NCBI GenBank assembly: GCA_937129145.1
Contig: CAKZMU010000014.1
Span: 1-64,000 of the forward strand
Reading direction: 5' to 3'
Source: an uncultured Lacinutrix sp.
GTDB taxonomy: Bacteria > Bacteroidota > Bacteroidia > Flavobacteriales > Flavobacteriaceae
Length of the DNA: 64,000 bases
The notes below the pieces were generated by a model. That model did not search any database. It saw only the letters and a list, made by a program, of their open reading frames with translations, and had not been told where the DNA came from. The position numbers were made by a program, and so were the translations under genes. Of this stretch, positions 1-64,000 are shown piece by piece. Numbering within the stretch: position 1 is the stretch's first letter; each line of letters begins with the position of its first letter.

Positions 1-3000
1 ATATTGTCTTCTATTATTTCTTTTACTTTGAACAAGAATTTTTCTTGAACCGAAGTTACTTTTACATCCTTTGGCTTCAAAAAGGATTCATTTTTATGGG
101 TTTTCTGAAGTTTCTTTCTAATCTCAATTAAGTTTTTAATTCTAATTTTTAATTCCTTTTCGTCAAATGGCTTTGTTAAATACGCATCGGCTCCGGTTTT
201 TAAACCTTCTAGTTTACTGTCTTGCGAAGCTTTTGCTGTGAGTAAAATAATAGGAATATGATCTGTGGTTTCGTCTGTCTTTAACTTATCACATAATTCA
301 TAACCATCCATTTTTGGCATCATAACATCACTAATAATTAAATCTGGCACAGATTTTTTTGCCATTTCAAGGCCTTCAACACCATTTACAGCTTTTGTAA
401 TACTATAATCTTTATCTAACAAACTAGTAATATAATCTCTTAAATCTGGATTATCTTCAACAACTAATAGCTCTAATTTAGTAGAGATTTCACCACCTAT
501 TATTTCATCGCTATCAATTGTTGGAGTGATTATATTTTCTTCAATAGTTTTAAGTTCTGGAATTGTGGTATTATTTTTTAGTAACTTTTTATCGTAAGGA
601 AAGTTTAGTACAAAGGTAGTTTCGGTTGAATTACTTTTTACGTTAACTGTTCCATTATGCAATTCAACTAGTTCTTTAACTAAAGCCAAACCTATTCCTG
701 TACCTTCAGTTTCTGAAGTGTTAATATCTCCTGCTTGATAGAATCTGTCAAAAATATAAGGCAGTTTGTCTTTTGGAATTTCACTTCCTGTATTTGAAAT
801 TTTAATGCTAATTATAGGGTTCTTTTTATTTGAATTTAACGTGCTTACTGATATTTTAATTTCACCATTATTAGGAGTAAATTTTATAGCATTAGAAATT
901 AGATTGGTTATAATTTTCTGCATTTTTTCTTTATCGAAATACAGGTTAATTTTTTTGGCTGGAAGAGATTTACTTAAACGTTTTCCATTGAAGTATACTT
1001 TTATTTGTTTTTCTTTTGCTAATGAATGATAGAGTAATATGACTTTTTTAGTAAACTGAAGGATGTCTGTTTTTAAAATGTTAAGATTCACTTGACTGTT
1101 TTCCAATTTAGATAAATCCAATAATTGATTGATTAGTTGTAATAAACGATGTGCATTTCGCTTAATGGTTTGACTATCTTGCGTATTGGCATCATTTTCG
1201 TTGTTAGAAATATGTTTATTTGCTAACCCAGTTATTACAGTTAAAGGTGTTCTAAATTCATGAGAAATATTAGCAAAAAAACTGGCTTTTATTTTATCTA
1301 ACTCTTGTAGTTTGGTAGCTTGATTTTGTAATTGTAAATTTTGTTTGTCTAACTGACTATTTTTGTTTGCTAAATCTTTTGTTTTAACATTAACCCGTTC
1401 TAAAAGCGCTTTTTTATCACGCTTTAGTTTTAAGGCTCTCCATTGAATAAATCCAAACAATAATGATAAAAAACAGATTACATATAACGCGTAAGCCAAA
1501 TTGGTTTTCCACCAAGGAGGTGTTATGATAACCACAACAGATTTAAAGTCTTCATTCCACAATCCATCATTATTTGATCCTTTTACATTAAAGGTGTACG
1601 TTCCTGGGTTCAAATTTGTATAGGTTGCAACTCGATTTTTAGAATCGGTATAAATCCAATTCTCATTAAAACCTTTCATTCTATATGCATATTGATTGCT
1701 TGATGAGTGTGTATAATCTAATGCAGCAAATTCAAAAGAAAAAATGTTATTTTCATAAGACAAAGTGATGCTGTCTTTAATAACAATGTTCTTATTCAAA
1801 TAAAATTCACCTTTTTTATTTGATGTATTTTTTTTGATTGTTACAGATTTATTGGATATTTTAAAATCGGTTATGACCACAGGTGGTTTGTGAATATTAA
1901 TGTTAATGCTATCAGGATAAAATTCAATCATCCCATTTACGCCTCCAAAGTATAATTTTCCATTACTTCCCTTTAAAGCTGCTCCAGAATAAAACTCATT
2001 AATAGACATTCCATTACCTTTATTAAAAGTTCTAAATGTTTCTGTTTTAGGATTAAATTTACTTAAGTGGTTTTTAGTAGCAATCCATAAATTATTACTA
2101 TTATCTTCTATAATAGAATTTATAATATTTTCAGGTAAGCCATCCTCTTTATAAAAATGACGGAATTCTCCTGTTTTTTCATCTAATACATTTAATCCAT
2201 AATTGGTGCCAACCCATAAAGATCCATAATAATCTTTATAAAGGTTAAGAATATAATTATTACTTATGCTTGTTGAGTCTAAAGGATTATTATGAAATGT
2301 TGTAAAGCTATCTGTATCACTATTTACTTTGTTTAATCCATCTGAAGTTGCAATCCAAAGCGTTCCTAAAGGATCTTCATAAATTTCAGTCATGTAATTG
2401 CTACTTAAATTTGAGGAAGATGATCCGAAGTAAGAATGCTTATCTTGTTCTTTATTGTATTTAATCAAACCATTTGATACTATCCCTAACCAAAGTATTC
2501 CGTTTTTATCTTCTTCAATTGATTTTAGAGGATAATTATTGAAATCGATGTCATCTATTTCATTTTGATGTTCAAATATATTTGTTGATTTATTCAATTT
2601 ATATAAGCCCTTATCGGTACCAATCAATACATCTTTATTTTTATTTATAATAAGATCATTAACAAATGATGGCTTATAATCTTGACCTTCTTTTTCGAAA
2701 CGATTATAATGTGTTGTGTTTCCATTTACATCAATTCTATTTACTGTTCCTTTGTCATTTGTCGACCAAATATCACCCTCAGAATTTTCACTTATAGACA
2801 TTATGGCTCCATCACTTAAACCATTAGTAGCAGCATTGTTTTTATGATGTATAAAATTTGAAGTTTTTTGAGGTTTGTAGATATTTACGCCTCCCAAAGT
2901 TGTTGCTATCCATAAAATATTTGATCTATCTTCAAATACTGATGTTACAGCTCCATCTGCAAGACTATTCTTATCTTGAGATTCATGTTTATAGATAGAA

Positions 3001-3941
3001 AATGTTTTCGATGTTTTATTAAATTTAATTAATCCATTTATTCCCGAACTACCAAGCCATAAATTACCAAAACTATCTTCTTTAATATTTTGAATATAAT
3101 TTCTATTGTTTTGTTGATCAATAATATAAGACGAAAATGTATTATCATTTTCATTAAATTTACTTAACCCACTATTGGTGCCTATCCAAAGAGTTCCTTG
3201 ATGATCTTCTAAAATTGAAAGCACTCTATTATGGTTAGAGTTCTTGTGATTAGAGGGATTATTTTTATATGTTGAAAATTTCCCAGTATTTCTATCTAAT
3301 AAACTCAAACCTCCAAAAGCTCCAATCCATAAACGTTCTGAGCTATCTTCATAGATATCATAAACATAGTTACTAGGTATAGTGGTGTTATCATTACGAT
3401 TTGATAAATAGTGTGTAAAGGTTCCTTTATCTTTATCCATTTTATTCAACCCTCCAGCCATAGTTCCTATCCATAGAGTTCCTTTTTTATCTTCATAGAT
3501 TGTTTTAATAAAGTTGTTGCTAATACTTGTGGAATCCGAAGGTTTATTTTCATAACGAACAAACGAGTCTGTTTCTCTAACATACTTATTTAACCCTCCA
3601 TTCTGAGTTCCTATCCATAGAATTCCTTGACTATCTTCAAATAAAACCATAGTCAAATCATCACTAATACTATTTGGGTCTTTACTATCAAAATTATAAG
3701 TGGTAATTGAATATCCATCATATTTGTTTAGACCAAAAGCACTGGCGAACCACATAAACCCTTGATGATCTTGTAAAATATCTGTGATATATAGCGAACT
3801 AAGTCCATCTTCAATTGATAAATGTTCAAAGTTCATAGTATGCTCTTTGTTTTGAGAGAACAAAGCGTAACTGATAAAGATTAAAAACAGAAAAAACACC
3901 TTTTTAAGTGATGTTCTATGAAGTGAAATGTTATTAATCAA
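1..3941 (-). CDS. Hybrid two-component system sensor/regulator (HTCS), C-terminus cut by window edge
   Basis: One frame stays open from 3941 to the left edge, about 1313 codons. Order: signal peptide (residues 1-28, ending near ALFSQ), periplasmic two-component-regulator propeller repeats (about 38-690), a Y_Y_Y domain (about 730-800), one membrane helix (about 810-833), a dimerisation coiled coil, HisKA with SHEFRTPL (His about 894), HATPase (NLISNAIKFTPNN, about 1015-1027), and a receiver domain with SDVMMPKMDG (phospho-Asp about 1205). The last codons, EKFLFKVKEIIEDN, are the usual entry to the AraC-type DNA-binding domain, which would lie outside. No ATG precedes the signal peptide; the best start is TTG at 3941. 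The first in-frame ATG (3836) would remove the signal peptide. HTCS proteins usually sense glycans and control SusC/SusD loci, but none is seen here. The divergent neighbour is a sulfur-type operon. Confidence 0.93.
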   Translation of the reverse strand, partial: MINNISLHRTSLKKVFFLFLIFISYALFSQNKEHTMNFEHLSIEDGLSSLYITDILQDHQGFMWFASAFGLNKYDGYSITTYNFDSKDPNSISDDLTMVLFEDSQGILWIGTQNGGLNKYVRETDSFVRYENKPSDSTSISNNFIKTIYEDKKGTLWIGTMAGGLNKMDKDKGTFTHYLSNRNDNTTIPSNYVYDIYEDSSERLWIGAFGGLSLLDRNTGKFSTYKNNPSNHKNSNHNRVLSILEDHQGTLWIGTNSGLSKFNENDNTFSSYIIDQQNNRNYIQNIKEDSFGNLWLGSSGINGLIKFNKTSKTFSIYKHESQDKNSLADGAVTSVFEDRSNILWIATTLGGVNIYKPQKTSNFIHHKNNAATNGLSDGAIMSISENSEGDIWSTNDKGTVNRIDVNGNTTHYNRFEKEGQDYKPSFVNDLIINKNKDVLIGTDKGLYKLNKSTNIFEHQNEIDDIDFNNYPLKSIEEDKNGILWLGIVSNGLIKYNKEQDKHSYFGSSSSNLSSNYMTEIYEDPLGTLWIATSDGLNKVNSDTDSFTTFHNNPLDSTSISNNYILNLYKDYYGSLWVGTNYGLNVLDEKTGEFRHFYKEDGLPENIINSIIEDNSNNLWIATKNHLSKFNPKTETFRTFNKGNGMSINEFYSGAALKGSNGKLYFGGVNGMIEFYPDSININIHKPPVVITDFKISNKSVTIKKNTSNKKGEFYLNKNIVIKDSITLSYENNIFSFEFAALDYTHSSSNQYAYRMKGFNENWIYTDSKNRVATYTNLNPGTYTFNVKGSNNDGLWNEDFKSVVVIITPPWWKTNLAYALYVICFLSLLFGFIQWRALKLKRDKKALLERVNVKTKDLANKNSQLDKQNLQLQNQATKLQELDKIKASFFANISHEFRTPLTVITGLANKHISNNENDANTQDSQTIKRNAHRLLQLINQLLDLSKLENSQVNLNILKTDILQFTKKVILLYHSLAKEKQIKVYFNGKRLSKSLPAKKINLYFDKEKMQKIITNLISNAIKFTPNNGEIKISVSTLNSNKKNPIISIKISNTGSEIPKDKLPYIFDRFYQAGDINTSETEGTGIGLALVKELVELHNGTVNVKSNSTETTFVLNFPYDKKLLKNNTTIPELKTIEENIITPTIDSDEIIGGEISTKLELLVVEDNPDLRDYITSLLDKDYSITKAVNGVEGLEMAKKSVPDLIISDVMMPKMDGYELCDKLKTDETTDHIPIILLTAKASQDSKLEGLKTGADAYLTKPFDEKELKIRIKNLIEIRKKLQKTHKNESFLKPKDVKVTSVQEKFLFKVKEIIEDN

Positions 3942-4124
3942 AATGAATATTGTTTAAGTATTATAAGAATATAGAGATCGTTTTTTTACAACAATACTAT
4001 AATAGGCCCAACCTATTAAGGACTATTCACTTTATAAAAGTATAAAAAATAAAATAAAAATTTCATAATCAATACTAACACACATCACTGATTTTCAGTG
4101 TTTTACGATTTTAAATGAGTTTTA

Positions 4125-4141
4125 TGCAACATGTGCACATG
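4125..4141 (+). promoter_or_regulatory. Direct repeat copy 1, putative operator
   Basis: TGCAACATGTGCACATG. Its inner CATGTGCACATG is a perfect 12-bp palindrome. It lies exactly 21 bp (two helical turns) before copy 2, as expected for a regulator binding one face of the DNA. Binding by the adjacent HTCS is inferred. Confidence 0.55.
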
Positions 4142-4145
4142 CCAT

Positions 4146-4162
4146 TGCAACATGTGTACACA
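4146..4162 (+). promoter_or_regulatory. Direct repeat copy 2, putative operator
   Basis: TGCAACATGTGTACACA shares its first eleven bases with copy 1 and contains the perfect palindrome TGTGTACACA. It sits 21 bp after the start of copy 1 and 66 bp before copy 3. Confidence 0.55.
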
Positions 4163-4211
4163 GAATAGGTTATTCTTAATAAAAATCGAAAAAACAGGCC
4201 TCTTTTTAAGA

Positions 4212-4228
4212 TGCAACACGAGTGCATG
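4212..4228 (+). promoter_or_regulatory. Direct repeat copy 3, putative operator
   Basis: TGCAACACGAGTGCATG is a diverged copy. The three copies together give TGCAACAYGNGYRCAYR. It ends about 40 bp before the TAGATTTG element, so a bound activator could reach RNA polymerase. Confidence 0.45.
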
Positions 4229-4269
4229 TGTTTGACTCATTTGTTAATGCCTTCTTTTAGAGCTGGTTA

Positions 4270-4277
4270 TAGATTTG
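4270..4277 (+). promoter_or_regulatory. Putative -7 promoter element of the sulfur-type operon
   Basis: TAGATTTG fits the Bacteroidota -7 consensus TAnnTTTG. No TTG is found at the usual 19-21 bp upstream (ATG occupies the 20-bp position), which is typical of promoters that need an activator. The first operon ATG follows at 4333. Confidence 0.5.
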
Positions 4278-4332
4278 TAACATCAAAACAAGTCAATAAA
4301 CGGCAGCATATTATTAATTAAACAAACACATT

Positions 4333-4470
4333 ATGAAATATTTAAAATACATCATAAGAACAATGAAAAAATGCAATAGACAATTAGATAATAACCATGA
4401 AATGTCTTGGATGGAATACAGGCGTCAGTGGTTATTAGATAATGATACATGGACTTGTAAAAAGAATTAA
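4333..4470 (+). CDS. Small hypothetical protein, 45 aa, first gene of the operon
   Basis: ATG at 4333 and TAA at 4468-4470 give a 45-residue basic peptide, beginning MKYLKYIIRTMKKC and ending DTWTCKKN. It has two cysteines (14 and 42), three tryptophans and no signal peptide or long hydrophobic run. It lies 26 bp before the methyltransferase gene and downstream of the putative promoter, so it should be on the operon transcript. I recognise no family. It could be a genuine small protein, perhaps a partner of the methyltransferase, or a leader ORF. No strong ribosome-binding site is visible, as is normal in this phylum. Confidence 0.5.
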   Translation: MKYLKYIIRTMKKCNRQLDNNHEMSWMEYRRQWLLDNDTWTCKKN

Positions 4471-4496
4471 AACAAAAATAAATTAAAACAATAATT

Positions 4497-5282
4497 ATGA
4501 AAACAATTAGTAAAAACCCCAACAAAGTAGATCGACACGATTTAGAATTAAGAGTAAAGGATATGTATAAAAAAGTGGCACTACATCCTGAAGTAGAATA
4601 CCATTTTGAAATGGGGAGAAAATTAGCTGAAAGAGTGCATTATCCTTCAAGCACTTTAGATAAGATTCCTAGTCAAGCCATTGACTCATTTTCTGGAGTA
4701 GGTTACTATTTTGATTTAGCTGAATTAAAAACTGGTGAAGCTGTTGTAGAATTAGGAAGTGGTTCTGGCATGGATGCCTTTTTTGCCGCTACACAAGTTG
4801 GAGAAACGGGTGAAATCATAGGTATTGATATGACTGATGAACAATTAGAAAAATCATCAAGATTAAGAGACGAAGTTGGTTTTAGTCAAGTGACTTTCAG
4901 AAAGAGCTATATCGAAGAACTGCCAATCATGTCCAATAGTGTTGATGCTGTAATCAGCAATGGAGTTATCAACTTATCAAGTGAAAAAGCAAAAGTATTT
5001 AGCGAAGCTGCTAGAGTATTAAAAACAGGAGGACGATTAGCTATTTCTGATATTGTTACAGAAGTAAAATTACCAGAAAACATAACATGCAACGCTACAT
5101 TATGGGCTGCATGTATTGGAGGAGCTATGCAAATTGATGCCTACAAACAACTTATTGATGATGCAGGTTTAGAGATTGTAAGCGTAAAAGACAACCCTTA
5201 TGCTTTCATTTCTGATAATGCAAAAGGCGCTACAAAGCAATTTGGTATCAAGAGTATTTCAATTCTTGCTATTAAGAAATAA
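4497..5282 (+). CDS. ArsM-like SAM-dependent methyltransferase
   Basis: A 261-aa soluble class I methyltransferase. The SAM-binding motif I is VVELGSGSG (83-91), the following acidic strand end is GIDMTDEQL (109-117), and the motif IV region is ISNGVINL (153-160). The stretch LWAACIGGA (202-210) matches the conserved Cys-containing segment of arsenite methyltransferases, so Cys206 corresponds to one arsenic-ligand cysteine of ArsM. The second C-terminal ligand cysteine is absent: the protein ends KQFGIKSISILAIKK. Cys198 is extra. The substrate is therefore open: arsenite, another metalloid, or a thiol/sulfide. It is followed 21 bp later by the redoxin gene and lies in one operon with a DsrE protein and a cysteine desulfurase. 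I am sure of the fold, not of the substrate. Confidence 0.85.
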   Translation: MKTISKNPNKVDRHDLELRVKDMYKKVALHPEVEYHFEMGRKLAERVHYPSSTLDKIPSQAIDSFSGVGYYFDLAELKTGEAVVELGSGSGMDAFFAATQVGETGEIIGIDMTDEQLEKSSRLRDEVGFSQVTFRKSYIEELPIMSNSVDAVISNGVINLSSEKAKVFSEAARVLKTGGRLAISDIVTEVKLPENITCNATLWAACIGGAMQIDAYKQLIDDAGLEIVSVKDNPYAFISDNAKGATKQFGIKSISILAIKK

Positions 5283-5303
5283 TTCATAAAAAAAACAGAA
5301 TTC

Positions 5304-5855
5304 ATGAAAAATTATATCACAAAAATCTTCTTAGGATTATCATTAATAAGTGCATTGGCTTATGGTCAAGAAACAGCATCTAATGAAACCTACGAAACCG
5401 TTGAAGTTAAAAATTTCAGTTTAAAATCTACAGACGGGAAAACAGTTAGTTTATCTGACTATCAAGGAAAATTTGTTGTCATTCATATTGCGACAACATG
5501 GTGTCCATACTGCAATGCTGAAGCACCTTATTTAGAGGAAATTTATAAAGAATATCACGATAAAAATGTAGAAGTTTTAATCATTGATGTTAAAGAGACA
5601 AAAGCATTGGTTCAAGAGCGAATTAAAAACAGATTCCAATTATCATTTCCAGTACTGTTAGATACAGAAGGTCTTGTTGCGGCAAGTTTTGCACCAGCAG
5701 ATGTATTACCAGAATTAGCTAGAGACGAAATTATGTTGGCTTCTAACATGTTGATAGATCCAGAAGGTAAGATTCAGTTTATGTCTCTTCTAGACACCAA
5801 GAATTTCGATGTAAAATTAGTTGAACTTAAAAAGAAATTAGATGAATTATTATAG
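5304..5855 (+). CDS. TlpA-type periplasmic thioredoxin-fold redoxin
   Basis: A 183-aa exported redoxin. The signal peptide is about residues 1-21 (ending ALAYG). The AhpC/TSA-TlpA core follows, with the redox motif WCPYC (Cys67 and Cys70), a central LIDPEGKIQF strand and a Lys-rich C-terminal helix. It probably reduces or oxidises thiols in the periplasm. Its last 14 bases overlap the start of the nDsbD-like gene, so translation of the two is coupled, and an nDsbD-type domain is the usual electron donor to TlpA-like proteins. It differs from the lipoprotein TlpA at 39166-40332, which carries an N-terminal DUF4369 domain. Confidence 0.85.
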   Translation: MKNYITKIFLGLSLISALAYGQETASNETYETVEVKNFSLKSTDGKTVSLSDYQGKFVVIHIATTWCPYCNAEAPYLEEIYKEYHDKNVEVLIIDVKETKALVQERIKNRFQLSFPVLLDTEGLVAASFAPADVLPELARDEIMLASNMLIDPEGKIQFMSLLDTKNFDVKLVELKKKLDELL

Positions 5856-6288
5856 CCTTATACTATGTTTCGTGTTATCAATAGTTGGTAATGAAACCGA
5901 ACAATTTGTTGAATTTAAAGACGCTGAAATCACAGTAGAAAAAGACAACGATTATGTTACAATAACACTTCCTTTTGAAGTTTTAGAAACTTATCACATT
6001 CAGTCTAATTCTGAAGTTTCAGAGGAACTAATTACAACGAAAATCACATTAAAAGAAAACAATGCTTATGAAATAGTAAGTCAAGAATTTTCTTTAAAAC
6101 AAGATGAAACGATAAGCCTTAATGGAGCTATGCACAAGGTTATCTCTAATCAATTTGAAGTTACAATTAGATTAAAACTTATTAAGAATGCTTCAAACAC
6201 AAAACTAGAAGGCGAGTTGTATTATCAAGCCTGTTCAGAGAGTCAATGTCTATTTCCGAGAAGCTTAAATTTTCAAATTTCAATATAA
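5842..6288 (+). CDS. Stand-alone nDsbD-like periplasmic thiol protein
   Basis: A 148-aa protein with a short hydrophobic leader (about 1-16) and a beta-rich body. The end YYQACSESQCLFPRS (127-141) resembles the redox loop of the DsbD N-terminal domain, with Cys131 and Cys136 separated by four residues. DsbD normally joins this domain to a transmembrane and a thioredoxin domain; here neither is present in the gene. The start ATG lies within the end of the redoxin gene (14-base overlap), suggesting coupled synthesis and a shared thiol-transfer reaction. The electron source across the membrane would have to come from elsewhere. The family call rests on the C-terminal motif and on context. Confidence 0.7.
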   Translation: MNYYSLILCFVLSIVGNETEQFVEFKDAEITVEKDNDYVTITLPFEVLETYHIQSNSEVSEELITTKITLKENNAYEIVSQEFSLKQDETISLNGAMHKVISNQFEVTIRLKLIKNASNTKLEGELYYQACSESQCLFPRSLNFQISI

Positions 6289-6316
6289 ATCAAATTAATA
6301 ATTAAAATCAAAAACA

Positions 6317-6682
6317 ATGTCAAACACAAAAAAATTAATCGTAACACTTTCAGCTAACGCTAAAAATGATGTATCAACAGTAGCTTTTACAGTCGCTAAT
6401 GCGGCATTATCTAAAGGCATGGAAGTCGGAATTTTTCTATCCTCTGATGGTGTCGAATTAAGTCGAGATGGAGCCACAGAGTTCACACATGTTCAACCAT
6501 TCAAAAAATTGAATGAACTTATCGAAGCTTTCGGAACCAATGGAGGCGTTATCTGGTCATGTGCACCATGTTTTAACCACAGAGGTTTAGATGCTGAAGA
6601 CACAGTACAAGGCACCAATGTTGTGGGAGCTGGACCAATGTTAGATTGGTTATTAGAAGGCGCACAAACATTAACATTTTAA
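6317..6682 (+). CDS. DsrE-family sulfur-relay protein
   Basis: A 121-aa cytoplasmic protein with a DsrE/DsrF-like Rossmann-type fold: an initial KLIVTLSANA strand, a helix VAFTVANAALSKG, a second strand VGIFLSSDGV, and the loop VIWSCAPCFNHRGL (78-91) with Cys82 and Cys85. Members of this family carry persulfide sulfur on a cysteine and pass it on between enzymes. It lies just upstream of the cysteine desulfurase gene (2 bp between stop and start), the natural sulfur donor for such a carrier. The CxxC arrangement could also bind a metal or metalloid. The family is clear; its partner is inferred. Confidence 0.85.
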   Translation: MSNTKKLIVTLSANAKNDVSTVAFTVANAALSKGMEVGIFLSSDGVELSRDGATEFTHVQPFKKLNELIEAFGTNGGVIWSCAPCFNHRGLDAEDTVQGTNVVGAGPMLDWLLEGAQTLTF

Positions 6683-6684
6683 AA

Positions 6685-7824
6685 ATGAAAACGAAACATA
6701 TATATCTTGATTCGCATGCATCTACACCTGTGGATCAAGATGTGCTTTCGGCTATGTTGCCTTATTTTACTGAGCATTATGGCAACGGTAATCATAAAGC
6801 GGGTTGGAAAACTAGTGAAGCCTTAGAAAATGCACGTTTTCAAGTATCCAATTTTATTGGAGCAAAACCATCAGAGATTACATTTACAGGTGGAGCAACC
6901 GAAGCGATAAATATGGCGCTTTTAGGATTAGCAAAAGCCAATACAAGTGATAGAAATCATATTATAACTCAACGTACTGAACACAAAGCGGTTTTGCAAT
7001 GTGTCGCTCATTTAAAGCAACAAGGCTATAAAGTAACAATGCTAGACGTTGATGCTGTTGGTAGAATTAATATCGAAGACTTAAAGAAATCAATTACTAA
7101 TAAAACTTTAGTGGTAGCTATTATGTTGATCAACAATGAAATTGGAACCGTACAACCTATTGAAGCTATTGGTGAGTTATGCAAAAACAATGGTGCAAAA
7201 TATTTCTGTGATATTACCCAAGGTGTTGGATGGTATCCTATACATTTAATAAAAATGAACATTGATATGGCAGCATTAGCTGCTCACAAATTTTATGGAC
7301 CAAGAGGTGTAGGCGCATTGTATATTAAAAAAACAAATCCACGAATTGCGACTGAACCTATTTTACTTGGTGGTGGACAAGAAAATGGATTACGACCAGG
7401 AACACATAACGTACCAGCAATTGTTGGTCTAGGTAAAGCTTGCGAATTATTACAACAAAATGGAAAAGAAACATTTGCTAAAATTCGAGATTTGCGAGAT
7501 TATTTAAAAAAGCAACTATTTACTTCTATTGATGGAATTAAACTAAATGGTTGCCCAGAAAACAGACATCCTGCCAATTTAAATATTTCAATTCCTTCAA
7601 TATCTGGAGAACGATTAAAAGAATTATTACCAAATGTGATGTTTTCTACAAGTTCTGCTTGTTCGAGTTCTTCACCAAAACCTTCTCATGTTATTTCAGC
7701 TTTAGGCGTCAATGATGAGATTATAAAATCTTCTTTCCGTTTAGGAATAAACAAGTACACTACTGTTGAAGACATAAATTACGTCGCACAAAAAATAATA
7801 CAAATAGTTAAAACAAATCATTAA
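6685..7824 (+). CDS. Cysteine desulfurase, IscS/NifS-like
   Basis: A 379-aa PLP enzyme that removes sulfur from cysteine and holds it as a protein persulfide. Landmarks: YLDSHASTPVD near the N-terminus (usually YLDNHATTP, so Asn is replaced by Ser10), GGATEAINMAL (69-79), TEHKAVL with His100, Lys202 in AHKFYGPRG as the PLP lysine, GQENGLRPGTHNVPA (231-245), and catalytic Cys326 in SSACSSSSPKPSHV. I chose ATG 6685 because it directly precedes the conserved N-terminus; an upstream ATG at 6646 would add 13 unrelated residues and overlap the DsrE gene. No iscU, sufE or other Fe-S assembly gene is adjacent, so this copy probably serves the operon rather than general Fe-S assembly (inference). Confidence 0.92.
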   Translation: MKTKHIYLDSHASTPVDQDVLSAMLPYFTEHYGNGNHKAGWKTSEALENARFQVSNFIGAKPSEITFTGGATEAINMALLGLAKANTSDRNHIITQRTEHKAVLQCVAHLKQQGYKVTMLDVDAVGRINIEDLKKSITNKTLVVAIMLINNEIGTVQPIEAIGELCKNNGAKYFCDITQGVGWYPIHLIKMNIDMAALAAHKFYGPRGVGALYIKKTNPRIATEPILLGGGQENGLRPGTHNVPAIVGLGKACELLQQNGKETFAKIRDLRDYLKKQLFTSIDGIKLNGCPENRHPANLNISIPSISGERLKELLPNVMFSTSSACSSSSPKPSHVISALGVNDEIIKSSFRLGINKYTTVEDINYVAQKIIQIVKTNH

Positions 7825-7835
7825 AACATAATCTG

Positions 7836-8399
7836 ATGAAAACAATCAACTTAAACAACCTAAAATTAGAATTATCCTTAAAAGCTAAAAACGGAATTGA
7901 CTTTATTTTTTCAGCCGGAATTATCTGGATAGCAATTACAATAATTTGGATGCTATCTTATACATCCTATAATAAAAGTATTTTCACCTTTATGATTGGC
8001 GGAATCTTATTGCCTTTAGCATTTTTATTATCAAAAATTTTAAAAACACAATGGAAAGTAAAACACAACCCGTTGCAACCACTTGGTTTATGGTTAAACT
8101 TTGCGCAATTATTTTACTTCCCTTTTCTAATCTTTATTCTTATTGCAAATCCAGATTATTTTGTAATGACTTATGCCATAATCACTGGAGCTCACCTTTT
8201 TCCTTATGCTTGGTTTTATAATCAAAAAAGCTATGCGGTTTTTGCTGGCCTTATATCAGTTGGTTCAATGCTAATCAGCATCAATATAGATAAAGAAAAC
8301 ATGTTTTATGTTCCTCTTTATACAAGTATCTGTCTCATCTTATTAGGTGTATGTTTATTCATATTCTATAAAAGAAAGTCAAAGTTGTCATTAAAATAA
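7836..8399 (+). CDS. DUF7010-like integral membrane protein
   Basis: A 187-aa polytopic protein with about six hydrophobic segments (near 20-42, 47-68, 86-103, 107-125, 130-147 and 155-175) and a basic tail KRKSKLSLK. The N-terminal helix before the first membrane segment and the central HNPLQPLGLWLNF motif resemble DUF7010 proteins, whose function is unknown to me. It starts 11 bp after the desulfurase stop, so it is probably the last gene of the operon. A transport or anchoring role for the sulfur or methylated product is possible, but nothing in the sequence shows it. Confidence 0.65.
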   Translation: MKTINLNNLKLELSLKAKNGIDFIFSAGIIWIAITIIWMLSYTSYNKSIFTFMIGGILLPLAFLLSKILKTQWKVKHNPLQPLGLWLNFAQLFYFPFLIFILIANPDYFVMTYAIITGAHLFPYAWFYNQKSYAVFAGLISVGSMLISINIDKENMFYVPLYTSICLILLGVCLFIFYKRKSKLSLK

Positions 8400-8449
8400 A
8401 GACGCTATAAAAGACTAAAAAATTCAAATAACATAAAAAATATTTTCAG

Positions 8450-8485
8450 CATACAAAAGTATGACTGACAAGGCATTCTTATGCC
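8450..8485. other. Two small adjacent hairpins upstream of the LRR gene
   Basis: CATAC-aaaa-GTATG (8450-8463) and GGCAT-tctt-ATGCC (8472-8485) are perfect 5-bp stems with four-base loops, 9 bp apart. No T-run follows, so they are not clear terminators. They lie in the 114-bp gap before the secreted LRR protein and may belong to its leader. Confidence 0.3.
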
Positions 8486-8513
8486 AAAATCAAAAACTTA
8501 AAAACCATTTATC

Positions 8514-10316
8514 ATGAAAACTAAATTACTTTTTTTTACTGCATTTATTGTAATGCTACAAACAACAATAGCGCAAACAATTGCTATTCCAGACCCTAAT
8601 TTTGAACAAGCCTTAATAGATTTAGGTATTGATACAAATGGACTAAATGGAAACATTTTACAGTCTCAAGCCGTTGCTGTAAATGGACTAAATGTTAATG
8701 GGAAAAACATTAGCAGTCTGCAAGGTATAGAGGGTTTTGTAAACATAACCTCTCTACTTTGTAGTAATAATGAATTAACCAGTTTAGATGTTAGTAATAA
8801 TATCAGTTTAACGAATTTACAATGTGGAAATAATCAACTAACATCCCTTATTTTGGGGTCTAATCTTTCTGGTTTAGAAACATTAATTTGTAACTCTAAT
8901 CAATTAACGAGTTTTAATGTTAGTAATTCTCCAGCGTTAAAGTATTTATATTGCTTTAATAACCAACTCTCAAATTTAAATGTTACTAATAATACACTTT
9001 TGAAATATTTAATTTGTGATGGAAACGATCTAACAACACTAAACTTAGCAAACAACACGAATTTAGAAATATTGGACTGTTTTAGCAATCAATTAGTAAA
9101 TTTAGATTTAAGTAATAATACACTTTTAGAAGACATAGATTGTAATAATAATCAAATTACAAATTTAATAGTAAACAATAATCCTGCTTTAACTGAATTA
9201 GTTTGTCATACCAATCAAATTACAAATATAGATGTAAGTAATAGCCCAAATTTAACTCACTTTAGAGTTAATAATAATCAATTGACTAACTTAAATGTTA
9301 AGAATGGAAACAATACAAATATTAGCGTATTTAATGCAGAAAATAACCCGAATCTTACCTGCGTTCAAGTAGATAATGCAACCTATAGTAATGCAACCTG
9401 GTCAGATTATATAGATTCGCAAACTAGTTTTAATCAATCTTGTCCTACAATTACAATTCCAGATGCAAATTTTGAACAAGCCTTAATAGATTTAGGTTAT
9501 GACACCAATGGACTTACAGGTGATATTCTGCAAGGTGAAGCAGAACTAGTTACAGCATTAGATGTTAGTAACCAAAACATCAACTCATTACAAGGTATTG
9601 AAGGTTTTGTAAACTTACTTCATTTATTGTGTTACGATAATTCATTGTCAAATTTAGATGTTAGCCATAATACAGCATTAGTATCATTAGATTGCTCAAA
9701 CAACCAAATAAGCAATTTGGTTATTAATAATAATCCAGCATTAATCGGATTAAATTGTAGAGGGAATAATTTGTCAAGTTTAAACTTAGAAAACAGTGTG
9801 CTATTAGAAAACTTAAATTGTTTTAATAATAGTATAACTCATTTAGATTTAACCAACAGTTCCGTCTTAGATTTTTTATTGGTAGACAACAATCAATTAA
9901 CAAGCCTGAATGTAAAAAACGGAAATAATACTAACGTAAATTTCTTTAGTGCAATAGGAAATCCTAATCTTACGTGTATAGAAGTAGATGATGCAACATA
10001 CAGCACTACAAATTGGACAAGTATAGATGCACAAACTTCTTTTAGCGAAGATTGTGCAGGAGCATTAAGTGTAGAAGAAGACATTTTATTAGGCACAGTG
10101 AGTTTATATCCAAATCCATCTTCAAATGTGTTTCAAATAAATGGGCTTCAAGAAGATTCACAAATAAAAGTCTATGATATTAATGGTAGAGTCATTTTAA
10201 CTACAGTAGTTGTAAACAATCAACCAATAAATGTTAGCAATCTACAAAAAGGGCTGTATTTAGTCAATGTTTCAAATACTAAAGGTCAAACCACAAAAAA
10301 GTTAATTATAAACTAA
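8514..10316 (+). CDS. Secreted leucine-rich-repeat protein with T9SS sorting domain
   Basis: A 600-aa extracellular or cell-surface protein. A signal peptide (about 1-20, TIA|Q) is followed by two large homologous units, starting near residues 23 and 313. Each opens with IPDxNFEQALIDLGxDTNG and a GIEGFVN segment. Short LRR-like repeats follow, built on the pattern NNQLTSLDVSNN with a conserved Cys strand (LxCxxN), and each unit closes with NPNLTCVQVD or NPNLTCIEVD. The C-terminus (about 520-600), with LYPNPSSNVFQI and KGLYLVNVSNTKGQTTKKLI, is a type A T9SS sorting domain. It is followed by two lipoprotein paralogues carrying the same opening and closing motifs, so the three form a local gene family. 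A binding or adhesion role is likely; the ligand is unknown. Confidence 0.9.
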   Translation: MKTKLLFFTAFIVMLQTTIAQTIAIPDPNFEQALIDLGIDTNGLNGNILQSQAVAVNGLNVNGKNISSLQGIEGFVNITSLLCSNNELTSLDVSNNISLTNLQCGNNQLTSLILGSNLSGLETLICNSNQLTSFNVSNSPALKYLYCFNNQLSNLNVTNNTLLKYLICDGNDLTTLNLANNTNLEILDCFSNQLVNLDLSNNTLLEDIDCNNNQITNLIVNNNPALTELVCHTNQITNIDVSNSPNLTHFRVNNNQLTNLNVKNGNNTNISVFNAENNPNLTCVQVDNATYSNATWSDYIDSQTSFNQSCPTITIPDANFEQALIDLGYDTNGLTGDILQGEAELVTALDVSNQNINSLQGIEGFVNLLHLLCYDNSLSNLDVSHNTALVSLDCSNNQISNLVINNNPALIGLNCRGNNLSSLNLENSVLLENLNCFNNSITHLDLTNSSVLDFLLVDNNQLTSLNVKNGNNTNVNFFSAIGNPNLTCIEVDDATYSTTNWTSIDAQTSFSEDCAGALSVEEDILLGTVSLYPNPSSNVFQINGLQEDSQIKVYDINGRVILTTVVVNNQPINVSNLQKGLYLVNVSNTKGQTTKKLIIN

Positions 10317-10358
10317 CACTTTGTATTTATTAAATACATGAACTGATTAGTAGCGATG

Positions 10359-10384
10359 AAAACCATCATCTCGATGGTGGTTTT
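10359..10384 (+). terminator. Hairpin between LRR genes, probable terminator
   Basis: AAAACCATCAT, loop CTCG, then ATGGTGGTTTT, with one wobble pair and a following T-rich stretch. It lies 28 bp before the next start codon. A similar hairpin precedes the third LRR gene, and both lie inside short ATG-initiated frames (see findings), so a leader role is also possible. Confidence 0.6.
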
Positions 10385-10411
10385 CTTTAACAAACTATAA
10401 AAACAAACACG

Positions 10412-11053
10412 ATGAAAAAAATAATAAAAAAACAAAAACACAGATTAGAAAAAGCACAGTTTTATTTAATCTATGCAATGGCTATTGCCTATATGGTTTT
10501 AGCATTTGCATCACTAACATCTTGTAGTAGTGATGATACTGATGATGGCAATGCAATTACTAACACAGTCAATATACTAGATTTAAACTTTGAACAATCC
10601 TTAATCGATTTAGGTATTGATACTAACGGACTAAATGGAAACATTCTTAAAGTAGATGCTGAAGCGGTAACAAATTTAGAATTAAATGAGAAAAACATTA
10701 TTAGCCTTCAAGGTATTGAAGCATTTACAAATTTAGAGTCTTTGTTTTGTGTATCCAATCACCTTACAAGTATAGATGTGAGTAATAATCTAAATTTAGA
10801 AACCTTATACTGCTTTAATAATGAAATAAAACATTTAGATGTAAGCAATAATTCAAACTTAAAGGTATTATCATGTGGTTCTAATAAGTTGGAATTCTTA
10901 AATGTTAAAAATGGAAACAATATAAATATGGAATATTTTAATACAGTTTATAATCCATACTTAAATTGTATTGAAGTAGATGACTATGCTTACAGTAATA
11001 ATAATTGGATTCATATAGATGCACAAACTAGTTTTAGTGAAGATTGTAATTAA
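10412..11053 (+). CDS. LRR lipoprotein, probably surface-exposed (copy 1)
   Basis: A 213-aa paralogue of one unit of the preceding secreted LRR protein. The unusually long basic N-region (KKIIKKQKHRLEK) leads into a hydrophobic helix and the lipobox LTSC (Cys38). SSDDTDD after the Cys resembles the acidic lipoprotein export signal described in Flavobacterium and Capnocytophaga, so the protein is probably flipped to the cell surface. It then shows NFEQSLIDLGIDTNG, GIEAFTNLESL, three or four short repeats, and the closing CIEVDDYAYS...AQTSFSEDC. It has no T9SS domain; lipidation replaces it as the anchor. Function beyond surface binding is unknown. Confidence 0.85.
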   Translation: MKKIIKKQKHRLEKAQFYLIYAMAIAYMVLAFASLTSCSSDDTDDGNAITNTVNILDLNFEQSLIDLGIDTNGLNGNILKVDAEAVTNLELNEKNIISLQGIEAFTNLESLFCVSNHLTSIDVSNNLNLETLYCFNNEIKHLDVSNNSNLKVLSCGSNKLEFLNVKNGNNINMEYFNTVYNPYLNCIEVDDYAYSNNNWIHIDAQTSFSEDCN

Positions 11054-11059
11054 TAGTTG

Positions 11060-11094
11060 AAATCACTTTTTATAGCATATAAGTAGTGATTTTT
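11060..11094 (+). terminator. Probable terminator after LRR lipoprotein 1
   Basis: AAATCACT and AGTGATTT form an 8-bp stem around a 17-base loop, followed by a T-run. It starts 7 bp after the gene's stop codon. Confidence 0.5.
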
Positions 11095-11114
11095 ATAAAC
11101 ACAAAACAAATTAT

Positions 11115-11142
11115 GAAAGCCATCATGAGAATGGTGGTTTTC
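11115..11142 (+). other. Hairpin in the leader of LRR lipoprotein 2
   Basis: GAAAGCCATCAT, loop GAGA, then ATGGTGGTTTTC, with two wobble pairs. It is nearly the same hairpin as at 10359-10384 and sits at the same place, 21 bp before the next ATG. The preceding gene already has a terminator at 11060, so this one may be part of the repeated cassette or a leader element. Confidence 0.5.
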
Positions 11143-11162
11143 TTAAACAAAATACCAAAACA

Positions 11163-11747
11163 ATGAAAAATTCAAGACACATAATTTTAAGATTATTATT
11201 AATACTAGCACTATTTATCTCATGTAGTAGTGATGATGACAACCCAGAAAGTAACACCGTCACTATTCCAGATACAAATTTTGAGCAAGCCTTAATAGAT
11301 TTAGGCTACGACACTAATGGATTAAATGGAAACATTTTAAAAGTAGATGCAGAGGCAGTGACTAATTTAAACGTAATAAGTAAAGATATTCATAGTTTAC
11401 AAGGTATAGAGGCTTTTGTCAATCTTGAAATTCTTCAATGTGTAGGAAATGAGTTAATAACTTTAGATGTAAGTAATAACATAAAGTTAGAATACTTAAC
11501 TTGCTTTAACAATCATCTAACAACTTTAGATGTAAGTGCTAATACAATTTTATTCCATTTATCATGTGCTAATAACGAACTCGAAAGTTTAAATATAAAA
11601 AACGGCAATAATAATGCTGATAATAATTTTTTTAATGCAACAGGCAATCCTAATTTAACCTGTATAGAAGTTGATGATGTAGCCTATAGTACTAATAACT
11701 GGATGCATATAGATAACGTTGCAAGCTTTAGTGAAGCGTGTGATTAA
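11163..11747 (+). CDS. LRR lipoprotein, probably surface-exposed (copy 2)
   Basis: A 194-aa close paralogue of the preceding gene. The signal peptide ends with lipobox FISC (Cys21), and SSDDDNPE follows as an acidic surface-export signal. The body has NFEQALIDLGYDTNG, KVDAEAVTNLNV, GIEAFVNLEIL, short NN(x)L(x)xLDVS repeats and the closing NPNLTCIEVDDVAYS. The N-terminal region is shorter than in copy 1, but the LRR unit aligns throughout. The start ATG overlaps the stop of a 17-codon frame (11113-11166) in the ATGA manner. It probably arose by tandem duplication. Confidence 0.85.
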   Translation: MKNSRHIILRLLLILALFISCSSDDDNPESNTVTIPDTNFEQALIDLGYDTNGLNGNILKVDAEAVTNLNVISKDIHSLQGIEAFVNLEILQCVGNELITLDVSNNIKLEYLTCFNNHLTTLDVSANTILFHLSCANNELESLNIKNGNNNADNNFFNATGNPNLTCIEVDDVAYSTNNWMHIDNVASFSEACD

Positions 11748-11786
11748 TAGTTATTATTAATTTTTATAACAAACAACGATTTAAAA

Positions 11787-12293
11787 ATGATAGAAACAAA
11801 CCGATTAATATTAAGACCTTTAACTTACGAACAGTTAATAAAGTATGTTAAATGCGATAACTCATTGGAAAGAGAATTGAGCCTGAATGAAAGTTCTAGA
11901 ACCATTTCAAAAGAATTAAAAGAAGCGTTTGAACAAACAATTCTTCCAAATGTAGCAGATAACAGTAAGAACTACTTATATTCAACGCTTTGGACTGCAA
12001 TTTCAAAAATTGACAATCAAATGGTTGGCGATTTATGTATCGTTGGTGAGCCAAATGCTATAGGTGAAATAGAAATTGGATATGGGACTTATGACGAATT
12101 TCAAGGGAAAGGATATATGACAGAAATTGTAAGCGGAATGATTGAATGGGCAAAAAATCAGCCTGAAGTAAAGGTCATTATTGCTTCGACAAATAAAACC
12201 AATACGGCATCTTTCAAAGTTCTAGAAAAAAACAACTTTATTAAAATTGGTAGTACCGATGTGTTATTTAATTGGAAATTAGAAATATATTGA
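11787..12293 (+). CDS. GNAT-family N-acetyltransferase (RimJ/RimL type)
   Basis: A 168-aa cytoplasmic acetyltransferase. The N-terminus IETNRLILRPLT is characteristic of the RimJ/RimL subgroup. The acetyl-CoA site is IGYGTYDEFQGKGYMTEIV (about 92-110), with the Q/RxxGxG/A-type loop FQGKGY, and NTASFKVLEKNNF (about 139-151) is the conserved C-terminal motif. The substrate cannot be deduced; related proteins modify ribosomal protein N-termini, amino acids or small amines. It stands alone between the LRR family and a convergent lipoprotein gene, sharing a terminator with the latter. Confidence 0.85.
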   Translation: MIETNRLILRPLTYEQLIKYVKCDNSLERELSLNESSRTISKELKEAFEQTILPNVADNSKNYLYSTLWTAISKIDNQMVGDLCIVGEPNAIGEIEIGYGTYDEFQGKGYMTEIVSGMIEWAKNQPEVKVIIASTNKTNTASFKVLEKNNFIKIGSTDVLFNWKLEIY

Positions 12294-12311
12294 TTGAAAA
12301 CTAAAGACAAA

Positions 12312-12338
12312 AAAAGCTCTAGAATTTCTAGAGCTTTT
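12312..12338. terminator. Bidirectional terminator between convergent genes
   Basis: AAAAGCTCTAGA, loop ATT, TCTAGAGCTTTT: a perfect 12-bp stem with A and T tracts on both sides. It lies between the GNAT gene (+) and the coiled-coil lipoprotein gene (-). Confidence 0.85.
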
Positions 12339-12360
12339 AAAATTTGAACTTAAATAAGTT

Positions 12361-12762
12361 CTAGTTTTTAATCATATCAGCTGCTTTATTAGCATCCTTT
12401 TTAGCATCTTCTACAGCGTCTTTTGCTTTTTCAACAGATTCCTTAGACAATGCTTTTAAATCTTCAAGTGCTTTTTTAGCTTCTTCAACCTTTTTATCAG
12501 CTGCTACTTTAGCATCACCAACTGCATTTTTTGCATCTTCTTTTGCTTCCATTAATGCCTTTTCTGCGTTAGCAACAAGCTCGTTACCAGCTTCCTTAGC
12601 TTTAGTTACAGCTTCTTCAGTTTCTTTAACAACTTCTTTAGTGTTTTCAACAACTTCAGTCATTGTTTCTTCAACTTCTTCAGAAGCTTTTTTGTCTTTA
12701 CAAGACGTGAAAGAAATGCTCAATGCTAAAAGAAGTGCAGAACTTAAAATCAATTTTTTCAT
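12361..12762 (-). CDS. Ala/Lys/Glu-rich coiled-coil lipoprotein
   Basis: A 133-aa lipoprotein with lipobox FTSC (Cys21). The mature part is almost entirely Ala, Lys, Glu, Asp and Val in a repeated pattern (EEAVTKAKEAGNE, EDAKNAVGDAKVAA, EDAKKDANKAAD) and should form one long amphipathic helix or coiled coil. It resembles YtxH-like or LEA/apolipoprotein-like stress proteins in composition, but similarity of this kind is weak evidence. It probably lies on the periplasmic side of a membrane. It has its own promoter-like element (TACATTTG, 12795-12802 on the minus strand) and a strong terminator, so it is likely monocistronic. No function is assigned. Confidence 0.75.
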   Translation of the reverse strand: MKKLILSSALLLALSISFTSCKDKKASEEVEETMTEVVENTKEVVKETEEAVTKAKEAGNELVANAEKALMEAKEDAKNAVGDAKVAADKKVEEAKKALEDLKALSKESVEKAKDAVEDAKKDANKAADMIKN

Positions 12763-12794
12763 TTTAGTAAATTTTTAGTGTTTAAATTAGTTTT

Positions 12795-12802
12795 CAAATG
12801 TA
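12795..12802 (-). promoter_or_regulatory. Putative -7 element of the coiled-coil lipoprotein gene
   Basis: TACATTTG on the minus strand fits TAnnTTTG and lies 33 bp before the start codon. No TTG is present at the ideal distance upstream. Confidence 0.4.
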
Positions 12803-12912
12803 TAATTATTTAGCCAATAGAATCGTCTATTGTAAATAACTATTACTATTTACGTTAATAAGACGATTTTGGATTTTTACAAAATAAAAAATCTGACAAT
12901 GTAGTAAGATTC

Positions 12913-13191
12913 TCATTTATTTTTAATCTGATTGATTTTAGTATTCATTCCTTCAAGCCACTCAAAATGCTCTTTAATTTTTAAGCGTCTTTGTTCAACG
13001 GTTTGGAATTTTTGTTCTCTTAATTTTTGTAATTTGAGCCTTTCAGTCTCTCTATTTGCTTGTATTTGAAGTTGTTCTTTTTCTCGTTTTTTTTCTCGAC
13101 GAGCTTGAATTATTTCTGGCATCCATGAGTATAAGTACATGACACCAAAGAAAAGTGCCATCGCAAGAATCATTTTTATACCATCAGCCAT
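12913..13191 (-). CDS. Small membrane-anchored coiled-coil protein
   Basis: A 92-aa protein with one N-terminal membrane helix (about 5-27, MILAMALFFGVMYLYSW) and a cytoplasmic, strongly charged helix (about 30-90) rich in Arg, Lys, Glu and Gln. There is no cleavage site or lipobox. The topology suggests a membrane-anchored scaffold, but I recognise no family. It lies between a lipoprotein gene and the M14 pair, separated from each by terminator or spacer sequence. A 150-bp gap (12763-12912) to its left holds only the lipoprotein's upstream region. Confidence 0.65.
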   Translation of the reverse strand: MADGIKMILAMALFFGVMYLYSWMPEIIQARREKKREKEQLQIQANRETERLKLQKLREQKFQTVEQRRLKIKEHFEWLEGMNTKINQIKNK

Positions 13192-13205
13192 AATCTAAAT
13201 ATATG

Positions 13206-13241
13206 AAAAAAGCTCTAAACTATTCATTTAGAGCCTTTTTT
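13206..13241 (-). terminator. Terminator of the M14 peptidase operon
   Basis: AAAAAAGCTCTAAA and TTTAGAGCCTTTTTT pair around a short loop, with a single unpaired base. It lies 27 bp after the stop of the M14 peptidase gene when read on the minus strand and ends in a T-run. Confidence 0.8.
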
Positions 13242-13267
13242 ATTTTTAGAAACGAAGTGTTTTTATC

Positions 13268-15004
13268 CTATTTATTTGATACAACGCCTCCTTTTTCACT
13301 ATCCACAGTAATGGTATAGTTTGAGTTTCCTTTAATTATCCAACGGACTTTTACAACGCTATTTCCTGGGATATTTGCTACCCTTAATGTTTCAGGATTT
13401 ACTTTTTGTTCTTCGGTAAACCCAAAATCTTCATTGGTTACTATCATACCTGCAACCACATTTGCTCCTTTAATAGAAATGTAATCAGGTCTTGTAATAT
13501 TATATTTTAAATCCTGACTTGCATGTGTTGGCATGAGTCTTTCGTTTTTAATATAAGCAGTAACTTCGGTTAATCCACCTCCTAATTTTTTCTCTTTCAC
13601 AGAATCAACACTTAAAAGTGGCATGTGGAATGCATGGTAAAAGGTAAACGCCATATTACGGTGTAATTCTTCTTCTAGCATAAAACCAGGTGTTGCTCGA
13701 CCAATATTTTTTCTAAAACCACCTATTTCAATTTCTCCATAAGTTGGATGATTATATGGTTTCCATGCAGTAAAGGCATCTCCCATGAGTAAATCTTTTT
13801 CAAAATTATACATTTGGTTTGGGTCTCTGTCTTTGGTTTTGTAATAAGCAAAAGAGCTGAAAATTTCGTTGGTAAAGGTATAGATACCTCGTCCGCCGTA
13901 AAACCAATCCAATTCACCGCCAAACACCGAATATAAATCTTTATACACGACCATATAACGGTACCCAGGCATCATTTTTTCGCCTTTTTTACCAATAGCA
14001 TCATAAATGGCAATGTCTGCTCTATTGTAGGTAGATAAATCTTCTTCGGCACCAGGGCCTCTTAAAATCATACCGCCTGAGTTATGAAAACTTTGTGCTC
14101 CTGCTATGTTTGGGTGTTTCAAAACAAAATCGGCAACTGCTCTCGTTTCTGGAGCAGAAAAAGGATATTTGTAAGCACCACCTTGAATATAATCTGGTTG
14201 CCATTTCCAAGCCCAATCCCTATTTGGGTCGTAATACCCAGGACGGTCTTCGTTAACACGACCATCTCCATCATTATCGATGCCTTCTGAGCCTAAAAAC
14301 TCATAACGTTGCGCTGTGACTACATCATCAGGACCAACTTGAATCATCATTCGTGGGTCTTTTGGGTCCACAATCATATTTCCGTTAGGGTTTTTACGAC
14401 GCATTCTTGTAACCGAACCATCGCCATCTAAATCTTCAAACCCATCTTCATCAAATAGGCCATCCCTATCATCATCCATTTTAATCATACCTGCCCTTGG
14501 GCTACTTCCTGTGTTGGCTTCTTTCATATAATTGTTTCTTGCATCAGGATTGATGGTCGGTACAATATAAAATACACGGTCGTTAAGCATGTTTGTGATA
14601 TAATCAACATCGCCAAAATTCTCGGTCAAATACCACGCAGTATAGGTGCTAATTTCGGCACCTTGAATTTCGTTTGAATGGATATTTCCATCGATGTAAA
14701 AACCTGGTTTTCTGTCGGCATCACCAACCTTGTAATTGGTAATAGCCATCATCCAGATGTCTCTTCCCTCGGTAGATTTTCCAATGGATTCCCTTTTTAC
14801 TAGATTTGGATGCGCGTCTGCTATTTTTTTGCTTATGGCTGCTAATCCTTCAGATGTGTAATATTTGTTAAATGAAATTTGAACTTTTGGATTATGTGGT
14901 GAGCCTGCTGCTCTATAAATGTCTTCTGTTTTTTGTGCTAGTACTGCTAATGGAAACATCATTGAAAGCAATACTACTTGTAATATATATTTATGTGATT
15001 TCAT
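13268..15004 (-). CDS. M14-family zinc metallocarboxypeptidase, exported
   Basis: A 578-aa secreted peptidase with a signal peptide (about 1-23, VLAQ). The M14 active site is intact: zinc ligands His109 and Glu112 in GNIHSNE, third ligand His307 in AQSFHNSGG, substrate-binding Arg in PDARNN and Asn261-Arg262 in NRDW, and catalytic Glu380 in FTNEIF. Two Asp-rich loops, DDDRDGLFDEDG (177-188, continuing to about 200) and GIDNDGDGRVNED (241-253), look like calcium-binding EF-hand-type insertions. The C-terminal 130 residues form a beta domain. It probably trims peptides in the periplasm or outside the cell. The start codon lies 6 bp after the stop of an upstream paralogue that has lost these residues, so both are cotranscribed. 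Confidence 0.9.
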   Translation of the reverse strand: MKSHKYILQVVLLSMMFPLAVLAQKTEDIYRAAGSPHNPKVQISFNKYYTSEGLAAISKKIADAHPNLVKRESIGKSTEGRDIWMMAITNYKVGDADRKPGFYIDGNIHSNEIQGAEISTYTAWYLTENFGDVDYITNMLNDRVFYIVPTINPDARNNYMKEANTGSSPRAGMIKMDDDRDGLFDEDGFEDLDGDGSVTRMRRKNPNGNMIVDPKDPRMMIQVGPDDVVTAQRYEFLGSEGIDNDGDGRVNEDRPGYYDPNRDWAWKWQPDYIQGGAYKYPFSAPETRAVADFVLKHPNIAGAQSFHNSGGMILRGPGAEEDLSTYNRADIAIYDAIGKKGEKMMPGYRYMVVYKDLYSVFGGELDWFYGGRGIYTFTNEIFSSFAYYKTKDRDPNQMYNFEKDLLMGDAFTAWKPYNHPTYGEIEIGGFRKNIGRATPGFMLEEELHRNMAFTFYHAFHMPLLSVDSVKEKKLGGGLTEVTAYIKNERLMPTHASQDLKYNITRPDYISIKGANVVAGMIVTNEDFGFTEEQKVNPETLRVANIPGNSVVKVRWIIKGNSNYTITVDSEKGGVVSNK

Positions 15005-15010
15005 GATATT

Positions 15011-16639
15011 TTATTTTAAGTTGATGGTTGTTGTATCGGTGCCTGTATGTGCAGCTCCAGCTAGAATGGTTACGGAACCTTTACCCTTTATTAGCCAAGT
15101 TAATTCTTTTGAGCTATCGCCATCAATACTATTTATAAGCTGTATTTTTCTTCCAGAAATAACTTCTTGGTTGCTGTTTAATTTTAAATCAACTTTTATG
15201 CGCCTTAACCAGCGTGAGCGTTTACCCATTTCGGTATGTGTTGGTAAAATCCCTTGGTTGTGAATGTTAAGCGTAACTCTTGTAAGTCCGTTATCTACTT
15301 TTTCAGTAGAGACATTTTCAATGGAAATATTTGGTTGCATTTTTGTGACTTCTACAACAAAATCAGTATGCTTTTTACTTATGTCTTCAACCTTACTATA
15401 GGAGGGATTGGTCATTACAAATGGTGCAATGCCACCTACTTCTACTTTTTTATTTGGAAAATCTGGATGGTTAACTTCTTTCCAGTCTACAAAATAGTTT
15501 GATAGACCTTCTTGTTCTGCCCATTGTAAAAAGTTTGCTTTATAGTTCTTTTTGGCTTTAACAGTAGAATCGCCTTTAAATTTTGGTGCCCACCAACCTG
15601 GAGTGCTCATGGCTAATTTTCCAAAGTGGAAATACGACCATTCAAAAAATCCGCCGCCTTTTCCTTTAGCAGGTGGCGCTCCTTTTGTACCTGTAATTTT
15701 ATTATACTTTTTTGAAAGAAACTTGTTTAGAGCTTCGTCATCTTTTAAAATACTGGTCACTACTCTTTTTCTGGCATTTGCTGCATTATACTTTAAAGGG
15801 TTTGATAAATTGTTTGTTGGGCCTAAAGTTAATATGGCGTAGATATTCCATTGTTTGTATAGAAAGTCCAATAACGCACGATGTTCTTTTTCAGATACCG
15901 AATGCTCACCAGCACCTGATTTAAAGTAAGGGTAGTTGTAAGTGAGGTTTTTATTGAAATGAACACCTCCATCACCATCTTCATTATACTCGCCATCTAT
16001 GTCATTATCTAAGCCTTCGGTAAACACTTTATATGCACCTATTTCACCTTCTTTAGCATTTGCTTTGGACATGATTCGCTCATCTTCCTTCAGTTTTATG
16101 TAATCTCCAGTAACATCTTCAACCCTCATCATGGTAATTAATCCATCATTGTTTAAATCTTCAAATCCATCTTCGTTTAGACGACCATCTCTATCATCGT
16201 CTGTTTTTTTAGCATTTCCTCTTTTGTGATATTTCAGCGAAGAAAAATATTGTTCGGACGCATTTGGACTCATGTTTGGAAATATGTAAAACGTAGTATT
16301 ATCTAAAACATCTTTATGGTTGTCAAGTATGTTTTCGGCAATGTTTACAGCCATTTCCCTACTCAATAATAAGCTGCCATCAACACCTCCAACAATGGCT
16401 ATAGCAGGATTATTTTCAGGTTTTCCTTTAAATAAAGTCAATGCCCAAATATCGTGACCTCCAACAGTTTTTGTTAGCGATTGCAGTTTGACATTTGCCG
16501 CATGTTTGCTTTTAATTTGTTTAAGCGCATTGGTTATTTGGTTGTTGTTTCTGTAATCGGACTGCGCAAAGACATTTACAGAAACGAGACACATACATAT
16601 CCAAAATACTTTGAATATGGGTTGGTTGGTTTTAAACAT
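15011..16639 (-). CDS. M14-fold pseudoenzyme, catalytic residues lost
   Basis: A 542-aa exported paralogue of the adjacent M14 peptidase (signal peptide about 1-25, VFAQ). It keeps the overall layout, including the Asp-rich loops DDDRDGRLNEDGFEDLNNDG and GLDNDIDGEYNEDG and the C-terminal beta domain. However, GNIHSNE is replaced by GGVDGSL (zinc His to Asp87, Glu to Leu90), the SFHNSGG segment by LGPTNN, and the FTNEIF segment by a STPGWW region (Glu to Pro). Both zinc-ligand sites and the general base are therefore gone. The frame is intact and long, so it is not a decayed gene; it is probably a binding or regulatory partner of the active enzyme. It is the first gene of the pair. Confidence 0.85.
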   Translation of the reverse strand: MFKTNQPIFKVFWICMCLVSVNVFAQSDYRNNNQITNALKQIKSKHAANVKLQSLTKTVGGHDIWALTLFKGKPENNPAIAIVGGVDGSLLLSREMAVNIAENILDNHKDVLDNTTFYIFPNMSPNASEQYFSSLKYHKRGNAKKTDDDRDGRLNEDGFEDLNNDGLITMMRVEDVTGDYIKLKEDERIMSKANAKEGEIGAYKVFTEGLDNDIDGEYNEDGDGGVHFNKNLTYNYPYFKSGAGEHSVSEKEHRALLDFLYKQWNIYAILTLGPTNNLSNPLKYNAANARKRVVTSILKDDEALNKFLSKKYNKITGTKGAPPAKGKGGGFFEWSYFHFGKLAMSTPGWWAPKFKGDSTVKAKKNYKANFLQWAEQEGLSNYFVDWKEVNHPDFPNKKVEVGGIAPFVMTNPSYSKVEDISKKHTDFVVEVTKMQPNISIENVSTEKVDNGLTRVTLNIHNQGILPTHTEMGKRSRWLRRIKVDLKLNSNQEVISGRKIQLINSIDGDSSKELTWLIKGKGSVTILAGAAHTGTDTTTINLK

Positions 16640-16739
16640 AATGTGTGTGAATTTAGTTTGTAATTATGAATAGTCCTTTGACAAGGACGTCTAACAAACC
16701 TATTCGATATTTATATATTATCCAAACAATATGAAGGCT

Positions 16740-18002
16740 TTAACGTTTGTTCAGGTAAGCCATTATTGAGGCAACAGCACCTTTGTTTTTTAAAATGAAG
16801 TTAGCATTAAGTTTTCCAGTTGTATTTCTAAAATCATCATTTTTAATTAATTGATTTAGAATGGTGTTGAATTCCGTTTGGATTTTAATACTAAACATGC
16901 CCTTGTTGTCAATCATAGATTGGGCTTCAGGGAATTTCTCATGATTATGTCCAATAATAATTGGCACACCAAACACAGCAGGTTCTAGAGTGTTGTGTAA
17001 GCCAGTGGTTCCTAAAGCACCTCCAACATAAGCAACATCGGCATAACTATATATTTTTGATAAAATACCAATGGTGTCAATTATTAAAACGTTGGCTTCC
17101 GATACATCAGCTGTATCTTTTTCAGAATATAGAACGACTGATTTTTTAAGTCTGTTTTTAAAACTTAAAATTTGTCCACTCTTTATATTGTGAGGAGCAA
17201 TAATGTATTTTGTATTTGAAGTGTCATTATTTATAAATTCGGTGAGCATTGCTTCGCCTTCTTGCCAAGTGCTACCAGCTACAACACAAAGATTATCTTG
17301 TTTAAAGGTCTCAATAAAATTTAGTTTGTTGTTAATTTTTAATTGATTTGAAACCCTGTCAAACCGTGTGTCTCCAGAAACAGTTACATTATTATAACCA
17401 ATGTCATTCAGCAATTCTTTTGACTCTTCATTCTGAACAAAAATATGATTAAAAGCAAACAATGCCTTTTGCATCCACTTTCCAGAGGACTTAAAAAAGC
17501 TCTGATTTTTTCTAAATAATGCCGAAATCAATACAGCATCAATCTGTCGCTTTTTAATTTCCAATAGGTAGTTAGGCCAAATTTCATATTTCACAAAAAC
17601 AATCAATTCAGGATGCACTAAATCTAGAAACTGTTTAGCATTTTGTTTTGTATCTAACGGCAAATAGACCACACAATTGGCAATGGGTGTGTTTTTTCGT
17701 ATTTCATAACCAGAGGGTGAAAAAAACGACAGCACAATTTTATGGTCGGAATGTGTGGTTTTTATTTCCTCAAAAACTGGTAAACCTTGTTCATATTCGC
17801 CTAAAGAAGCACAATGAAACCAAATGACTTGGTCTTCAGCATCTATATTGTTTTTTAAAATAGTGAAAGTGTTGGCTCTACCTTTGACGCCAAGTTTTAG
17901 TTTACGGTTAAAAAGGGCTGCTATTTTTATGTGAAATGCAGCAATATGCGTTAATATGTTGTAAAGATTTTTCAATGTAAATTCTATAAAGCTAAAATAC
18001 AT
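16740..18002 (-). CDS. waaA: 3-deoxy-D-manno-octulosonic acid (Kdo) transferase
   Basis: A 420-aa GT-B glycosyltransferase of the inner membrane that adds Kdo from CMP-Kdo to lipid A precursors in LPS synthesis. It has an N-terminal membrane-associated segment, the catalytic-base motif HCASLGEYEQG (Glu69), YEIWPNYL in the first domain, a CMP-binding region with VAGSTWQEGE, and the C-terminal motif NTLEPAVFGVPIIIG. The length is normal for the family. It is divergent from the DegT/galE sugar genes, consistent with an envelope-polysaccharide neighbourhood. Confidence 0.93.
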   Translation of the reverse strand: MYFSFIEFTLKNLYNILTHIAAFHIKIAALFNRKLKLGVKGRANTFTILKNNIDAEDQVIWFHCASLGEYEQGLPVFEEIKTTHSDHKIVLSFFSPSGYEIRKNTPIANCVVYLPLDTKQNAKQFLDLVHPELIVFVKYEIWPNYLLEIKKRQIDAVLISALFRKNQSFFKSSGKWMQKALFAFNHIFVQNEESKELLNDIGYNNVTVSGDTRFDRVSNQLKINNKLNFIETFKQDNLCVVAGSTWQEGEAMLTEFINNDTSNTKYIIAPHNIKSGQILSFKNRLKKSVVLYSEKDTADVSEANVLIIDTIGILSKIYSYADVAYVGGALGTTGLHNTLEPAVFGVPIIIGHNHEKFPEAQSMIDNKGMFSIKIQTEFNTILNQLIKNDDFRNTTGKLNANFILKNKGAVASIMAYLNKR

Positions 18003-18077
18003 TCTTTAATCTAAAATACATTCGCAAAAACCTACGAATTTTGTATTTTCGCTATCTAAGAAATTCAAATTCTACTC

Positions 18078-19211
18078 ATGAGAAAAATACAAATGGTAGA
18101 CCTTAAAGGTCAGTATGAAGCTATTAAAGAAATGGTTAATTCTTCGGTGTTAGAAGTTTTAGATTCTACAGCATTTATTAATGGACCAAAGGTTCATGAA
18201 TTTCAAAAAAACTTAGAAGATTATTTAGGCGTAAAACATGTTATTCCCTGTGCTAATGGTACAGATGCCTTGCAAATAGCCATGATGGGTTTAGGTTTAA
18301 AGCCTGGAGATGAGGTTATTACCGCCGATTTTACTTTCGCTGCTACGGTTGAGGTGATTGCCTTATTAGGACTAACACCAGTTTTAGTTGATGTAGAGCC
18401 AGATACATTTAATATTGATATTGACGCTATAAAAAAAGCCATCACACCAAATACAAAAGCGATTGTTCCTGTGCATTTATTTGGTCAATGTGCTAATATG
18501 GATGCTATTATGGATATTGCCAAAGAGCATAATTTGTTTGTCATTGAAGATAATGCGCAAGCAATAGGAGCAACGTATACTTCAAAAAATGGCACAAAAC
18601 AAAAAGCAGGTACTATTGGTCATGTTGCATCGACATCGTTTTTTCCTTCTAAAAACCTTGGTTGTTATGGTGATGGAGGTGCTATTTTCACCAATGACGG
18701 CGATTTGGCGCATGCTATTCGAGGCATTGTAAATCACGGCATGTATAGGCGTTATTACCATGATGTGGTTGGCGTGAATTCTAGATTAGATTCTATTCAA
18801 GCAGTTGTATTGAACACCAAACTTCCAAAGCTAGATGCTTATAATAAAGCTAGACAAAATGCAGCGGAAAAGTATACTAATGCCTTTAAAGGTGAAGAAA
18901 ATATCGTTACACCATTTATAAACGACTCACAAAGCACTCATGTGTTTCATCAATACACTTTAAAAATAACTAATGGGAAGAGAGATGCACTTGTCGAGCA
19001 TTTAAACAGCAAAGGCATTCCTTGTGGTGTGTATTACCCTGTGCCTTTACATAGTCAAAAGGCATATCAGGACTCTAGATATAATGAAGCTGATTTCACA
19101 GTGACCAATCAGCTTATTAAAGAAGTTATTTCGCTACCAATGCACACAGAGTTAGATGACGAACAAATTACATTTATTACCAATACCGTAAAACAATTTA
19201 TAAATGGCTAA
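18078..19211 (+). CDS. DegT/DnrJ/EryC1-family sugar aminotransferase
   Basis: A 377-aa PLP-dependent aminotransferase acting on keto-sugar nucleotides. Motifs: CANGTDALQIAMMGLG (58-73), EDNAQAIGATY with Asp158 (PLP pyridine contact), and SFFPSKNLGCYGDGGA with Lys192 as the PLP lysine. It is closest in style to WbpE-type enzymes that make 3-amino sugars for O-antigen or capsule, but the exact sugar cannot be read from the sequence. Its last 8 bases overlap galE, so both are translated together and probably serve surface-glycan synthesis. A weak TATTTTCG (-7-like) lies in the 75-bp divergent gap shared with waaA. Confidence 0.9.
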   Translation: MRKIQMVDLKGQYEAIKEMVNSSVLEVLDSTAFINGPKVHEFQKNLEDYLGVKHVIPCANGTDALQIAMMGLGLKPGDEVITADFTFAATVEVIALLGLTPVLVDVEPDTFNIDIDAIKKAITPNTKAIVPVHLFGQCANMDAIMDIAKEHNLFVIEDNAQAIGATYTSKNGTKQKAGTIGHVASTSFFPSKNLGCYGDGGAIFTNDGDLAHAIRGIVNHGMYRRYYHDVVGVNSRLDSIQAVVLNTKLPKLDAYNKARQNAAEKYTNAFKGEENIVTPFINDSQSTHVFHQYTLKITNGKRDALVEHLNSKGIPCGVYYPVPLHSQKAYQDSRYNEADFTVTNQLIKEVISLPMHTELDDEQITFITNTVKQFING

Positions 19212-20229
19212 GATACTTGTAACAGGAGGTTTAGGCTTTATTGGCTCCCACACCGTTGTAGAGCTCCAAAACGAAGGATTTGAAGTGGTTATAATTGATA
19301 ATTTATCAAATTCATCTATGGATATTCTGGGTAGAATTACTTCTATCACAGGCATAACACCGCAATTTGAAAAACTTGATTTAAAGGAAAAATCTAAAGT
19401 TGAATCGTTTTTTAAAAAGTATAATGATATACAAGGTGTTATTCATTTTGCGGCAAGCAAAGCAGTAGGTGAAAGTGTTGAAAAACCACTTTTATATTAC
19501 GAAAACAATATCAATACTCTGGTTTATATGCTTCAAGAAGTACAAAAACTTGAAAGCTCAAATTTTATTTTCAGTTCTTCTTGTACAGTTTACGGTCAAG
19601 CCGATGAAATGCCTATAACCGAAAATGCGCCTGTGAAAAAAGCAGAATCACCTTATGGCAACACGAAACAAATTGGTGAAGAGATTATACAAGATGTTTG
19701 TAAAATCAATAACAAACTTAATGGTATAGCTTTACGCTATTTTAACCCAATTGGAGCTCATGAAAGTGCTAATATTGGTGAACTACCCATTGGAGTACCT
19801 CAAAACTTAGTGCCTTTTATTACACAAACAGCTATCGGTTTAAGGGAGCAATTATCTGTGTTTGGAGATGATTATCCAACACACGATGGTACTTGCATAA
19901 GAGATTATATACATGTGGTTGATTTAGCAAAAGCACATGTTGTAGCATTACAACGTTTGTTAAAATCTAAAAATGATTCCAATTACGAAACTTTTAATAT
20001 TGGTACAGGAAAGGGTAGTAGTGTTTTGGATGTTATAAAATCTTTTGAAAGGGTTTCTGGTCAAAAGCTGAATTATAAAATAGCCAATAGAAGAGCAGGC
20101 GATGTTATTGAAGCTTATGCCAATACTGAAAAAGCTAACACTGTTTTAGGTTGGAAAGCACAATCTACTCTTGATGATGCATTAGCGTCTGCTTGGAAAT
20201 GGGAGCAGAAAATTAGAAAAAAGCCCTAA
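19204..20229 (+). CDS. galE: UDP-glucose 4-epimerase
   Basis: A 341-aa short-chain dehydrogenase/reductase of the extended type that interconverts UDP-glucose and UDP-galactose (or the N-acetyl forms). It has the NAD-binding GGLGFIGSHT (8-17), FSSSCTVYG with the active-site Ser/Thr, SPYGNTK with Tyr151 and Lys155, and ALRYFNPIGAH followed by GTCIRDYIHVVDLA. The length is standard. It overlaps the aminotransferase gene by 8 bp and ends 2 bp from the convergent lspA stop. Confidence 0.94.
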   Translation: MAKILVTGGLGFIGSHTVVELQNEGFEVVIIDNLSNSSMDILGRITSITGITPQFEKLDLKEKSKVESFFKKYNDIQGVIHFAASKAVGESVEKPLLYYENNINTLVYMLQEVQKLESSNFIFSSSCTVYGQADEMPITENAPVKKAESPYGNTKQIGEEIIQDVCKINNKLNGIALRYFNPIGAHESANIGELPIGVPQNLVPFITQTAIGLREQLSVFGDDYPTHDGTCIRDYIHVVDLAKAHVVALQRLLKSKNDSNYETFNIGTGKGSSVLDVIKSFERVSGQKLNYKIANRRAGDVIEAYANTEKANTVLGWKAQSTLDDALASAWKWEQKIRKKP

Positions 20230-20231
20230 GC

Positions 20232-20723
20232 TTATACTTTATCTTTTTTTCGTTGTTTTAAACTCGACCAGAGTATTAAAATCATTCCAGTGGTTACCGA
20301 CAAATCGGCAATATTAAAAATACCAGTTCTTACAAACCCTAGGTCTATAAACAAAAAATCGGTTACTTTACCATAAACGAATCTGTCAAATACATTAGCA
20401 ATACCACCTCCAACAACACAACAAAACCCAATTAAAGCGAGTTTGTCCATTTGTTTTTCCTTAAACAAGTAGTATAATACATATAATAGGACTGCTGCTG
20501 GAATGATAAGTAATAAAATAAGCTTCAGGGTAGGGTTTAAATCACCTCCCATTCCCAAAAAAGCGCCTTCGTTTTCAACATTTCTCAAAGTAAGATAATC
20601 GCCAATTATTGGAGAACTACTATAAGGTTCAACTGTAGCTCTAACCCAAAATTTTGATATTTGGTCGGCTGCAATATTTACAATGACCAATAGAATGATA
20701 AATGCGTTACGAGATATATTCAT
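20232..20723 (-). CDS. lspA: Lipoprotein signal peptidase (SPase II)
   Basis: A 163-aa inner-membrane aspartyl protease that cleaves prolipoprotein signal peptides after lipidation. It has four hydrophobic segments, DQISKFWV near the first helix, NVENEGAFLG (48-57), GGIANVFDRFVYGKVTDFLF and FNIADLSVTTG. The catalytic pair is Asp122 (TDF) and Asp140 (NIAD). It lies 5 bp after fabD on the same strand and is probably cotranscribed with it. Many lipoproteins in this window are its likely substrates. Confidence 0.94.
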   Translation of the reverse strand: MNISRNAFIILLVIVNIAADQISKFWVRATVEPYSSSPIIGDYLTLRNVENEGAFLGMGGDLNPTLKLILLLIIPAAVLLYVLYYLFKEKQMDKLALIGFCCVVGGGIANVFDRFVYGKVTDFLFIDLGFVRTGIFNIADLSVTTGMILILWSSLKQRKKDKV

Positions 20724-20728
20724 CTAGA

Positions 20729-21616
20729 TTATGCTTCTAAAGTTGCTGAAGCTGTTTGCGCTTCTCTATTTATTTTTCTCACTAACCCTTGCAGTACTTT
20801 TCCTGGGCCAACTTCTATAAAATGCGTTGCGCCATCATTAATCATTTGTTGTACAGATTGCGTCCACCTTACTGGTGCAGTTAATTGAGATATTAAATTT
20901 TCCTTAATCTCATTTTCATCTGTAATGGCACTAGCTGTCACATTTTGATAAATAGGGCAATTTGGTTTGCTGAAGGTTGTGTTTTCAATCGCTGCAGCTA
21001 ATTCTTCTCTTGCTGGTTCCATCATAGGTGAGTGAAAAGCACCTCCAACTGGTAATACTAAAGCACGACGTGCACCTTCTTCTTTTAAAGCTTCACAAGC
21101 AGTATTAATGGCATCAATTTCACCAGAAATTACTAATTGCCCTGGGCAATTATAGTTGGCAGCAACTACAACACCATCAGTAGTGGCACATATTTTTTCA
21201 ACAATATCATCATCTAAACCTAAAACAGCAGCCATGGTGCTTGGTTGTATTTCACAGGCTTTCTGCATTGCTTGAGCACGCTGAGATACTAACCTTAAAC
21301 CATCTTCAAAGGTTAAAGCTCCTGCAGTAACCAATGCAGAGAATTCACCTAGTGAATGTCCTGCAACCATATCTGGTTTGAAGCTATCGCCTAAAGTTTT
21401 GGCTAAAATTACCGAATGTAAAAATATAGCTGGTTGTGTGACTTTGGTTTGCTTTAAATCTTCAGCAGACCCTTCAAACATGATATCTGTAATATGAAAT
21501 CCTAAAATTTCATTGGCCTTTTCAAATAATTCTTGAGCTAAAGGAGAATTTTCGTATAAATCTAAACCCATTCCTGAAAATTGCGCTCCTTGACCTGGAA
21601 AAATATATGCGTTCAT
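20729..21616 (-). CDS. fabD: Malonyl-CoA:ACP transacylase
   Basis: Moves malonyl groups from CoA to acyl carrier protein for fatty-acid synthesis. The protein of 295 aa starts MNAYIFPGQGAQFSGMG, the typical family N-terminus; an extra ATG two codons upstream (21622) is possible. Catalytic Ser88 lies in GHSLGEFSAL and His195 in GAFHSPMM. The C-terminal motif VGPGKVLQGLVRK is present. It is followed directly by lspA. Confidence 0.94.
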   Translation of the reverse strand: MNAYIFPGQGAQFSGMGLDLYENSPLAQELFEKANEILGFHITDIMFEGSAEDLKQTKVTQPAIFLHSVILAKTLGDSFKPDMVAGHSLGEFSALVTAGALTFEDGLRLVSQRAQAMQKACEIQPSTMAAVLGLDDDIVEKICATTDGVVVAANYNCPGQLVISGEIDAINTACEALKEEGARRALVLPVGGAFHSPMMEPAREELAAAIENTTFSKPNCPIYQNVTASAITDENEIKENLISQLTAPVRWTQSVQQMINDGATHFIEVGPGKVLQGLVRKINREAQTASATLEA

Positions 21617-21754
21617 GCCCATCTTCCGTCTTCCCTAAGGGAAGAACTTTTTTAGTTAACATTAAATTTTAATGATGCAAAAATAGGAATTAATTATTAG
21701 TTATCAGTCGCAGTTTTCAGTATTGAGTGGATTCTGTGACTAAGGCTGAAAACT

Positions 21755-23305
21755 CTATTCACATGCAGTTTCAGCACAACGTTCACCATCCATAGCGGCA
21801 GATACAATCCCTCCAGCATAACCACCACCTTCACCACAAGGAAATAAATTGTGAATGTCTGGATGTTGTAATTTTTCATTTCTTGGGATGCTAACTGGCG
21901 ATGATGTTCTAGATTCAACACCGATGATGTTAGCTTCAGCCGTGTAATAACCTTTCATTTTTTGCCCGAAGGCATCAAACCCTTTTCGCAATCTACTACC
22001 AATTAATTTTGGCAATAAAGAGTGTAATGGTGCCGATTTTAGTCCAGGTTGATAAGAAGTGGTGTTGAGGTCTTGCGATAGGTTTCCTTCAACAAAATCT
22101 GTCAATCTTTGCGCTGGTGCTGTCTGTGTTCTTCCTCCAGAAGTAAATGCCAACCGTTCTAAACTCTTTTGATACTCTAAGCCTTTTAATGCGCCAAATT
22201 GCTCATATTTTGGAATGTCTTTATCAACATTAATTTCAACGACAATCCCAGAATTAGCATATTCGTTATTTCTTTTTGAGGGAGACATACCATTAACAAC
22301 AACTTCACCATTCGCAGTAGCGGCTGGGACAATAAAACCTCCAGGACACATACAAAACGAATAAACACCTCGATTATTTACTTGCTGAACTAAGCTATAG
22401 GAAGCAGCAGGTAATAACACATCCCTTTCACCAGAACAATGATACTGAATGGAGTCGATAATATATTGAGGATGCTCTACTCGAACTCCCATGGCAAAGG
22501 ATTTCGCTTGCAAAGTAATATTCTTTTTATCGAGTAAATAGAAAATGTCGCGAGCAGAGTGTCCAGTTGCTAAAATTACTTTTTCGGTAGTGAATTCTTT
22601 ACCATTTTGTAATTGAATAGCTTGAATGTTATTATTCTTAATTATAAAATCTGTTACGCGACTTTCAAAGTGAATTTCTCCACCGTATTCTAAAATGGTT
22701 TCCCTAATATTTTGGACTACTTTAGGTAATTTATTAGTGCCAATATGTGGATGTGCATCAATCAGTATTTGTTCTGTAGCGCCATGATACACCAAGTTTT
22801 CAAAAATACGTCTAACATCACCACGTTTCAAGCTACGCGTATAAAGTTTACCATCACTATAAGTACCTGCACCACCTTCGCCAAAACAATAATTGGAGTC
22901 CTCATTCACAAAATGCTCTTGATTAATGGCACGCAAATCACGTCGTCTATCTTGTACATTCTTACCTCGCTCTAACACTATGGGTTTATAGCCTAATTCA
23001 ATACAACGTAATGCTGCATACATTCCTGCTGGACCAAAACCAATGATATGAATAGGTTTTGAGCCAGATACATCTTTATAATCAAAATAGTATTCTGAAT
23101 TTTTAGGCAAAGGCTCTTTTATAAAAACAGACACCTTATAGTTGAACATGATTTTTGGCTTTCTTGCGTCAATAGATTTTCGAAGAATTTTAACGCCAGA
23201 AATATCATTTTTTGGGACATTTAGAAACTCAGAAGATTTCTTTAGCAGAATATCTTTGATTCTTTCTTCTTTCAAAGAAATGCGAAGCTGAATGTCTTTT
23301 ACCAT
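21755..23305 (-). CDS. FAD-dependent oxidoreductase (COG2509-type)
   Basis: A 516-aa flavoprotein. An N-terminal 80-residue domain precedes the dinucleotide-binding motif GFGPAGMYAALR (89-100). The signature FGEGGAGTYSDGKLYTRS, an ATGHSARD segment, FCMCPGGFIVPAA and a C-terminal GEGGGYAGGIVSAAMDGE are all typical of this uncharacterised family, often annotated as NAD(P)/FAD-dependent dehydrogenase. The substrate is unknown. It lies upstream of fabD on the same strand, separated by 138 bp containing only a short palindrome. Confidence 0.88.
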   Translation of the reverse strand: MVKDIQLRISLKEERIKDILLKKSSEFLNVPKNDISGVKILRKSIDARKPKIMFNYKVSVFIKEPLPKNSEYYFDYKDVSGSKPIHIIGFGPAGMYAALRCIELGYKPIVLERGKNVQDRRRDLRAINQEHFVNEDSNYCFGEGGAGTYSDGKLYTRSLKRGDVRRIFENLVYHGATEQILIDAHPHIGTNKLPKVVQNIRETILEYGGEIHFESRVTDFIIKNNNIQAIQLQNGKEFTTEKVILATGHSARDIFYLLDKKNITLQAKSFAMGVRVEHPQYIIDSIQYHCSGERDVLLPAASYSLVQQVNNRGVYSFCMCPGGFIVPAATANGEVVVNGMSPSKRNNEYANSGIVVEINVDKDIPKYEQFGALKGLEYQKSLERLAFTSGGRTQTAPAQRLTDFVEGNLSQDLNTTSYQPGLKSAPLHSLLPKLIGSRLRKGFDAFGQKMKGYYTAEANIIGVESRTSSPVSIPRNEKLQHPDIHNLFPCGEGGGYAGGIVSAAMDGERCAETACE

Positions 23306-23355
23306 ATCACAAAATTAGGTATATTTAATAAGTTTAAAAGATAATTAGTAAAAGA

Positions 23356-23745
23356 ATGGAGTTTACACTAACAACAAGTATTAAAGCTACTGCAAAACAA
23401 ATTTATAAATCTTGGTTGAGCACTCAAGGACATACAAAAATGACTGGCGGTGTTGCCTTTGTGTCTGATAAAGTAGGAGATGCTTTTACTGTTTGGGATG
23501 GTTATATAAAAGGAGAAAATTTAATTTTGGAGCCTTACAATAGAATTGTACAATCATGGAGAAGTACCAATTTTGAAGTTGATGAACCAGATTCTCAAAT
23601 AGAAGTTCTACTTGCAGAAAATAACAATCATACTACTTTAACTCTAAAACATACCAATGTACCAGAATCAGGCGAGCATTATAAAAAAGGCTGGGAGGAG
23701 CATTATTTTACTCCTATGAAAAAGTATTTTGAGTTTTTGAAGTGA
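23356..23745 (+). CDS. SRPBCC (AHSA1-type) protein
   Basis: A 129-aa single-domain START-like protein of the Activator of Hsp90 ATPase homologue 1 group. The N-terminus EFTLTTSIKATAKQIYKSWLS and the strand IVQSWRSTNFE are typical, as is the C-terminal helix ending HYFTPMKKYFEFL. Such proteins bind hydrophobic ligands; no ligand can be assigned. It is divergent from the FAD oxidoreductase gene across a 50-bp gap and has no close partner. Confidence 0.82.
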   Translation: MEFTLTTSIKATAKQIYKSWLSTQGHTKMTGGVAFVSDKVGDAFTVWDGYIKGENLILEPYNRIVQSWRSTNFEVDEPDSQIEVLLAENNNHTTLTLKHTNVPESGEHYKKGWEEHYFTPMKKYFEFLK

Positions 23746-23788
23746 AAGTTTGCTTAATGCTGCATATCATCACACTGGCTACAGTTTT

Positions 23789-24295
23789 TTAATTATTTAT
23801 GATTATTGTCCTTTCTCCATTACTTAAAATAGACTTTCCGATAATATGTTTGAACTCTCCATCAATATTTATTTGATAACCACCAAGCTTAGTTGGCAAT
23901 TTTTCGGATTTACCTTTTAAACGACCCATTAGGATATCACCATTTTTTAAATCGACCGAGTTTATTTCTAAATAATAATGTTCAAACTCTATTTTTAAAT
24001 CGTAGTTACCATCGTATTGAGGATAATCAGAACGAATGTTAATATATACTTTTGGTATTTTAGAAAAATCAATTCTTACATTGGGAATACCTTCTTTTGA
24101 AATTTCTCCAATTGAGAAGACTAAAGAGTCCGTATTTTTATTGTCATAAGTGCTATATATATAGTCTACCTGACCATTAAGACTTAATTTTAAAACGGTT
24201 GAATCAATTTTAATTTTATTATTAATCTTTGTGTTTTGGGATGACAAGTTCATTCCAAAAGAGAGAAAAACCAATATTGGTAGTATTTTTTTCAT
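23789..24295 (-). CDS. Exported hypothetical protein
   Basis: A 168-aa protein when started at MKKILPILVFLSFG, which gives a proper signal peptide ending near LSSQ; an upstream ATG (24319) would add eight residues that break it. The mature part is beta-rich (alternating polar and hydrophobic residues), ends with SILSNGERTIIINN and has no cysteines or known motif. I do not recognise the family. It stands between an SRPBCC gene and the DHFR fusion gene, with an 80-bp gap upstream. Confidence 0.65.
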   Translation of the reverse strand: MKKILPILVFLSFGMNLSSQNTKINNKIKIDSTVLKLSLNGQVDYIYSTYDNKNTDSLVFSIGEISKEGIPNVRIDFSKIPKVYINIRSDYPQYDGNYDLKIEFEHYYLEINSVDLKNGDILMGRLKGKSEKLPTKLGGYQINIDGEFKHIIGKSILSNGERTIIINN

Positions 24296-24375
24296 TGTAG
24301 CCAATGCGATGATATGCAATGTTTTATATTAAATTTCAGTAAGCTAAGTTCGCCTTTTTTTCTCTAAAGTCAAGT

Positions 24376-25311
24376 TTACCTTCTAGAGTAGGTCAAGAAC
24401 GAAAAAGAATAATCATGATTTTCATCCTTTTCATGAAATGTATTGTTCGTTTCTTGCCAAATAGACATATCTACTTTTGGAAAAAAAGTGTCAGCTTCAA
24501 AAGAATGATGTACTCTTGTGAGTTCAATTTTATCAGCTAATGGCATTGCTTGTTTGTAAATTTCACCACCTCCAATTACAAATGGTTGAGCATCATTTTT
24601 TGCAGCATCTATGGCATCTTCAAGTGAGTTCACTACAATCACTCCTTCTGGAATTTTGTAGTTTTCTTGACGTGTTATAACGATATGTATTCGATTAGGA
24701 AGTGGCTTTGGAAAACTTTCAAAGGTTTTTCTTCCCATTATAATATGATGACCGTTAGTAAGCTGCTTAAATCGTTTAAGGTCATCACTTAAATGCCAAA
24801 TGAGTTTGTTGTCTTTGCCAATGGCATCGTTTTCACCAGCAGCCACAATAAGAGTTAGTTCAGAGGTTTTTTTTTTGGAAGTATCTGGGTTTTTTTCAGA
24901 AGGCTTTACTTCATTGTAAGCTTTACTTTGCGCCATAAGTTTTTCTTCTTTTAAAAAGCCCTCTTTTAGTTTATTAATCCTGTTTTGCTGTTTGGCAACC
25001 AATTTGTCAAGTTGTTGTTTTTCCCAATCTTTCCCCATAAACTTATTAGTAACAAACACATTGAAAAGGTGGTATAGAAAAAGAAACAGCCATATAAAAA
25101 TCGCATAAAGAAACCATTCTTTTCCAAATAACTTAACATCTTCACCAATACCTAAAACGGTATTTGCCAATATTAAAAAAACTGAGCCAATTAAAAATAT
25201 TACAAAATGAATGTACAAACGTTTTTTTTGTTTTACGCGTCGTTGTGCATTTTCAATGAGTTCTAATTGTTCACTATCTATAGAAGGTGTATTTTTCTTT
25301 TTCCCAAACAT
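24376..25311 (-). CDS. folA: Membrane-tethered dihydrofolate reductase (2TM-DHFR fusion)
   Basis: A 311-aa fusion. Residues about 15-105 form a 2TM domain with two membrane helices (about 33-52 and 64-89) between charged segments. A Lys/Glu-rich linker (about 105-150) follows. Residues 152-311 are a full-length bacterial DHFR: LIVAAGENDAIGKDNKL, Trp172 and catalytic Asp177 in WHLSDDLKRF, MGRKTFESFPKPLPNR, VIGGGEIY and a C-terminal FSFLTYSRR. It reduces dihydrofolate to tetrahydrofolate with NADPH, replacing the folate oxidised by ThyA, whose gene lies 3 kb upstream on the same strand. Usually DHFR is a free cytosolic 160-aa enzyme. The frame is continuous, with no sign of sequence error. Confidence 0.9.
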   Translation of the reverse strand: MFGKKKNTPSIDSEQLELIENAQRRVKQKKRLYIHFVIFLIGSVFLILANTVLGIGEDVKLFGKEWFLYAIFIWLFLFLYHLFNVFVTNKFMGKDWEKQQLDKLVAKQQNRINKLKEGFLKEEKLMAQSKAYNEVKPSEKNPDTSKKKTSELTLIVAAGENDAIGKDNKLIWHLSDDLKRFKQLTNGHHIIMGRKTFESFPKPLPNRIHIVITRQENYKIPEGVIVVNSLEDAIDAAKNDAQPFVIGGGEIYKQAMPLADKIELTRVHHSFEADTFFPKVDMSIWQETNNTFHEKDENHDYSFSFLTYSRR

Positions 25312-25363
25312 ATATTTCTACGGTAAGTATTGATTACAAATTTAGTTAAAATCGATTAGAAAT

Positions 25364-25399
25364 AAGAAAGGGTTTTGGAATCAACCAAAACCCTTTCTT
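25364..25399 (-). terminator. Terminator after T9SS propeller gene
   Basis: AAGAAAGGGTTTTGG and CCAAAACCCTTTCTTA form a stem of about 15 bp with a six-base loop. Read on the minus strand it follows the propeller gene's stop at 25417 and ends in a T-rich stretch. Confidence 0.85.
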
Positions 25400-25416
25400 A
25401 ATGTATGTTGTAAATG

Positions 25417-28179
25417 TTATTGTTTAATAAAACGTTTTACGCCTCTCTTACCATTTGAAGAAATTTGTATAAAGTAAATACCTGTATCTAAATTATTCAC
25501 ATTTACTTGATTGTTTTCTAATGCACCATTCATGACATTTTGACCAAGAATATTGTTAATAGTATAAGATGCATCGTCGCTTAACTCTGAAGGCATGTTT
25601 AAGTTTAATCTATCCTTAACTGGGTTAGGGTATAGCTTAATACTTTTGCTTACTTCATTATCTTCAACACTTAATATGTGGTTAATGGTTGCTTCAAACA
25701 TACCATTACCATGCGTTCCAATAAGTAATTTATTATCGGCAGGTCTATAAGCCATAGAGCTTGTTACTGCATATCCAATTAAATTAGGCGCTTCTCTAAC
25801 CCAATCAATACCTGCACCGCCATTAACAGGATTTCTAGAACTGTACAAGCCTCTTGCTGTTCCTACAACATATAAAACCTCTCCAGCTGAGTTGGTTGTG
25901 ATGGCAGCAGATCTAATGGAGTGAGATGACAAGTTACGTTCGGCAACTGTCCAAGTTGGCGTTGCAGATGTAGCATTGGTTGTGAGAAAGATATTAGTTA
26001 CTCCATAGTTTGAATATGTTAACAACACAATATCATTATTTGTTGGATGAATTGCTAGTCCAGTAACAACCCCTGATGCACCACCTGGGGTAACATCAAC
26101 ACCTGTTGAAGCTGCCGCAGCATTTTGTGGATCATCCAATCTAGTAACAGAACCAGAATTTCCACCAATTAATATATAACTAGTAGCGGCATTATAAGCT
26201 CCTCTTGTAGCGGCTATTCTCGTAATTGGTTCGCCTAGAAATCCATTTGGAGCGCCTAGATTAGTCCAATTGGTTGTTCCATCAACAGTTGTGTTAACGG
26301 TTGATGAGTTATTTGTTCTATACAAATCGGTTAGTCCAACATAATATAAAGTCTCATTATTATCAGGGTCTAAATAGAAATAGGTAACAAAATAACTATT
26401 TGATCCAGCAGGTCTTATGTTAGTTCCAAAATTCACTGCCAAATTTTGTGTTCTTCTATAGACTGGACCGTTTTGGAAGCCAACAAAAACAGGAACACTA
26501 GGATCATCTCTAGATATAGCAACAGCTACCCCATCCCCACTAAACATTCTAACTTGAGAAGTCAAATCAGACACTCCTGGTGCAGCAGTACCTCCATGGT
26601 TACTACCATTATCTTGAAGACCACCAACCACATAGTCCGAACCAGACTGAGGATCAATTGCTACATGATAAAATTGTTGCGTTTGATAATTGTTATTAAG
26701 ACTAGTCCATGCCACTGTCCCAGCAGTAATATCTAATGTTTTATGGATACCTCCATCGGTTCCAGAAAATAATTGATCTGTATTATGAGGGTTAAAATTT
26801 AAGGCATGAATATCAGGATGATGATTTGCGTAACTTGAATAACCCGATGGCCCAGCATAGCCACCAATTCTAGTAAAATCTGTTGTTCCGATATTTGGTG
26901 TTTTATATGCATTTGTACCACCAATAACTACAAAATTCTCATCGTCAGGTTTAACGTTTACAACTAAATCGTAGCCTCCCTGCACTGCAAAATTTCCTGC
27001 GCTAGGTGAGCCACCTTCATTAGGTATTCTAGCAGTAAAATCAGTCCAAAAACTTGATGATGGATCATATCTCCAAAGATCAGCTTCAGTTGGTGAAAAA
27101 CCATTTACAAAAAGAGCATATAGCAATTGTCTTGAACCATTGTCTGGGCCAAGTGCTAAGACAACTCTACCTGCTGGCGTCCAAACTGTTAATGGGGTAG
27201 TGTTAATTCTAGTAAAATCATTAGCAGGTACTCCATTAAAAGGTGTACTTGACCCCCAAACACCTTCTCTATTACTATCTTGATTACCAGAAAAAGCAAC
27301 ATATACTCTACCGTTATCTGCAATAACTACATCAGTGGCGAAATTCGTGCTTCCACCACCATTTGTTATTGGTATAGTCCATGTTCCGGATGTACCACCA
27401 GCATTTCTATAAATGCGACCACCAACGGCTGCAAACACATCTCCAGTTAATGGGCTAACAGCAATTTTATAGATAATATCAAAAAAAGTATCATAAGCTT
27501 CATGAGTTACTCCAGTGGTGCCAGACATTGTACTCCAAGTGATACCATTGTCGGTAGACCTCCATATGCCTTGCCCTTTAAAATATTGGTTCCCATAACC
27601 TGCGGAACCACCAGCTGCAGAAGCTGAATTACCAAGACCTTCTCCTGTACCATAATACCAAATGTTTTCAAACCCAGATCTAGTGTCCTGTGCAATGGTA
27701 GTTACATTATGTATTTCATCATTTGCAGACACTTTTGTCCATGAGGTGCCACTATCTGTAGATCTAAAAAGACCACCACTAACACCTCCTGCAAGTACTA
27801 TATTAGAATTGGCAACATCAGCTACAATAGCTCTTGTTCTTCCTCCTAGGTTTGACGGTCCACGGTTAACAAAACTCGCTTCAGGAGCTCTTAAGTTGTC
27901 ACCACCATCAAGTCTTGTTTTTGCTTTGAGGGCATTTTGAAATTCTCTATGCTTTTCTTCTTGAGGTATTAATCCAGTTGCAGGATTTCTCTGTAATTCG
28001 TATTCGTATCTCGCTCTTTCTTCACTAAATGAAGCTCTCGCTTCCGGTGTTTTTTTAGCTGTTTTTATAAGAACTGCATCATTAGTGTCTACTATGTTAT
28101 TTTGTTCTTTTTGAGTCGTAAATTTAAAAGCAACAAATGCTAAAACTAAAAATACTCCAATGGGTAATAATTTTTTCAT
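25417..28179 (-). CDS. Large T9SS-secreted beta-propeller (BNR/sortilin-like) protein
   Basis: A 920-aa exported protein with an N-terminal hydrophobic segment (about 3-20). It has an Arg/Glu-rich pro-region (about 45-95), then repeated propeller strands with Asp-box-like motifs: GGLFRSTDSGTSW, QGIWRSTDNGITW, GGIHKTLDIT and GLYSSRNPVN. The C-terminus (about 840-920), KLYPNPVKDRLNLN to GIYFIQISSNGKRGVKRFI, is a type A T9SS sorting domain, so the protein is secreted or fixed on the cell surface. The propeller resembles VPS10/sialidase-like domains and could bind or cleave polymers, but no catalytic residues are recognised. It sits oddly between the two thymidylate-cycle genes. Confidence 0.88.
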   Translation of the reverse strand: MKKLLPIGVFLVLAFVAFKFTTQKEQNNIVDTNDAVLIKTAKKTPEARASFSEERARYEYELQRNPATGLIPQEEKHREFQNALKAKTRLDGGDNLRAPEASFVNRGPSNLGGRTRAIVADVANSNIVLAGGVSGGLFRSTDSGTSWTKVSANDEIHNVTTIAQDTRSGFENIWYYGTGEGLGNSASAAGGSAGYGNQYFKGQGIWRSTDNGITWSTMSGTTGVTHEAYDTFFDIIYKIAVSPLTGDVFAAVGGRIYRNAGGTSGTWTIPITNGGGSTNFATDVVIADNGRVYVAFSGNQDSNREGVWGSSTPFNGVPANDFTRINTTPLTVWTPAGRVVLALGPDNGSRQLLYALFVNGFSPTEADLWRYDPSSSFWTDFTARIPNEGGSPSAGNFAVQGGYDLVVNVKPDDENFVVIGGTNAYKTPNIGTTDFTRIGGYAGPSGYSSYANHHPDIHALNFNPHNTDQLFSGTDGGIHKTLDITAGTVAWTSLNNNYQTQQFYHVAIDPQSGSDYVVGGLQDNGSNHGGTAAPGVSDLTSQVRMFSGDGVAVAISRDDPSVPVFVGFQNGPVYRRTQNLAVNFGTNIRPAGSNSYFVTYFYLDPDNNETLYYVGLTDLYRTNNSSTVNTTVDGTTNWTNLGAPNGFLGEPITRIAATRGAYNAATSYILIGGNSGSVTRLDDPQNAAAASTGVDVTPGGASGVVTGLAIHPTNNDIVLLTYSNYGVTNIFLTTNATSATPTWTVAERNLSSHSIRSAAITTNSAGEVLYVVGTARGLYSSRNPVNGGAGIDWVREAPNLIGYAVTSSMAYRPADNKLLIGTHGNGMFEATINHILSVEDNEVSKSIKLYPNPVKDRLNLNMPSELSDDASYTINNILGQNVMNGALENNQVNVNNLDTGIYFIQISSNGKRGVKRFIKQ

Positions 28180-28301
28180 AAATAATCTTTTAATGTTATA
28201 TATTTTATAGATGGTTGTAAATAACTAAATTAAGGTTTTATTCGTCAAAGACAAAACAATTTTCGACGAACTGTAATTGAGTCGTAAATTAATTAAACAG
28301 A

Positions 28302-29126
28302 TTACACAGCAACGACACCTTTAATATGTGGATGCGGATTGTAATCTACTAGCGTAAAATCGTCAAAAGTGAAATCGAAAATATTTTTAATAGCTGGATT
28401 CAATACCATTTTTGGTAATTGTCTAGGTTCTCTAGATAACTGTAAGTTCAATTGTTCATAATGGTTAGAGTAAATATGTGCATCTCCAAACGTATGTATA
28501 AATTCACCAACTTTATAACCACAAACTTGTGCCATCATCATGGTAAATAAGGCATAAGATGCAATGTTAAAAGGCACTCCAAGAAAAATATCGGCGCTTC
28601 GTTGGTATAATTGACAAGATAATTTGCCATTTGCTACATAAAATTGAAAAAATGCGTGACAAGGAGGTAACGCAGCTTTACCATTGGCTACATTGTCACT
28701 AAAAGACACAGAAGTGTCTGGTAATACTGAAGGATTCCAAGCAGAAACCAACATACGTCTGCTATCTGGATTGTTTTTTAACGTGTCTATAACGTCTTGT
28801 ATTTGGTCAATTTCATCACTATTCCAATTACGCCATTGGTGTCCATATACAGGCCCTAAATCGCCATTCTCATCTGCCCATTCATTCCAAATTCGCACAC
28901 CATTTTCAGTAAGGTAATCGGTATTGGTATCACCTTTTAAAAACCACAGTAGCTCATATACAATAGATTTTAAGTGCAATTTTTTAGTAGTTACCATTGG
29001 GAAATCTTCACTTAAATCAAATCTCATTTGGTATCCAAACACGCTTTTAGTGCCTGTTCCTGTGCGGTCTGCCTTTTCATTTCCGTTTTCTAAAACATGT
29101 TTTGCCAAGTCTAAATACTGCTTCAT
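28302..29126 (-). CDS. thyA: Thymidylate synthase
   Basis: A 274-aa enzyme that methylates dUMP to dTMP with methylenetetrahydrofolate. Markers: [11 protein letters not shown], the dUMP phosphate contact [12 protein letters not shown], catalytic Cys156 in [27 protein letters not shown] and [10 protein letters not shown]. The segment [14 protein letters not shown] just before the catalytic Cys is about ten residues longer than in E. coli, explaining the greater length. It works with the DHFR fusion encoded downstream on the same strand, although a T9SS gene lies between them. Confidence 0.96.
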
Positions 29127-29162
29127 AAAGTCATAAAATTTCGTGGAAATAAAAGTAAAAAA

Positions 29163-29190
29163 AAGCGCTTAACAGAAAAGTTAAGCGCTT
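29163..29190 (-). terminator. Terminator of the nucleoside transporter gene
   Basis: AAGCGCTTAAC, loop AGAAAA, GTTAAGCGCTT: a perfect 11-bp stem. On the minus strand it is followed by eight T residues. It separates the transporter gene from thyA. Confidence 0.88.
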
Positions 29191-29261
29191 AAATTTATTT
29201 AAAAAGTTATTAACTAATATCTGTATACAAATATTAATAATTTATCTGTGGCGATTCACCA

Positions 29262-30659
29262 CTAGCCAATAATCATTCCTGCAATTGTAGCAGATAATAA
29301 TGATGCAATAGTACCACCTATTAAAGCTTTAAGCCCAAATTCTGATAAGGTTTTTCGTTGCCCTGGGGCTAAAGACCCAATACCTCCAATTTGTATGCCT
29401 ATGGATGCAAAATTTGCAAACCCACACAACATATAAGTTGCCATAATAATTGATTTCTCGTGAGTAAGATGAATGGCATTAGTAGCGTTTTTCAAGTCTG
29501 CTAACTGTATATATCCGACAAATTCACTTGCAGCTAATTTAATTCCTAGAAGTTGTCCCATTAAAGCTATATCTTCTTTAGCTACTCCAATTAGCCACAT
29601 TAAAGGGGCGAAAGTATATCCCAATATAAACTCTAAAGACAAATTATCGTATACGGTATTATTGGAAATCCAATTATTTAAACCTGCAATGCTGCCAATT
29701 TTTTCGAATCCAAAATTTATCATGGCAATAAAAGCTAAAAACACTAGTAACATGGCACCAACATTAACAGCGAGTTTAAGTCCTTCAGTAGTGCCATTAG
29801 CAATGGCATCCAAAATATTTGAACCAATATTTTCTTGAGTAACGCTTACTTCAGAATTTATTGATTCAGTTTGTGGATACAATATTTTAGAGATTACAAC
29901 CGCTCCAGGAGCTGCCATAACGGATGCGGCCAATAAATGCTTAGCATAAAAAATCTTTAATAATTCGTCCTCGCCTCCAAGAAAACCAATATAAGCAGCT
30001 AATACACCACCTGCAACTGTAGCCATACCACCAATCATTACCAATAATATTTCAGACTTATTCATTTTTTCCAAATAGGCCTTAATCATTAGAGGTGATT
30101 CAGTTTGTCCTAAAAAGATGTTACCAGCGACACTCAAACTTTCGGCGCCAGAAATTTGCAAGAGCTTAGTTAATAACCAGGCCAATCCTTTTACGACTTT
30201 TTGAATTATACCAAGATAAAAAAGTACAGATGTTAAAGCTGAGAAAAATACAATTGTTGGTAAAATTGTAATTGCAAAAGTTACTAAAGAGTCATCCAAT
30301 TCTTTTGTAATAAATGAATCAAAAAGAAATTTTGTCCCTGCCATTGTAAAGTCTAATACTTTTACAAATAATTTCCCAACAAATTCGAAAGCTTTTTGAA
30401 CTATAGGAACCTTTAAAACACCAATCGCCAATATCAATTGAGCTCCCAAACCAATTCCAACAGTTCTCCAATTAATGGCTTTTCTGTTTTTACTCAATAA
30501 ATATGAAATGATTAGCAAGATGAGCATTCCTAAAACACCACGCCAAATACTTGTAAAAGTGACACCTTCACTTGGGATGATACTTGTTGTAACTTCTTGA
30601 GCAAAAGATGGTGAAATCACAAAAAAAATAGCTACAATAGCTAAAACATATTTTTTCAT
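29262..30659 (-). CDS. Concentrative nucleoside transporter (CNT/NupC family)
   Basis: A 465-aa inner-membrane protein with an N-terminal signal-like segment (ending SFAQ), unusual for the family in general, followed by about ten hydrophobic helices. Family motifs are present: GNIFLGQTESPLMIKAYL with the Na+/nucleoside-binding Gln-Thr-Glu, MATVAGGVLAAYIGFLG, MAAPGAVVISKI and CGFANFASIGIQIGG. It imports nucleosides with sodium or protons. It is transcribed towards thyA but separated from it by a strong terminator. Nucleoside import also fits the deoxynucleoside kinase at 49657. Confidence 0.93.
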   Translation of the reverse strand: MKKYVLAIVAIFFVISPSFAQEVTTSIIPSEGVTFTSIWRGVLGMLILLIISYLLSKNRKAINWRTVGIGLGAQLILAIGVLKVPIVQKAFEFVGKLFVKVLDFTMAGTKFLFDSFITKELDDSLVTFAITILPTIVFFSALTSVLFYLGIIQKVVKGLAWLLTKLLQISGAESLSVAGNIFLGQTESPLMIKAYLEKMNKSEILLVMIGGMATVAGGVLAAYIGFLGGEDELLKIFYAKHLLAASVMAAPGAVVISKILYPQTESINSEVSVTQENIGSNILDAIANGTTEGLKLAVNVGAMLLVFLAFIAMINFGFEKIGSIAGLNNWISNNTVYDNLSLEFILGYTFAPLMWLIGVAKEDIALMGQLLGIKLAASEFVGYIQLADLKNATNAIHLTHEKSIIMATYMLCGFANFASIGIQIGGIGSLAPGQRKTLSEFGLKALIGGTIASLLSATIAGMIIG

Positions 30660-30765
30660 AAAAGTAAATTTAAAGGTGACTAATACTCACGGTGTTTGGC
30701 TTTCTGTAAAATTAGAAAAGCAAGATAAGGATTTATTTTGTTTTGATAAGAGATTTGGAAGACTT

Positions 30766-31374
30766 CTAGCGCTTCGACATTTCGTCTCTAATTCTGGCGG
30801 CTGTTTCGTAATCTTCGTTTGCCACAGCTTTATCTAACATTTTTTGAAGTTCATCCAACGATTTACCAGCAAAATTATCTTTTCCAGCTGTAGTTTCAAT
30901 TTCTTCAGCCAGAACTTCATCCACTAAAATATTATCAGCTTTTTGTTCGTCTTCCTTATTTACTTTTAAATAGATCCCAGCTTTATCTAAAATATTTTTA
31001 TACGTAAATATTGGTGCTTGAAAGCGCAAAGCCAATGCAATGGCATCACTAGTACGAGCATCGATTATTTCTTCAATTTTATCGCGTTCACAAATTAAAC
31101 TGGAGTAAAACACACCATCTACCAGCTTGTGTATAATGACTTGCTTTACGACAATATCAAACCTGTCGGAAAAGTTTTTAAATAAATCGTGAGTTAAAGG
31201 TCTTGGAGGTTTAATTTCCTTTTCTAAGGCGATTGCTATAGATTGTGCTTCAAAAGCGCCTATAACTATTGGAAGTTTACGGTCTCCATTTTCCTCACTC
31301 AAAATAAGTGCGTACGCACCATTTTGGGTTTGGCTATAAGAGATTCCTTTTATATTTAGTTTTACTAAACTCAT
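30766..31374 (-). CDS. Bifunctional nuclease (DUF151) family protein with UVR motif
   Basis: A 202-aa protein. Residues 1-130 are the DUF151/bifunctional-nuclease domain: LPIVIGAFEAQSIAIALE, RPLTHDLFKNF and ARTSDAIALALRFQAPIF. After an acidic linker, the C-terminus (about 168-200), SLDELQKMLDKAVANEDYE and AARIRDEM, is a UvrB/UvrC-type motif. Some plant and archaeal relatives have nuclease activity, but the biological role in bacteria is unclear. It lies downstream of etfA on the same strand, separated by a 165-bp gap that holds the inverted-repeat element. Confidence 0.88.
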   Translation of the reverse strand: MSLVKLNIKGISYSQTQNGAYALILSEENGDRKLPIVIGAFEAQSIAIALEKEIKPPRPLTHDLFKNFSDRFDIVVKQVIIHKLVDGVFYSSLICERDKIEEIIDARTSDAIALALRFQAPIFTYKNILDKAGIYLKVNKEDEQKADNILVDEVLAEEIETTAGKDNFAGKSLDELQKMLDKAVANEDYETAARIRDEMSKR

Positions 31375-31390
31375 ATTTATTTATAACACA

Positions 31391-31518
31391 AAGAACTGTT
31401 TAAATTTGGACTTTACCAACTACCAAAGGCAGAATTAAGACGAACTTACCTCAAATTTCGCTAAACGTGGGAAATTTGAAACCTCAAGGTCATTTTAAAG
31501 GAAATTTAAACAGTTCTT
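31391..31518. repeat. 128-bp inverted-repeat element, MITE-like or structured RNA
   Basis: The 17-bp arms AAGAACTGTTTAAATTT (31391-31407) and its perfect reverse complement (31502-31518) enclose 94 bp. Inside lies a second inverted pair, TCAAATTTC (31451-31459) and GAAATTTGA (31471-31479). No ORF and no obvious target-site duplication are present. The nested structure fills most of the 165-bp gap between etfA and the DUF151 gene. Confidence 0.6.
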
Positions 31519-31539
31519 GGATATTTAAAGTTAAAAAAA

Positions 31540-32496
31540 TTATGCGTTTTGCGCTTTAAATTCTTTTAATTTTTCGATTAATTGCGGAACAACCTCAAAG
31601 GCATCACCAACAACGCCATAATCTGCAGCCTTGAAGAAAGGTGCTTCTGGGTCGGTGTTTATGACTACTTTTACTTTTGAAGCATTTACGCCAGCCAAAT
31701 GTTGGATAGCTCCTGAAATTCCGATAGCAATATATAAGTTGGATGCTACTGGCTTCCCAGTTTGACCAACGTGTTCGCTATGTGGTCGCCATCCTAAATC
31801 CGATACTGGTTTTGAACATGCTGTAGCCGCTCCTAATACATCTGCTAATTCTTCTATCATTCCCCAATTTTCAGGACCTTTTAGGCCTCGTCCTCCAGAT
31901 ACTACGATATCGGCATCAGCAATTGAGACTTTATCGGTTGCTTTATCAACTGATTGCACTTTGGTATCAGAAGAAGTTAAGCTAGGCGAAAAATCTTCAA
32001 CACTAGCACTTCCTGAATTTTCTACCACACCAAAGGCGTTATTTGAAACTCCTACGACTTTTACATCCGTATTAATTTCGGTAATGTTAAAAGCTTTATT
32101 TGTAAACGCTGTACGTTTTACAGAAAACGGCGAGGTGTTTACAGGTGCTTCAATAACATTTGAGGCATACCCAGCGTTTAGACCTACCGCTAATAGTGGT
32201 GCTAAATATTTAGCATTGGCACTTGAGCTTACAACCACAACTTTAGCACCTTCTTTTTCGGCTGCTTGCTTTAAAACATCTGCATATATTTTAGCGTTAA
32301 ACTCGTTGGTATTTGTGACATTTAATACTTTATCTACTCCATAGTTTCCTAATTCGGAAGCATCATTTGCATTGAATGTTACTGCTGTCACAGTAGTTCC
32401 CATTTGAGAAGCGACCGCTTTGGCGTATGACGCCACCTCTAAAGCAGCTTTTTTAAATGTTCCTTGTTCTGATTCTGTATATACTAAAACTGACAT
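31540..32496 (-). CDS. etfA: Electron transfer flavoprotein alpha subunit
   Basis: A 318-aa subunit of the soluble ETF heterodimer that accepts electrons from acyl-CoA dehydrogenases. The N-terminal half is the ETF fold; the C-terminal half (about 195-318) binds FAD: VVSGGRGLKGPENWGM, RPHSEHVGQTGK, IAIGISGAIQHLAGV and INTDPEAPFFKAADYGVVGD. It follows etfB by 78 bp on the same strand, and the two are presumably one transcript. Length is normal. Confidence 0.95.
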   Translation of the reverse strand: MSVLVYTESEQGTFKKAALEVASYAKAVASQMGTTVTAVTFNANDASELGNYGVDKVLNVTNTNEFNAKIYADVLKQAAEKEGAKVVVVSSSANAKYLAPLLAVGLNAGYASNVIEAPVNTSPFSVKRTAFTNKAFNITEINTDVKVVGVSNNAFGVVENSGSASVEDFSPSLTSSDTKVQSVDKATDKVSIADADIVVSGGRGLKGPENWGMIEELADVLGAATACSKPVSDLGWRPHSEHVGQTGKPVASNLYIAIGISGAIQHLAGVNASKVKVVINTDPEAPFFKAADYGVVGDAFEVVPQLIEKLKEFKAQNA

Positions 32497-32574
32497 ATTT
32501 TTTAAAAAATTAAAAATCCAAAAAAACTAAATTCCAATAGTTGTTTTTGGAATTTGGAATTTGAAAATTGAGAT

Positions 32575-33321
32575 TTATATTACTTTCGCTTCATTATGAA
32601 GTAAGCTCACTAACTCATCGATATTATCTGGAGACACTAATTTCACATCGCCTTTAGGTGCTGGTTTTTCAAATTTCACAGCAGCAGTTTCAGCATTGGC
32701 ATCAACTGGTTCGACAACATTTAATGGCTTTTTACGAGCCATCATAATCCCTCTCATATTAGGGATGCGTAAGTCACTTTCTTCAACCAAGCCTTTTTGC
32801 CCTCCAACAACTAATGGTAATGCTGTAGACACAGTTTCTTTTCCTCCATCAATTTCTCTAGTCGCAGTTGCGTTTGAGCCATCAACGTCTAAACCAATAC
32901 AGTTGTTTACAAAATTAACATCGGTTAAGCCAGCTAACATTCCAGGTACCATGCCTCCATTATAGTCAATAGATTCTCGACCAGCAATTACTAAATCGTA
33001 ACCACCATCTTGTACTACTTTTGCTAATTGTTTTGCAACAGCAAATCCATCAGTAGCAGGTGTATTAACTCTTATGGCACTATCTGCTCCAATAGCTAAG
33101 GCTTTTCGTAAAGTAGGTTCTGTTTCAGCACCTCCAACGTTAACCACATCAACGCTTGCTCCTTGTTTTTCTTTAAACCACATGGCTCTTGTGAGCCCAA
33201 ATTCATCATTAGGATTTATTACAAATTGAACGCCATTCGTGTCAAATTTTGTATCACCTTCAGTAAAATTAATCTTTGAAGTCGTGTCTGGTACATGACT
33301 TATACATACCAATATTTTCAT
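32575..33321 (-). CDS. etfB: Electron transfer flavoprotein beta subunit
   Basis: A 248-aa ETF beta subunit with the typical N-terminus MKILVCISHVPDT, a central VIAGRESIDYNGGMVPGMLA stretch near the AMP/nucleotide site and LRIPNMRGIMMARKKPL near the C-terminus, the docking and recognition loop. It forms the ETF dimer with the product of the next gene, etfA. It is divergent from the pyruvate dehydrogenase beta gene; the 157-bp gap contains a TACCTTCG sequence upstream of etfB that is a near-match to the -7 consensus. Confidence 0.95.
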   Translation of the reverse strand: MKILVCISHVPDTTSKINFTEGDTKFDTNGVQFVINPNDEFGLTRAMWFKEKQGASVDVVNVGGAETEPTLRKALAIGADSAIRVNTPATDGFAVAKQLAKVVQDGGYDLVIAGRESIDYNGGMVPGMLAGLTDVNFVNNCIGLDVDGSNATATREIDGGKETVSTALPLVVGGQKGLVEESDLRIPNMRGIMMARKKPLNVVEPVDANAETAAVKFEKPAPKGDVKLVSPDNIDELVSLLHNEAKVI

Positions 33322-33478
33322 CTTATTTATTTGATTTTTTAAGTGTAAAATTTTGAGGTTACGAAGGTAATCAAAATTCTAATAATTTCCTATGCGTGCA
33401 TAATAAATTTTTAAAGTCAAGAAACCCTCATATTTTTCTAATTATTGTTATTTTTGCTCTTCGATTAAAACTTGATAA

Positions 33479-34456
33479 ATGAAAACAATTCAGTTTAGAG
33501 AAGCCGTTTGTGAAGCAATGAGCGAAGAGATGCGTAGAGATGAAAGTATCTACCTAATGGGAGAAGAAGTGGCAGAATATAATGGAGCTTATAAAGCTTC
33601 AAAAGGAATGTTGGACGAATTTGGAGCAAAAGGTGTTATTGATACGCCAATTGCAGAGCTTGGTTTTGCAGGTATTGCAGTAGGTTCTACAATGACTGGA
33701 AATAGACCCATTGTTGAGTTTATGACCTTCAATTTTGCGTTAGTTGGTATTGACCAAATTATTAATAATGCAGCAAAAATTAGACAAATGTCTGGCGGAC
33801 AGTTTAAATGTCCAATTGTATTTAGAGGCCCTACGGCTTCTGCTGGTCAATTGGCTGCTACACATTCACAAGCATTTGAGAGTTGGTATGCCAACTGTCC
33901 TGGATTAAAAGTGATAGTGCCTTCAAATCCGTATGACGCCAAGGGGTTGTTAAAGGCTGCCATTAAAGATGACGACCCAGTTATTTTTATGGAAAGTGAG
34001 CAAATGTATGGTGATAAAGGCGAAGTGCCAGAAGGCGAATATGTATTGCCAATTGGTGTTGCCGATATTAAAAGAGAAGGAGCAGATGTCACGGTTGTGT
34101 CGTTTGGTAAAATTATTAAGGAAGCTTACAAAGCTGCCGACGATTTAGAAAAAGAAGGCATTTCTTGTGAAATCATCGATTTACGTACTGTTCGTCCTTT
34201 AGATATTAATACCATTTTAGAATCGGTTAAAAAAACAAATCGTTTAGTGATTTTGGAAGAAGCGTGGCCTTTTGGAAACGTATCGACTGAAATTACATAT
34301 CAAGTTCAAGAAAAAGCATTTGATTATCTTGATGCACCAATACAAAAAATTAATACTGCCGATACGCCTGCACCTTACTCGCCTGTGTTACTGGAAGAGT
34401 GGTTGCCAAACAGTAATGATGTGGTAAAAGCAGTTAAAAAGGTGCTTTACAAATAA
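33479..34456 (+). CDS. pdhB: Pyruvate dehydrogenase E1 component, beta subunit
   Basis: A 325-aa alpha-keto acid dehydrogenase E1 beta subunit. It opens with KTIQFREAVCEAMSEEMRRD, carries the thiamine-pyrophosphate half-site region (LMGEEVAEYNGAYK, EFMTFNFALVGIDQI), FRGPTASAGQLAATHSQAFE and the C-terminal transketolase domain with IIDLRTVRPLD. With E1 alpha it decarboxylates pyruvate; the alpha subunit and E2 are not in the window, which is common for flavobacteria where these genes are scattered. A TATTTTTG element upstream may be its promoter. A hairpin terminator follows. Confidence 0.92.
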   Translation: MKTIQFREAVCEAMSEEMRRDESIYLMGEEVAEYNGAYKASKGMLDEFGAKGVIDTPIAELGFAGIAVGSTMTGNRPIVEFMTFNFALVGIDQIINNAAKIRQMSGGQFKCPIVFRGPTASAGQLAATHSQAFESWYANCPGLKVIVPSNPYDAKGLLKAAIKDDDPVIFMESEQMYGDKGEVPEGEYVLPIGVADIKREGADVTVVSFGKIIKEAYKAADDLEKEGISCEIIDLRTVRPLDINTILESVKKTNRLVILEEAWPFGNVSTEITYQVQEKAFDYLDAPIQKINTADTPAPYSPVLLEEWLPNSNDVVKAVKKVLYK

Positions 34457-34480
34457 AATAAACCGTTATTTTTACGTTAT

Positions 34481-34516
34481 AAAACTTCATTAGCACGATT
34501 GTTGATGAAGTTTTTT
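34481..34516 (+). terminator. Terminator after pdhB
   Basis: AAAACTTCAT and ATGAAGTTTT form a perfect 10-bp stem around a 14-base loop, followed by further T residues. It lies 24 bp after the pdhB stop and just before the DUF5686 gene. Confidence 0.75.
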
Positions 34517-34525
34517 CTTTAATAT

Positions 34526-37012
34526 ATGAAATACACTTTAGTAGTCTTTCTTTTTTTATTCGGAATTGGTTCTGGATTTGCCCAAACAAAAGTGAGTGGT
34601 CATGTTGTTGATGAAAACAACGAGCCTGTATCTTTTGCCAATGTCATTTTTAAGAATTCTTCCGAAGGAACCATTACCAATGAGAATGGTCGGTTTTATT
34701 TAGAGTCTGACGAAACTTGGGAAACCATCATTATATCTTTTCTTGGTTACGAAACCTTAGAATTAACGCTTGATAAAAAAGTGAGTTTCGACTTAAAAAT
34801 CACTTTAAAAGAATCAGCAGCTGAACTTGACGCTGTTATGATAGTTTCTGGAAAACAGTCAAAAAAGAACAACCCAGCAATAGATATTTTACGTAAAATT
34901 TGGCAGCATAAACGTAAAAATGGTCTCAAACAGTTTAAACAATACGAATACGACAAGTATGAAAAAGTAGAGTTTGACATCAATACCATAGATAGTTCAC
35001 TTATTAAAAGTAAGCTGTTTAGAGGTATGGAATTTGTGTTTGATCAAGTTGATACGTCTAGCGTTACAGGTAAAACCTATTTACCCATGTTCATCAACGA
35101 AGCAGTGTCTAAAATCTATGGCGATAATACCATCAATAAAGAAAAAGAAGTTCTGCAAGGCAACAAAAATTCAGGGTTTAGTGATAACCAAGTCATTATT
35201 GATTTTGTAGGCGATTTATATTCCGATTTTAATGTCTACGACAACTATTTAAAGTTTTTCGATAAGAGTTTTGTGAGTCCTATTTCAAGAACAGGTATAC
35301 AAACTTACAACTATGTCTTGTCCGATAGTGCTTTTATAGACAATAAGTGGTGCTACAACATTATTTATTATCCACGTCGTAAAAACGAACTCACTTTTAA
35401 GGGCGATTTTTGGGTTAACGATTCTACCTATGCCATTAAGGAAATTAATATGCAAGCCACAAAAAGTGCTAATATTAATTGGGTGAAAGAAATTTATATA
35501 GAGCAAGAGTTTGAAGTGCTAAACGACTCGTTGTTTTTGGTAAAGCGTGATTATATGCTGTCGGATTTTGCCTTTAATAAAAAAGAAAAATCGCGAGGCA
35601 TCTACGGGAAGCGAACGACCTTATTTAATAACTATATGTTCGACGTTAAAAAGGATAAAAAATTCTATGATGAAGAGGTTTATTATTATGATAAGGATGT
35701 ATATGATAGAGATGACGAATTTTGGAGTTCCAAACGTTTAGAAAAACTTAGTAAAGACGAAAAAGGCGTCTATAAAATGTTAGATACCTTAAAAACGGTT
35801 AAGAAGTTTAAGCGTTTGTATAATTTAGGAAGCATTTTAGCCTCTGGTTATGTTGAGTTTAATAGTTTGCCCTTAGATTACGGCCCTATTTTTTCCACGT
35901 TTGGATTTAATGAAGTAGAAGGATTGCGATTACGTACAGGTGCGAGAACCTATTTTAGTCGAAATGATTTATGGCGACTCGAAGGCTTTTTAGCATACGG
36001 ATTTAGAGACGATAAGTTTAAGTACGGTATTTCAGGAAAATGGTTGATTGATAAGAAAAACCGACTGATAATTTCTGGTGGTAACCGTCGTGATGTAGAA
36101 CAAATAGGCGCAAGTTTAACCACTTCGACGGATGTTTTGGGACGAAGTTTAGCCTCGTCGTCAGTAGTTGGGACAGGAGCTAATGATAAGCTCACCTCTA
36201 TTAATTTAACGAGTGCAGCCATTGAGATGGAACCTTGGCGAAACTTTGTGATGCGACTTGGAGGCAATTATCGAACTTTAGAATCGGCATCACCAACCTT
36301 TAGTTTAGACTACAATACACCAACAGGGATTGCGTCTAAAATCGAGCAGTTTGAAACGACCTTTTCTGTGTCTTTATTTCCAGGTAGAAAAATGACAGGT
36401 TTTGGTGTAGAACGTTATGATGCTAATGACGATTTTCCACGTGTGTTTGCTCAAATAAGTTTAGGAGATAAAAGTATGTTTAATAGTGATTTTGATTATA
36501 CAAAACTGCAATTCTCGTATCTACAGCCTTGGCAAATAGGCGGTTTTGGGCGCTTATATACCACCATTGAAGCAGGTAAAACCTTTGGCGATGTGCCGCT
36601 TGGTTTGTTAAGTGTGGTGCCTGGGAACCAGTCGTATTTTTCTATTTACAACACATTTTCTCAATTGGATTTTTACGAGTTTGTTACTGATACGTATGCC
36701 TCATTGCATTTAGAACATAACTTTAATGGTCGTTTGTTTTCTAGAATACCATTATTGCGTAAACTCAACTTACGCGAAATAATTAGTGTTCGTGGAGTTT
36801 GGGGAGAACTCTCAGACGGGAATATTGCTCTTAATAGTCCAACCAACATACCATTAGTAGCACCTAGCGATGAGATTTATTGGGAATACAGTTTAGGTGT
36901 TGGTAATATTTTTAAAATCTTCCGTTTAGACTTTAACTTTAGAGGGAATTATCTTGAAAACCCTGATGCTAGAAAGTTTGGAGTTACTGGAACTTTTGGG
37001 TTTCATTTTTAG
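34526..37012 (+). CDS. DUF5686/carboxypeptidase-regulatory-like outer-membrane protein
   Basis: An 828-aa exported protein with a signal peptide (about 1-20, GFAQ) and a CarboxypepD_reg-like beta-sandwich (about 22-105, TKVSGHVVDENNEPVSFANV). The long DUF5686 region that follows has a C-terminal beta-barrel character: many alternating aromatic/polar strands and a final GVTGTFGFHF ending in Phe, as in outer-membrane proteins. It resembles TonB-dependent receptors in domain start and barrel but has no plug. Its function is unknown; it is a common flavobacterial envelope protein. It stands alone after the pdhB terminator. Confidence 0.85.
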   Translation: MKYTLVVFLFLFGIGSGFAQTKVSGHVVDENNEPVSFANVIFKNSSEGTITNENGRFYLESDETWETIIISFLGYETLELTLDKKVSFDLKITLKESAAELDAVMIVSGKQSKKNNPAIDILRKIWQHKRKNGLKQFKQYEYDKYEKVEFDINTIDSSLIKSKLFRGMEFVFDQVDTSSVTGKTYLPMFINEAVSKIYGDNTINKEKEVLQGNKNSGFSDNQVIIDFVGDLYSDFNVYDNYLKFFDKSFVSPISRTGIQTYNYVLSDSAFIDNKWCYNIIYYPRRKNELTFKGDFWVNDSTYAIKEINMQATKSANINWVKEIYIEQEFEVLNDSLFLVKRDYMLSDFAFNKKEKSRGIYGKRTTLFNNYMFDVKKDKKFYDEEVYYYDKDVYDRDDEFWSSKRLEKLSKDEKGVYKMLDTLKTVKKFKRLYNLGSILASGYVEFNSLPLDYGPIFSTFGFNEVEGLRLRTGARTYFSRNDLWRLEGFLAYGFRDDKFKYGISGKWLIDKKNRLIISGGNRRDVEQIGASLTTSTDVLGRSLASSSVVGTGANDKLTSINLTSAAIEMEPWRNFVMRLGGNYRTLESASPTFSLDYNTPTGIASKIEQFETTFSVSLFPGRKMTGFGVERYDANDDFPRVFAQISLGDKSMFNSDFDYTKLQFSYLQPWQIGGFGRLYTTIEAGKTFGDVPLGLLSVVPGNQSYFSIYNTFSQLDFYEFVTDTYASLHLEHNFNGRLFSRIPLLRKLNLREIISVRGVWGELSDGNIALNSPTNIPLVAPSDEIYWEYSLGVGNIFKIFRLDFNFRGNYLENPDARKFGVTGTFGFHF

Positions 37013-37049
37013 GTAGTTTGTATATGATACTTTATGTTGTAGCCAGTAA

Positions 37050-37592
37050 TTATTCTGCTTTTTTGTATGCTTCTTTAAGCCACTCTTTCAATTCTTTGTC
37101 CAATTGACTTATGTCGGTTATTCTAACTCGATGCGTACACATTGTTCCAAATGGTCCTGAGTTTTCAAGACGCTCAGAAGTTGGCTTGCCTTTAAGTTTT
37201 AATCCTAAATCTATTCTAGTTTTTGTAGCAGGTTTAATTACCGCGAATTTCTTTTTTCGGTCTAAACTTACTTCTGTTTTTTTGGGTACTACCTTAACAT
37301 CTTCTCCAAAATCTTTGACAATAGATATCAGGTTTTCGTATATTGAAAGTAAGTTCTCTTTGCCTTTATATTGGTTTTCAACAAGGTTGGAAGGTGTTTT
37401 ATTTTCTTCTTTTGATAATGAAACAATGGTATTTGCGAAACCGTGAGTTACCTCGTGTTCCTTTTTAAGGAAGTTGACAGCTTCTGAATGTTTGGTAAAT
37501 GATTTGGTTTTAAGTAACAATTTCCATTCGGTTAGTGATTTGCCTGTTTTTTCAGGCATATTGTCAATCATTGTTTGTAGTGCTTTGTCCAT
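37050..37592 (-). CDS. DUF4287/DUF5655 domain protein
   Basis: A 180-aa cytoplasmic protein. The N-terminal part (about 1-65), with DNMPEKTGKSLTEWKLLL and LKKEHEVTHGFANTIV, is a DUF4287-type helical domain. The C-terminal part (about 75-175), with FAVIKPATKTRIDLGLKL and a closing HRVRITDISQLDKELKEWL, matches DUF5655, which has a nuclease-like or DNA-binding look but no proven role. It starts 3 bp after the SRPBCC gene's stop and is cotranscribed with it, downstream of the AraC regulator. The three probably respond to one signal. Confidence 0.8.
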   Translation of the reverse strand: MDKALQTMIDNMPEKTGKSLTEWKLLLKTKSFTKHSEAVNFLKKEHEVTHGFANTIVSLSKEENKTPSNLVENQYKGKENLLSIYENLISIVKDFGEDVKVVPKKTEVSLDRKKKFAVIKPATKTRIDLGLKLKGKPTSERLENSGPFGTMCTHRVRITDISQLDKELKEWLKEAYKKAE

Positions 37593-37595
37593 AGT

Positions 37596-38180
37596 TTAAT
37601 ATTTAACCGAAGGTTTTCCTGTTTCCAAATATGATATTAGGTTTAGATAAGATTGTTCATTTCCTTGTATGAAAAACTTGATTAAAGACATATACTTTTC
37701 ATTATGTTTATAACCGATTCCATAAGAGATTACTTTTGTCTTTGTTGGGCTTATTTTTTCAAAAAGAATCATATTATATAAGTCTTTTTCATCTTCTTTC
37801 ATAAATTCAGGAAAGTTTTTAGTGATTTCGGCTTGAAGTGTTAGCATTCGTTTCGGAATATAATTTATTATGTGAAGTGTGATAGTTGTATCATCTCCTA
37901 TTTTGCCATCTTTGTTATAATTTGTTTTAATAATTCCGTTTATTTTAAAATCAATTTCCGCTATAGAAGTTGCCCAGCTTTCCCAGCCTTTTTTAGTAGT
38001 ATATGCATTCCAAACGGAATCTAGAGCTACATTGACTTCAAAGGACTGTTTTAAAACTAAATTATTTGTATGTGAAGAATCTACAATAGAAGTAACTCTT
38101 TTTTGTAATGATTCTTTTGATGTTTGAGAGATTACTAATAATGGAAACAAAAGAAGTAAAGTGTGAAATGTCTTTCTCAT
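37596..38180 (-). CDS. Exported SRPBCC-like protein
   Basis: A 194-aa protein with a signal peptide (about 1-19, LLVISQ). The START-like core follows, with DSVWNAYTTKKGWESWATSIAEIDFKI-type features near 52-80, and a C-terminal helix. Export is unusual for SRPBCC proteins, which are generally cytosolic, and suggests a lipid or other ligand in the periplasm. It lies 60 bp after the AraC gene and 3 bp before the DUF4287/DUF5655 gene. The catalytic or binding function is not evident. Confidence 0.75.
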   Translation of the reverse strand: MRKTFHTLLLLFPLLVISQTSKESLQKRVTSIVDSSHTNNLVLKQSFEVNVALDSVWNAYTTKKGWESWATSIAEIDFKINGIIKTNYNKDGKIGDDTTITLHIINYIPKRMLTLQAEITKNFPEFMKEDEKDLYNMILFEKISPTKTKVISYGIGYKHNEKYMSLIKFFIQGNEQSYLNLISYLETGKPSVKY

Positions 38181-38240
38181 AAATTTTGAATTGAAGAATT
38201 ACAAATTAAGAACTTTAAGAGTTAATTTGATAGTAAAAAA

Positions 38241-39074
38241 TTAACCTTTTCTATCCAATGGAAAAAAATTGGTTTCATCTTCTTTATGAAAATCTGACTT
38301 AATAAAATCTTGAGGATTGAAACCTGAAAATTCTTTAAACTCTTTAATAAAATGCGATTGGTCTGAATAACCAAATTCATATGCGATTTGTGACCAAATC
38401 AAATTCTCTTTGTTTTGTATTCTATTTAGCATTTGATTAAATCTAAAAATCCTATGAAATACTTTTGGTGTTAACCCAAAGTAAGTTTTAAATTGGTTAA
38501 TAAGATGTTTTTGAGAATAAGGATAAGAAGAAATAATATCACTACTTTCTGTAATTGGTTTTGTTTTTAGTTGTGAGAGAATATCTAAAAGCTCGGTGTT
38601 CGCAGTTTTGTCAATATCAAATTTTATTTTCAACCATTTTTCTACACTTTTAAATTTTTCTGAAGCGTTTTTCCCATTTAAAATTTGCTGCCTCAATTCT
38701 AAAATTTCGTTCCCGAAAAAATCTTGGGCTTCAATTACTTTATTGTTAAACTGATTGATTGGTTTATTAAAAAATGGGTAGGCTCCGTTTGTCTTAAATT
38801 GAATAACTAACATCTCAGAATCTTGATGTGCCGAAATAGAGAGGAAGTCTTTGTGCATACCAGAAATCCATACGTTTTGATACGTTCCGTTTGGTTTTAA
38901 TGTATCCCTATCGAACGTATGATATTCAAATCCATCTAATTCAAATATAATGAAAACGTGTCCTGTTGGAACTAAACGTTCAATTGAATGGTCAGGTTTA
39001 AAATCCTTATAGTAAAATATAGTTTCGATATATTCTACAAGTGGTTTTTCTAAAATGTGTGTTTCAAATATCAA
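38241..39074 (-). CDS. AraC-family transcriptional regulator
   Basis: A 277-aa regulator. The N-terminal 150 residues form a cupin-like sensing domain of the DUF6597 style (RLVPTGHVFIIFELDG, WISGMHKDF). The C-terminal 100 residues carry two helix-turn-helix motifs: SYPYSQKHLINQFKTYFGLTP (about 184-204) and IAYEFGYSDQSHFIKEFKEF (about 232-251), the AraC signature. It precedes an exported SRPBCC gene and a DUF4287/DUF5655 gene, its likely targets. An imperfect inverted repeat upstream (39102-39135) may be its own operator. Confidence 0.9.
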   Translation of the reverse strand: MIFETHILEKPLVEYIETIFYYKDFKPDHSIERLVPTGHVFIIFELDGFEYHTFDRDTLKPNGTYQNVWISGMHKDFLSISAHQDSEMLVIQFKTNGAYPFFNKPINQFNNKVIEAQDFFGNEILELRQQILNGKNASEKFKSVEKWLKIKFDIDKTANTELLDILSQLKTKPITESSDIISSYPYSQKHLINQFKTYFGLTPKVFHRIFRFNQMLNRIQNKENLIWSQIAYEFGYSDQSHFIKEFKEFSGFNPQDFIKSDFHKEDETNFFPLDRKG

Positions 39075-39101
39075 TGTTTCTTGGGTATTCTCTAAAATGC
39101 A

Positions 39102-39135
39102 ATTATAAACAACGTTTTATATCAGACGTTATAAT
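39102..39135. promoter_or_regulatory. Imperfect inverted repeat upstream of the AraC gene
   Basis: ATTATAAACAACGT and ACGTTATAAT share ATTATAA and ACGT, with a 3-base insertion in the left arm, around TTTATATCAG-type sequence. It lies about 30 bp before the AraC start, where an autoregulatory operator could be. Confidence 0.3.
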
Positions 39136-39165
39136 GAAGTTAGTTTTTCTTATATAGTCAAGTTT

Positions 39166-40332
39166 TCATTCTCCTAGAAGTCCATCCAAAACAGCAAACG
39201 ACTCTTCACTATCGCCCACAAAGCGATGTAGAATTTTGCCTTCAGGGTCTATTATAAACTTGGTTGGGAAACCAGCAACATTAAATTTCAACACAAAATC
39301 GTCAGTGCCTTTACCATTCATTAAGTGCGTCCAAGTATAATCGTTTGGGGTAATAAATTTGTCTACTTGCTCTTTACTATCTCCTTGATTCACACCCAAC
39401 ACAATTAATTTATCTTTATACTTTTCTTGGTATTCTTTTACTTTAGGCATTTCTGCAATGCATGGTCCGCACCATGTCCCCCAAAAATCTATCAATACAT
39501 ATTTGCCTTTTAACGAATTAAATTCAAAAGCATCGCCAGAGAACGTATTGTTGGTTGTGAAATTTTCAACCGTTTTTCCTATTTGTGTGGCTTCAATACC
39601 AGCGACTCGTTTTTTAACAGCTTTGTAAAAAGGATAGTTATTTAAGTTGCTGTCTAAGTTATTAAAAGCGGTAATAGCTTCATCGTCGGTTACTTGACTA
39701 CGTATCATCATATCAGATAAATACCAAGCAGCAGCTTCCGAATTTGGATTTGCCATCACAAAGGCTTTTTTCATTTTTACAACGGCTTCATCTAAATTAT
39801 TAATAGAGTCTTCTAAAACTTTAAATTGAGGGTCGTTTTCTTTTAGCTTATTTTTCTCTAATAATAAGTTTACCGATTTGTTCATTAACGGAAAAACTTT
39901 ACTGTTAATTTTAGCCAAATCGTCATTGGCTTTAGTGCCACTAGGATAGGCATTAATAAAATCGGTCACTTCACCTTCAAAAACAATATGGTCACCTGGA
40001 CTTGCTAAAAATGCAAATTGCGAGGATTTTGCTGGATAGTAACCGCGACCACTTCGTTTAATAGTGCGCTCTACATTTGGCCAAAATATAATATGTGTTG
40101 GCTCATCAATTTTAGCGGTATAAGTGAAACTTCCATTTTCAACAAAAATAGAATCTGATACTCGGTTGCCTTGCGCATCTTTATAACTTCTGCTCATATA
40201 GTCTGTGTCTAGTCCTTTTATGGTTCCGGATACCATAAATGAGTCAGCAGGTACTTTAACCTCTTCTTCGCAAGACTGAAAAAAGATAATTGCAAAAATT
40301 AAGGCACTTAGTTTTATATTTTTTTTTAGCAT
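39166..40332 (-). CDS. TlpA-type thiol-disulfide lipoprotein with DUF4369
   Basis: A 388-aa lipoprotein (lipobox FQSC, Cys21) followed directly by acidic EEEV. The N-terminal DUF4369 domain (about 30-125) contains MVSGTIKGLDTDY and SPGDHIVFEG. A helical middle (about 130-250) is followed by a C-terminal TlpA/thioredoxin domain (about 255-388) with WCGPC (Cys288, Cys291) and FPTKFIIDPEGKI. It reduces disulfides in the periplasm; DUF4369-TlpA proteins are abundant in Bacteroidota. It starts 3 bp after the penicillin-acylase gene's stop, so the two are cotranscribed. Confidence 0.9.
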   Translation of the reverse strand: MLKKNIKLSALIFAIIFFQSCEEEVKVPADSFMVSGTIKGLDTDYMSRSYKDAQGNRVSDSIFVENGSFTYTAKIDEPTHIIFWPNVERTIKRSGRGYYPAKSSQFAFLASPGDHIVFEGEVTDFINAYPSGTKANDDLAKINSKVFPLMNKSVNLLLEKNKLKENDPQFKVLEDSINNLDEAVVKMKKAFVMANPNSEAAAWYLSDMMIRSQVTDDEAITAFNNLDSNLNNYPFYKAVKKRVAGIEATQIGKTVENFTTNNTFSGDAFEFNSLKGKYVLIDFWGTWCGPCIAEMPKVKEYQEKYKDKLIVLGVNQGDSKEQVDKFITPNDYTWTHLMNGKGTDDFVLKFNVAGFPTKFIIDPEGKILHRFVGDSEESFAVLDGLLGE

Positions 40333-40335
40333 AAC

Positions 40336-42531
40336 CTATTGTTTGTCTCCTGGTTTATATGTTTTCTTAGCACGCTTTTCAACATCTTCCCTGTAATATG
40401 CAACGTCTTTAAATTCGCCATCTGCATAACGTTGAGCTTGGTCGTCAAAATGAGGCGAGTTAGGGTCGCCACTTTGTCCGCCAGCTAACATAGATTTAGC
40501 TTTTACTTTATCACCAAATTCTACCACAGCTACAAAGCTATTTCCAGAAGTTCCGTATTGACGTTTGGTGTCCTTGCCAAAGCGTGTTCCATAAGACGCC
40601 AACGCTCCCCAAGAACCAGATGCCATACCAACAGCTAAACTTGGTTTTGAATCGTCAAATTCTTGCCTGATTTTACCATCTAAACGTTGAAAACGGTTAA
40701 ATTCTCCCCAAGCGGTTTTCCATGAACCAAAATCTTCAGCTATTTTATCTAAAGCGGTTTGAAAGACTTCCAATCGTTCTTCAGGAGTTGCTGTTTTACT
40801 CATGTAATCAAAGCGACCCAATCTAGTAATACGTTTGTTTCCAGACATAGACGGAATGTTTCCAGACCTGTAGTACGCATTTAAGTAGAATTGCGCCAAG
40901 GTCATTTCAACCGATTCTTTTGAGACTCTAAAATTCCAGTTTTTCAATAAGGCAATAGCTTCTTTGGCTTCAGTTGTTTTTATTGGTGCTTTTTCGGCAG
41001 CATCTAATAAGCCAGTAACTAATAAATCAGCTCCTGGTAAATAGGTGTCGTAAGCTAAATCAAGTAATGTGTCTAGGGTTAAATCATCAGCTTTTTGCAA
41101 TAAAGGAATGGCGTGCATCCCTCTAAAATTTTCAGGATACGAACTCATGTATTCTGGAAAATCTTCCTTCTTAGGGCTATATTCAGCAGCACTTGTAAAA
41201 GGTGTGGAGTTGCAATTTTGAATCCAACCATTTGGCGGATTTAACACCAAGATATTATCTTCTAATGGATGTAGTCCATCCCAATCGGTTTCAGGATTAC
41301 TACCATCTACTGGTTTGGTGTAATCAAATTCTTCATTTCGCTTTGGAATAAAGTTTCCATGATAATAGGCAATCGTTCCATCTGCATCAGCATACACCGT
41401 ATTGTTTGAGGAGTTGGTACGAATGTCCATCATCTCATAAAACTCATCATGGTTCGATTTTTTGGTTCTTGTAAACGATTGCTCCAATGCTTTTATTGGA
41501 CTCCACATTAAAGCGGTAGACACCCATTTATCGTCATTAGCATGTGTGATTGGACCATGATGTGTACGATACATCATAAAGGTTTTGTCTTTTACACCAT
41601 CAGCACTTTTATAATTTAAAGTCACTTCCATAGAATCTATTGGACGTAGCTCGTCGCCATATTTATAGGATGTTTTTCCGTTGTCTTTTACGATAGTTTC
41701 TTCAAACTCATCAATAATATCTGTTCCTGTTGAGGTATGCATCCAACCTGTTTTTTCATTAAAACCTTGATATACAAAAAACTGTCCCCAAGTCACAGCG
41801 CCATACGCATTTAAACCTTCTTCGCTTACCACATGTACTTCGCCTCTAAAATAAAAAGAGGTATGCGGATTTATTAGTAACATCGCGTCACCAGATTTAG
41901 TTTTGTCACCAGAAATGGCAAAACCGTTGGAACCTCTAGGTTCATCATCTTTTAATCTTATCAAGCCATCGTTTACGGCTAAGACTTCTTCATTGTCATT
42001 ATCGTAAAAATCTTTAATTTTTCTCGCAGACACGCGTTCTATATCACCACCAATAGAGCCTTCGCTAAAATACATTGGCATCCAAGGTTCAAAGTGTGTG
42101 AGTAGTTTTGGTTTAACTTCAGGATGGGTTTTTAGGTAGTAGTTTACGCCATCAGCAAATGCGACGCATAAATCTTTTAACCATTGCGGACTGTTGTTGT
42201 AGTTTTCAATAGCCTCATCTTTAGTCATGTATAAACGAGCTCGTAAATCGCTATAAATAGAAGCTTCGCCTTCTACTTCGGCTAACCTTCCAATAGCCCA
42301 AATATAATTGCGTTCTACACGATTAAAATCGTCTTCGCATTGCGCATATAATAAGCCAAAAACTGCATCAGCATCGGTTTTTCCGTAAATGTGAGGTACA
42401 CCAAAATCATCCCTGATAATTTCAACATTTTCGGCATGTTGCTGCCAGCGTTGTTCTTCGTCGGTTAACTTTGTGTCGTTTTTACAACTAATTAAAATAA
42501 AAATGATGAGAAGGGTTAGTACACGATTCAT
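40336..42531 (-). CDS. Penicillin acylase-family N-terminal nucleophile hydrolase, lipoprotein
   Basis: A 731-aa lipoprotein (lipobox LISC, Cys16). It resembles penicillin G/acyl-homoserine-lactone acylases: an alpha part with IIRDDFGVPHIYGKTDADAVFG, then the self-cleavage site GSNGFAISGDK. Cleavage before Ser201 would expose it as the N-terminal nucleophile of the beta subunit. INPHTSFYFRGEVH and MHTSTGTDIIDEFEE follow. Substrates are amides such as acyl-homoserine lactones or antibiotics; which one is not deducible. It is the first gene of a two-gene operon with a TlpA lipoprotein and divergent from the pyrophosphatase gene. Confidence 0.88.
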   Translation of the reverse strand: MNRVLTLLIIFILISCKNDTKLTDEEQRWQQHAENVEIIRDDFGVPHIYGKTDADAVFGLLYAQCEDDFNRVERNYIWAIGRLAEVEGEASIYSDLRARLYMTKDEAIENYNNSPQWLKDLCVAFADGVNYYLKTHPEVKPKLLTHFEPWMPMYFSEGSIGGDIERVSARKIKDFYDNDNEEVLAVNDGLIRLKDDEPRGSNGFAISGDKTKSGDAMLLINPHTSFYFRGEVHVVSEEGLNAYGAVTWGQFFVYQGFNEKTGWMHTSTGTDIIDEFEETIVKDNGKTSYKYGDELRPIDSMEVTLNYKSADGVKDKTFMMYRTHHGPITHANDDKWVSTALMWSPIKALEQSFTRTKKSNHDEFYEMMDIRTNSSNNTVYADADGTIAYYHGNFIPKRNEEFDYTKPVDGSNPETDWDGLHPLEDNILVLNPPNGWIQNCNSTPFTSAAEYSPKKEDFPEYMSSYPENFRGMHAIPLLQKADDLTLDTLLDLAYDTYLPGADLLVTGLLDAAEKAPIKTTEAKEAIALLKNWNFRVSKESVEMTLAQFYLNAYYRSGNIPSMSGNKRITRLGRFDYMSKTATPEERLEVFQTALDKIAEDFGSWKTAWGEFNRFQRLDGKIRQEFDDSKPSLAVGMASGSWGALASYGTRFGKDTKRQYGTSGNSFVAVVEFGDKVKAKSMLAGGQSGDPNSPHFDDQAQRYADGEFKDVAYYREDVEKRAKKTYKPGDKQ

Positions 42532-42638
42532 AATGGTTGGTTTTTAGTGTTTTTATTATCAAAATGCGCTTTGATTAAGTCTGATTTTGGAGGAGCACCA
42601 AGTTAGTTTTTTTTTATTACAAAATCAACGAGTTTTTG

Positions 42639-42669
42639 TTGTTAAAAGTTAAAACGATACCTACCTTTG
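42639..42669 (+). promoter_or_regulatory. Promoter of the soluble pyrophosphatase gene
   Basis: TTG (42639-42641), 20 bp, TACCTTTG (42662-42669): a close match to the Bacteroidota -33/-7 consensus. It lies 23 bp before the chosen ATG and therefore rules out an in-frame ATG at 42636 as the start. Confidence 0.8.
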
Positions 42670-42692
42670 CACTCCCAAAAAGAAAAGTAACT

Positions 42693-43220
42693 ATGAGTGA
42701 GAAAAAAGAAGTGACTTTCGATGTGTTAATCGAAATACCAAAAGGTAGCCGAAATAAGTATGAATATGATTTTGTGTTGAACAAGATTCGTTTCGATAGA
42801 ATGTTGTTTTCATCTATGATGTATCCAGGTGATTATGGATTTATCCCAGAAACCTTAGCGTTAGATGGAGATCCGTTGGATGTTCTAGTCTTAACAGCTG
42901 AACCGACTTTTCCAATGTGTGTAATGGAAGTGAAACCAATAGGAGTATTTCATATGGCTGATGAAAAAGGACCAGATGAGAAAATAATTTGTGTTCCTGT
43001 TTCAGATCCAATTTGGAATCGTAGAAATGATATTAAAGATATTAATCCGCATAGATTAAAAGAAATAGAACATTTTTTTCAAGTCTATAAAGATTTAGAA
43101 AAGAAAAAAGTAGATGTTGGTGGTTGGGGAAATGCTTCTCAAGCAGTTGAGATTTATCATAAATGTGTACAACGTTATGATGAAAGTGAGCATAAAAAGA
43201 ACCGTACTTTTACAATATAG
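42693..43220 (+). CDS. ppa: Inorganic pyrophosphatase, soluble family I
   Basis: A 175-aa cytosolic Mg-dependent enzyme that hydrolyses pyrophosphate. Motifs: IEIPKGSRNKYEYD (substrate Lys/Arg), MMYPGDYGFIPETLALDGDPLDVLVL with the conserved Asp cluster, IICVPVSDPIW and a C-terminal YHKCVQRYDE. The start MSEKKEVTFDVL was chosen because a promoter lies just upstream and the extra residues from an ATG at 42636 are not conserved in character. It is followed by a terminator and then by the membrane pyrophosphatase gene, an interesting pairing. Confidence 0.95.
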   Translation: MSEKKEVTFDVLIEIPKGSRNKYEYDFVLNKIRFDRMLFSSMMYPGDYGFIPETLALDGDPLDVLVLTAEPTFPMCVMEVKPIGVFHMADEKGPDEKIICVPVSDPIWNRRNDIKDINPHRLKEIEHFFQVYKDLEKKKVDVGGWGNASQAVEIYHKCVQRYDESEHKKNRTFTI

Positions 43221-43244
43221 ACAGTGCTTTAGCAAAATTAATAG

Positions 43245-43277
43245 AGCCATTCTTTTAAATGGGGAGTGGCTTTTTTT
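43245..43277 (+). terminator. Terminator after ppa
   Basis: AGCCATTC and GAGTGGCT form an 8-bp stem with one wobble pair and an 11-base loop, followed by seven T residues. Confidence 0.7.
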
Positions 43278-43293
43278 ATATGCCATATTTTAC

Positions 43294-43301
43294 TATTTTT
43301 G
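43294..43301 (+). promoter_or_regulatory. Putative -7 element of the membrane pyrophosphatase gene
   Basis: TATTTTTG fits TAnnTTTG and lies 28 bp before the ATG at 43330, just after the ppa terminator. A clear TTG at the -33 distance is not visible. Confidence 0.4.
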
Positions 43302-43329
43302 GCGCAGTTTAAAAATAAACAACTAACTC

Positions 43330-45801
43330 ATGGAATTATTAGTAAAATTATTACCTGCATTTGGAGTTCTAGCCTTAATCTTTGTTTTTATAAAAAGCGG
43401 TTGGGTTTCAAAGCAAGACGTAGGTGACGACAAAATGTCGCGTATAGCCAAAAATATTGCAGATGGTGCAATGGCATTTTTAAAAGCTGAATACAAAGTT
43501 TTAGCAATTTTTGTTGTGGCAGTAGCAGTATTGCTATTCTTTAAAGGGAGTAGCGAAGAAGGGTCTAACTGGATGGTAGCTGTATCATTTATAGTTGGAG
43601 CGATTTGTTCTGCTTTAGCTGGATTTATTGGAATGAAAGTCGCCACCAAAGCAAACGTTAGAACAACACAAGCTGCAAGAACATCACTTGGTAGAGCACT
43701 AGAAGTTGCTTTTGCTGGAGGTTCCGTAATGGGCTTAGGTGTTGTTGGTTTAGGTATTTTAGGTTTAAGTGGCTTATTTATGCTATATCAAAATATGTGG
43801 CCTGGAGCTGAAAATTTAGGAATGGTATTAAATGTACTTTCTGGATTCTCATTAGGAGCATCATCTATCGCATTATTTGCACGTGTTGGTGGAGGTATTT
43901 ATACTAAGGCTGCCGATGTTGGAGCTGATTTAGTTGGTAAAGTTGAAGCTGGTATTCCAGAAGACCACCCTTTAAACCCTGCAACCATTGCAGATAATGT
44001 TGGAGATAATGTTGGAGACGTTGCTGGTATGGGAGCCGATTTATTTGAATCATACGTTGGGTCTATTATAGGTACAATGGTATTAGGAGCTGTTATTATC
44101 ACTCCTAGTTTTGACGGTTTAGGAGCGGTGTATTTACCACTAGTACTTGGAGCGGTAGGTATTATAATGTCAATTATAGGAACGTTTTTCGTAAAAGTAA
44201 AAGATGGAGGAAACCCACAAACAGCACTAAATATTGGTGAATTTGGTTCAGCAGGATTAATGGCTGTGGCAACGTATTTTTTAATTCAAGAATTTATTCC
44301 AGAAGCATTTAACTTAAATGGTGTAGAATATACCTCTTTAGGTGTTTTTATAGCTGTAATAGCTGGTTTAATAGCTGGTTTAGCAGTTGGTAAAATAACT
44401 GAATATTATACGGCAACTGGTAAAAAACCGGTAATGTCTATTGTAAAGCAATCTGAAACAGGGTCTGCTACAAATATTATTGCTGGTTTAGGTGTAGGTA
44501 TGATGTCTACAGCTATTCCAATTATTTTAATTGCTGCTGCAATTATTGTATCTCATCATTTTGCAGGATTATATGGTATTGCTATTGCGGCTGTAGGTAT
44601 GTTAGCAAACACAGGAATCCAATTAGCAGTTGATGCTTATGGACCAATTTGTGATAATGCAGGAGGTATTGCTGAAATGGCAGAATTACCAAGCGAAGTA
44701 CGTGAGCGTACAGATAAATTAGATGCTGTTGGTAACACAACTGCTGCTGTTGGTAAAGGATTTGCTATTGCTTCGGCAGCATTAACAGCCTTGGCATTAT
44801 TTGCTGCATTTATGCAAACAGCTGGTGTTACTGCAATTGATGTATCCCAGCCTAAAATTATGGCAGGATTGTTAGTTGGTGGTATGTTGCCATTTGTATT
44901 CTCAGCGTTATCTATGAATGCTGTTGGTCGCGCCGCTATGGCAATGATTGAAGAAGTTCGTCGTCAGTTTAGAGATATTCCAGCTTTAAAAGCAGCTCTA
45001 GAAGTAATGCGTAAGTATGATAGTGATATGTCTAAAGCATCTGATGCTGATAGAAAAATATTTGATGCAGCAGATGGTGTTGCTGATTATGGAAAATGTA
45101 TTGATATTTCTACGAAGGCATCCATTAGAGAAATGGTATTACCTGGTTTATTAGCAATTGTAGTTCCAGTAGCTGTAGGGTTTATTGGAGGCGCAGAAAT
45201 GTTAGGAGGTTTACTTGCAGGTGTAACTACTTGTGGTGTGCTTATGGCAATCTTCCAATCTAACGCAGGAGGTGCTTGGGATAATGCTAAGAAAACAATT
45301 GAAGAAGAAGGTAGAAAAGGAACAGAGGCTCATAAAGCAGCTGTTGTTGGTGATACTGTTGGTGACCCATTTAAAGATACATCTGGACCATCATTAAACA
45401 TCTTGTTAAAGTTAATGTCTGTAGTGGCATTAGTAATTGCGCCAAGTATTGCTTTAACTGGGGATAGTGCTTATGCTATTGAAGAAACTGAAAAAGTTTG
45501 GATTGATGAAGATGGTAAAAAGCATGTTGTTAAAGGTGAAGATATGGCAATGTTAACTGAAGAAGCTGAAAAGATTGTAAAAGTTAACATCGAAAAGAAT
45601 GATGATGGTACTGCAAAAGCAACAGTAACAACGACCACTACTAAAAATGGTGAAACTACAACACAAGACAAAGTGTTTGAAGGAACTCAAGAAGAAGTTA
45701 AAGCGCAGTTAGACGCTTTAGAAAATGTTGAGTTGAAAGTAGAAGGAAAAAAGAAGAAGATTAAAAAAGTTATTGAAGAAGAAGTAGAAGAGAAAAACTA
45801 A
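43330..45801 (+). CDS. hppA: Membrane-bound proton/sodium-pumping pyrophosphatase with C-terminal extension
   Basis: An 823-aa integral membrane enzyme coupling pyrophosphate hydrolysis to ion transport. About 16 helices are expected. Signatures: [20 protein letters not shown] (Mg-PPi site and ion gate), [13 protein letters not shown], and [16 protein letters not shown] (from residue 468), where Ala at the position that is Lys in K+-independent enzymes points to the K+-dependent class. Whether H+ or Na+ is pumped cannot be settled by eye. After the last helix (near 708) comes a charged tail of about 108 residues (KTEEEA-type, with [17 protein letters not shown] at the end), which most relatives lack; by known topology it would face the periplasm. 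Confidence 0.93.
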
Positions 45802-45823
45802 TACTTCTTACTTCATAATAAAT

Positions 45824-45852
45824 AAAAAACCACGCAATTAGCGTGGTTTTTT
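45824..45852 (+). terminator. Terminator after hppA
   Basis: AAAAAACCACGC, loop AATTA, GCGTGGTTTTTT: a perfect 12-bp stem with a T-run. The same arms occur again at 47017-47045 after the next gene. Confidence 0.9.
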
Positions 45853-45921
45853 ATTTTCAATAAACTTAACTTTCACTTCAAATTATTATAAATTTGGTTC
45901 ATGTATCTAAAAACCATTACA

Positions 45922-47010
45922 ATGAAAAGAATTTTTTTAGTCCTCTTCATAGTTATTACAAGTTGTAAATCAACAACAGACCAAGAAGAGATAAGTAACT
46001 CTAATGAACAACATGTAATCCTAATTACATTAGATGGTTTTAGGTGGCAAGAACTGTTTACAGGAATAGACAAAGAGCTTATGAATAATAGAAAGTTCAC
46101 GAGTGATTCGGCTAGTTTAAAAAACACATTTTGGAAAAACTCTATTGAAGAACGACGAAAAACACTGTTGCCTTTTATTTGGGGAGTAGTTCCAGAAATT
46201 GGTCAAATACATGGTAATAGAACACTAGGTAGTCGTGTAAATCTTACTAATTCATATTGGTTTTCGTATCCAGGTTATAACGAAATACTTTCTGGAAAAG
46301 CAGATGATGATAGAATCCAAAGTAACGATAAAATGCCAAATCCAAACAAAACTATTTTAGAGCTGGCCAATCAAGATGAGCGGTATAATGGGAAGGTTGG
46401 TGCTTTTGCAAGTTGGGATGTCTTTCCTTTTATCATAAATGAAGAACGTAGTGGTGTAGCTGTAAATTCAGGATTTGATTTAGCCGAAGGAACTTCTTTA
46501 ACTAGCAATGAAACATATTTAAATAAACTACAAGAGGCAACACCAAGTCCATGGAGTACTGTTAGGTTAGATGTGTTTACGCATAATTTTGCAATGGAGT
46601 ACTTAAAAAAAGTGCATCCAAGTCTTGTTTATATCTCTTATGGCGAAACAGATGATTTTGCACATGATGGTAATTATGATGCTTATATAAAATCAGCAAA
46701 TACAACTGATAGATTTATTAAAGAACTTTGGGACTTTGCCCAGAATGATCCAACCTATAAAGATAAAACAACATTTATTATTACTACAGATCATGGCCGT
46801 GGAACAGAGCCAATAGAATCATGGAGAGGCCATGGTTCGAGTGTTAATGGAGCCGATGAAGTTTGGTTAATTGCGTTTGGTGCTGGAGTAAACCCTATAG
46901 GAGAAATTGGCAAAGAACAACAGCTTTATTCAAACCAAATTGCAAGCACTATTGCTCAATTATTAAAATTAGATCTTGATTCTGATAACCTCCCAATCAA
47001 TTTAAAATAA
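45922..47010 (+). CDS. Alkaline phosphatase/phosphodiesterase-superfamily lipoprotein
   Basis: A 362-aa lipoprotein with lipobox ITSC (Cys14) when started at MKRIFLVLF; an ATG at 45901 would add seven residues. It belongs to the type I phosphodiesterase/nucleotide pyrophosphatase group: the first metal motif VILITLDGFRWQELF, the nucleophile region FSYPGYNEILSG, the metal pair ETDDFAHDGNYD, and TDHGRG with GHGSSVNGADEVW as the last metal ligands. It probably releases phosphate from an external phosphodiester or phosphonate-type substrate. It is flanked by two nearly identical terminators and is convergent with the S9 peptidase gene. Confidence 0.85.
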   Translation: MKRIFLVLFIVITSCKSTTDQEEISNSNEQHVILITLDGFRWQELFTGIDKELMNNRKFTSDSASLKNTFWKNSIEERRKTLLPFIWGVVPEIGQIHGNRTLGSRVNLTNSYWFSYPGYNEILSGKADDDRIQSNDKMPNPNKTILELANQDERYNGKVGAFASWDVFPFIINEERSGVAVNSGFDLAEGTSLTSNETYLNKLQEATPSPWSTVRLDVFTHNFAMEYLKKVHPSLVYISYGETDDFAHDGNYDAYIKSANTTDRFIKELWDFAQNDPTYKDKTTFIITTDHGRGTEPIESWRGHGSSVNGADEVWLIAFGAGVNPIGEIGKEQQLYSNQIASTIAQLLKLDLDSDNLPINLK

Positions 47011-47016
47011 TTAAAT

Positions 47017-47045
47017 AAAAAACCACGCTAATTGCGTGGTTTTTT
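47017..47045. terminator. Terminator shared by convergent genes
   Basis: AAAAAACCACGC, loop TAATT, GCGTGGTTTTTT: same arms as the hairpin at 45824. It lies between the phosphodiesterase (+) and the S9 peptidase (-), and A/T tracts on both sides allow it to act in both directions. Confidence 0.85.
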
Positions 47046-47064
47046 ATTATCTAAATATTAGATT

Positions 47065-49575
47065 TTAATTTTTTTTAGGTGTTTCTCTATTCATTTCAGT
47101 CATATCTACATCATTAGGATTTACGCCCAATAAGTGTTCACTAAAATAATCTGCTTTTTGCCAGAAGAAATACTCAGTCATATTTCCATAACCATGGCGT
47201 TGTGTTGGAAATAAAAAGAAATCGAATCTCTTATTAGCCTTTATTAAAGCATTCGCCATTTTAATTGTGCCAGCTGGATGAACGTTGTTGTCTACATCTC
47301 CAGTAGTTAACATTAAATGACCTTTTAGGTTATCAGCTAATGTTTGATTTTTATCAATCATGTATTTATAACTAATTTTGCCGTCAGCATCTTTTTCTTC
47401 ATCAATTCCATGATGTGTTTCACTCCACCAACTATTATACACAGTGTTATCGTGGTTTCCAGAAGATGATACTGCAGCTTTAAAGAAATCTGGATATACT
47501 AACATTGCTGCAGTACTCATAAAGCCACCACCAGAGTGACCAAAGATGCCTACTTTTTCAATATCGATAAAAGAGTGTCTGTCTGCCATTTGCTCTGCTA
47601 CATATTTTTTATCGGCTAAACCATAATCTCTTAAATTACCATAGCCATACGTGTGATACCATTTAGAACGTGCTGGATGACCACCTCTATTTCCTAAAGT
47701 AATAACGATAAAACCAACTTGAGCTAAACGGTCGGTTCTATTCATTCTTGCAGAAAAAGATTTGCTTACTGCTTCAGTTTGAGGTCCTGGATATACATAT
47801 TCTATTAACGGATATTTTTTGTTTTCATCAAAATTGAAAGGCTTATACATCACACCATAAATATCAGTAATACCATCATCGGCTTTTGCTTTAAAAGGTT
47901 CAGGAAACTGATATCCTGTTGCCATTAATTGTGAAAGATCAGCTTCTTCAAGTTTCATTACTAAAGACCCATTACTATTTCTCAATTCAGATTTAGGCAC
48001 TGTATTTACTCTAGAATAATTACTTACAAAGTACTTGTTAGAATCAGATGTGTTCACACTTGTATTAAAGTCACCAGGATTTAAATTTTTCAACCCTGTA
48101 CCATTTAAGCTAATTTTGTAGGCGTGTGCATAATAAGGGTCTTCATTTTTATTTACACCATTGGCTGTAAAATATATCATACGCTCTGCTTCATTAATAC
48201 CTTGTAATCTATCAACATGAAACTCACCGTTGGTTACTTGACGTTTTAAGTTGCCATTTGCATCATATAAATAAAAATGTCCCCAACCATCTCGTTCAGA
48301 CCAGAATAATATCTCACTTTCGTTATTAAATAATTCAAATCCCTGTCCACGACCTTCAATATACACGTTTGAATGCTCATTAATAATAGTAGTTACTTCG
48401 CCAGTATTTATATCGGCAACATGAATATCTACACGTTTACGGTCACGACTAACAGTAGTGAAATAAATTTTTCCTTTTTTTGAAACAAGCATTCCAGGTT
48501 TGTGTTTGCTTGGGTCGTTCTTTTTATAAGAATGCCTTGAAATTCCAACAGTTTGCTGTACGGTAGTATCTAATTTCACTTGTGTCATTCCCTTAGTTGG
48601 AATATCAAAAATTTCAATATATGGTTTTGCGAATTCTTGTTCTCCAGCCATATGGTATTTGTAGGTTTCCAGTGTTGGGCGACCTTTAGAAGCTGTATTA
48701 ATTACCCATAAATCTTTTATCTCTCTTGAATCTGAGCGTTGTACAACAAATTTTTTAGAATCGTGCGACCATAAACCAAATATGCCTTTTCGTTTGTCCT
48801 TATTCTTTTCTTTGTCGACATTGTTTTCGCCTCTTCCGCCACCTCCGTAGCCAAAATGCTCTACACCTTCAGTAGTCCACTGGTGCTCAACAATAGTTGA
48901 ATCTTTTTCATCTTCAACAGCTTTCAGGAAGTTTTCTTTATCCATCCAATATAGGTTGTGTTTTTTTGAGAATAACACAATAGAACTATCTGGTGCTACA
49001 TTGGCCCAACGAATACGTTTTGTCTCATCTTTAGAGTTGTCAATTATAGTGAGTCCATTTCCGCCAAGTCGATATTCAAGAAAATATACCTTTTTCTCCA
49101 TTTTAGGTTTTTTCTTCTTTTTGGCTTTGGTAGAATCTGCTTTTTTCTCGTTGTCTTTTTCATCGTCTTTAGCTTCTACCATTTCAGCTGATGTCACTCT
49201 AAAACGAATGGCTGTGTCATTTTTAACAAATTCAAAATTAAAACGCGGTAAATGTTTAGCTTCATATGGATCTTTTGTGATTTCACTTAACCATTTTGCC
49301 ATTTTAGCATTGTCGAATAATTTTGTTCTAGTGCGCTTATCTGGATCTACGATGTAATAATTAGAACCTTCGGTAGTCTTGTATTGGTACCAAAAACGAT
49401 TTCCTGTTTCTAACCAGTTTGGAAATACAGATGTAGAATGTACTAATTTTCCAAGATTGGAAGGTGAATATTTTGCAGCTAATCTATAATCTGGGGTTGG
49501 TGTTTGCGATTCTTCTTGTGCAAAGATGAAAGAAGTGCTTAATAAAAATATAAGCAAGAATGTAAATTGTCTCAT
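47065..49575 (-). CDS. S9-family (DPP IV-like) serine peptidase, exported
   Basis: An 836-aa exported prolyl-oligopeptidase-type enzyme with a signal peptide (about 1-20, FIFAQ), an N-terminal beta-propeller (about 30-560) and a C-terminal alpha/beta-hydrolase. Catalytic Ser681 lies in GHSGGG; the Asp is in TTGDVDNNVHP and the His in QRHGYGN. A charged, Lys-rich insertion (135-162, including KKKKKPKMEKK) interrupts the propeller and is probably a disordered surface loop. It likely removes dipeptides from proline-containing peptides in the periplasm. It is a common flavobacterial enzyme and forms a single-gene unit here. Confidence 0.93.
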   Translation of the reverse strand: MRQFTFLLIFLLSTSFIFAQEESQTPTPDYRLAAKYSPSNLGKLVHSTSVFPNWLETGNRFWYQYKTTEGSNYYIVDPDKRTRTKLFDNAKMAKWLSEITKDPYEAKHLPRFNFEFVKNDTAIRFRVTSAEMVEAKDDEKDNEKKADSTKAKKKKKPKMEKKVYFLEYRLGGNGLTIIDNSKDETKRIRWANVAPDSSIVLFSKKHNLYWMDKENFLKAVEDEKDSTIVEHQWTTEGVEHFGYGGGGRGENNVDKEKNKDKRKGIFGLWSHDSKKFVVQRSDSREIKDLWVINTASKGRPTLETYKYHMAGEQEFAKPYIEIFDIPTKGMTQVKLDTTVQQTVGISRHSYKKNDPSKHKPGMLVSKKGKIYFTTVSRDRKRVDIHVADINTGEVTTIINEHSNVYIEGRGQGFELFNNESEILFWSERDGWGHFYLYDANGNLKRQVTNGEFHVDRLQGINEAERMIYFTANGVNKNEDPYYAHAYKISLNGTGLKNLNPGDFNTSVNTSDSNKYFVSNYSRVNTVPKSELRNSNGSLVMKLEEADLSQLMATGYQFPEPFKAKADDGITDIYGVMYKPFNFDENKKYPLIEYVYPGPQTEAVSKSFSARMNRTDRLAQVGFIVITLGNRGGHPARSKWYHTYGYGNLRDYGLADKKYVAEQMADRHSFIDIEKVGIFGHSGGGFMSTAAMLVYPDFFKAAVSSSGNHDNTVYNSWWSETHHGIDEEKDADGKISYKYMIDKNQTLADNLKGHLMLTTGDVDNNVHPAGTIKMANALIKANKRFDFFLFPTQRHGYGNMTEYFFWQKADYFSEHLLGVNPNDVDMTEMNRETPKKN

Positions 49576-49656
49576 AATTTTGGTTGGAAATTTATATAAA
49601 CTTTAGTTTGGAGACTAAAGTAATAAAACTAACCTAAAAAATAAGTTACAATTATC

Positions 49657-50271
49657 TTAAAATAAACCGTGAATTTCGGCATCGATGGTGTTTATGATGC
49701 TTCCTAAGTCTTCAGGATTGTCTACAAAGTCTAAATTATCTACATCAATTATTAGCAGTTTGCCTTTATTGTAACCATGAATCCACGCTTCGTAACGCTC
49801 GTTCAATCTGCTTAAATAATCAATACTTATTGAGTTTTCATAATCACGACCGCGTTTGTGTATTTGCGATACTAAATTAGGAATTGAGCTTCTTAAATAA
49901 ATTAATAAATCGGGTCCTTTTACAAGAGATTCCATAAGCTCAAATAACGACGAATAATTTTCGAAATCACGATTGGTCATTAAGCCCATAGCGTGTAAGT
50001 TGGGCGCAAAAATATGTGCATCTTCATAAATGGTTCTATCTTGAATAATCTCCTTACCACTTTGACGTATTTGCAATACTTGACGAAAACGACTGTTTAA
50101 AAAATACACTTGTAAATTAAAGCTCCAACGCTCCATTTGATTGTAAAAATCGTCTAAATAAGGATTGTCAACGACATCTTCTAATTGAGCTTCCCATTTA
50201 TAGTGTTTTGCGAGTAATTTTGTGAGTGTAGTTTTTCCTGCGCCAATATTTCCTGCTACTGCAACATGCAT
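49657..50271 (-). CDS. Deoxynucleoside kinase
   Basis: A 204-aa cytosolic kinase that phosphorylates deoxynucleosides for salvage. P-loop GNIGAGKTTL (7-16), the DRS-type motif QDRTIYEDAHIFA (base Asp/Arg) and the LID region with HKRGRDYENSISIDYLSRLNE are present. It belongs to the dNK/dGK family; specificity is not deducible. Its start lies 3 bp after the stop of the propeller-like gene upstream, which it shares an operon with, at the end of a transcript that begins with the two-component genes. It complements the nucleoside transporter at 29262. Confidence 0.9.
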   Translation of the reverse strand: MHVAVAGNIGAGKTTLTKLLAKHYKWEAQLEDVVDNPYLDDFYNQMERWSFNLQVYFLNSRFRQVLQIRQSGKEIIQDRTIYEDAHIFAPNLHAMGLMTNRDFENYSSLFELMESLVKGPDLLIYLRSSIPNLVSQIHKRGRDYENSISIDYLSRLNERYEAWIHGYNKGKLLIIDVDNLDFVDNPEDLGSIINTIDAEIHGLF

Positions 50272-50274
50272 ATT

Positions 50275-51054
50275 TTATTCGTTTATTAGTTGGTATTGAT
50301 GAAGCATTTCACCGTCGTAAATATACAAGGTTTCATTGGTTACAAAAAACCGATTTATTAACAATTTAGGTAAATCCAACTCTGTTATCTTACTGCTATT
50401 TTTAGATAATAAAAATAAACTATTATTGGATTTTAAAACTACATTGCCATTCGTTCCGGCTATTTGTTCAAAGCCATTATTTTCTTGTTTTGAGACGAGG
50501 CTTCCAAAGTAATTGTAAGTGTAAATATATTTGTCTGTTAAAAGCCAGCAAAAATTATAGTTGCTTTTTAAATCCAATACGTTGCCTTCTACTGGAAGTG
50601 TTGTGTGCTTAGTTTTACTGGTGTAAAAATCGAACAATTCCAATTGTTGCGTATTATCATTAAATAACCAAATGCTGTTATCGTTTGCCGACGATATATT
50701 AGAAACTATCCTAAAAGGCGTTAGCGAATTAAAATCTATCTTTTTTATTTCAGATAATCTGTTATCCAAAATAATTACCGTATTAAAATCTTTGTAAAAT
50801 AGATTGGTTTTTAACGGATTAAAAGCGTTTATGGAGGTTATATTTCCTAATTGAAGGTTCGTGTATTCAAAATTTCCTTTAGGCCCTTTTGAGTAAAAGG
50901 TTGAATTGTTAAAACTGTATTGCGTTCCGAATTTATCTATATGTACAATGTTATTGTCCTTATAATGTAGTTTTGATAGCTGTTTTACTGAAATTTTCTC
51001 TTGCGCAAACAACGAGAAAGAAAGAAAAATAAATATGTACTTAGCGTAATTCAT
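50275..51054 (-). CDS. Exported propeller-like hypothetical protein
   Basis: A 259-aa protein starting MNYAKYIFIFLSFSLFAQ, a signal peptide of about 18 residues; an ATG at 51075 would add seven residues. The mature protein shows repeated short beta strands with NN/DN turns (SIWLFNDNTQQLELFDF, KYIYTYNYFGSLVSKQ, LYIYDGEMLHQYQ), suggesting a small beta-propeller. I recognise no enzyme motif. It lies between the OmpR-type regulator gene (36 bp away) and the deoxynucleoside kinase gene (3 bp away) on the same strand. Confidence 0.7.
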   Translation of the reverse strand: MNYAKYIFIFLSFSLFAQEKISVKQLSKLHYKDNNIVHIDKFGTQYSFNNSTFYSKGPKGNFEYTNLQLGNITSINAFNPLKTNLFYKDFNTVIILDNRLSEIKKIDFNSLTPFRIVSNISSANDNSIWLFNDNTQQLELFDFYTSKTKHTTLPVEGNVLDLKSNYNFCWLLTDKYIYTYNYFGSLVSKQENNGFEQIAGTNGNVVLKSNNSLFLLSKNSSKITELDLPKLLINRFFVTNETLYIYDGEMLHQYQLINE

Positions 51055-51089
51055 AATAGAATTTGAAAAGTACAAAAATCAAACCATTT

Positions 51090-51776
51090 TTAGCAAATTA
51101 GTTTATAACCAAAACCACGAACGTTCACAATTTGAATGCTTTCGTCTTGTTTTAGTTTTTTACGCAGTTTTGTTATAAATACGTCCATGCTCCTAGCAGA
51201 AAAGAAATCGTCGGTGCCCCAAAGTTTATTTAAAATTAACGAGCGGTCCAATACTTGGTTTTTATGTTTTATTAAATGGTATAGCAAATGCGCTTCGCGA
51301 TGTGTGAGTTGGACTTTTTCGGAGTTTTTAAAAGTGATATGCTGCTTTGGGAAATTAAAGGTGTATGCTCCAATTTTTAAAACATCAGCAGTTTTTTGCA
51401 CTTGGGTTCTATGGAGTAAGTTATTGATTCTTGCAATTAGTTCTTCTATGCTAAAAGGTTTTTTTAAATAGTCGTTTCCGCCAATATTAAACCCTTCGAC
51501 GACATCTTCGGTTTGTGATTTTGCTGTAAGGAATATGATAGGAATAGTGTCATCTTCCAAACGAATTTCCTTTGCCAAGGTAAAACCATCTTTTTTTGGC
51601 ATCATCACATCTAGCACCAATAGTTCAGGATTGCTTTGTTTGTATATGTTATAGGCTTTTTCACCGTTTTCGCAGTGCAGTACTTTAAAGTTTCTAGTTT
51701 CAAGACTTTCTTTTATTATTTGTCCTAAAGCTGGTTCGTCTTCGGCTAACAATATGGTGTTCTTAGATTTATCCAT
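51090..51776 (-). CDS. OmpR-family response regulator
   Basis: A 228-aa regulator. The receiver domain (about 6-120) has acidic residues in LAEDEP, phospho-Asp56 in VLDVMMPKKDG, Thr in FLTAKS and Lys in LKKPFS. The C-terminal winged helix (about 130-228) has LTHREAHLLYHLIKHKNQV and MDVFITKLRKKLKQD as recognition helix region, then VNVRGFGYKL. It resembles the RprY regulators of Bacteroidota. It overlaps the kinase gene by 8 bp, so both are made together. Its binding site is probably the TTAAC repeat at 53331-53355 upstream of the kinase and of the divergent outer-membrane genes. Confidence 0.93.
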   Translation of the reverse strand: MDKSKNTILLAEDEPALGQIIKESLETRNFKVLHCENGEKAYNIYKQSNPELLVLDVMMPKKDGFTLAKEIRLEDDTIPIIFLTAKSQTEDVVEGFNIGGNDYLKKPFSIEELIARINNLLHRTQVQKTADVLKIGAYTFNFPKQHITFKNSEKVQLTHREAHLLYHLIKHKNQVLDRSLILNKLWGTDDFFSARSMDVFITKLRKKLKQDESIQIVNVRGFGYKLIC

Positions 51777-53289
51777 TAGGCACCGAAATTTTAAAAGTTG
51801 TCCATTGATTATCTAAATTTAAATGGATGGCGCCATCATGCTTTTCAATAATTTTTTTGGCGTAATACAACCCAATTCCAAAGCCTTTAACATCATGTGT
51901 GTTGCCTTTAGGTATGCGATAAAACTTCTCGAAAATTTTGTCTTTGTGTTCTTTGGTCAATCCTTTTCCATCATCAGAAATAGTGACTGTAAAACCAATT
52001 GTGTTTTTTTCAAGGGTAACTTTAATTTGCTTACCACCATATTTTACAGCATTATCTATAATGTTGTTTAGTGCATTTTCAAAATGGAAAGCATCTATGT
52101 TTACCATAATATCATTTTCAGGATGACTATATGTTAAAAATTTGTTCTCTAGCTCTAGGGTATGTTTGTTTACAAGGTTTTGTAATAAATGGGTCACATT
52201 GTTTTGCTCTTTTTTTAATTGTAAATTTTCACTATCCAAAGAGGCAGTTTCAAGGAGTTTTTCGACCATAACATTCAGTTTACTCAATTGAGTATTGGAC
52301 ATATCAATATAACTTTTGGTCTTTTCTTTGTCGTCAATAACATTAAAGCTTTTAATACTTTCCAAGGCAACACCTATGGTGGCTATTGGTGTTTTAAATT
52401 CGTGAGTAATGTTGCTAATAAAGTCGTTTTTTACTTCGGCAATTTGCTTTTGGTGTTTTATTATTTTCAGCAAATAAAATAGGCAACCTATAACCACCAA
52501 TACTAGTAATGTGGATAAAAGTATTCCAGTAAGGATTCGTTTTAATATTTCTTTTGTAGAATTGGTAAAATGAACTGTTAAAATACTGTCTTTGGGTAAA
52601 AAAGTAGATTTCGACAAAGCACTCAATGATGACAAGTCGATGGCTTTTTTGTTGTATAATTCAACGTCTTTGTCATTAATTGCTAAAGATAAACCATAAT
52701 CTATATTCAAATTTTTCCGACGGATTTCTTGCTTCAATAAAGTATCAATAGATGCTAGATTTAATGAGTCTTGCGACAGAGAAAATATGACTTTGGAAGT
52801 AAGAATTTTAAAATTATCAATCGCCAAGGAATCTGGCTTGTCTTGATTTATGCTGAGATATTCAATTCTCTTCCCTGAATGGTTGCTTTCATTGTGATTA
52901 TCATGCAAAGTTTTTATAAGAGAATCGGCTTTTAGCCCTTTAAAAACTTGTAAGCCACCTGTGTTATTGATGCGAACTTTTAAAGAGTCTAACTTAGTAG
53001 GCTTTTCTTGACTAAATTCTATGGCTCCAAAAATACTATCAAATTTCCCGGCTTTTACAAAAATATCATCTTTAGATGTCGATTCAATAGCAAATGCAAT
53101 AGAGCTTTTTTCTGCTAGATTGGCATAATAAGTTTCAATGGTATTATCTAAACTAGCTTGCACATCATTAATTAATTGTTGTTTGTTTACATTGTAATTT
53201 TTGTAATTCCAATACACTTGAATGCCAATGGTGCCAATAATTACCGTGATAATAACATACAATATTAACCTATATCTAGCGTCGTTCAT
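51769..53289 (-). CDS. Sensor histidine kinase
   Basis: Starts MNDARYRLILYVIITVIIG, giving 506 aa: a first membrane helix (about 6-24), a large periplasmic domain (about 30-245), a second helix (about 250-275), HisKA with His296 in NITHEFKTPIATIG, then HATPase with NIIDNAVKYGG, DDGKGL and GFGIGLYYAK. An upstream ATG (53337) would add 16 residues but would place the start inside the three-copy TTAAC site, so the shorter form is preferred. It resembles RprX-type kinases. The kinase and regulator genes overlap, and its promoter region faces the GLPGLI operon. The signal it senses is unknown. Confidence 0.92.
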   Translation of the reverse strand: MNDARYRLILYVIITVIIGTIGIQVYWNYKNYNVNKQQLINDVQASLDNTIETYYANLAEKSSIAFAIESTSKDDIFVKAGKFDSIFGAIEFSQEKPTKLDSLKVRINNTGGLQVFKGLKADSLIKTLHDNHNESNHSGKRIEYLSINQDKPDSLAIDNFKILTSKVIFSLSQDSLNLASIDTLLKQEIRRKNLNIDYGLSLAINDKDVELYNKKAIDLSSLSALSKSTFLPKDSILTVHFTNSTKEILKRILTGILLSTLLVLVVIGCLFYLLKIIKHQKQIAEVKNDFISNITHEFKTPIATIGVALESIKSFNVIDDKEKTKSYIDMSNTQLSKLNVMVEKLLETASLDSENLQLKKEQNNVTHLLQNLVNKHTLELENKFLTYSHPENDIMVNIDAFHFENALNNIIDNAVKYGGKQIKVTLEKNTIGFTVTISDDGKGLTKEHKDKIFEKFYRIPKGNTHDVKGFGIGLYYAKKIIEKHDGAIHLNLDNQWTTFKISVPNG

Positions 53290-53330
53290 AAAATCAAAAG
53301 TAAACGTTACAAGCGTATTAAACCAATCGC

Positions 53331-53355
53331 TTAACACACGTTAACACTAGTTAAC
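53331..53355. promoter_or_regulatory. Three TTAAC direct repeats at 10-bp steps, probable response-regulator box
   Basis: TTAAC starts at 53331, 53341 and 53351, separated by exactly five bases each. Tandem 5-6 bp half-sites at one-turn spacing are typical targets of OmpR/PhoB-type regulators, which bind head-to-tail. It lies between the kinase gene (-) and the GLPGLI operon (+), so the adjacent regulator could control both. Confidence 0.65.
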
Positions 53356-53415
53356 GGTAAAATTGTAAATTGCTTGCCATATTTGTAATATCAAAATTAT
53401 TAATCAAAGTTAAAA

Positions 53416-54270
53416 ATGAACAGATTTAAAAAATTATTAGTCGCAATTACCGTGCTTATTTCTACAAGTGTTATAGCACAAGATTTTCAAGGAATAGCTA
53501 CTTATAAGTCGCATAGAAAAGTAGATATTAAGTTGGATAGTACTCAAATAAATTCCGATATGCAAAAACGCATGATGGACATGATGAAAAAACAATTTGA
53601 AAAAACATACAAACTTGCCTTTAATAAGGAAGAGTCTGTTTTTAAAGAAGAAGAAAAGCTTGAGGCACCGCAACCACAAGGAGGAATGGTCTTTGTTATG
53701 GCTGGAAGTGGTGGCTCAGATGTATTGTATAGAAACACTAAAGAAAAGCGCTACACCAATCAAAACGAATCGTTTAGCAAACTGTTTTTAATTCAAGATG
53801 AATTAGAAGATTTAGAATGGGAATTAGGTAGCGAAACAAAAAATATTGGAGACTATACAGCCTATAAGGCAATCTATAAAAGAGAGGTTGAAGTTCGTGA
53901 AAGCGGAATAAGTGTCAATGGTGATAAAGACCTTAATGAAGGTGAAGAAGCAAAACCAAAAATGGAAGAAATCACTATTACTGCGTGGTACACACCTCAA
54001 ATTCCTGTAAGTTCTGGACCAAGGAGTTATCATGGTTTGCCAGGATTAATTCTAGAAGTTACCGATGGTACCGAGACTTTAATGTGCACTAAAGTGGTAT
54101 TGAATCCTGAAAAAGCTATAGAGATAAAAGAACCAACAAAAGGAAAAAAAATCACACAAGAAAAGTATGATGAAATAATGGAAAAGAAGATGAAAGAAAT
54201 GAGTGAGCGCTTTAGAAGTAATCGTGATGGACGAGATGGAAATAGCATCGAAATTCGTATTGGAGGATAA
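53416..54270 (+). CDS. GLPGLI-family protein (copy 1)
   Basis: A 284-aa exported protein with a signal peptide (about 1-21, VIAQ). The GLPGLI signature is present in SYHGLPGLILEVTDG (about 196-210), preceded by AWYTPQIPVSSGP. The middle contains Met-rich and Lys-rich helices (QKRMMDMMKKQFEKTYKLAF). The GLPGLI family is typical of Bacteroidota, usually beside an outer-membrane receptor or regulator gene, and has no known function. It is followed by a second copy, then by a receptor-like gene, all on one strand and divergent from a two-component system. Confidence 0.88.
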   Translation: MNRFKKLLVAITVLISTSVIAQDFQGIATYKSHRKVDIKLDSTQINSDMQKRMMDMMKKQFEKTYKLAFNKEESVFKEEEKLEAPQPQGGMVFVMAGSGGSDVLYRNTKEKRYTNQNESFSKLFLIQDELEDLEWELGSETKNIGDYTAYKAIYKREVEVRESGISVNGDKDLNEGEEAKPKMEEITITAWYTPQIPVSSGPRSYHGLPGLILEVTDGTETLMCTKVVLNPEKAIEIKEPTKGKKITQEKYDEIMEKKMKEMSERFRSNRDGRDGNSIEIRIGG

Positions 54271-54321
54271 TTTTCTGAAATATTTAACATAGCTCAATTA
54301 AACTATTCATCATTTTTATAG

Positions 54322-54348
54322 TCAAATACTTGTTAAAGTATTTTTAAC
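54322..54348 (+). promoter_or_regulatory. Weak second tandem box upstream of GLPGLI copy 2
   Basis: TCAAA, TTAAA and TTAAC start at 54322, 54333 and 54344, that is, at 11-bp steps. It is degenerate but lies in the 102-bp gap before the second GLPGLI gene and resembles the strong box at 53331. Confidence 0.3.
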
Positions 54349-54372
54349 ACAAACCTTTAGACTTAAAAACAG

Positions 54373-55257
54373 ATGAAATTACAATCTATTAAACTAACAA
54401 TTAGTGTTTTGGCAATAATTGTTACTACATGTTCTTTTGCACAAGAATTTCAAGGAAAAGCATACTATTTTTCTAAAACAACCATGGATATGGGAAATTT
54501 TGGAGGAAGACAAATGAGTGAGCAACAAAAAAAGATGATAGCTGATAGAATGAAAAGCATGTTTGAAAAAACATTTATCCTTACCTTCAATAAAGAAGAA
54601 TCTATTTATAAAGAAGAAGAAAAATTGGATGCGCCAGGAGGAGGTGGATTTCGTTTTGGAGGATTTTCAATGACAGGAGGTGACCAATACAAAAACATAA
54701 AAGATAATAAGCTACTTATTGAACAAGAGTTTTTTGGAAAGCAATTTTTAATAAACGACGAGTTAAAAAAGTTGGATTGGGTAATGACTGCTGAAACTAA
54801 GCAAATTGGTAAGTATATGGCAATGAAAGCAACAGCTGTTGTAGAATTGGATAATACCGATTTTATGAGTGCTAGAAGAAGAGGTAGAGGACGAGACAAT
54901 GCCGATAGTGCAAAAGTAAGCGACTCTACAAAAACCAATAACCCAATGGATGAAATAGAGATTCCTAAAACACAAACCGTTACTGCTTGGTACACACCAC
55001 AAATTCCAATTAATCAAGGACCAGGAGATTATTGGGGATTGCCTGGGCTGATATTGGAAGTTAGCGCAGGGAGAACCACCATATTGTGTTCAAAAATAGT
55101 AATGAATCCAGGTGAGAAAGAAGATATAAAGCGACCATCAAAAGGTAAAGAAGTCACTCAAAAAGAATATGCTAAAATAATAGCAGAAAAAATGGAAGAA
55201 ATGAGTCAGCAGTTTCGTGGAAGAGGAGGACGTCAAGGTGGCGGTAGAAGAAACTAA
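54373..55257 (+). CDS. GLPGLI-family protein (copy 2)
   Basis: A 294-aa exported paralogue of the preceding gene (signal peptide about 1-23, SFAQ). The signature YWGLPGLILEVSAG follows AWYTPQIPINQGP. It shares the KSMFEKTFILTFNKEES segment and the acidic/Gly-rich middle, but adds Arg-rich and Gly-rich stretches (RRRGRGRDN near 170 and a GRGGRQGGGRRN tail). These tails could bind nucleic acid or acidic polymers, but no such function is known. The pair probably arose by duplication. Confidence 0.88.
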   Translation: MKLQSIKLTISVLAIIVTTCSFAQEFQGKAYYFSKTTMDMGNFGGRQMSEQQKKMIADRMKSMFEKTFILTFNKEESIYKEEEKLDAPGGGGFRFGGFSMTGGDQYKNIKDNKLLIEQEFFGKQFLINDELKKLDWVMTAETKQIGKYMAMKATAVVELDNTDFMSARRRGRGRDNADSAKVSDSTKTNNPMDEIEIPKTQTVTAWYTPQIPINQGPGDYWGLPGLILEVSAGRTTILCSKIVMNPGEKEDIKRPSKGKEVTQKEYAKIIAEKMEEMSQQFRGRGGRQGGGRRN

Positions 55258-55397
55258 AAATCATTAATCAAAAAATCAACTAAAAACATCTTAATGAAAC
55301 CGATATGTTTAGAATAATTATTCACTTGTAAGGTTATAATTATTTTTAAATATCCAAGGTTACATCTGATGATTAAAAATCAATAAACCAGTAACAG

Positions 55398-58115
55398 ATG
55401 AAACAATTAATTACAGCAATTATTTTGCTAGTAGCATGTACCTCTTTTGCTCAAGTGAGAGTAGAAGGTGTTATAAAAGACAGTATTGGAAATCCGTTAG
55501 AACTTGCCAACGTCATAGCAATTAATCAAGAAACTAAAATTTTAGACTCTTACGGAATCACTAATGGCCAAGGACGATATAAACTTAACCTTCAAGAGAA
55601 TTCAAGGTACGAAATTCAGGTAAGTTATATTGGTATGAAAACAGCCAAGGATAGCATAGAGACTAAAACGGAGGGCTTTAATAAAGACTTTACTTTATTT
55701 GCCGATAATTCGTTAGATGCAATAGAGTTAACCTACGAAATGCCTGTATCTGTTAGAGGGGATACGTTAGTTTATAATGCTGATTCCTTTAAAACAGGCA
55801 CTGAAAGAAAACTTGAAGATGTTCTCGAAAATTTACCAGGAGTTGAAATTAATGATGATGGTCAAATTGAGGTCGAGGGTAAAGTAGTGTCTAAAGTGAT
55901 GGTAGAAGGGAAGGAATTTTTTGATGGCGACTCAAAATTAGCAACAAAAAATATTCCATCCAATGCCGTAGATAAAGTACAGGTACTTAAAAATTATGCT
56001 GAGGTTGGCCAATTAAGCGGTGTTACAAACAATCAAGATAACGTTGCCATAAATATTAAACTTAAAGAAGGAAAAACGAACTTCTGGTTTGGTAATATTA
56101 CCGCTGGTGGAGGCAACTCGCCAAATGGAGGCTTATATATGTTTCAACCTAAATTATTTTATTATAGTCCAGATTACAGCATCAATGTTATTGGCGATTT
56201 AAACAACCTTGGAGAAGTTGCTTTTACACGGCGAGATTATTTTAATTTTTCAGGTGGCTTTAGAGGACCAAGTAGATCTAGTGGTACAAACATTAACTTA
56301 GGAAATAATAACTTAGGTTTTTTGTCAACACAAAACAATAGAGCCAAGGATATTGAAACTAAATTCGGTGCAGCCAATTTTAGTTGGGCACCAAACAAAG
56401 CTTTAGACCTTAGTGGGTTTGCCATTTTTTCAAATAATAAAACGGAGATACAAGAAAATAGAGACAAACAATATACTGATCCTGATTTAGGTATTCCTGA
56501 TGAAAGAACAGAAAGCAATACAGTTCAAAGTAGTGATTTGGCTATGTTGAAGTTATCAGCCAAGTACAAACCAAATGTTAGTAATCAATTGGATTATGAT
56601 ATATTTGGAAAGGTCTCAAAAGAAAGACAAAATCAAGGGTTTTTCTCCACAGTTTTAGGAGATATAGACCAAGTAGAAACGTCTAGCCCTTATAGCATTA
56701 ATCAGAATGTGAATTATTATTACACACTTAATGAAGCCAATATTTTTGCTTTCGAGGCGCAACATTTATTGAGTAACGAAGACCCATTTTACAATGCCAT
56801 TCTAGAAGATAAAAGTAATTATGATGGTACTGCAAATAATTTAGGTTTAGACGGTGCACAATTAGATTATAATATTGGACAAGATAAGCGCATAAAGTCT
56901 AATCAATTAGATGCTAAACTTGACTATTGGAATATTTTGAACACTAAAAGTGATATCAATTTTACATTAGGAACGATACTTAGTAATCAAAAATTCAACT
57001 CTAATATTTTCCAATTTTTGGATAATGATTCTAAGTTTAATCCAACACCAACAATTAATGGAGGCTTAGATAGTAATGATATAGATTATAGTTTTAGTGA
57101 TGTGTATTTAGGTATTCATTACCGTTTAAAATCAGGAATTTTCACATTTACACCTGGAGTTTCTGCTCATGCCTATAGCACCAAAAACGACCAATTTGGT
57201 ACTGAAACTACTGATAATTTCTTTAGAGTACTACCAGATTTTAATATGCGTTTACAATTAAAGAAGAGTGAACAATTGGTGTTTAATTACCGTATGCAAA
57301 CACAATTTACAGATGTATCAAGATTTGCTAGAGGTTTGGTGTTAAACAACTATAACTCTTTGTCTTCGGGTAACCCAGAGTTAGAAAATGCATTGTCGCA
57401 TAACTTAAGCTTATTCTATAATAGTTTTAATATGTTTAATTACACTAATGTATTTGCTAATGTTAGTTATAATAAAAGCGTAGGTAATATTAGGAATAGG
57501 TCGAATTTTGAACCAGGGAGTGTTGTAAATATTAGTTCACCTTTTAATTCTGACTTTGCTGACGAAAGCTTAAGTGCATCAGGACGTATGCAACGTACCT
57601 TTAATACGGTAAGGGCTACTATAAATGCTCGTTTTTCTTATAGTAAGTTCAATCAATTTATTCAAAATAGAGTATCTCAAAACGAAACTTTTACTCAAAC
57701 ATACAATGCTCAATTAAGAACTAATTTTAGAACAGCACCAAATATTGAAATTGGATATAGATATACAATCCAAGATAATAGTTTGGGACAAGGAGGTAGT
57801 ACAAAATTCTATACTAAAGCACCTTCTATAGAAGCTGATGCCTATATTTTAAAAGCCTTTACACTTAGAACAGATTATACGTATAACAATTTTAGTAATG
57901 ATGATAAAACACTTGAAAACACCTTCGAGTTTTGGAATGCTTCATTGGCCTACAGAAAAGATAGAGATGCTAAATTTGAATACGAGATAAAGGCCACTAA
58001 CTTACTAGATACACGCTCGCAAAACAATAGTAGCGCAGGGGCGGTTTCGGTAAGTGCTACTGAATATTTTATTCAACCAAGGTTTGTGTCCTTTAGATTG
58101 CGGTACGAACTTTAA
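55398..58115 (+). CDS. TonB-dependent receptor-like outer-membrane beta-barrel protein
   Basis: A 905-aa protein. A signal peptide (about 1-18) precedes a CarboxypepD_reg-like domain (about 20-100, VRVEGVIKDSIGNPLELANV). A plug-like region with GTERKLEDVLENLPGVEINDDG and VMVEGKEFFDGDSKLATKN follows, and then an outer-membrane barrel of the OMP_b-brl_3 type ending FVSFRLRYEL. It is of the SusC/FepA-like size class, but the plug lacks a clear TonB box. It is third in the operon after two GLPGLI genes and upstream of a terminator. Transport of a complex or a metal is likely; the substrate is unknown. Confidence 0.87.
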   Translation: MKQLITAIILLVACTSFAQVRVEGVIKDSIGNPLELANVIAINQETKILDSYGITNGQGRYKLNLQENSRYEIQVSYIGMKTAKDSIETKTEGFNKDFTLFADNSLDAIELTYEMPVSVRGDTLVYNADSFKTGTERKLEDVLENLPGVEINDDGQIEVEGKVVSKVMVEGKEFFDGDSKLATKNIPSNAVDKVQVLKNYAEVGQLSGVTNNQDNVAINIKLKEGKTNFWFGNITAGGGNSPNGGLYMFQPKLFYYSPDYSINVIGDLNNLGEVAFTRRDYFNFSGGFRGPSRSSGTNINLGNNNLGFLSTQNNRAKDIETKFGAANFSWAPNKALDLSGFAIFSNNKTEIQENRDKQYTDPDLGIPDERTESNTVQSSDLAMLKLSAKYKPNVSNQLDYDIFGKVSKERQNQGFFSTVLGDIDQVETSSPYSINQNVNYYYTLNEANIFAFEAQHLLSNEDPFYNAILEDKSNYDGTANNLGLDGAQLDYNIGQDKRIKSNQLDAKLDYWNILNTKSDINFTLGTILSNQKFNSNIFQFLDNDSKFNPTPTINGGLDSNDIDYSFSDVYLGIHYRLKSGIFTFTPGVSAHAYSTKNDQFGTETTDNFFRVLPDFNMRLQLKKSEQLVFNYRMQTQFTDVSRFARGLVLNNYNSLSSGNPELENALSHNLSLFYNSFNMFNYTNVFANVSYNKSVGNIRNRSNFEPGSVVNISSPFNSDFADESLSASGRMQRTFNTVRATINARFSYSKFNQFIQNRVSQNETFTQTYNAQLRTNFRTAPNIEIGYRYTIQDNSLGQGGSTKFYTKAPSIEADAYILKAFTLRTDYTYNNFSNDDKTLENTFEFWNASLAYRKDRDAKFEYEIKATNLLDTRSQNNSSAGAVSVSATEYFIQPRFVSFRLRYEL

Positions 58116-58126
58116 AAAAATATTTA

Positions 58127-58157
58127 AAAGAGCCTGTAAATTACAGGCTCTTTTTTG
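58127..58157 (+). terminator. Terminator after the receptor-like gene
   Basis: AAAAGAGCCTGTAA and TTACAGGCTCTTTT pair around a tight loop and are followed by more T residues. It ends the GLPGLI operon. Confidence 0.88.
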
Positions 58158-58247
58158 TTAAACTTTATGTTAAAGCTGTTTACTTTTAAGGCTAATTTGT
58201 ATATTAGGCTTCTTAATTTATGAATTTACAACCAATCAATTTTTAAA

Positions 58248-59798
58248 ATGAAAAACTTAATTAAATTATTCTTAGCATTTGTTCTATTATTTAATAGTAA
58301 TATGTATGCTCAAAACAAAGGTGCTGTTATCGATGCTATTGTTAAAGAAGCTAGTGAAAACTCAAACTTAGAACGATTAGCACATGAACTTTTAGATGTT
58401 GTGGGTCCTAGACTTGTAGGAACGCCACAAATGGAGCACGCCAGCAAATGGGCTATTGAACAATATGCTAAGTGGGGAATTGAAGCAAGGCAAGAAAAAT
58501 ATGGTACTTGGCGTGGATGGGAACGTGGTATCACACATATTGATATGGTATCTCCTCGTGTACAATCACTAGATGGTACCCAATTAGCATGGAACCCAAG
58601 TACTTCTGGTAAAGGTGTTACTGCTGAAGCCATAGTATTGCCAAATGTAGCAGATGAAGCTGCCTTTAAAGCATGGTTACCTAGTGTTAAAGGAAAATTA
58701 GTGCTTATCTCGATGAACCAACCAACGGGTCGTCCAGATTATAACTGGGAAGAATTTGCAACTGAAGAATCTTTTCAAAAAATGAAGGATGATCGTGATG
58801 CTATGACAAGAGAGTGGAGACAAAACATTCGTAGAACAGGATACAATACACGTACTATTATTGCAGCTTTAGAAGATGCTGGAGCAGCAGGCCTTGTGGC
58901 ATGTAACTGGTCTAGAGGATTTGGTGTTAATAAAGTATTTAGTGCAAGAACGAAAACGATTCCAACAGTAGATATGGAATTAGAAGACTATACTATGATA
59001 TATAGAATGGCAGAATATGGTGACAAGCCAGTACTTAATATTGTAGCAGAGTCTAAAGAATTAGGTGAAGTGCCAACGTTTAATACTGTAGGAGAAATTA
59101 AAGGAAGTGAAAAACCTAATGAGTACGTTGTACTATCTGCACATTTTGATTCTTGGGATGGTGGTACTGGAGCTACTGATAATGGAACAGGGACTTTAGT
59201 TATGTTGGAAGCCATGCGTATTTTAAAGAAAATTTACCCTAACCCAAAGCGTACTATTATTGTAGGACATTGGGGAAGTGAAGAACAAGGCTTAAATGGT
59301 TCCAGAGCTTTTGTTGAAGATCATCCAGAAATTGTAAAAAACATACAAGCATTATTTAACCAAGATAATGGTACTGGTCGTGTTGTAAACATTTCAGGAT
59401 CTGGGTTTTTAAATTCTTACGACTATTTAGGGCGTTGGCTAAATGCTGTGCCAAGAAGTATAACCAAGCATATAGAAACTAGCTTTCCAGGAAGTCCAAG
59501 TACGGGAGGAACAGATCACGCATCGTTTTTAGCTGCTGGTGCACCAGCATTTAATTTAAGTGCTTTAAACTGGTCATACTGGAATTATACATGGCATACA
59601 AATCGTGATACATATGATAAAATAGTTTTTGATGATTTACGTAATAATGCTATGCTTACAGCAATATTAGCTTATATGGCATCTGAAGATCCAGAAAGAG
59701 TTTCAAATGAAAAAATGGTAATGCCAATTAATCCAGGAAATGGAGAACGTCGTGAATGGCCTACTCAAAGATCACCAACTAGAAAAGGTGGGATGTAA
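58248..59798 (+). CDS. M28-family metalloaminopeptidase, exported
   Basis: A 516-aa protein with a signal peptide (about 1-21, MYAQ), a PA-like insert in the first half (about 130-270) and the M28 zinc domain in the second half. Zinc ligands: His299 in LSAHFDSWDGG, Asp311 in GATDNGTGT, the Glu pair in WGSEEQGLNGS and His in TDHASFLAAG. It removes N-terminal residues from peptides in the periplasm or outside. The C-terminus is basic (RRE...RKGGM). It lies after the receptor terminator and ends at a strong bidirectional terminator. Confidence 0.93.
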   Translation: MKNLIKLFLAFVLLFNSNMYAQNKGAVIDAIVKEASENSNLERLAHELLDVVGPRLVGTPQMEHASKWAIEQYAKWGIEARQEKYGTWRGWERGITHIDMVSPRVQSLDGTQLAWNPSTSGKGVTAEAIVLPNVADEAAFKAWLPSVKGKLVLISMNQPTGRPDYNWEEFATEESFQKMKDDRDAMTREWRQNIRRTGYNTRTIIAALEDAGAAGLVACNWSRGFGVNKVFSARTKTIPTVDMELEDYTMIYRMAEYGDKPVLNIVAESKELGEVPTFNTVGEIKGSEKPNEYVVLSAHFDSWDGGTGATDNGTGTLVMLEAMRILKKIYPNPKRTIIVGHWGSEEQGLNGSRAFVEDHPEIVKNIQALFNQDNGTGRVVNISGSGFLNSYDYLGRWLNAVPRSITKHIETSFPGSPSTGGTDHASFLAAGAPAFNLSALNWSYWNYTWHTNRDTYDKIVFDDLRNNAMLTAILAYMASEDPERVSNEKMVMPINPGNGERREWPTQRSPTRKGGM

Positions 59799-59822
59799 TC
59801 TTTTTGTATAAATAATAAATTA

Positions 59823-59851
59823 AAAAGCCTTCTCGTAATGAGAAGGCTTTT
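59823..59851. terminator. Bidirectional terminator between convergent genes
   Basis: AAAAGCCTTCTC, loop GTAAT, GAGAAGGCTTTT: a perfect 12-bp stem. It ends the M28 peptidase gene (+) and the ABC/DUF3299-like operon (-). Confidence 0.9.
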
Positions 59852-59875
59852 CAATTTAATTCAAGAAATATTGAA

Positions 59876-60364
59876 TTAAGATTCCGTAAGTTTTACAGAG
59901 CAATTTTTTAAAACATAGAAATATTCATTGTCTTCTTTAACTAAAGATAGAGTGCCTATAACAGTAACAATGTCGTCGGTTTTAAGTTTTGACTTTAAGT
60001 TTTGAAAATCCGCAAGTTCAATCACCGTTTCAGGACCAACACCTGTACAAAAAAAGCAATTTTCGAAAGGAAATCTTGAGAGCATGTACCACATAGAATC
60101 TGCGCCTAAGTCTAAAAAATAGCCTCTAATGGTAACTTCCTTTCCTTCAAAATCTTTTAGAGATAATGCTTGTTTATCCTCATTCTTTTTAAGGATAACT
60201 TCTTTGTAAAATAAGGTGGTTTTTTTTTCGTCATCACTCGTTCTATTATAAATCTCTTTGCGATATATGGTAGTGAGTTCTTTCCAAGTTATCTTTTCTT
60301 GACTAAAAGCACTAGTGTACAATAAAGTAAAAAGTAAAAGAAACAATACAGATTTAACTTTCAT
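59876..60364 (-). CDS. DUF3299-like exported protein
   Basis: A 162-aa protein with a signal peptide (about 1-21, AFSQ). The core has GKEVTIRGYFLDLGADSMWY (75-94), then FPFENCFFCTGVGPETVIEL, with Cys103 and Cys106. It is similar in layout to DUF3299 proteins, whose hallmark is a Cys in a F..C-type segment followed by a strand and a GPE/PPP turn. Its OB-like strand order suggests a periplasmic binding or redox protein. It overlaps the permease gene by 11 bp and is the last gene of a three-gene operon with an ABC permease and ATPase. Confidence 0.65.
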   Translation of the reverse strand: MKVKSVLFLLLFTLLYTSAFSQEKITWKELTTIYRKEIYNRTSDDEKKTTLFYKEVILKKNEDKQALSLKDFEGKEVTIRGYFLDLGADSMWYMLSRFPFENCFFCTGVGPETVIELADFQNLKSKLKTDDIVTVIGTLSLVKEDNEYFYVLKNCSVKLTES

Positions 60365-61556
60365 GACTTATAATTTTTGAGATATCCATTTTAAATATTG
60401 GACGAATAGCTATTAATGTTGCAATAATAATTATGCCAAATATAAACAATAACAATTCTAAGATGTCATTTTGATATTCTAATAAATAGATCTGTTGTTT
60501 ATACGTGTCTTTAATTAAAGAAATTATAGCTTGTAAACTAAAAGTAGCTAGTAAAACACCAAGAAAAAAACTAAAAACGCCAACTAATAAACCTTCAGAA
60601 AATACGAGTAAAATCAGTTTGTTTCTACTAGCGCCATAGGTTCTAATTAATGCCAATTCTTTAGCTCTTTCTTTAACCATCCTATATAAGCTAACAAACA
60701 TACTTATACCAGAAACAAATAGAATAGAAAGAGCAATCCATGTAATTGCTTTTGTGCCTATTGCTGTAAATTGAAAAAGTTTGTCAAGTTGATATTTTGG
60801 TAATGCAGCTTGAAACGGGGTGTTTTCATTAATACTCCTTGGAAGGAATAGTAGACCCCTTTTATTTTTAAACTTTATTAATAAGGCTGTTATATCTTCG
60901 TTGTCATGATTGTGATCATGGTTGTCACTTTCAACGTCATGCCCATGTAGATCCCAAATACTTTCTAGATTTGTTAAAATCAATCTATCTATAACATTTT
61001 GTGTAGGTTTTAGGATTCCTACAACTTTAAGAGGGTACTCATCATGACTTTCAACAACATTTTCAATCATCCCATGTCCGCTATAAAAAGTATCGCCGAT
61101 GTTTAAGTTTAAGTTTTTAGAAACGGCATTGCCAATTACAACTTCGAAGTTTTTATTGAACAAAGCTCCAGTTTCTATGCCTGTTTTATGTAAATCGACA
61201 AAACCAACAGACGTGCCAACAATTTTATAGCCTTTATAATTATCGCCAATTGAAATTGGAATGGCATCTTCGATGTACTTGTTTTCTGCAATCTTTTTTG
61301 CTTCATTATAAGAAATATTTCCAGTAGGATTGTCAATATGTAAAACAGTAGAAAGTACTAATTGTAACGGACTTCCTTTGGCACCAACAACCATATCAAC
61401 ACCGTTTAAACTTTGCTGTAATTGAGATTCAAAAACTTTGTTTAGTTGTTTTACTCCAAGGAGTAGTCCAATACTTAAAGCAAGTATCAACACAGTTAAA
61501 AAAGTTTGTAACGGTTTGGTAAGAATATTTTTATAACTAAGCTTTATAATGTTCAT
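60354..61556 (-). CDS. FtsX-like ABC permease with His-rich periplasmic loop
   Basis: A 400-aa permease of the MacB/LolC type: one N-terminal helix (about 16-35), a large periplasmic domain (about 40-265) and three C-terminal helices (about 268-290, 318-350, 365-385). The periplasmic domain contains a strikingly His/Asp-rich stretch HGHDVESDNHDHNHDNED (204-221), which could bind zinc or another divalent metal. It overlaps the ATPase gene by 4 bp (ATGA) and the DUF3299-like gene by 11 bp, so the three are one translational unit. This type of transporter usually moves envelope components or senses them, rather than importing solutes. Confidence 0.88.
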   Translation of the reverse strand: MNIIKLSYKNILTKPLQTFLTVLILALSIGLLLGVKQLNKVFESQLQQSLNGVDMVVGAKGSPLQLVLSTVLHIDNPTGNISYNEAKKIAENKYIEDAIPISIGDNYKGYKIVGTSVGFVDLHKTGIETGALFNKNFEVVIGNAVSKNLNLNIGDTFYSGHGMIENVVESHDEYPLKVVGILKPTQNVIDRLILTNLESIWDLHGHDVESDNHDHNHDNEDITALLIKFKNKRGLLFLPRSINENTPFQAALPKYQLDKLFQFTAIGTKAITWIALSILFVSGISMFVSLYRMVKERAKELALIRTYGASRNKLILLVFSEGLLVGVFSFFLGVLLATFSLQAIISLIKDTYKQQIYLLEYQNDILELLLFIFGIIIIATLIAIRPIFKMDISKIISHES

Positions 61557-62179
61557 AAAACAATAGTGTTAGAAAATGAATTTTTAATACGATGATCATG
61601 TGTGATAATAATCAAATTCGCATTCGATTTTTTTGCCTGACTTTTCAATAAATCAATTACTAATTCACAGTTTTCATCATCTAAACTTGACGTAGGTTCA
61701 TCCGCAAGAATAATATCTGGTTTATGGATAACACCTAAAGCAATTCCTAAACGTTGCAATTGACCTGTGCTTAATGTATTAGGTTTTTGGTTTTTTACAG
61801 AAACTAAATCTAATTGCTCCAAAATGTTTTCAATCGCTTCTTTTTGATTAGAAATTCCACTAAAATACAATCGTGCTTGTAAGTTTTCGTAAACGGTCAA
61901 TGAAGAAATCGCAATGGTATTCTGAAAAACAATACCTATATGCTTTCCTCTAAAAGTATCTAATTTTTTACTACCAATACTAGTTATATTGGTGTCTTTG
62001 ACGAAAATACTTCCATTATCCGGACTTAAAATTCCTGCCAATAAATGTAAAAGAGTGGTCTTACCAATACCTGATTTACCAAGAATTAATAATGACTGAC
62101 TCTGGGATAACTTTATATCAGGAAAATTAAAAGAAGATTCTTTAGAATAGGAAAAAGTTACATCTACTGTTTTAAGCAT
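61553..62179 (-). CDS. ABC transporter ATP-binding protein (LolD/MacB-type)
   Basis: A 208-aa cytosolic ATPase. Walker A GKSGIGKTT (34-42), Q-loop VFQNTIAI, signature LSTGQ (136-140), Walker B IILADE (156-161) with the catalytic Glu161, and the switch His in IITHDHRIKN. It lacks any extra domain and drives the FtsX-like permease encoded immediately downstream, whose start overlaps its stop by 4 bp. The upstream gap (142 bp) holds no other gene. Confidence 0.93.
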   Translation of the reverse strand: MLKTVDVTFSYSKESSFNFPDIKLSQSQSLLILGKSGIGKTTLLHLLAGILSPDNGSIFVKDTNITSIGSKKLDTFRGKHIGIVFQNTIAISSLTVYENLQARLYFSGISNQKEAIENILEQLDLVSVKNQKPNTLSTGQLQRLGIALGVIHKPDIILADEPTSSLDDENCELVIDLLKSQAKKSNANLIIITHDHRIKNSFSNTIVL

Positions 62180-62321
62180 AAAAAACTATATAAGACTGTA
62201 AATATATTAAGTTTTGATATTTATATTATAACATAGTAGTCATTATTATTAGTAGCTCCAGTTGAGCTGATACAGATTGTTATAAACATAATTAAAATCT
62301 TCTCAATTTGGAAAGGCTTTT

Positions 62322-64000
62322 TTATGAACCGTCTTTTAGTTTTAAAAGCACTTTTTTCGTTTTAGTATTTTCAGGATTTAGCTCTATGGATTTTTCAAAA
62401 GCTTTAATTGCATCATGTTTTCTTTTTAATTTTATCAAACACATACCGTAATAATCAAATGTTCTATGTGTATAATAGCCATGTGGGTAAAGTTCTAAAT
62501 TGAGTTCAAAAAACTTCAGCGCGTCCTTATGATTTCCTTTTTCGGTCAATTCTAAACCATAGTCATTAATTAAACGTTCGGATATTGCATATTCTGAATC
62601 TTTATCATATTCTGCTTTAATAAACTCAATAACTTCATCCGTAGATTTATTTTCAGCTAGTCTTGAAATTGGTTTTTCATCAAGCATTAAGTTTCTTAAA
62701 ATCCACCAATAACGCCATGAAGGAGTAGCACTACGCTCAGACATTCCAACATAGCCAAGTAAGTCAAGAGTCGTTTTATGTGCTATCACTACATTGCGTT
62801 TTGGAATTACAGTGATAAACTGACCACCATAACCACTTGCCGTATAAGCGCCTTCAAAATCTGGGTTGTCGTAAAATCGTTCAAAAAGCCACCACATATA
62901 ACCGTAAGATTCTTGTATAGGACTTGATTTATCTCTTCTAAATCTTTGAGAAACAGTGTCTTTAGGCGTGACAGTGGTCGTTATTTTTTGTATCCAATCT
63001 TTAGAAATAATTTGTTTATTTCTCCATTGGCCTTCTTGAAGCATGAGCTGGCCTATTTTTGCCATATCTCTTGTAGAAAGATGCATATGATATGCTGAGT
63101 AGCGTGATTTTTTTTCATTAACTTTTCGCTTCTGATTTTTAATATTCCAGTCTTCAAAGCCCAAGGGAATTGCTAGTTGCATTTCCAATTCTTCATAAAT
63201 TGAATTGCCTGTTTTTTCTTCTAGAATATATCCAGCAACATTAAAATCCCAATTGTTATAAACAAAGTATTCGCCAGGTTTTACACTTCCTCTCTTTTTA
63301 ATATTAGCTTCATCATAACCTCCATTTGATGGAGTGTGAAATACTCCAGACCGAGATGTTATAATGTTATTAATTGTAGCTTGTTTTTCTATAGTTAGTA
63401 AGCCATTTTTTTCATCGATACCTAAATCGCCAATAGTTTGATTTAGGTCTATAGTACCGTTTTCTACATATTTCCCATAGAGTATGGATAAAACACTCTT
63501 TCTACATGAAGCGATATAACTTATTTCAGATACGTCACCATATTCAAATACAACCTTTCCATTCTCTAAAACTAACATACTTGTCGTTTTTGACTCTTCT
63601 TTAAGATAAGTGTTTGTTTCATCTAATTTTTCTTTTGTAAAACTAGAATTTGTTAGTGCACTATTTTTTTCAAAAGAAACACCTTGATAAGAAGTTTTTT
63701 TATAAAACCATGTTTGGGGACTTAAGCATGACATAACAAAACTCAGCATTATTAAGACTAAAGTTGATATAAAAACTTTTTTAATTCTATAAGTTTTGTA
63801 GATAGATATAAGAGTTTCTCGCTTATTTAGTATGAGGTAAACTACAAATAAATTTGGAATCCAACTTAACCATGCCACAATTTGATATGCAAATAGGAAT
63901 TCACCAAAAATAAAAATTAATATTGGTAGCCATATACGTAAAGTAACTGCACCAAAAGTGCCAGCATAACTATACATCATATATTTTTTATGTGATTCAA
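62322..64000 (-). CDS. DUF2306-serine hydrolase-TPR fusion, start outside window
   Basis: The frame is open to the right edge; the first ATG in the window (63980) is preceded in frame by ESHKKY, so the gene starts outside. The visible N-terminus, SHKKYMMYSYAGTFGAVTLR with AYQIVAWLSWIPNL, matches the C-terminal part of DUF2306 membrane domains. A further helix (about 68-85 from 63980) precedes a class C beta-lactamase-type domain: SxxK Ser158-Lys161 (SCRK), YNN Tyr241, and GYGGQF. The last 80 residues form one or two TPR-like helical pairs (HDAIKAFEKSIELNPEN). It is probably a membrane-anchored esterase or peptidase. The fusion of these three parts is unusual. Confidence 0.85.
   Translation of the reverse strand, partial: ESHKKYMMYSYAGTFGAVTLRIWLPILIFIFGEFLFAYQIVAWLSWIPNLFVVYLILNKRETLISIYKTYRIKKVFISTLVLIMLSFVMSCLSPQTWFYKKTSYQGVSFEKNSALTNSSFTKEKLDETNTYLKEESKTTSMLVLENGKVVFEYGDVSEISYIASCRKSVLSILYGKYVENGTIDLNQTIGDLGIDEKNGLLTIEKQATINNIITSRSGVFHTPSNGGYDEANIKKRGSVKPGEYFVYNNWDFNVAGYILEEKTGNSIYEELEMQLAIPLGFEDWNIKNQKRKVNEKKSRYSAYHMHLSTRDMAKIGQLMLQEGQWRNKQIISKDWIQKITTTVTPKDTVSQRFRRDKSSPIQESYGYMWWLFERFYDNPDFEGAYTASGYGGQFITVIPKRNVVIAHKTTLDLLGYVGMSERSATPSWRYWWILRNLMLDEKPISRLAENKSTDEVIEFIKAEYDKDSEYAISERLINDYGLELTEKGNHKDALKFFELNLELYPHGYYTHRTFDYYGMCLIKLKRKHDAIKAFEKSIELNPENTKTKKVLLKLKDGS

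Follow-up and report, generated by a model that had tools for sequence, protein, structure and literature searches.

The closest described systems to the locus considered here fall into several groups. MddH and MddM1/MddM2, S-methyltransferases of H2S and methanethiol (MeSH), are SAM enzymes of the UbiE/UbiG kind that act in sulfur and oxidative stress, and transcription of MddM1 and MddM2 rises with MeSH, H2S and H2O2, as reported in PMC12904073. According to a review, Mdd enzymes as yet unknown may exist in some isolates of Bacteroidota (PMC13360808). ArsM and AS3MT methylate arsenite. They share with our enzyme its fold and the cysteine that is Cys206 of AS3MT and Cys224 of CmArsM; MddA, a methanethiol S-methyltransferase, is an unrelated membrane enzyme. 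DsrEFH and TusBCD are three-subunit sets of the DsrE fold.

The operon lies within the window – the whole 64,000-nucleotide stretch from an uncultured Lacinutrix sp. that was analysed – where the ORF list and translations confirm seven open reading frames between 4333 and 8399. The operon and its immediate surroundings hold the following features:

3..3941, minus strand: hybrid two-component-type regulator, divergent from the operon and cut by the contig start
4333..4470, plus strand: 45-aa peptide, the first gene, with homologues in loci L004 and L003; no family above cut-off (Pfam/NCBIfam)
4497..5282, plus strand: class I SAM methyltransferase of a non-ArsM clade, 261 aa (Pfam Methyltransf_31)
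5304..5855, plus strand: TlpA/ResA-type thioredoxin-fold redoxin with WCPYC and, by eye, a signal-peptide-like start (Pfam AhpC-TSA/Redoxin)
5842..6288, plus strand: stand-alone DsbD N-terminal-domain-like (nDsbD-like) protein with YQACSESQCLFP and, by eye, a signal-peptide-like start (Pfam DsbD_N)
6317..6682, plus strand: DsrE-family sulfur carrier (Pfam DsrE, 53.0 bits, cut-off 22.7)
6685..7824, plus strand: class V cysteine desulfurase with catalytic-loop Cys326 (Pfam Aminotran_5, 265 bits)
7836..8399, plus strand: DUF7010 membrane protein (Pfam DUF7010, 206.8 bits)
8514..11747, plus strand: three LRR-type repeat proteins directly downstream of the operon, the first carrying LRR_4 as well as a Por secretion tail

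The earlier note had described seven close-set or overlapping genes, and the arrangement is real: successive gaps are 26, 21, −14, 28, 2 and 11 bases, followed by 114 to the next gene. Its placement of the desulfurase Cys326 and of a DsrE CxxC at 82/85 agrees exactly with the translations. For the desulfurase we took the ATG at 6685, where the ORF list gives a TTG start at 6646. Promoter and terminator scans returned counts at chance level (23 against 24.6, and 2 against 2.0) and are thus uninformative on internal starts.

The methyltransferase is central to any reading of the operon. Its structural model (pLDDT 89.8) is a class I SAM enzyme with the ArsM fold, the closest solved structures being ArsM (4fr0: Z 25.9, rmsd 2.0 over 214 residues). 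This likeness, together with a top NCBIfam match to PRK11873, an arsenite methyltransferase model, is what speaks for arsenic methylation, with the thiol proteins supplying reductant. The residues tell otherwise. The As(III)-binding set of CmArsM we take to be Cys72, Cys174 and Cys224, C72A and C224A occurring in PDB titles. The sole cysteines of the window enzyme are C198 and C206, and Val68 and Gly156 stand where ArsM has the arsenic-binding Cys72 and Cys174: a replacement found in 44/44 clade rows (and in 11/11 additional ones), against cysteine in 37/37 ArsM rows and in 27/27 additional ArsM rows from the phylum. Cys206 is retained in all 43 readable clade rows. The PRK11873 score, 218.8 bits, lies under the cut-off of 263 (NF008823), as do those of four other clade members (210–223 bits), although it discriminates weakly, since the five ArsM rows scored against it, most of them trimmed, fell below too (172–195). 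The genome moreover carries a separate, Cys-complete ArsM-like gene. By residue test, then, the clade enzymes are not typical arsenite methyltransferases, and arsenic, which we regard as very unlikely, was dropped as the main reading. The earlier note offered as one reading a relay that makes or methylates a sulfur, selenium or arsenic compound; its combination of sulfur source, sulfur carrier and SAM methyltransferase in one operon is supported, while the arsenic option is disfavoured.

The clade itself is sparse. It is well delimited (SH-aLRT 98, in a tree that leaves out the five short rows L033 and L040–L043) and has members in Bacteroidota, Pseudomonadota, Actinomycetota and archaea, yet it was found in just 3/395 genomes of the phylum and was absent from both same-genus genomes searched. 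Such a distribution, together with variable gene content, invites the suggestion that the operon is a loose assembly of horizontally moved genes serving no single pathway. The clade sample comprises 53 loci – the window, L003–L045, L119–L125, L127 and L128 – several of them cut by contig ends; L014/L016 and L033/L040 are pairs, each from a single MAG, and L084, L085, L117 and L126 were excluded because they repeat L044, L127, L005 and L044, respectively. L003–L082 represent the top 80 among 159 relatives. Neighbours were counted by profile searches; ORF clustering in GC-rich loci yielded spurious ORFs.

The profiles were iterated on the clade loci before being run on ArsM controls, a procedure that benefits the clade; the control flanks also totalled less sequence (241,378 against 374,312 bases), and the controls included near-duplicates. 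Under these conditions a DsrE gene was found within 4 kb of the methyltransferase in 18/53 clade loci and 0/37 ArsM loci. At the same distance, desulfurase (7/53, that is, the window and six others), DUF4395 (6/53), an MBL-fold protein (5/53) and TusA (3/53) were likewise seen in 0/37 controls, and rhodanese in 8/53 against 2/37. The MBL proteins are persulfide-dioxygenase-like by eye, Lactamase_B by Pfam, and under every curated cut-off shown. Merging rows of at least 85% identity leaves the DsrE link intact (16/47 against 0/24 clusters, Fisher p 0.0005), whereas those of desulfurase and DUF4395 are no longer significant (p 0.07 and 0.12). The DsrE–methyltransferase link spans three phyla.

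Larger combinations recur as well. Methyltransferase, DsrE and desulfurase occur together in 7/53 loci, and methyltransferase, redoxin and nDsbD-like protein in 6/53, the window included in each case; homologues scattered without a cluster, the outcome that the earlier note had set against its own reading, are thus not what we see. Conservation of an operon joining sulfur source, carrier and SAM methyltransferase does extend outside the genus, but only in part. Nor did all six protein families appear together in distant genomes: the set of methyltransferase, redoxin, nDsbD-like protein, DsrE and desulfurase is confined to four loci (the window, L005, L006 and L007), all Flavobacteriaceae-like, and DUF7010 joins it in the window alone. 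In those four loci the order of the five genes is the same, with inserts in three. This shared order, and a DsrE link that crosses phyla, make a loose assembly improbable in our judgement.

A more serious competitor holds that the enzyme, as a methyltransferase of thiol or electrophile/oxidative stress, acts on an organic or low-molecular-weight thiol, and that the sulfur proteins are accessory redox partners in some lineages. No DsrE, desulfurase, TusA, rhodanese, DUF4395 or MBL protein lies within 4 kb in 27/53 clade loci (one of them, L004, is cut ahead of the place of DsrE), and other partners appear: OsmC in 10/53 (nine archaeal, one actinobacterial), ECF sigma factors in 12/53, GYD and cupin proteins, carboxymuconolactone-decarboxylase-family genes beside some archaeal copies, a berberine-type flavin oxidase in L128 and a SnoaL protein in L127. 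Since the archaeal, L127 and L128 partners differ, the substrate there may differ or be organic. Against this stand the CxxC DsrE as the commonest single partner, the recurrence of rhodanese, desulfurase, DUF4395 and TusA, and neighbour families held in common with MddA. We consider this explanation a real possibility, though on the unlikely side.

In DsrE, G76, G77, C82 and C85 are invariant across an 18-row alignment (L045 left out), and the CxxC is present in 19/19 rows. The model places the cysteine at a strand end ahead of a helix, as in DsrEFH and TusBCD, which it resembles among others; the window protein differs in its CxxC and in standing alone, no second or third subunit of such a set being found in the operon. 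The resemblance, the presence of a desulfurase beside a DsrE-fold protein, and TusA adjoining DsrE in L027 and L038 are compatible with a Tus-like relay for tRNA or cofactor thiolation, with the methyltransferase acting on the thiolated product. We hold this to be very improbable: a gene in so few genomes of the phylum is too sparse for a core modification, DsrE scores well below the Tus cut-offs (TusD 12.0 against 89.25 bits, TusC 13.1 against 94.15), and the periplasmic partners would be unaccounted for. Close DsrE homologues (87–100%) occur in two of 397 family genomes, both methyltransferase-positive. The desulfurase, too, is under its equivalog cut-offs (401.5 against 530.75 bits for NifS, 386.8 against 643.2 for IscS). 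Among the operon copies the WCPYC of the redoxin is kept in 6/6 and the CxxxxC of the nDsbD-like protein in 5/6, the sixth (L004) being cut by a contig end; the latter protein matches DsbD_N (PF11412) at 23.6 bits, just below the cut-off of 25. A profile search found DsbD_TM at two places in the genome, one with a DsbD_N-like part.

A second line of evidence concerns MddA. In L019 the methyltransferase adjoins an MddA gene some 55 bases away (332.6 bits, cut-off 270). This MddA copy matches Pfam NnrU, a family not among the 18 Pfam families of the methyltransferase, just as the MddA model NF045656 is not among the best 25 of its 57 NCBIfam families. Elsewhere DsrE stands beside MddA (L161), and an acyl-CoA-dehydrogenase-family protein beside MddA in L155 and L158 has a 57–60% identical counterpart beside the methyltransferase in L037. 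In methyltransferase-negative genomes, too, MddA may have OsmC (2/11) or an acyl-CoA-dehydrogenase-family gene (1/11) beside it. The MddA-like gene of the window's own genome, which scores 233 against the curated cut-off of 270, is in frame with the LRR family of the window and adjoins the best match (55% over 592 aa) to the TPR protein found beside the methyltransferase in L006 and L007. Elsewhere in the genome that LRR family appears at one contig end and in two matches that are weak and partial. The three TPR–MddA loci come from related genomes. Within the window's family, MddA (E ≤ 1e-55) was present in 4/7 methyltransferase-positive genomes and about 23/246–247 others (Fisher p 0.003, kinship uncorrected); for the 249 genomes drawn for this count, methyltransferase status was taken from earlier genome searches. 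Co-occurrence in 11/44 clade genomes (leaving aside L016 and L040, which are second loci, and seven plasmid loci) against 2/36 ArsM genomes (of 37, L059 left out) is confounded by taxonomy. Neighbours held in common tie the clade to MddA.

The remaining genes seem less integral. The earlier note had called the operon HTCS-linked, and a divergent regulator is indeed present, with Reg_prop propeller, Y_Y_Y, HisKA, HATPase_c and Response_reg domains (Pfam) and its C-terminal part lost at the contig start; but the link is local. An HTCS unites propeller, kinase, receiver and DNA-binding domain in a single protein. Close homologues lie only in L004 (65% over 1343 aa) and, as a partial match, in L003 (56% over 455 aa), upstream of the methyltransferase, and we rejected HTCS as a defining part. 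Weaker matches (24–31%) occur in L018, L019 and L036. Other loci have an ECF sigma factor with a small HxxxCxxC anti-sigma-like protein, a TPR protein, an ArsR-rhodanese, or a kinase and a response regulator as separate proteins (the ArsR-rhodanese, AraC and separate-kinase families were named by sight). For the small protein of L027 Pfam gave no match at 1e-5, and its name comes from HxxxCxxC; in the L006 TPR protein the search matched no families but TPR ones, the LuxR-like end being judged by eye. For the 45-aa peptide, L004 has a clear homologue (44%, E 7e-7) and L003 a weak one (32%, E 0.16), each encoded immediately ahead of the methyltransferase. DUF7010, near the methyltransferase in 1/53 loci, was rejected as part of the module and is probably an incidental neighbour; a second copy exists in the genome (match C86 covers the DUF7010 part).

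The account that we favour, tentatively and as possible rather than probable, is a sulfur S-methylation module acting on sulfide, persulfide or methanethiol and fed by desulfurase and DsrE. The desulfurase would take up the sulfur of cysteine in the form of a persulfide on Cys326; the CxxC of DsrE would carry that sulfur, or sulfide would be released from it; and the methyltransferase would pass the methyl group of SAM to the sulfur, giving methanethiol and perhaps dimethyl sulfide (DMS), like MddH and MddM1. The induction of MddM1/MddM2 by MeSH, H2S and H2O2 fits redox-type partners such as OsmC. Methanethiol could be methylated further by a membrane enzyme of the MddA type, which some of these genomes encode elsewhere, and the periplasmic TlpA-like and nDsbD-like pair may keep the resulting thiols and disulfides reduced, perhaps fed by the separate DsbD-type protein of the genome. 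A channelled variant, in which the DsrE persulfide is methylated directly and cysteine passes to methanethiol or DMS with no free H2S, strikes us as rather unlikely. Desulfurases can release selenium as well as sulfur, and NCBIfam methyltransferase-selenoprotein models are among the closest families of the enzyme; a desulfurase serving as selenocysteine lyase, with methylation to volatile methylselenol or dimethyl selenide, might be proposed on this ground. Such a route has a low probability in our view: a selenium-specific gene was not recognised in the operon, and all seven ORFs are readable with table 11.

If sulfur methylation is the activity, the likeliest role would be to remove or volatilise reduced sulfur present in excess during thiol or oxidative stress. 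A counterpoint deserves mention: a desulfurase generates sulfide, using cysteine, which is the reverse of clearing H2S that comes from outside. The operon differs from MddH and MddM1/MddM2 in bringing its own desulfurase and DsrE; its enzyme, of an ArsM-like clade, has 261 aa, and MddM1 and MddM2 have 210 and 204 aa. On the evidence of sequence the clade spans bacteria and archaea, and we found it nowhere assigned to sulfur methylation; the literature searched held no publication on this gene set among the matches listed, the MddH publication also not being among them. Two consequences follow. The nearest curated model names these proteins arsenite methyltransferases, so that surveys of arsenic cycling could miscount them. 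And if the clade methylates sulfur, it would constitute a further Mdd-type clade, one that reaches Flavobacteriaceae and haloarchaea and is relevant to the biological production of DMS and methanethiol.

Seven co-directional open reading frames, with intergenic gaps of 26, 21, -14, 28, 2 and 11 bases, make up the operon, and a divergent hybrid two-component-type regulator, truncated by the contig start, lies upstream.

4333-8399: by family searches, a 45-aa peptide, a methyltransferase, a TlpA/ResA-type redoxin, a DsbD_N-like protein (DsbDN), DsrE, a class V desulfurase and DUF7010
8514-11747: after the operon, three tandem repeat proteins (repeat unit like IPDxNFEQALIDLG), of which the first carries a Por secretion tail

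The earlier note had singled out desulfurase Cys326 and DsrE C82/C85; a sequence check bore out both.

A first issue is the nature of the methyltransferase. Scanning 84,980 species genomes by pattern gave 159 relatives, of which we used the best 80; among these, identity to the window protein splits cleanly: 53-86% for loci L003-L045 (the clade) and 33-49% for L046-L082 (the ArsM controls). A 113-row tree places the 48 clade rows together on one side of a single branch, which has an SH-aLRT of 98. All 37 controls have Cys at the positions matching residues 40, 41, 68, 156 and 206 of the window's methyltransferase; residue comparison shows the first four replaced in clade rows, with Val68 and Gly156 in 44/44 and Cys206 retained in 43/43 readable rows. 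The same replacements recur in 11 further clade rows, and alignment with solved AS3MT and CrArsM gives identical ones for the methyltransferase; Cys68, Cys156 and Cys206 are present in 27/27 further phylum ArsM rows. ArsM structures are the nearest to its structure model (pLDDT 89.8), so the methyltransferase is an ArsM-fold enzyme with an altered acceptor site, and on these residues it departs from a typical ArsM. On contig 72 the same genome has another ArsM-like gene, which is Cys-complete. We consider an arsenic substrate for the operon highly improbable.

At a threshold of at least 430 bits the clade methyltransferase occurs in 3/395 phylum genomes (the next match reaching only 217 bits) and in 3/397 family genomes, and it is absent from both same-genus genomes of that family sample. 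Eight haloarchaeal plasmid records carry relatives of 53-57% identity. The gene looks to have moved horizontally. An OsmC-family gene adjoins nine haloarchaeal copies (L119-L123, L125, L030, L034 and L039), seven of the nine being on plasmid-titled records.

Neighbours were counted with profiles grown on clade loci.

Gene families within 4 kb of the methyltransferase (clade loci vs ArsM control loci)
DsrE: 18/53 vs 0/37
ECF sigma: 12/53 vs 0/37
Small anti-sigma-like protein: 12/53 vs 1/37
OsmC: 10/53 vs 0/37
Rhodanese: 8/53 vs 2/37
Desulfurase: 7/53 vs 0/37
TlpA: 6/53 vs 1/37
DsbDN: 6/53 vs 0/37
DUF4395: 6/53 vs 0/37
MBL-fold protein: 5/53 vs 0/37
TusA: 3/53 vs 0/37

Both sets include near-duplicates. 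After merging at 85% identity, DsrE stands at 16/47 clade versus 0/24 control clusters (p 0.0005), and the clade counts for ECF sigma, OsmC, desulfurase and DUF4395 are 11/47 (p 0.007), 9/47 (p 0.02), 6/47 (p 0.07) and 5/47 (p 0.12). The merged counts thus make the link between DsrE and the methyltransferase firm; that with the desulfurase is a Bacteroidota feature. Some bacterial loci have a second methyltransferase beside ECF sigma and small anti-sigma-like genes, among them:

L015:9744-10544: second methyltransferase, Pfam-checked
L012:9674-10456: second methyltransferase, Pfam-checked
L032:5456-6256: candidate second methyltransferase

By record title, the clade loci with DsrE comprise nine from Bacteroidota, eight from Pseudomonadota and one actinobacterial; the CxxC is present in 19/19 DsrE rows. 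The set of methyltransferase, redoxin/TlpA, DsbDN, DsrE and desulfurase is found in the window and in L005, L006 and L007, with a homocysteine S-methyltransferase-family gene inserted in L005 and a Dabb gene in L006/L007. Two genomes of the family sample carry a close DsrE, and each of them also has the clade methyltransferase; a third genome, G495, has the methyltransferase, and a close DsrE was not found there. In eight other family genomes a DsrE of 32-37% identity adjoins rhodanese, and the clade methyltransferase was not found in these 3.4-kb loci. Loci L131-L138 pair a CxxC-type DsrE with rhodanese, mostly with an AraC-type regulator (by eye) nearby; a pair of them show 33-41% identity to five regulators located near genes for MddA, the methanethiol S-methyltransferase.

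The clade also has genomic links to MddA. At L019 a curated MddA (332.6 bits, cut-off 270) lies about 55 bases after the methyltransferase. MddA at E<=1e-55 occurs in 11/44 clade versus 2/36 ArsM genomes, and above the curated cut-off in six versus one. Within the window's family it occurs in 4/7 methyltransferase-positive genomes (window, L003-L007 and L128; two misses are small MAGs) versus about 23/247 others, a small sample uncorrected for kinship. The window's own genome has an MddA-like protein of 233 bits, below that cut-off, in the same frame as LRR repeats of the family found 3' of the operon.

L153:307-3708, minus strand, own genome contig 9: 1133-aa open frame of MddA-like membrane methyltransferase plus LRR-type repeats, the repeat part beginning with a signal-peptide-like stretch (by eye)

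The frame may encode a genuine fusion or consist of two genes that no stop codon separates. Elsewhere in the genome the repeat family is found at this locus, at a contig end and as two weak partial matches. Directly 5' of the MddA-like gene is the genome's best match (55% over 592 aa; next best 33% over about 266 aa) to the TPR protein found beside the methyltransferase in L006/L007.

We read the MddA neighbourhoods of all 11 MddA-bearing clade genomes, some cut by contig ends. In the ten besides L019 they hold the TPR protein in three, an acyl-CoA-dehydrogenase-family protein in two, LRR, OsmC and DsrE in one each, and, in one, a protein that matches the window regulator weakly (23%). The comparison set, 11 of 23 methyltransferase-negative, MddA-bearing family genomes, gave the dehydrogenase family in one, OsmC in two, a partial regulator match (30% over 263 aa) in one, and TPR protein, LRR and DsrE in none. 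Since the TPR protein is found in 3/10 versus 0/11, and OsmC and the dehydrogenase also occur without the methyltransferase, the TPR link between MddA and methyltransferase looks specific within this small sample of related genomes, and the other two links are general to MddA.

The families and their linkage suggest that cysteine sulfur would pass from desulfurase Cys326 to the DsrE CxxC and so to methylation. We tentatively favour sulfur S-methylation by the operon. Counting against this are the half of clade loci without sulfur neighbours (27/53 have none of six sulfur families nearby, 26/53 have one or more) and the desulfurase, which adds sulfide instead of removing it. Another thiol or a stress substrate is a possible but doubtful alternative, and selenium is distinctly unlikely. 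Literature searches that covered few subscription papers, and whose lists did not include the paper on MddH (a known S-methyltransferase of the Mdd pathway), gave no description of the clade or operon among the papers listed. As to sulfur S-methylation, one study reports that MddM1/MddM2 accept H2S and MeSH as methylation substrates, rise in response to H2S, MeSH and H2O2, and let E. coli grow better under all three (PMC12904073); the redox-type partners in the operon are consistent with such a setting. According to a review, some Bacteroidota isolates may have unknown Mdd enzymes (PMC13360808).
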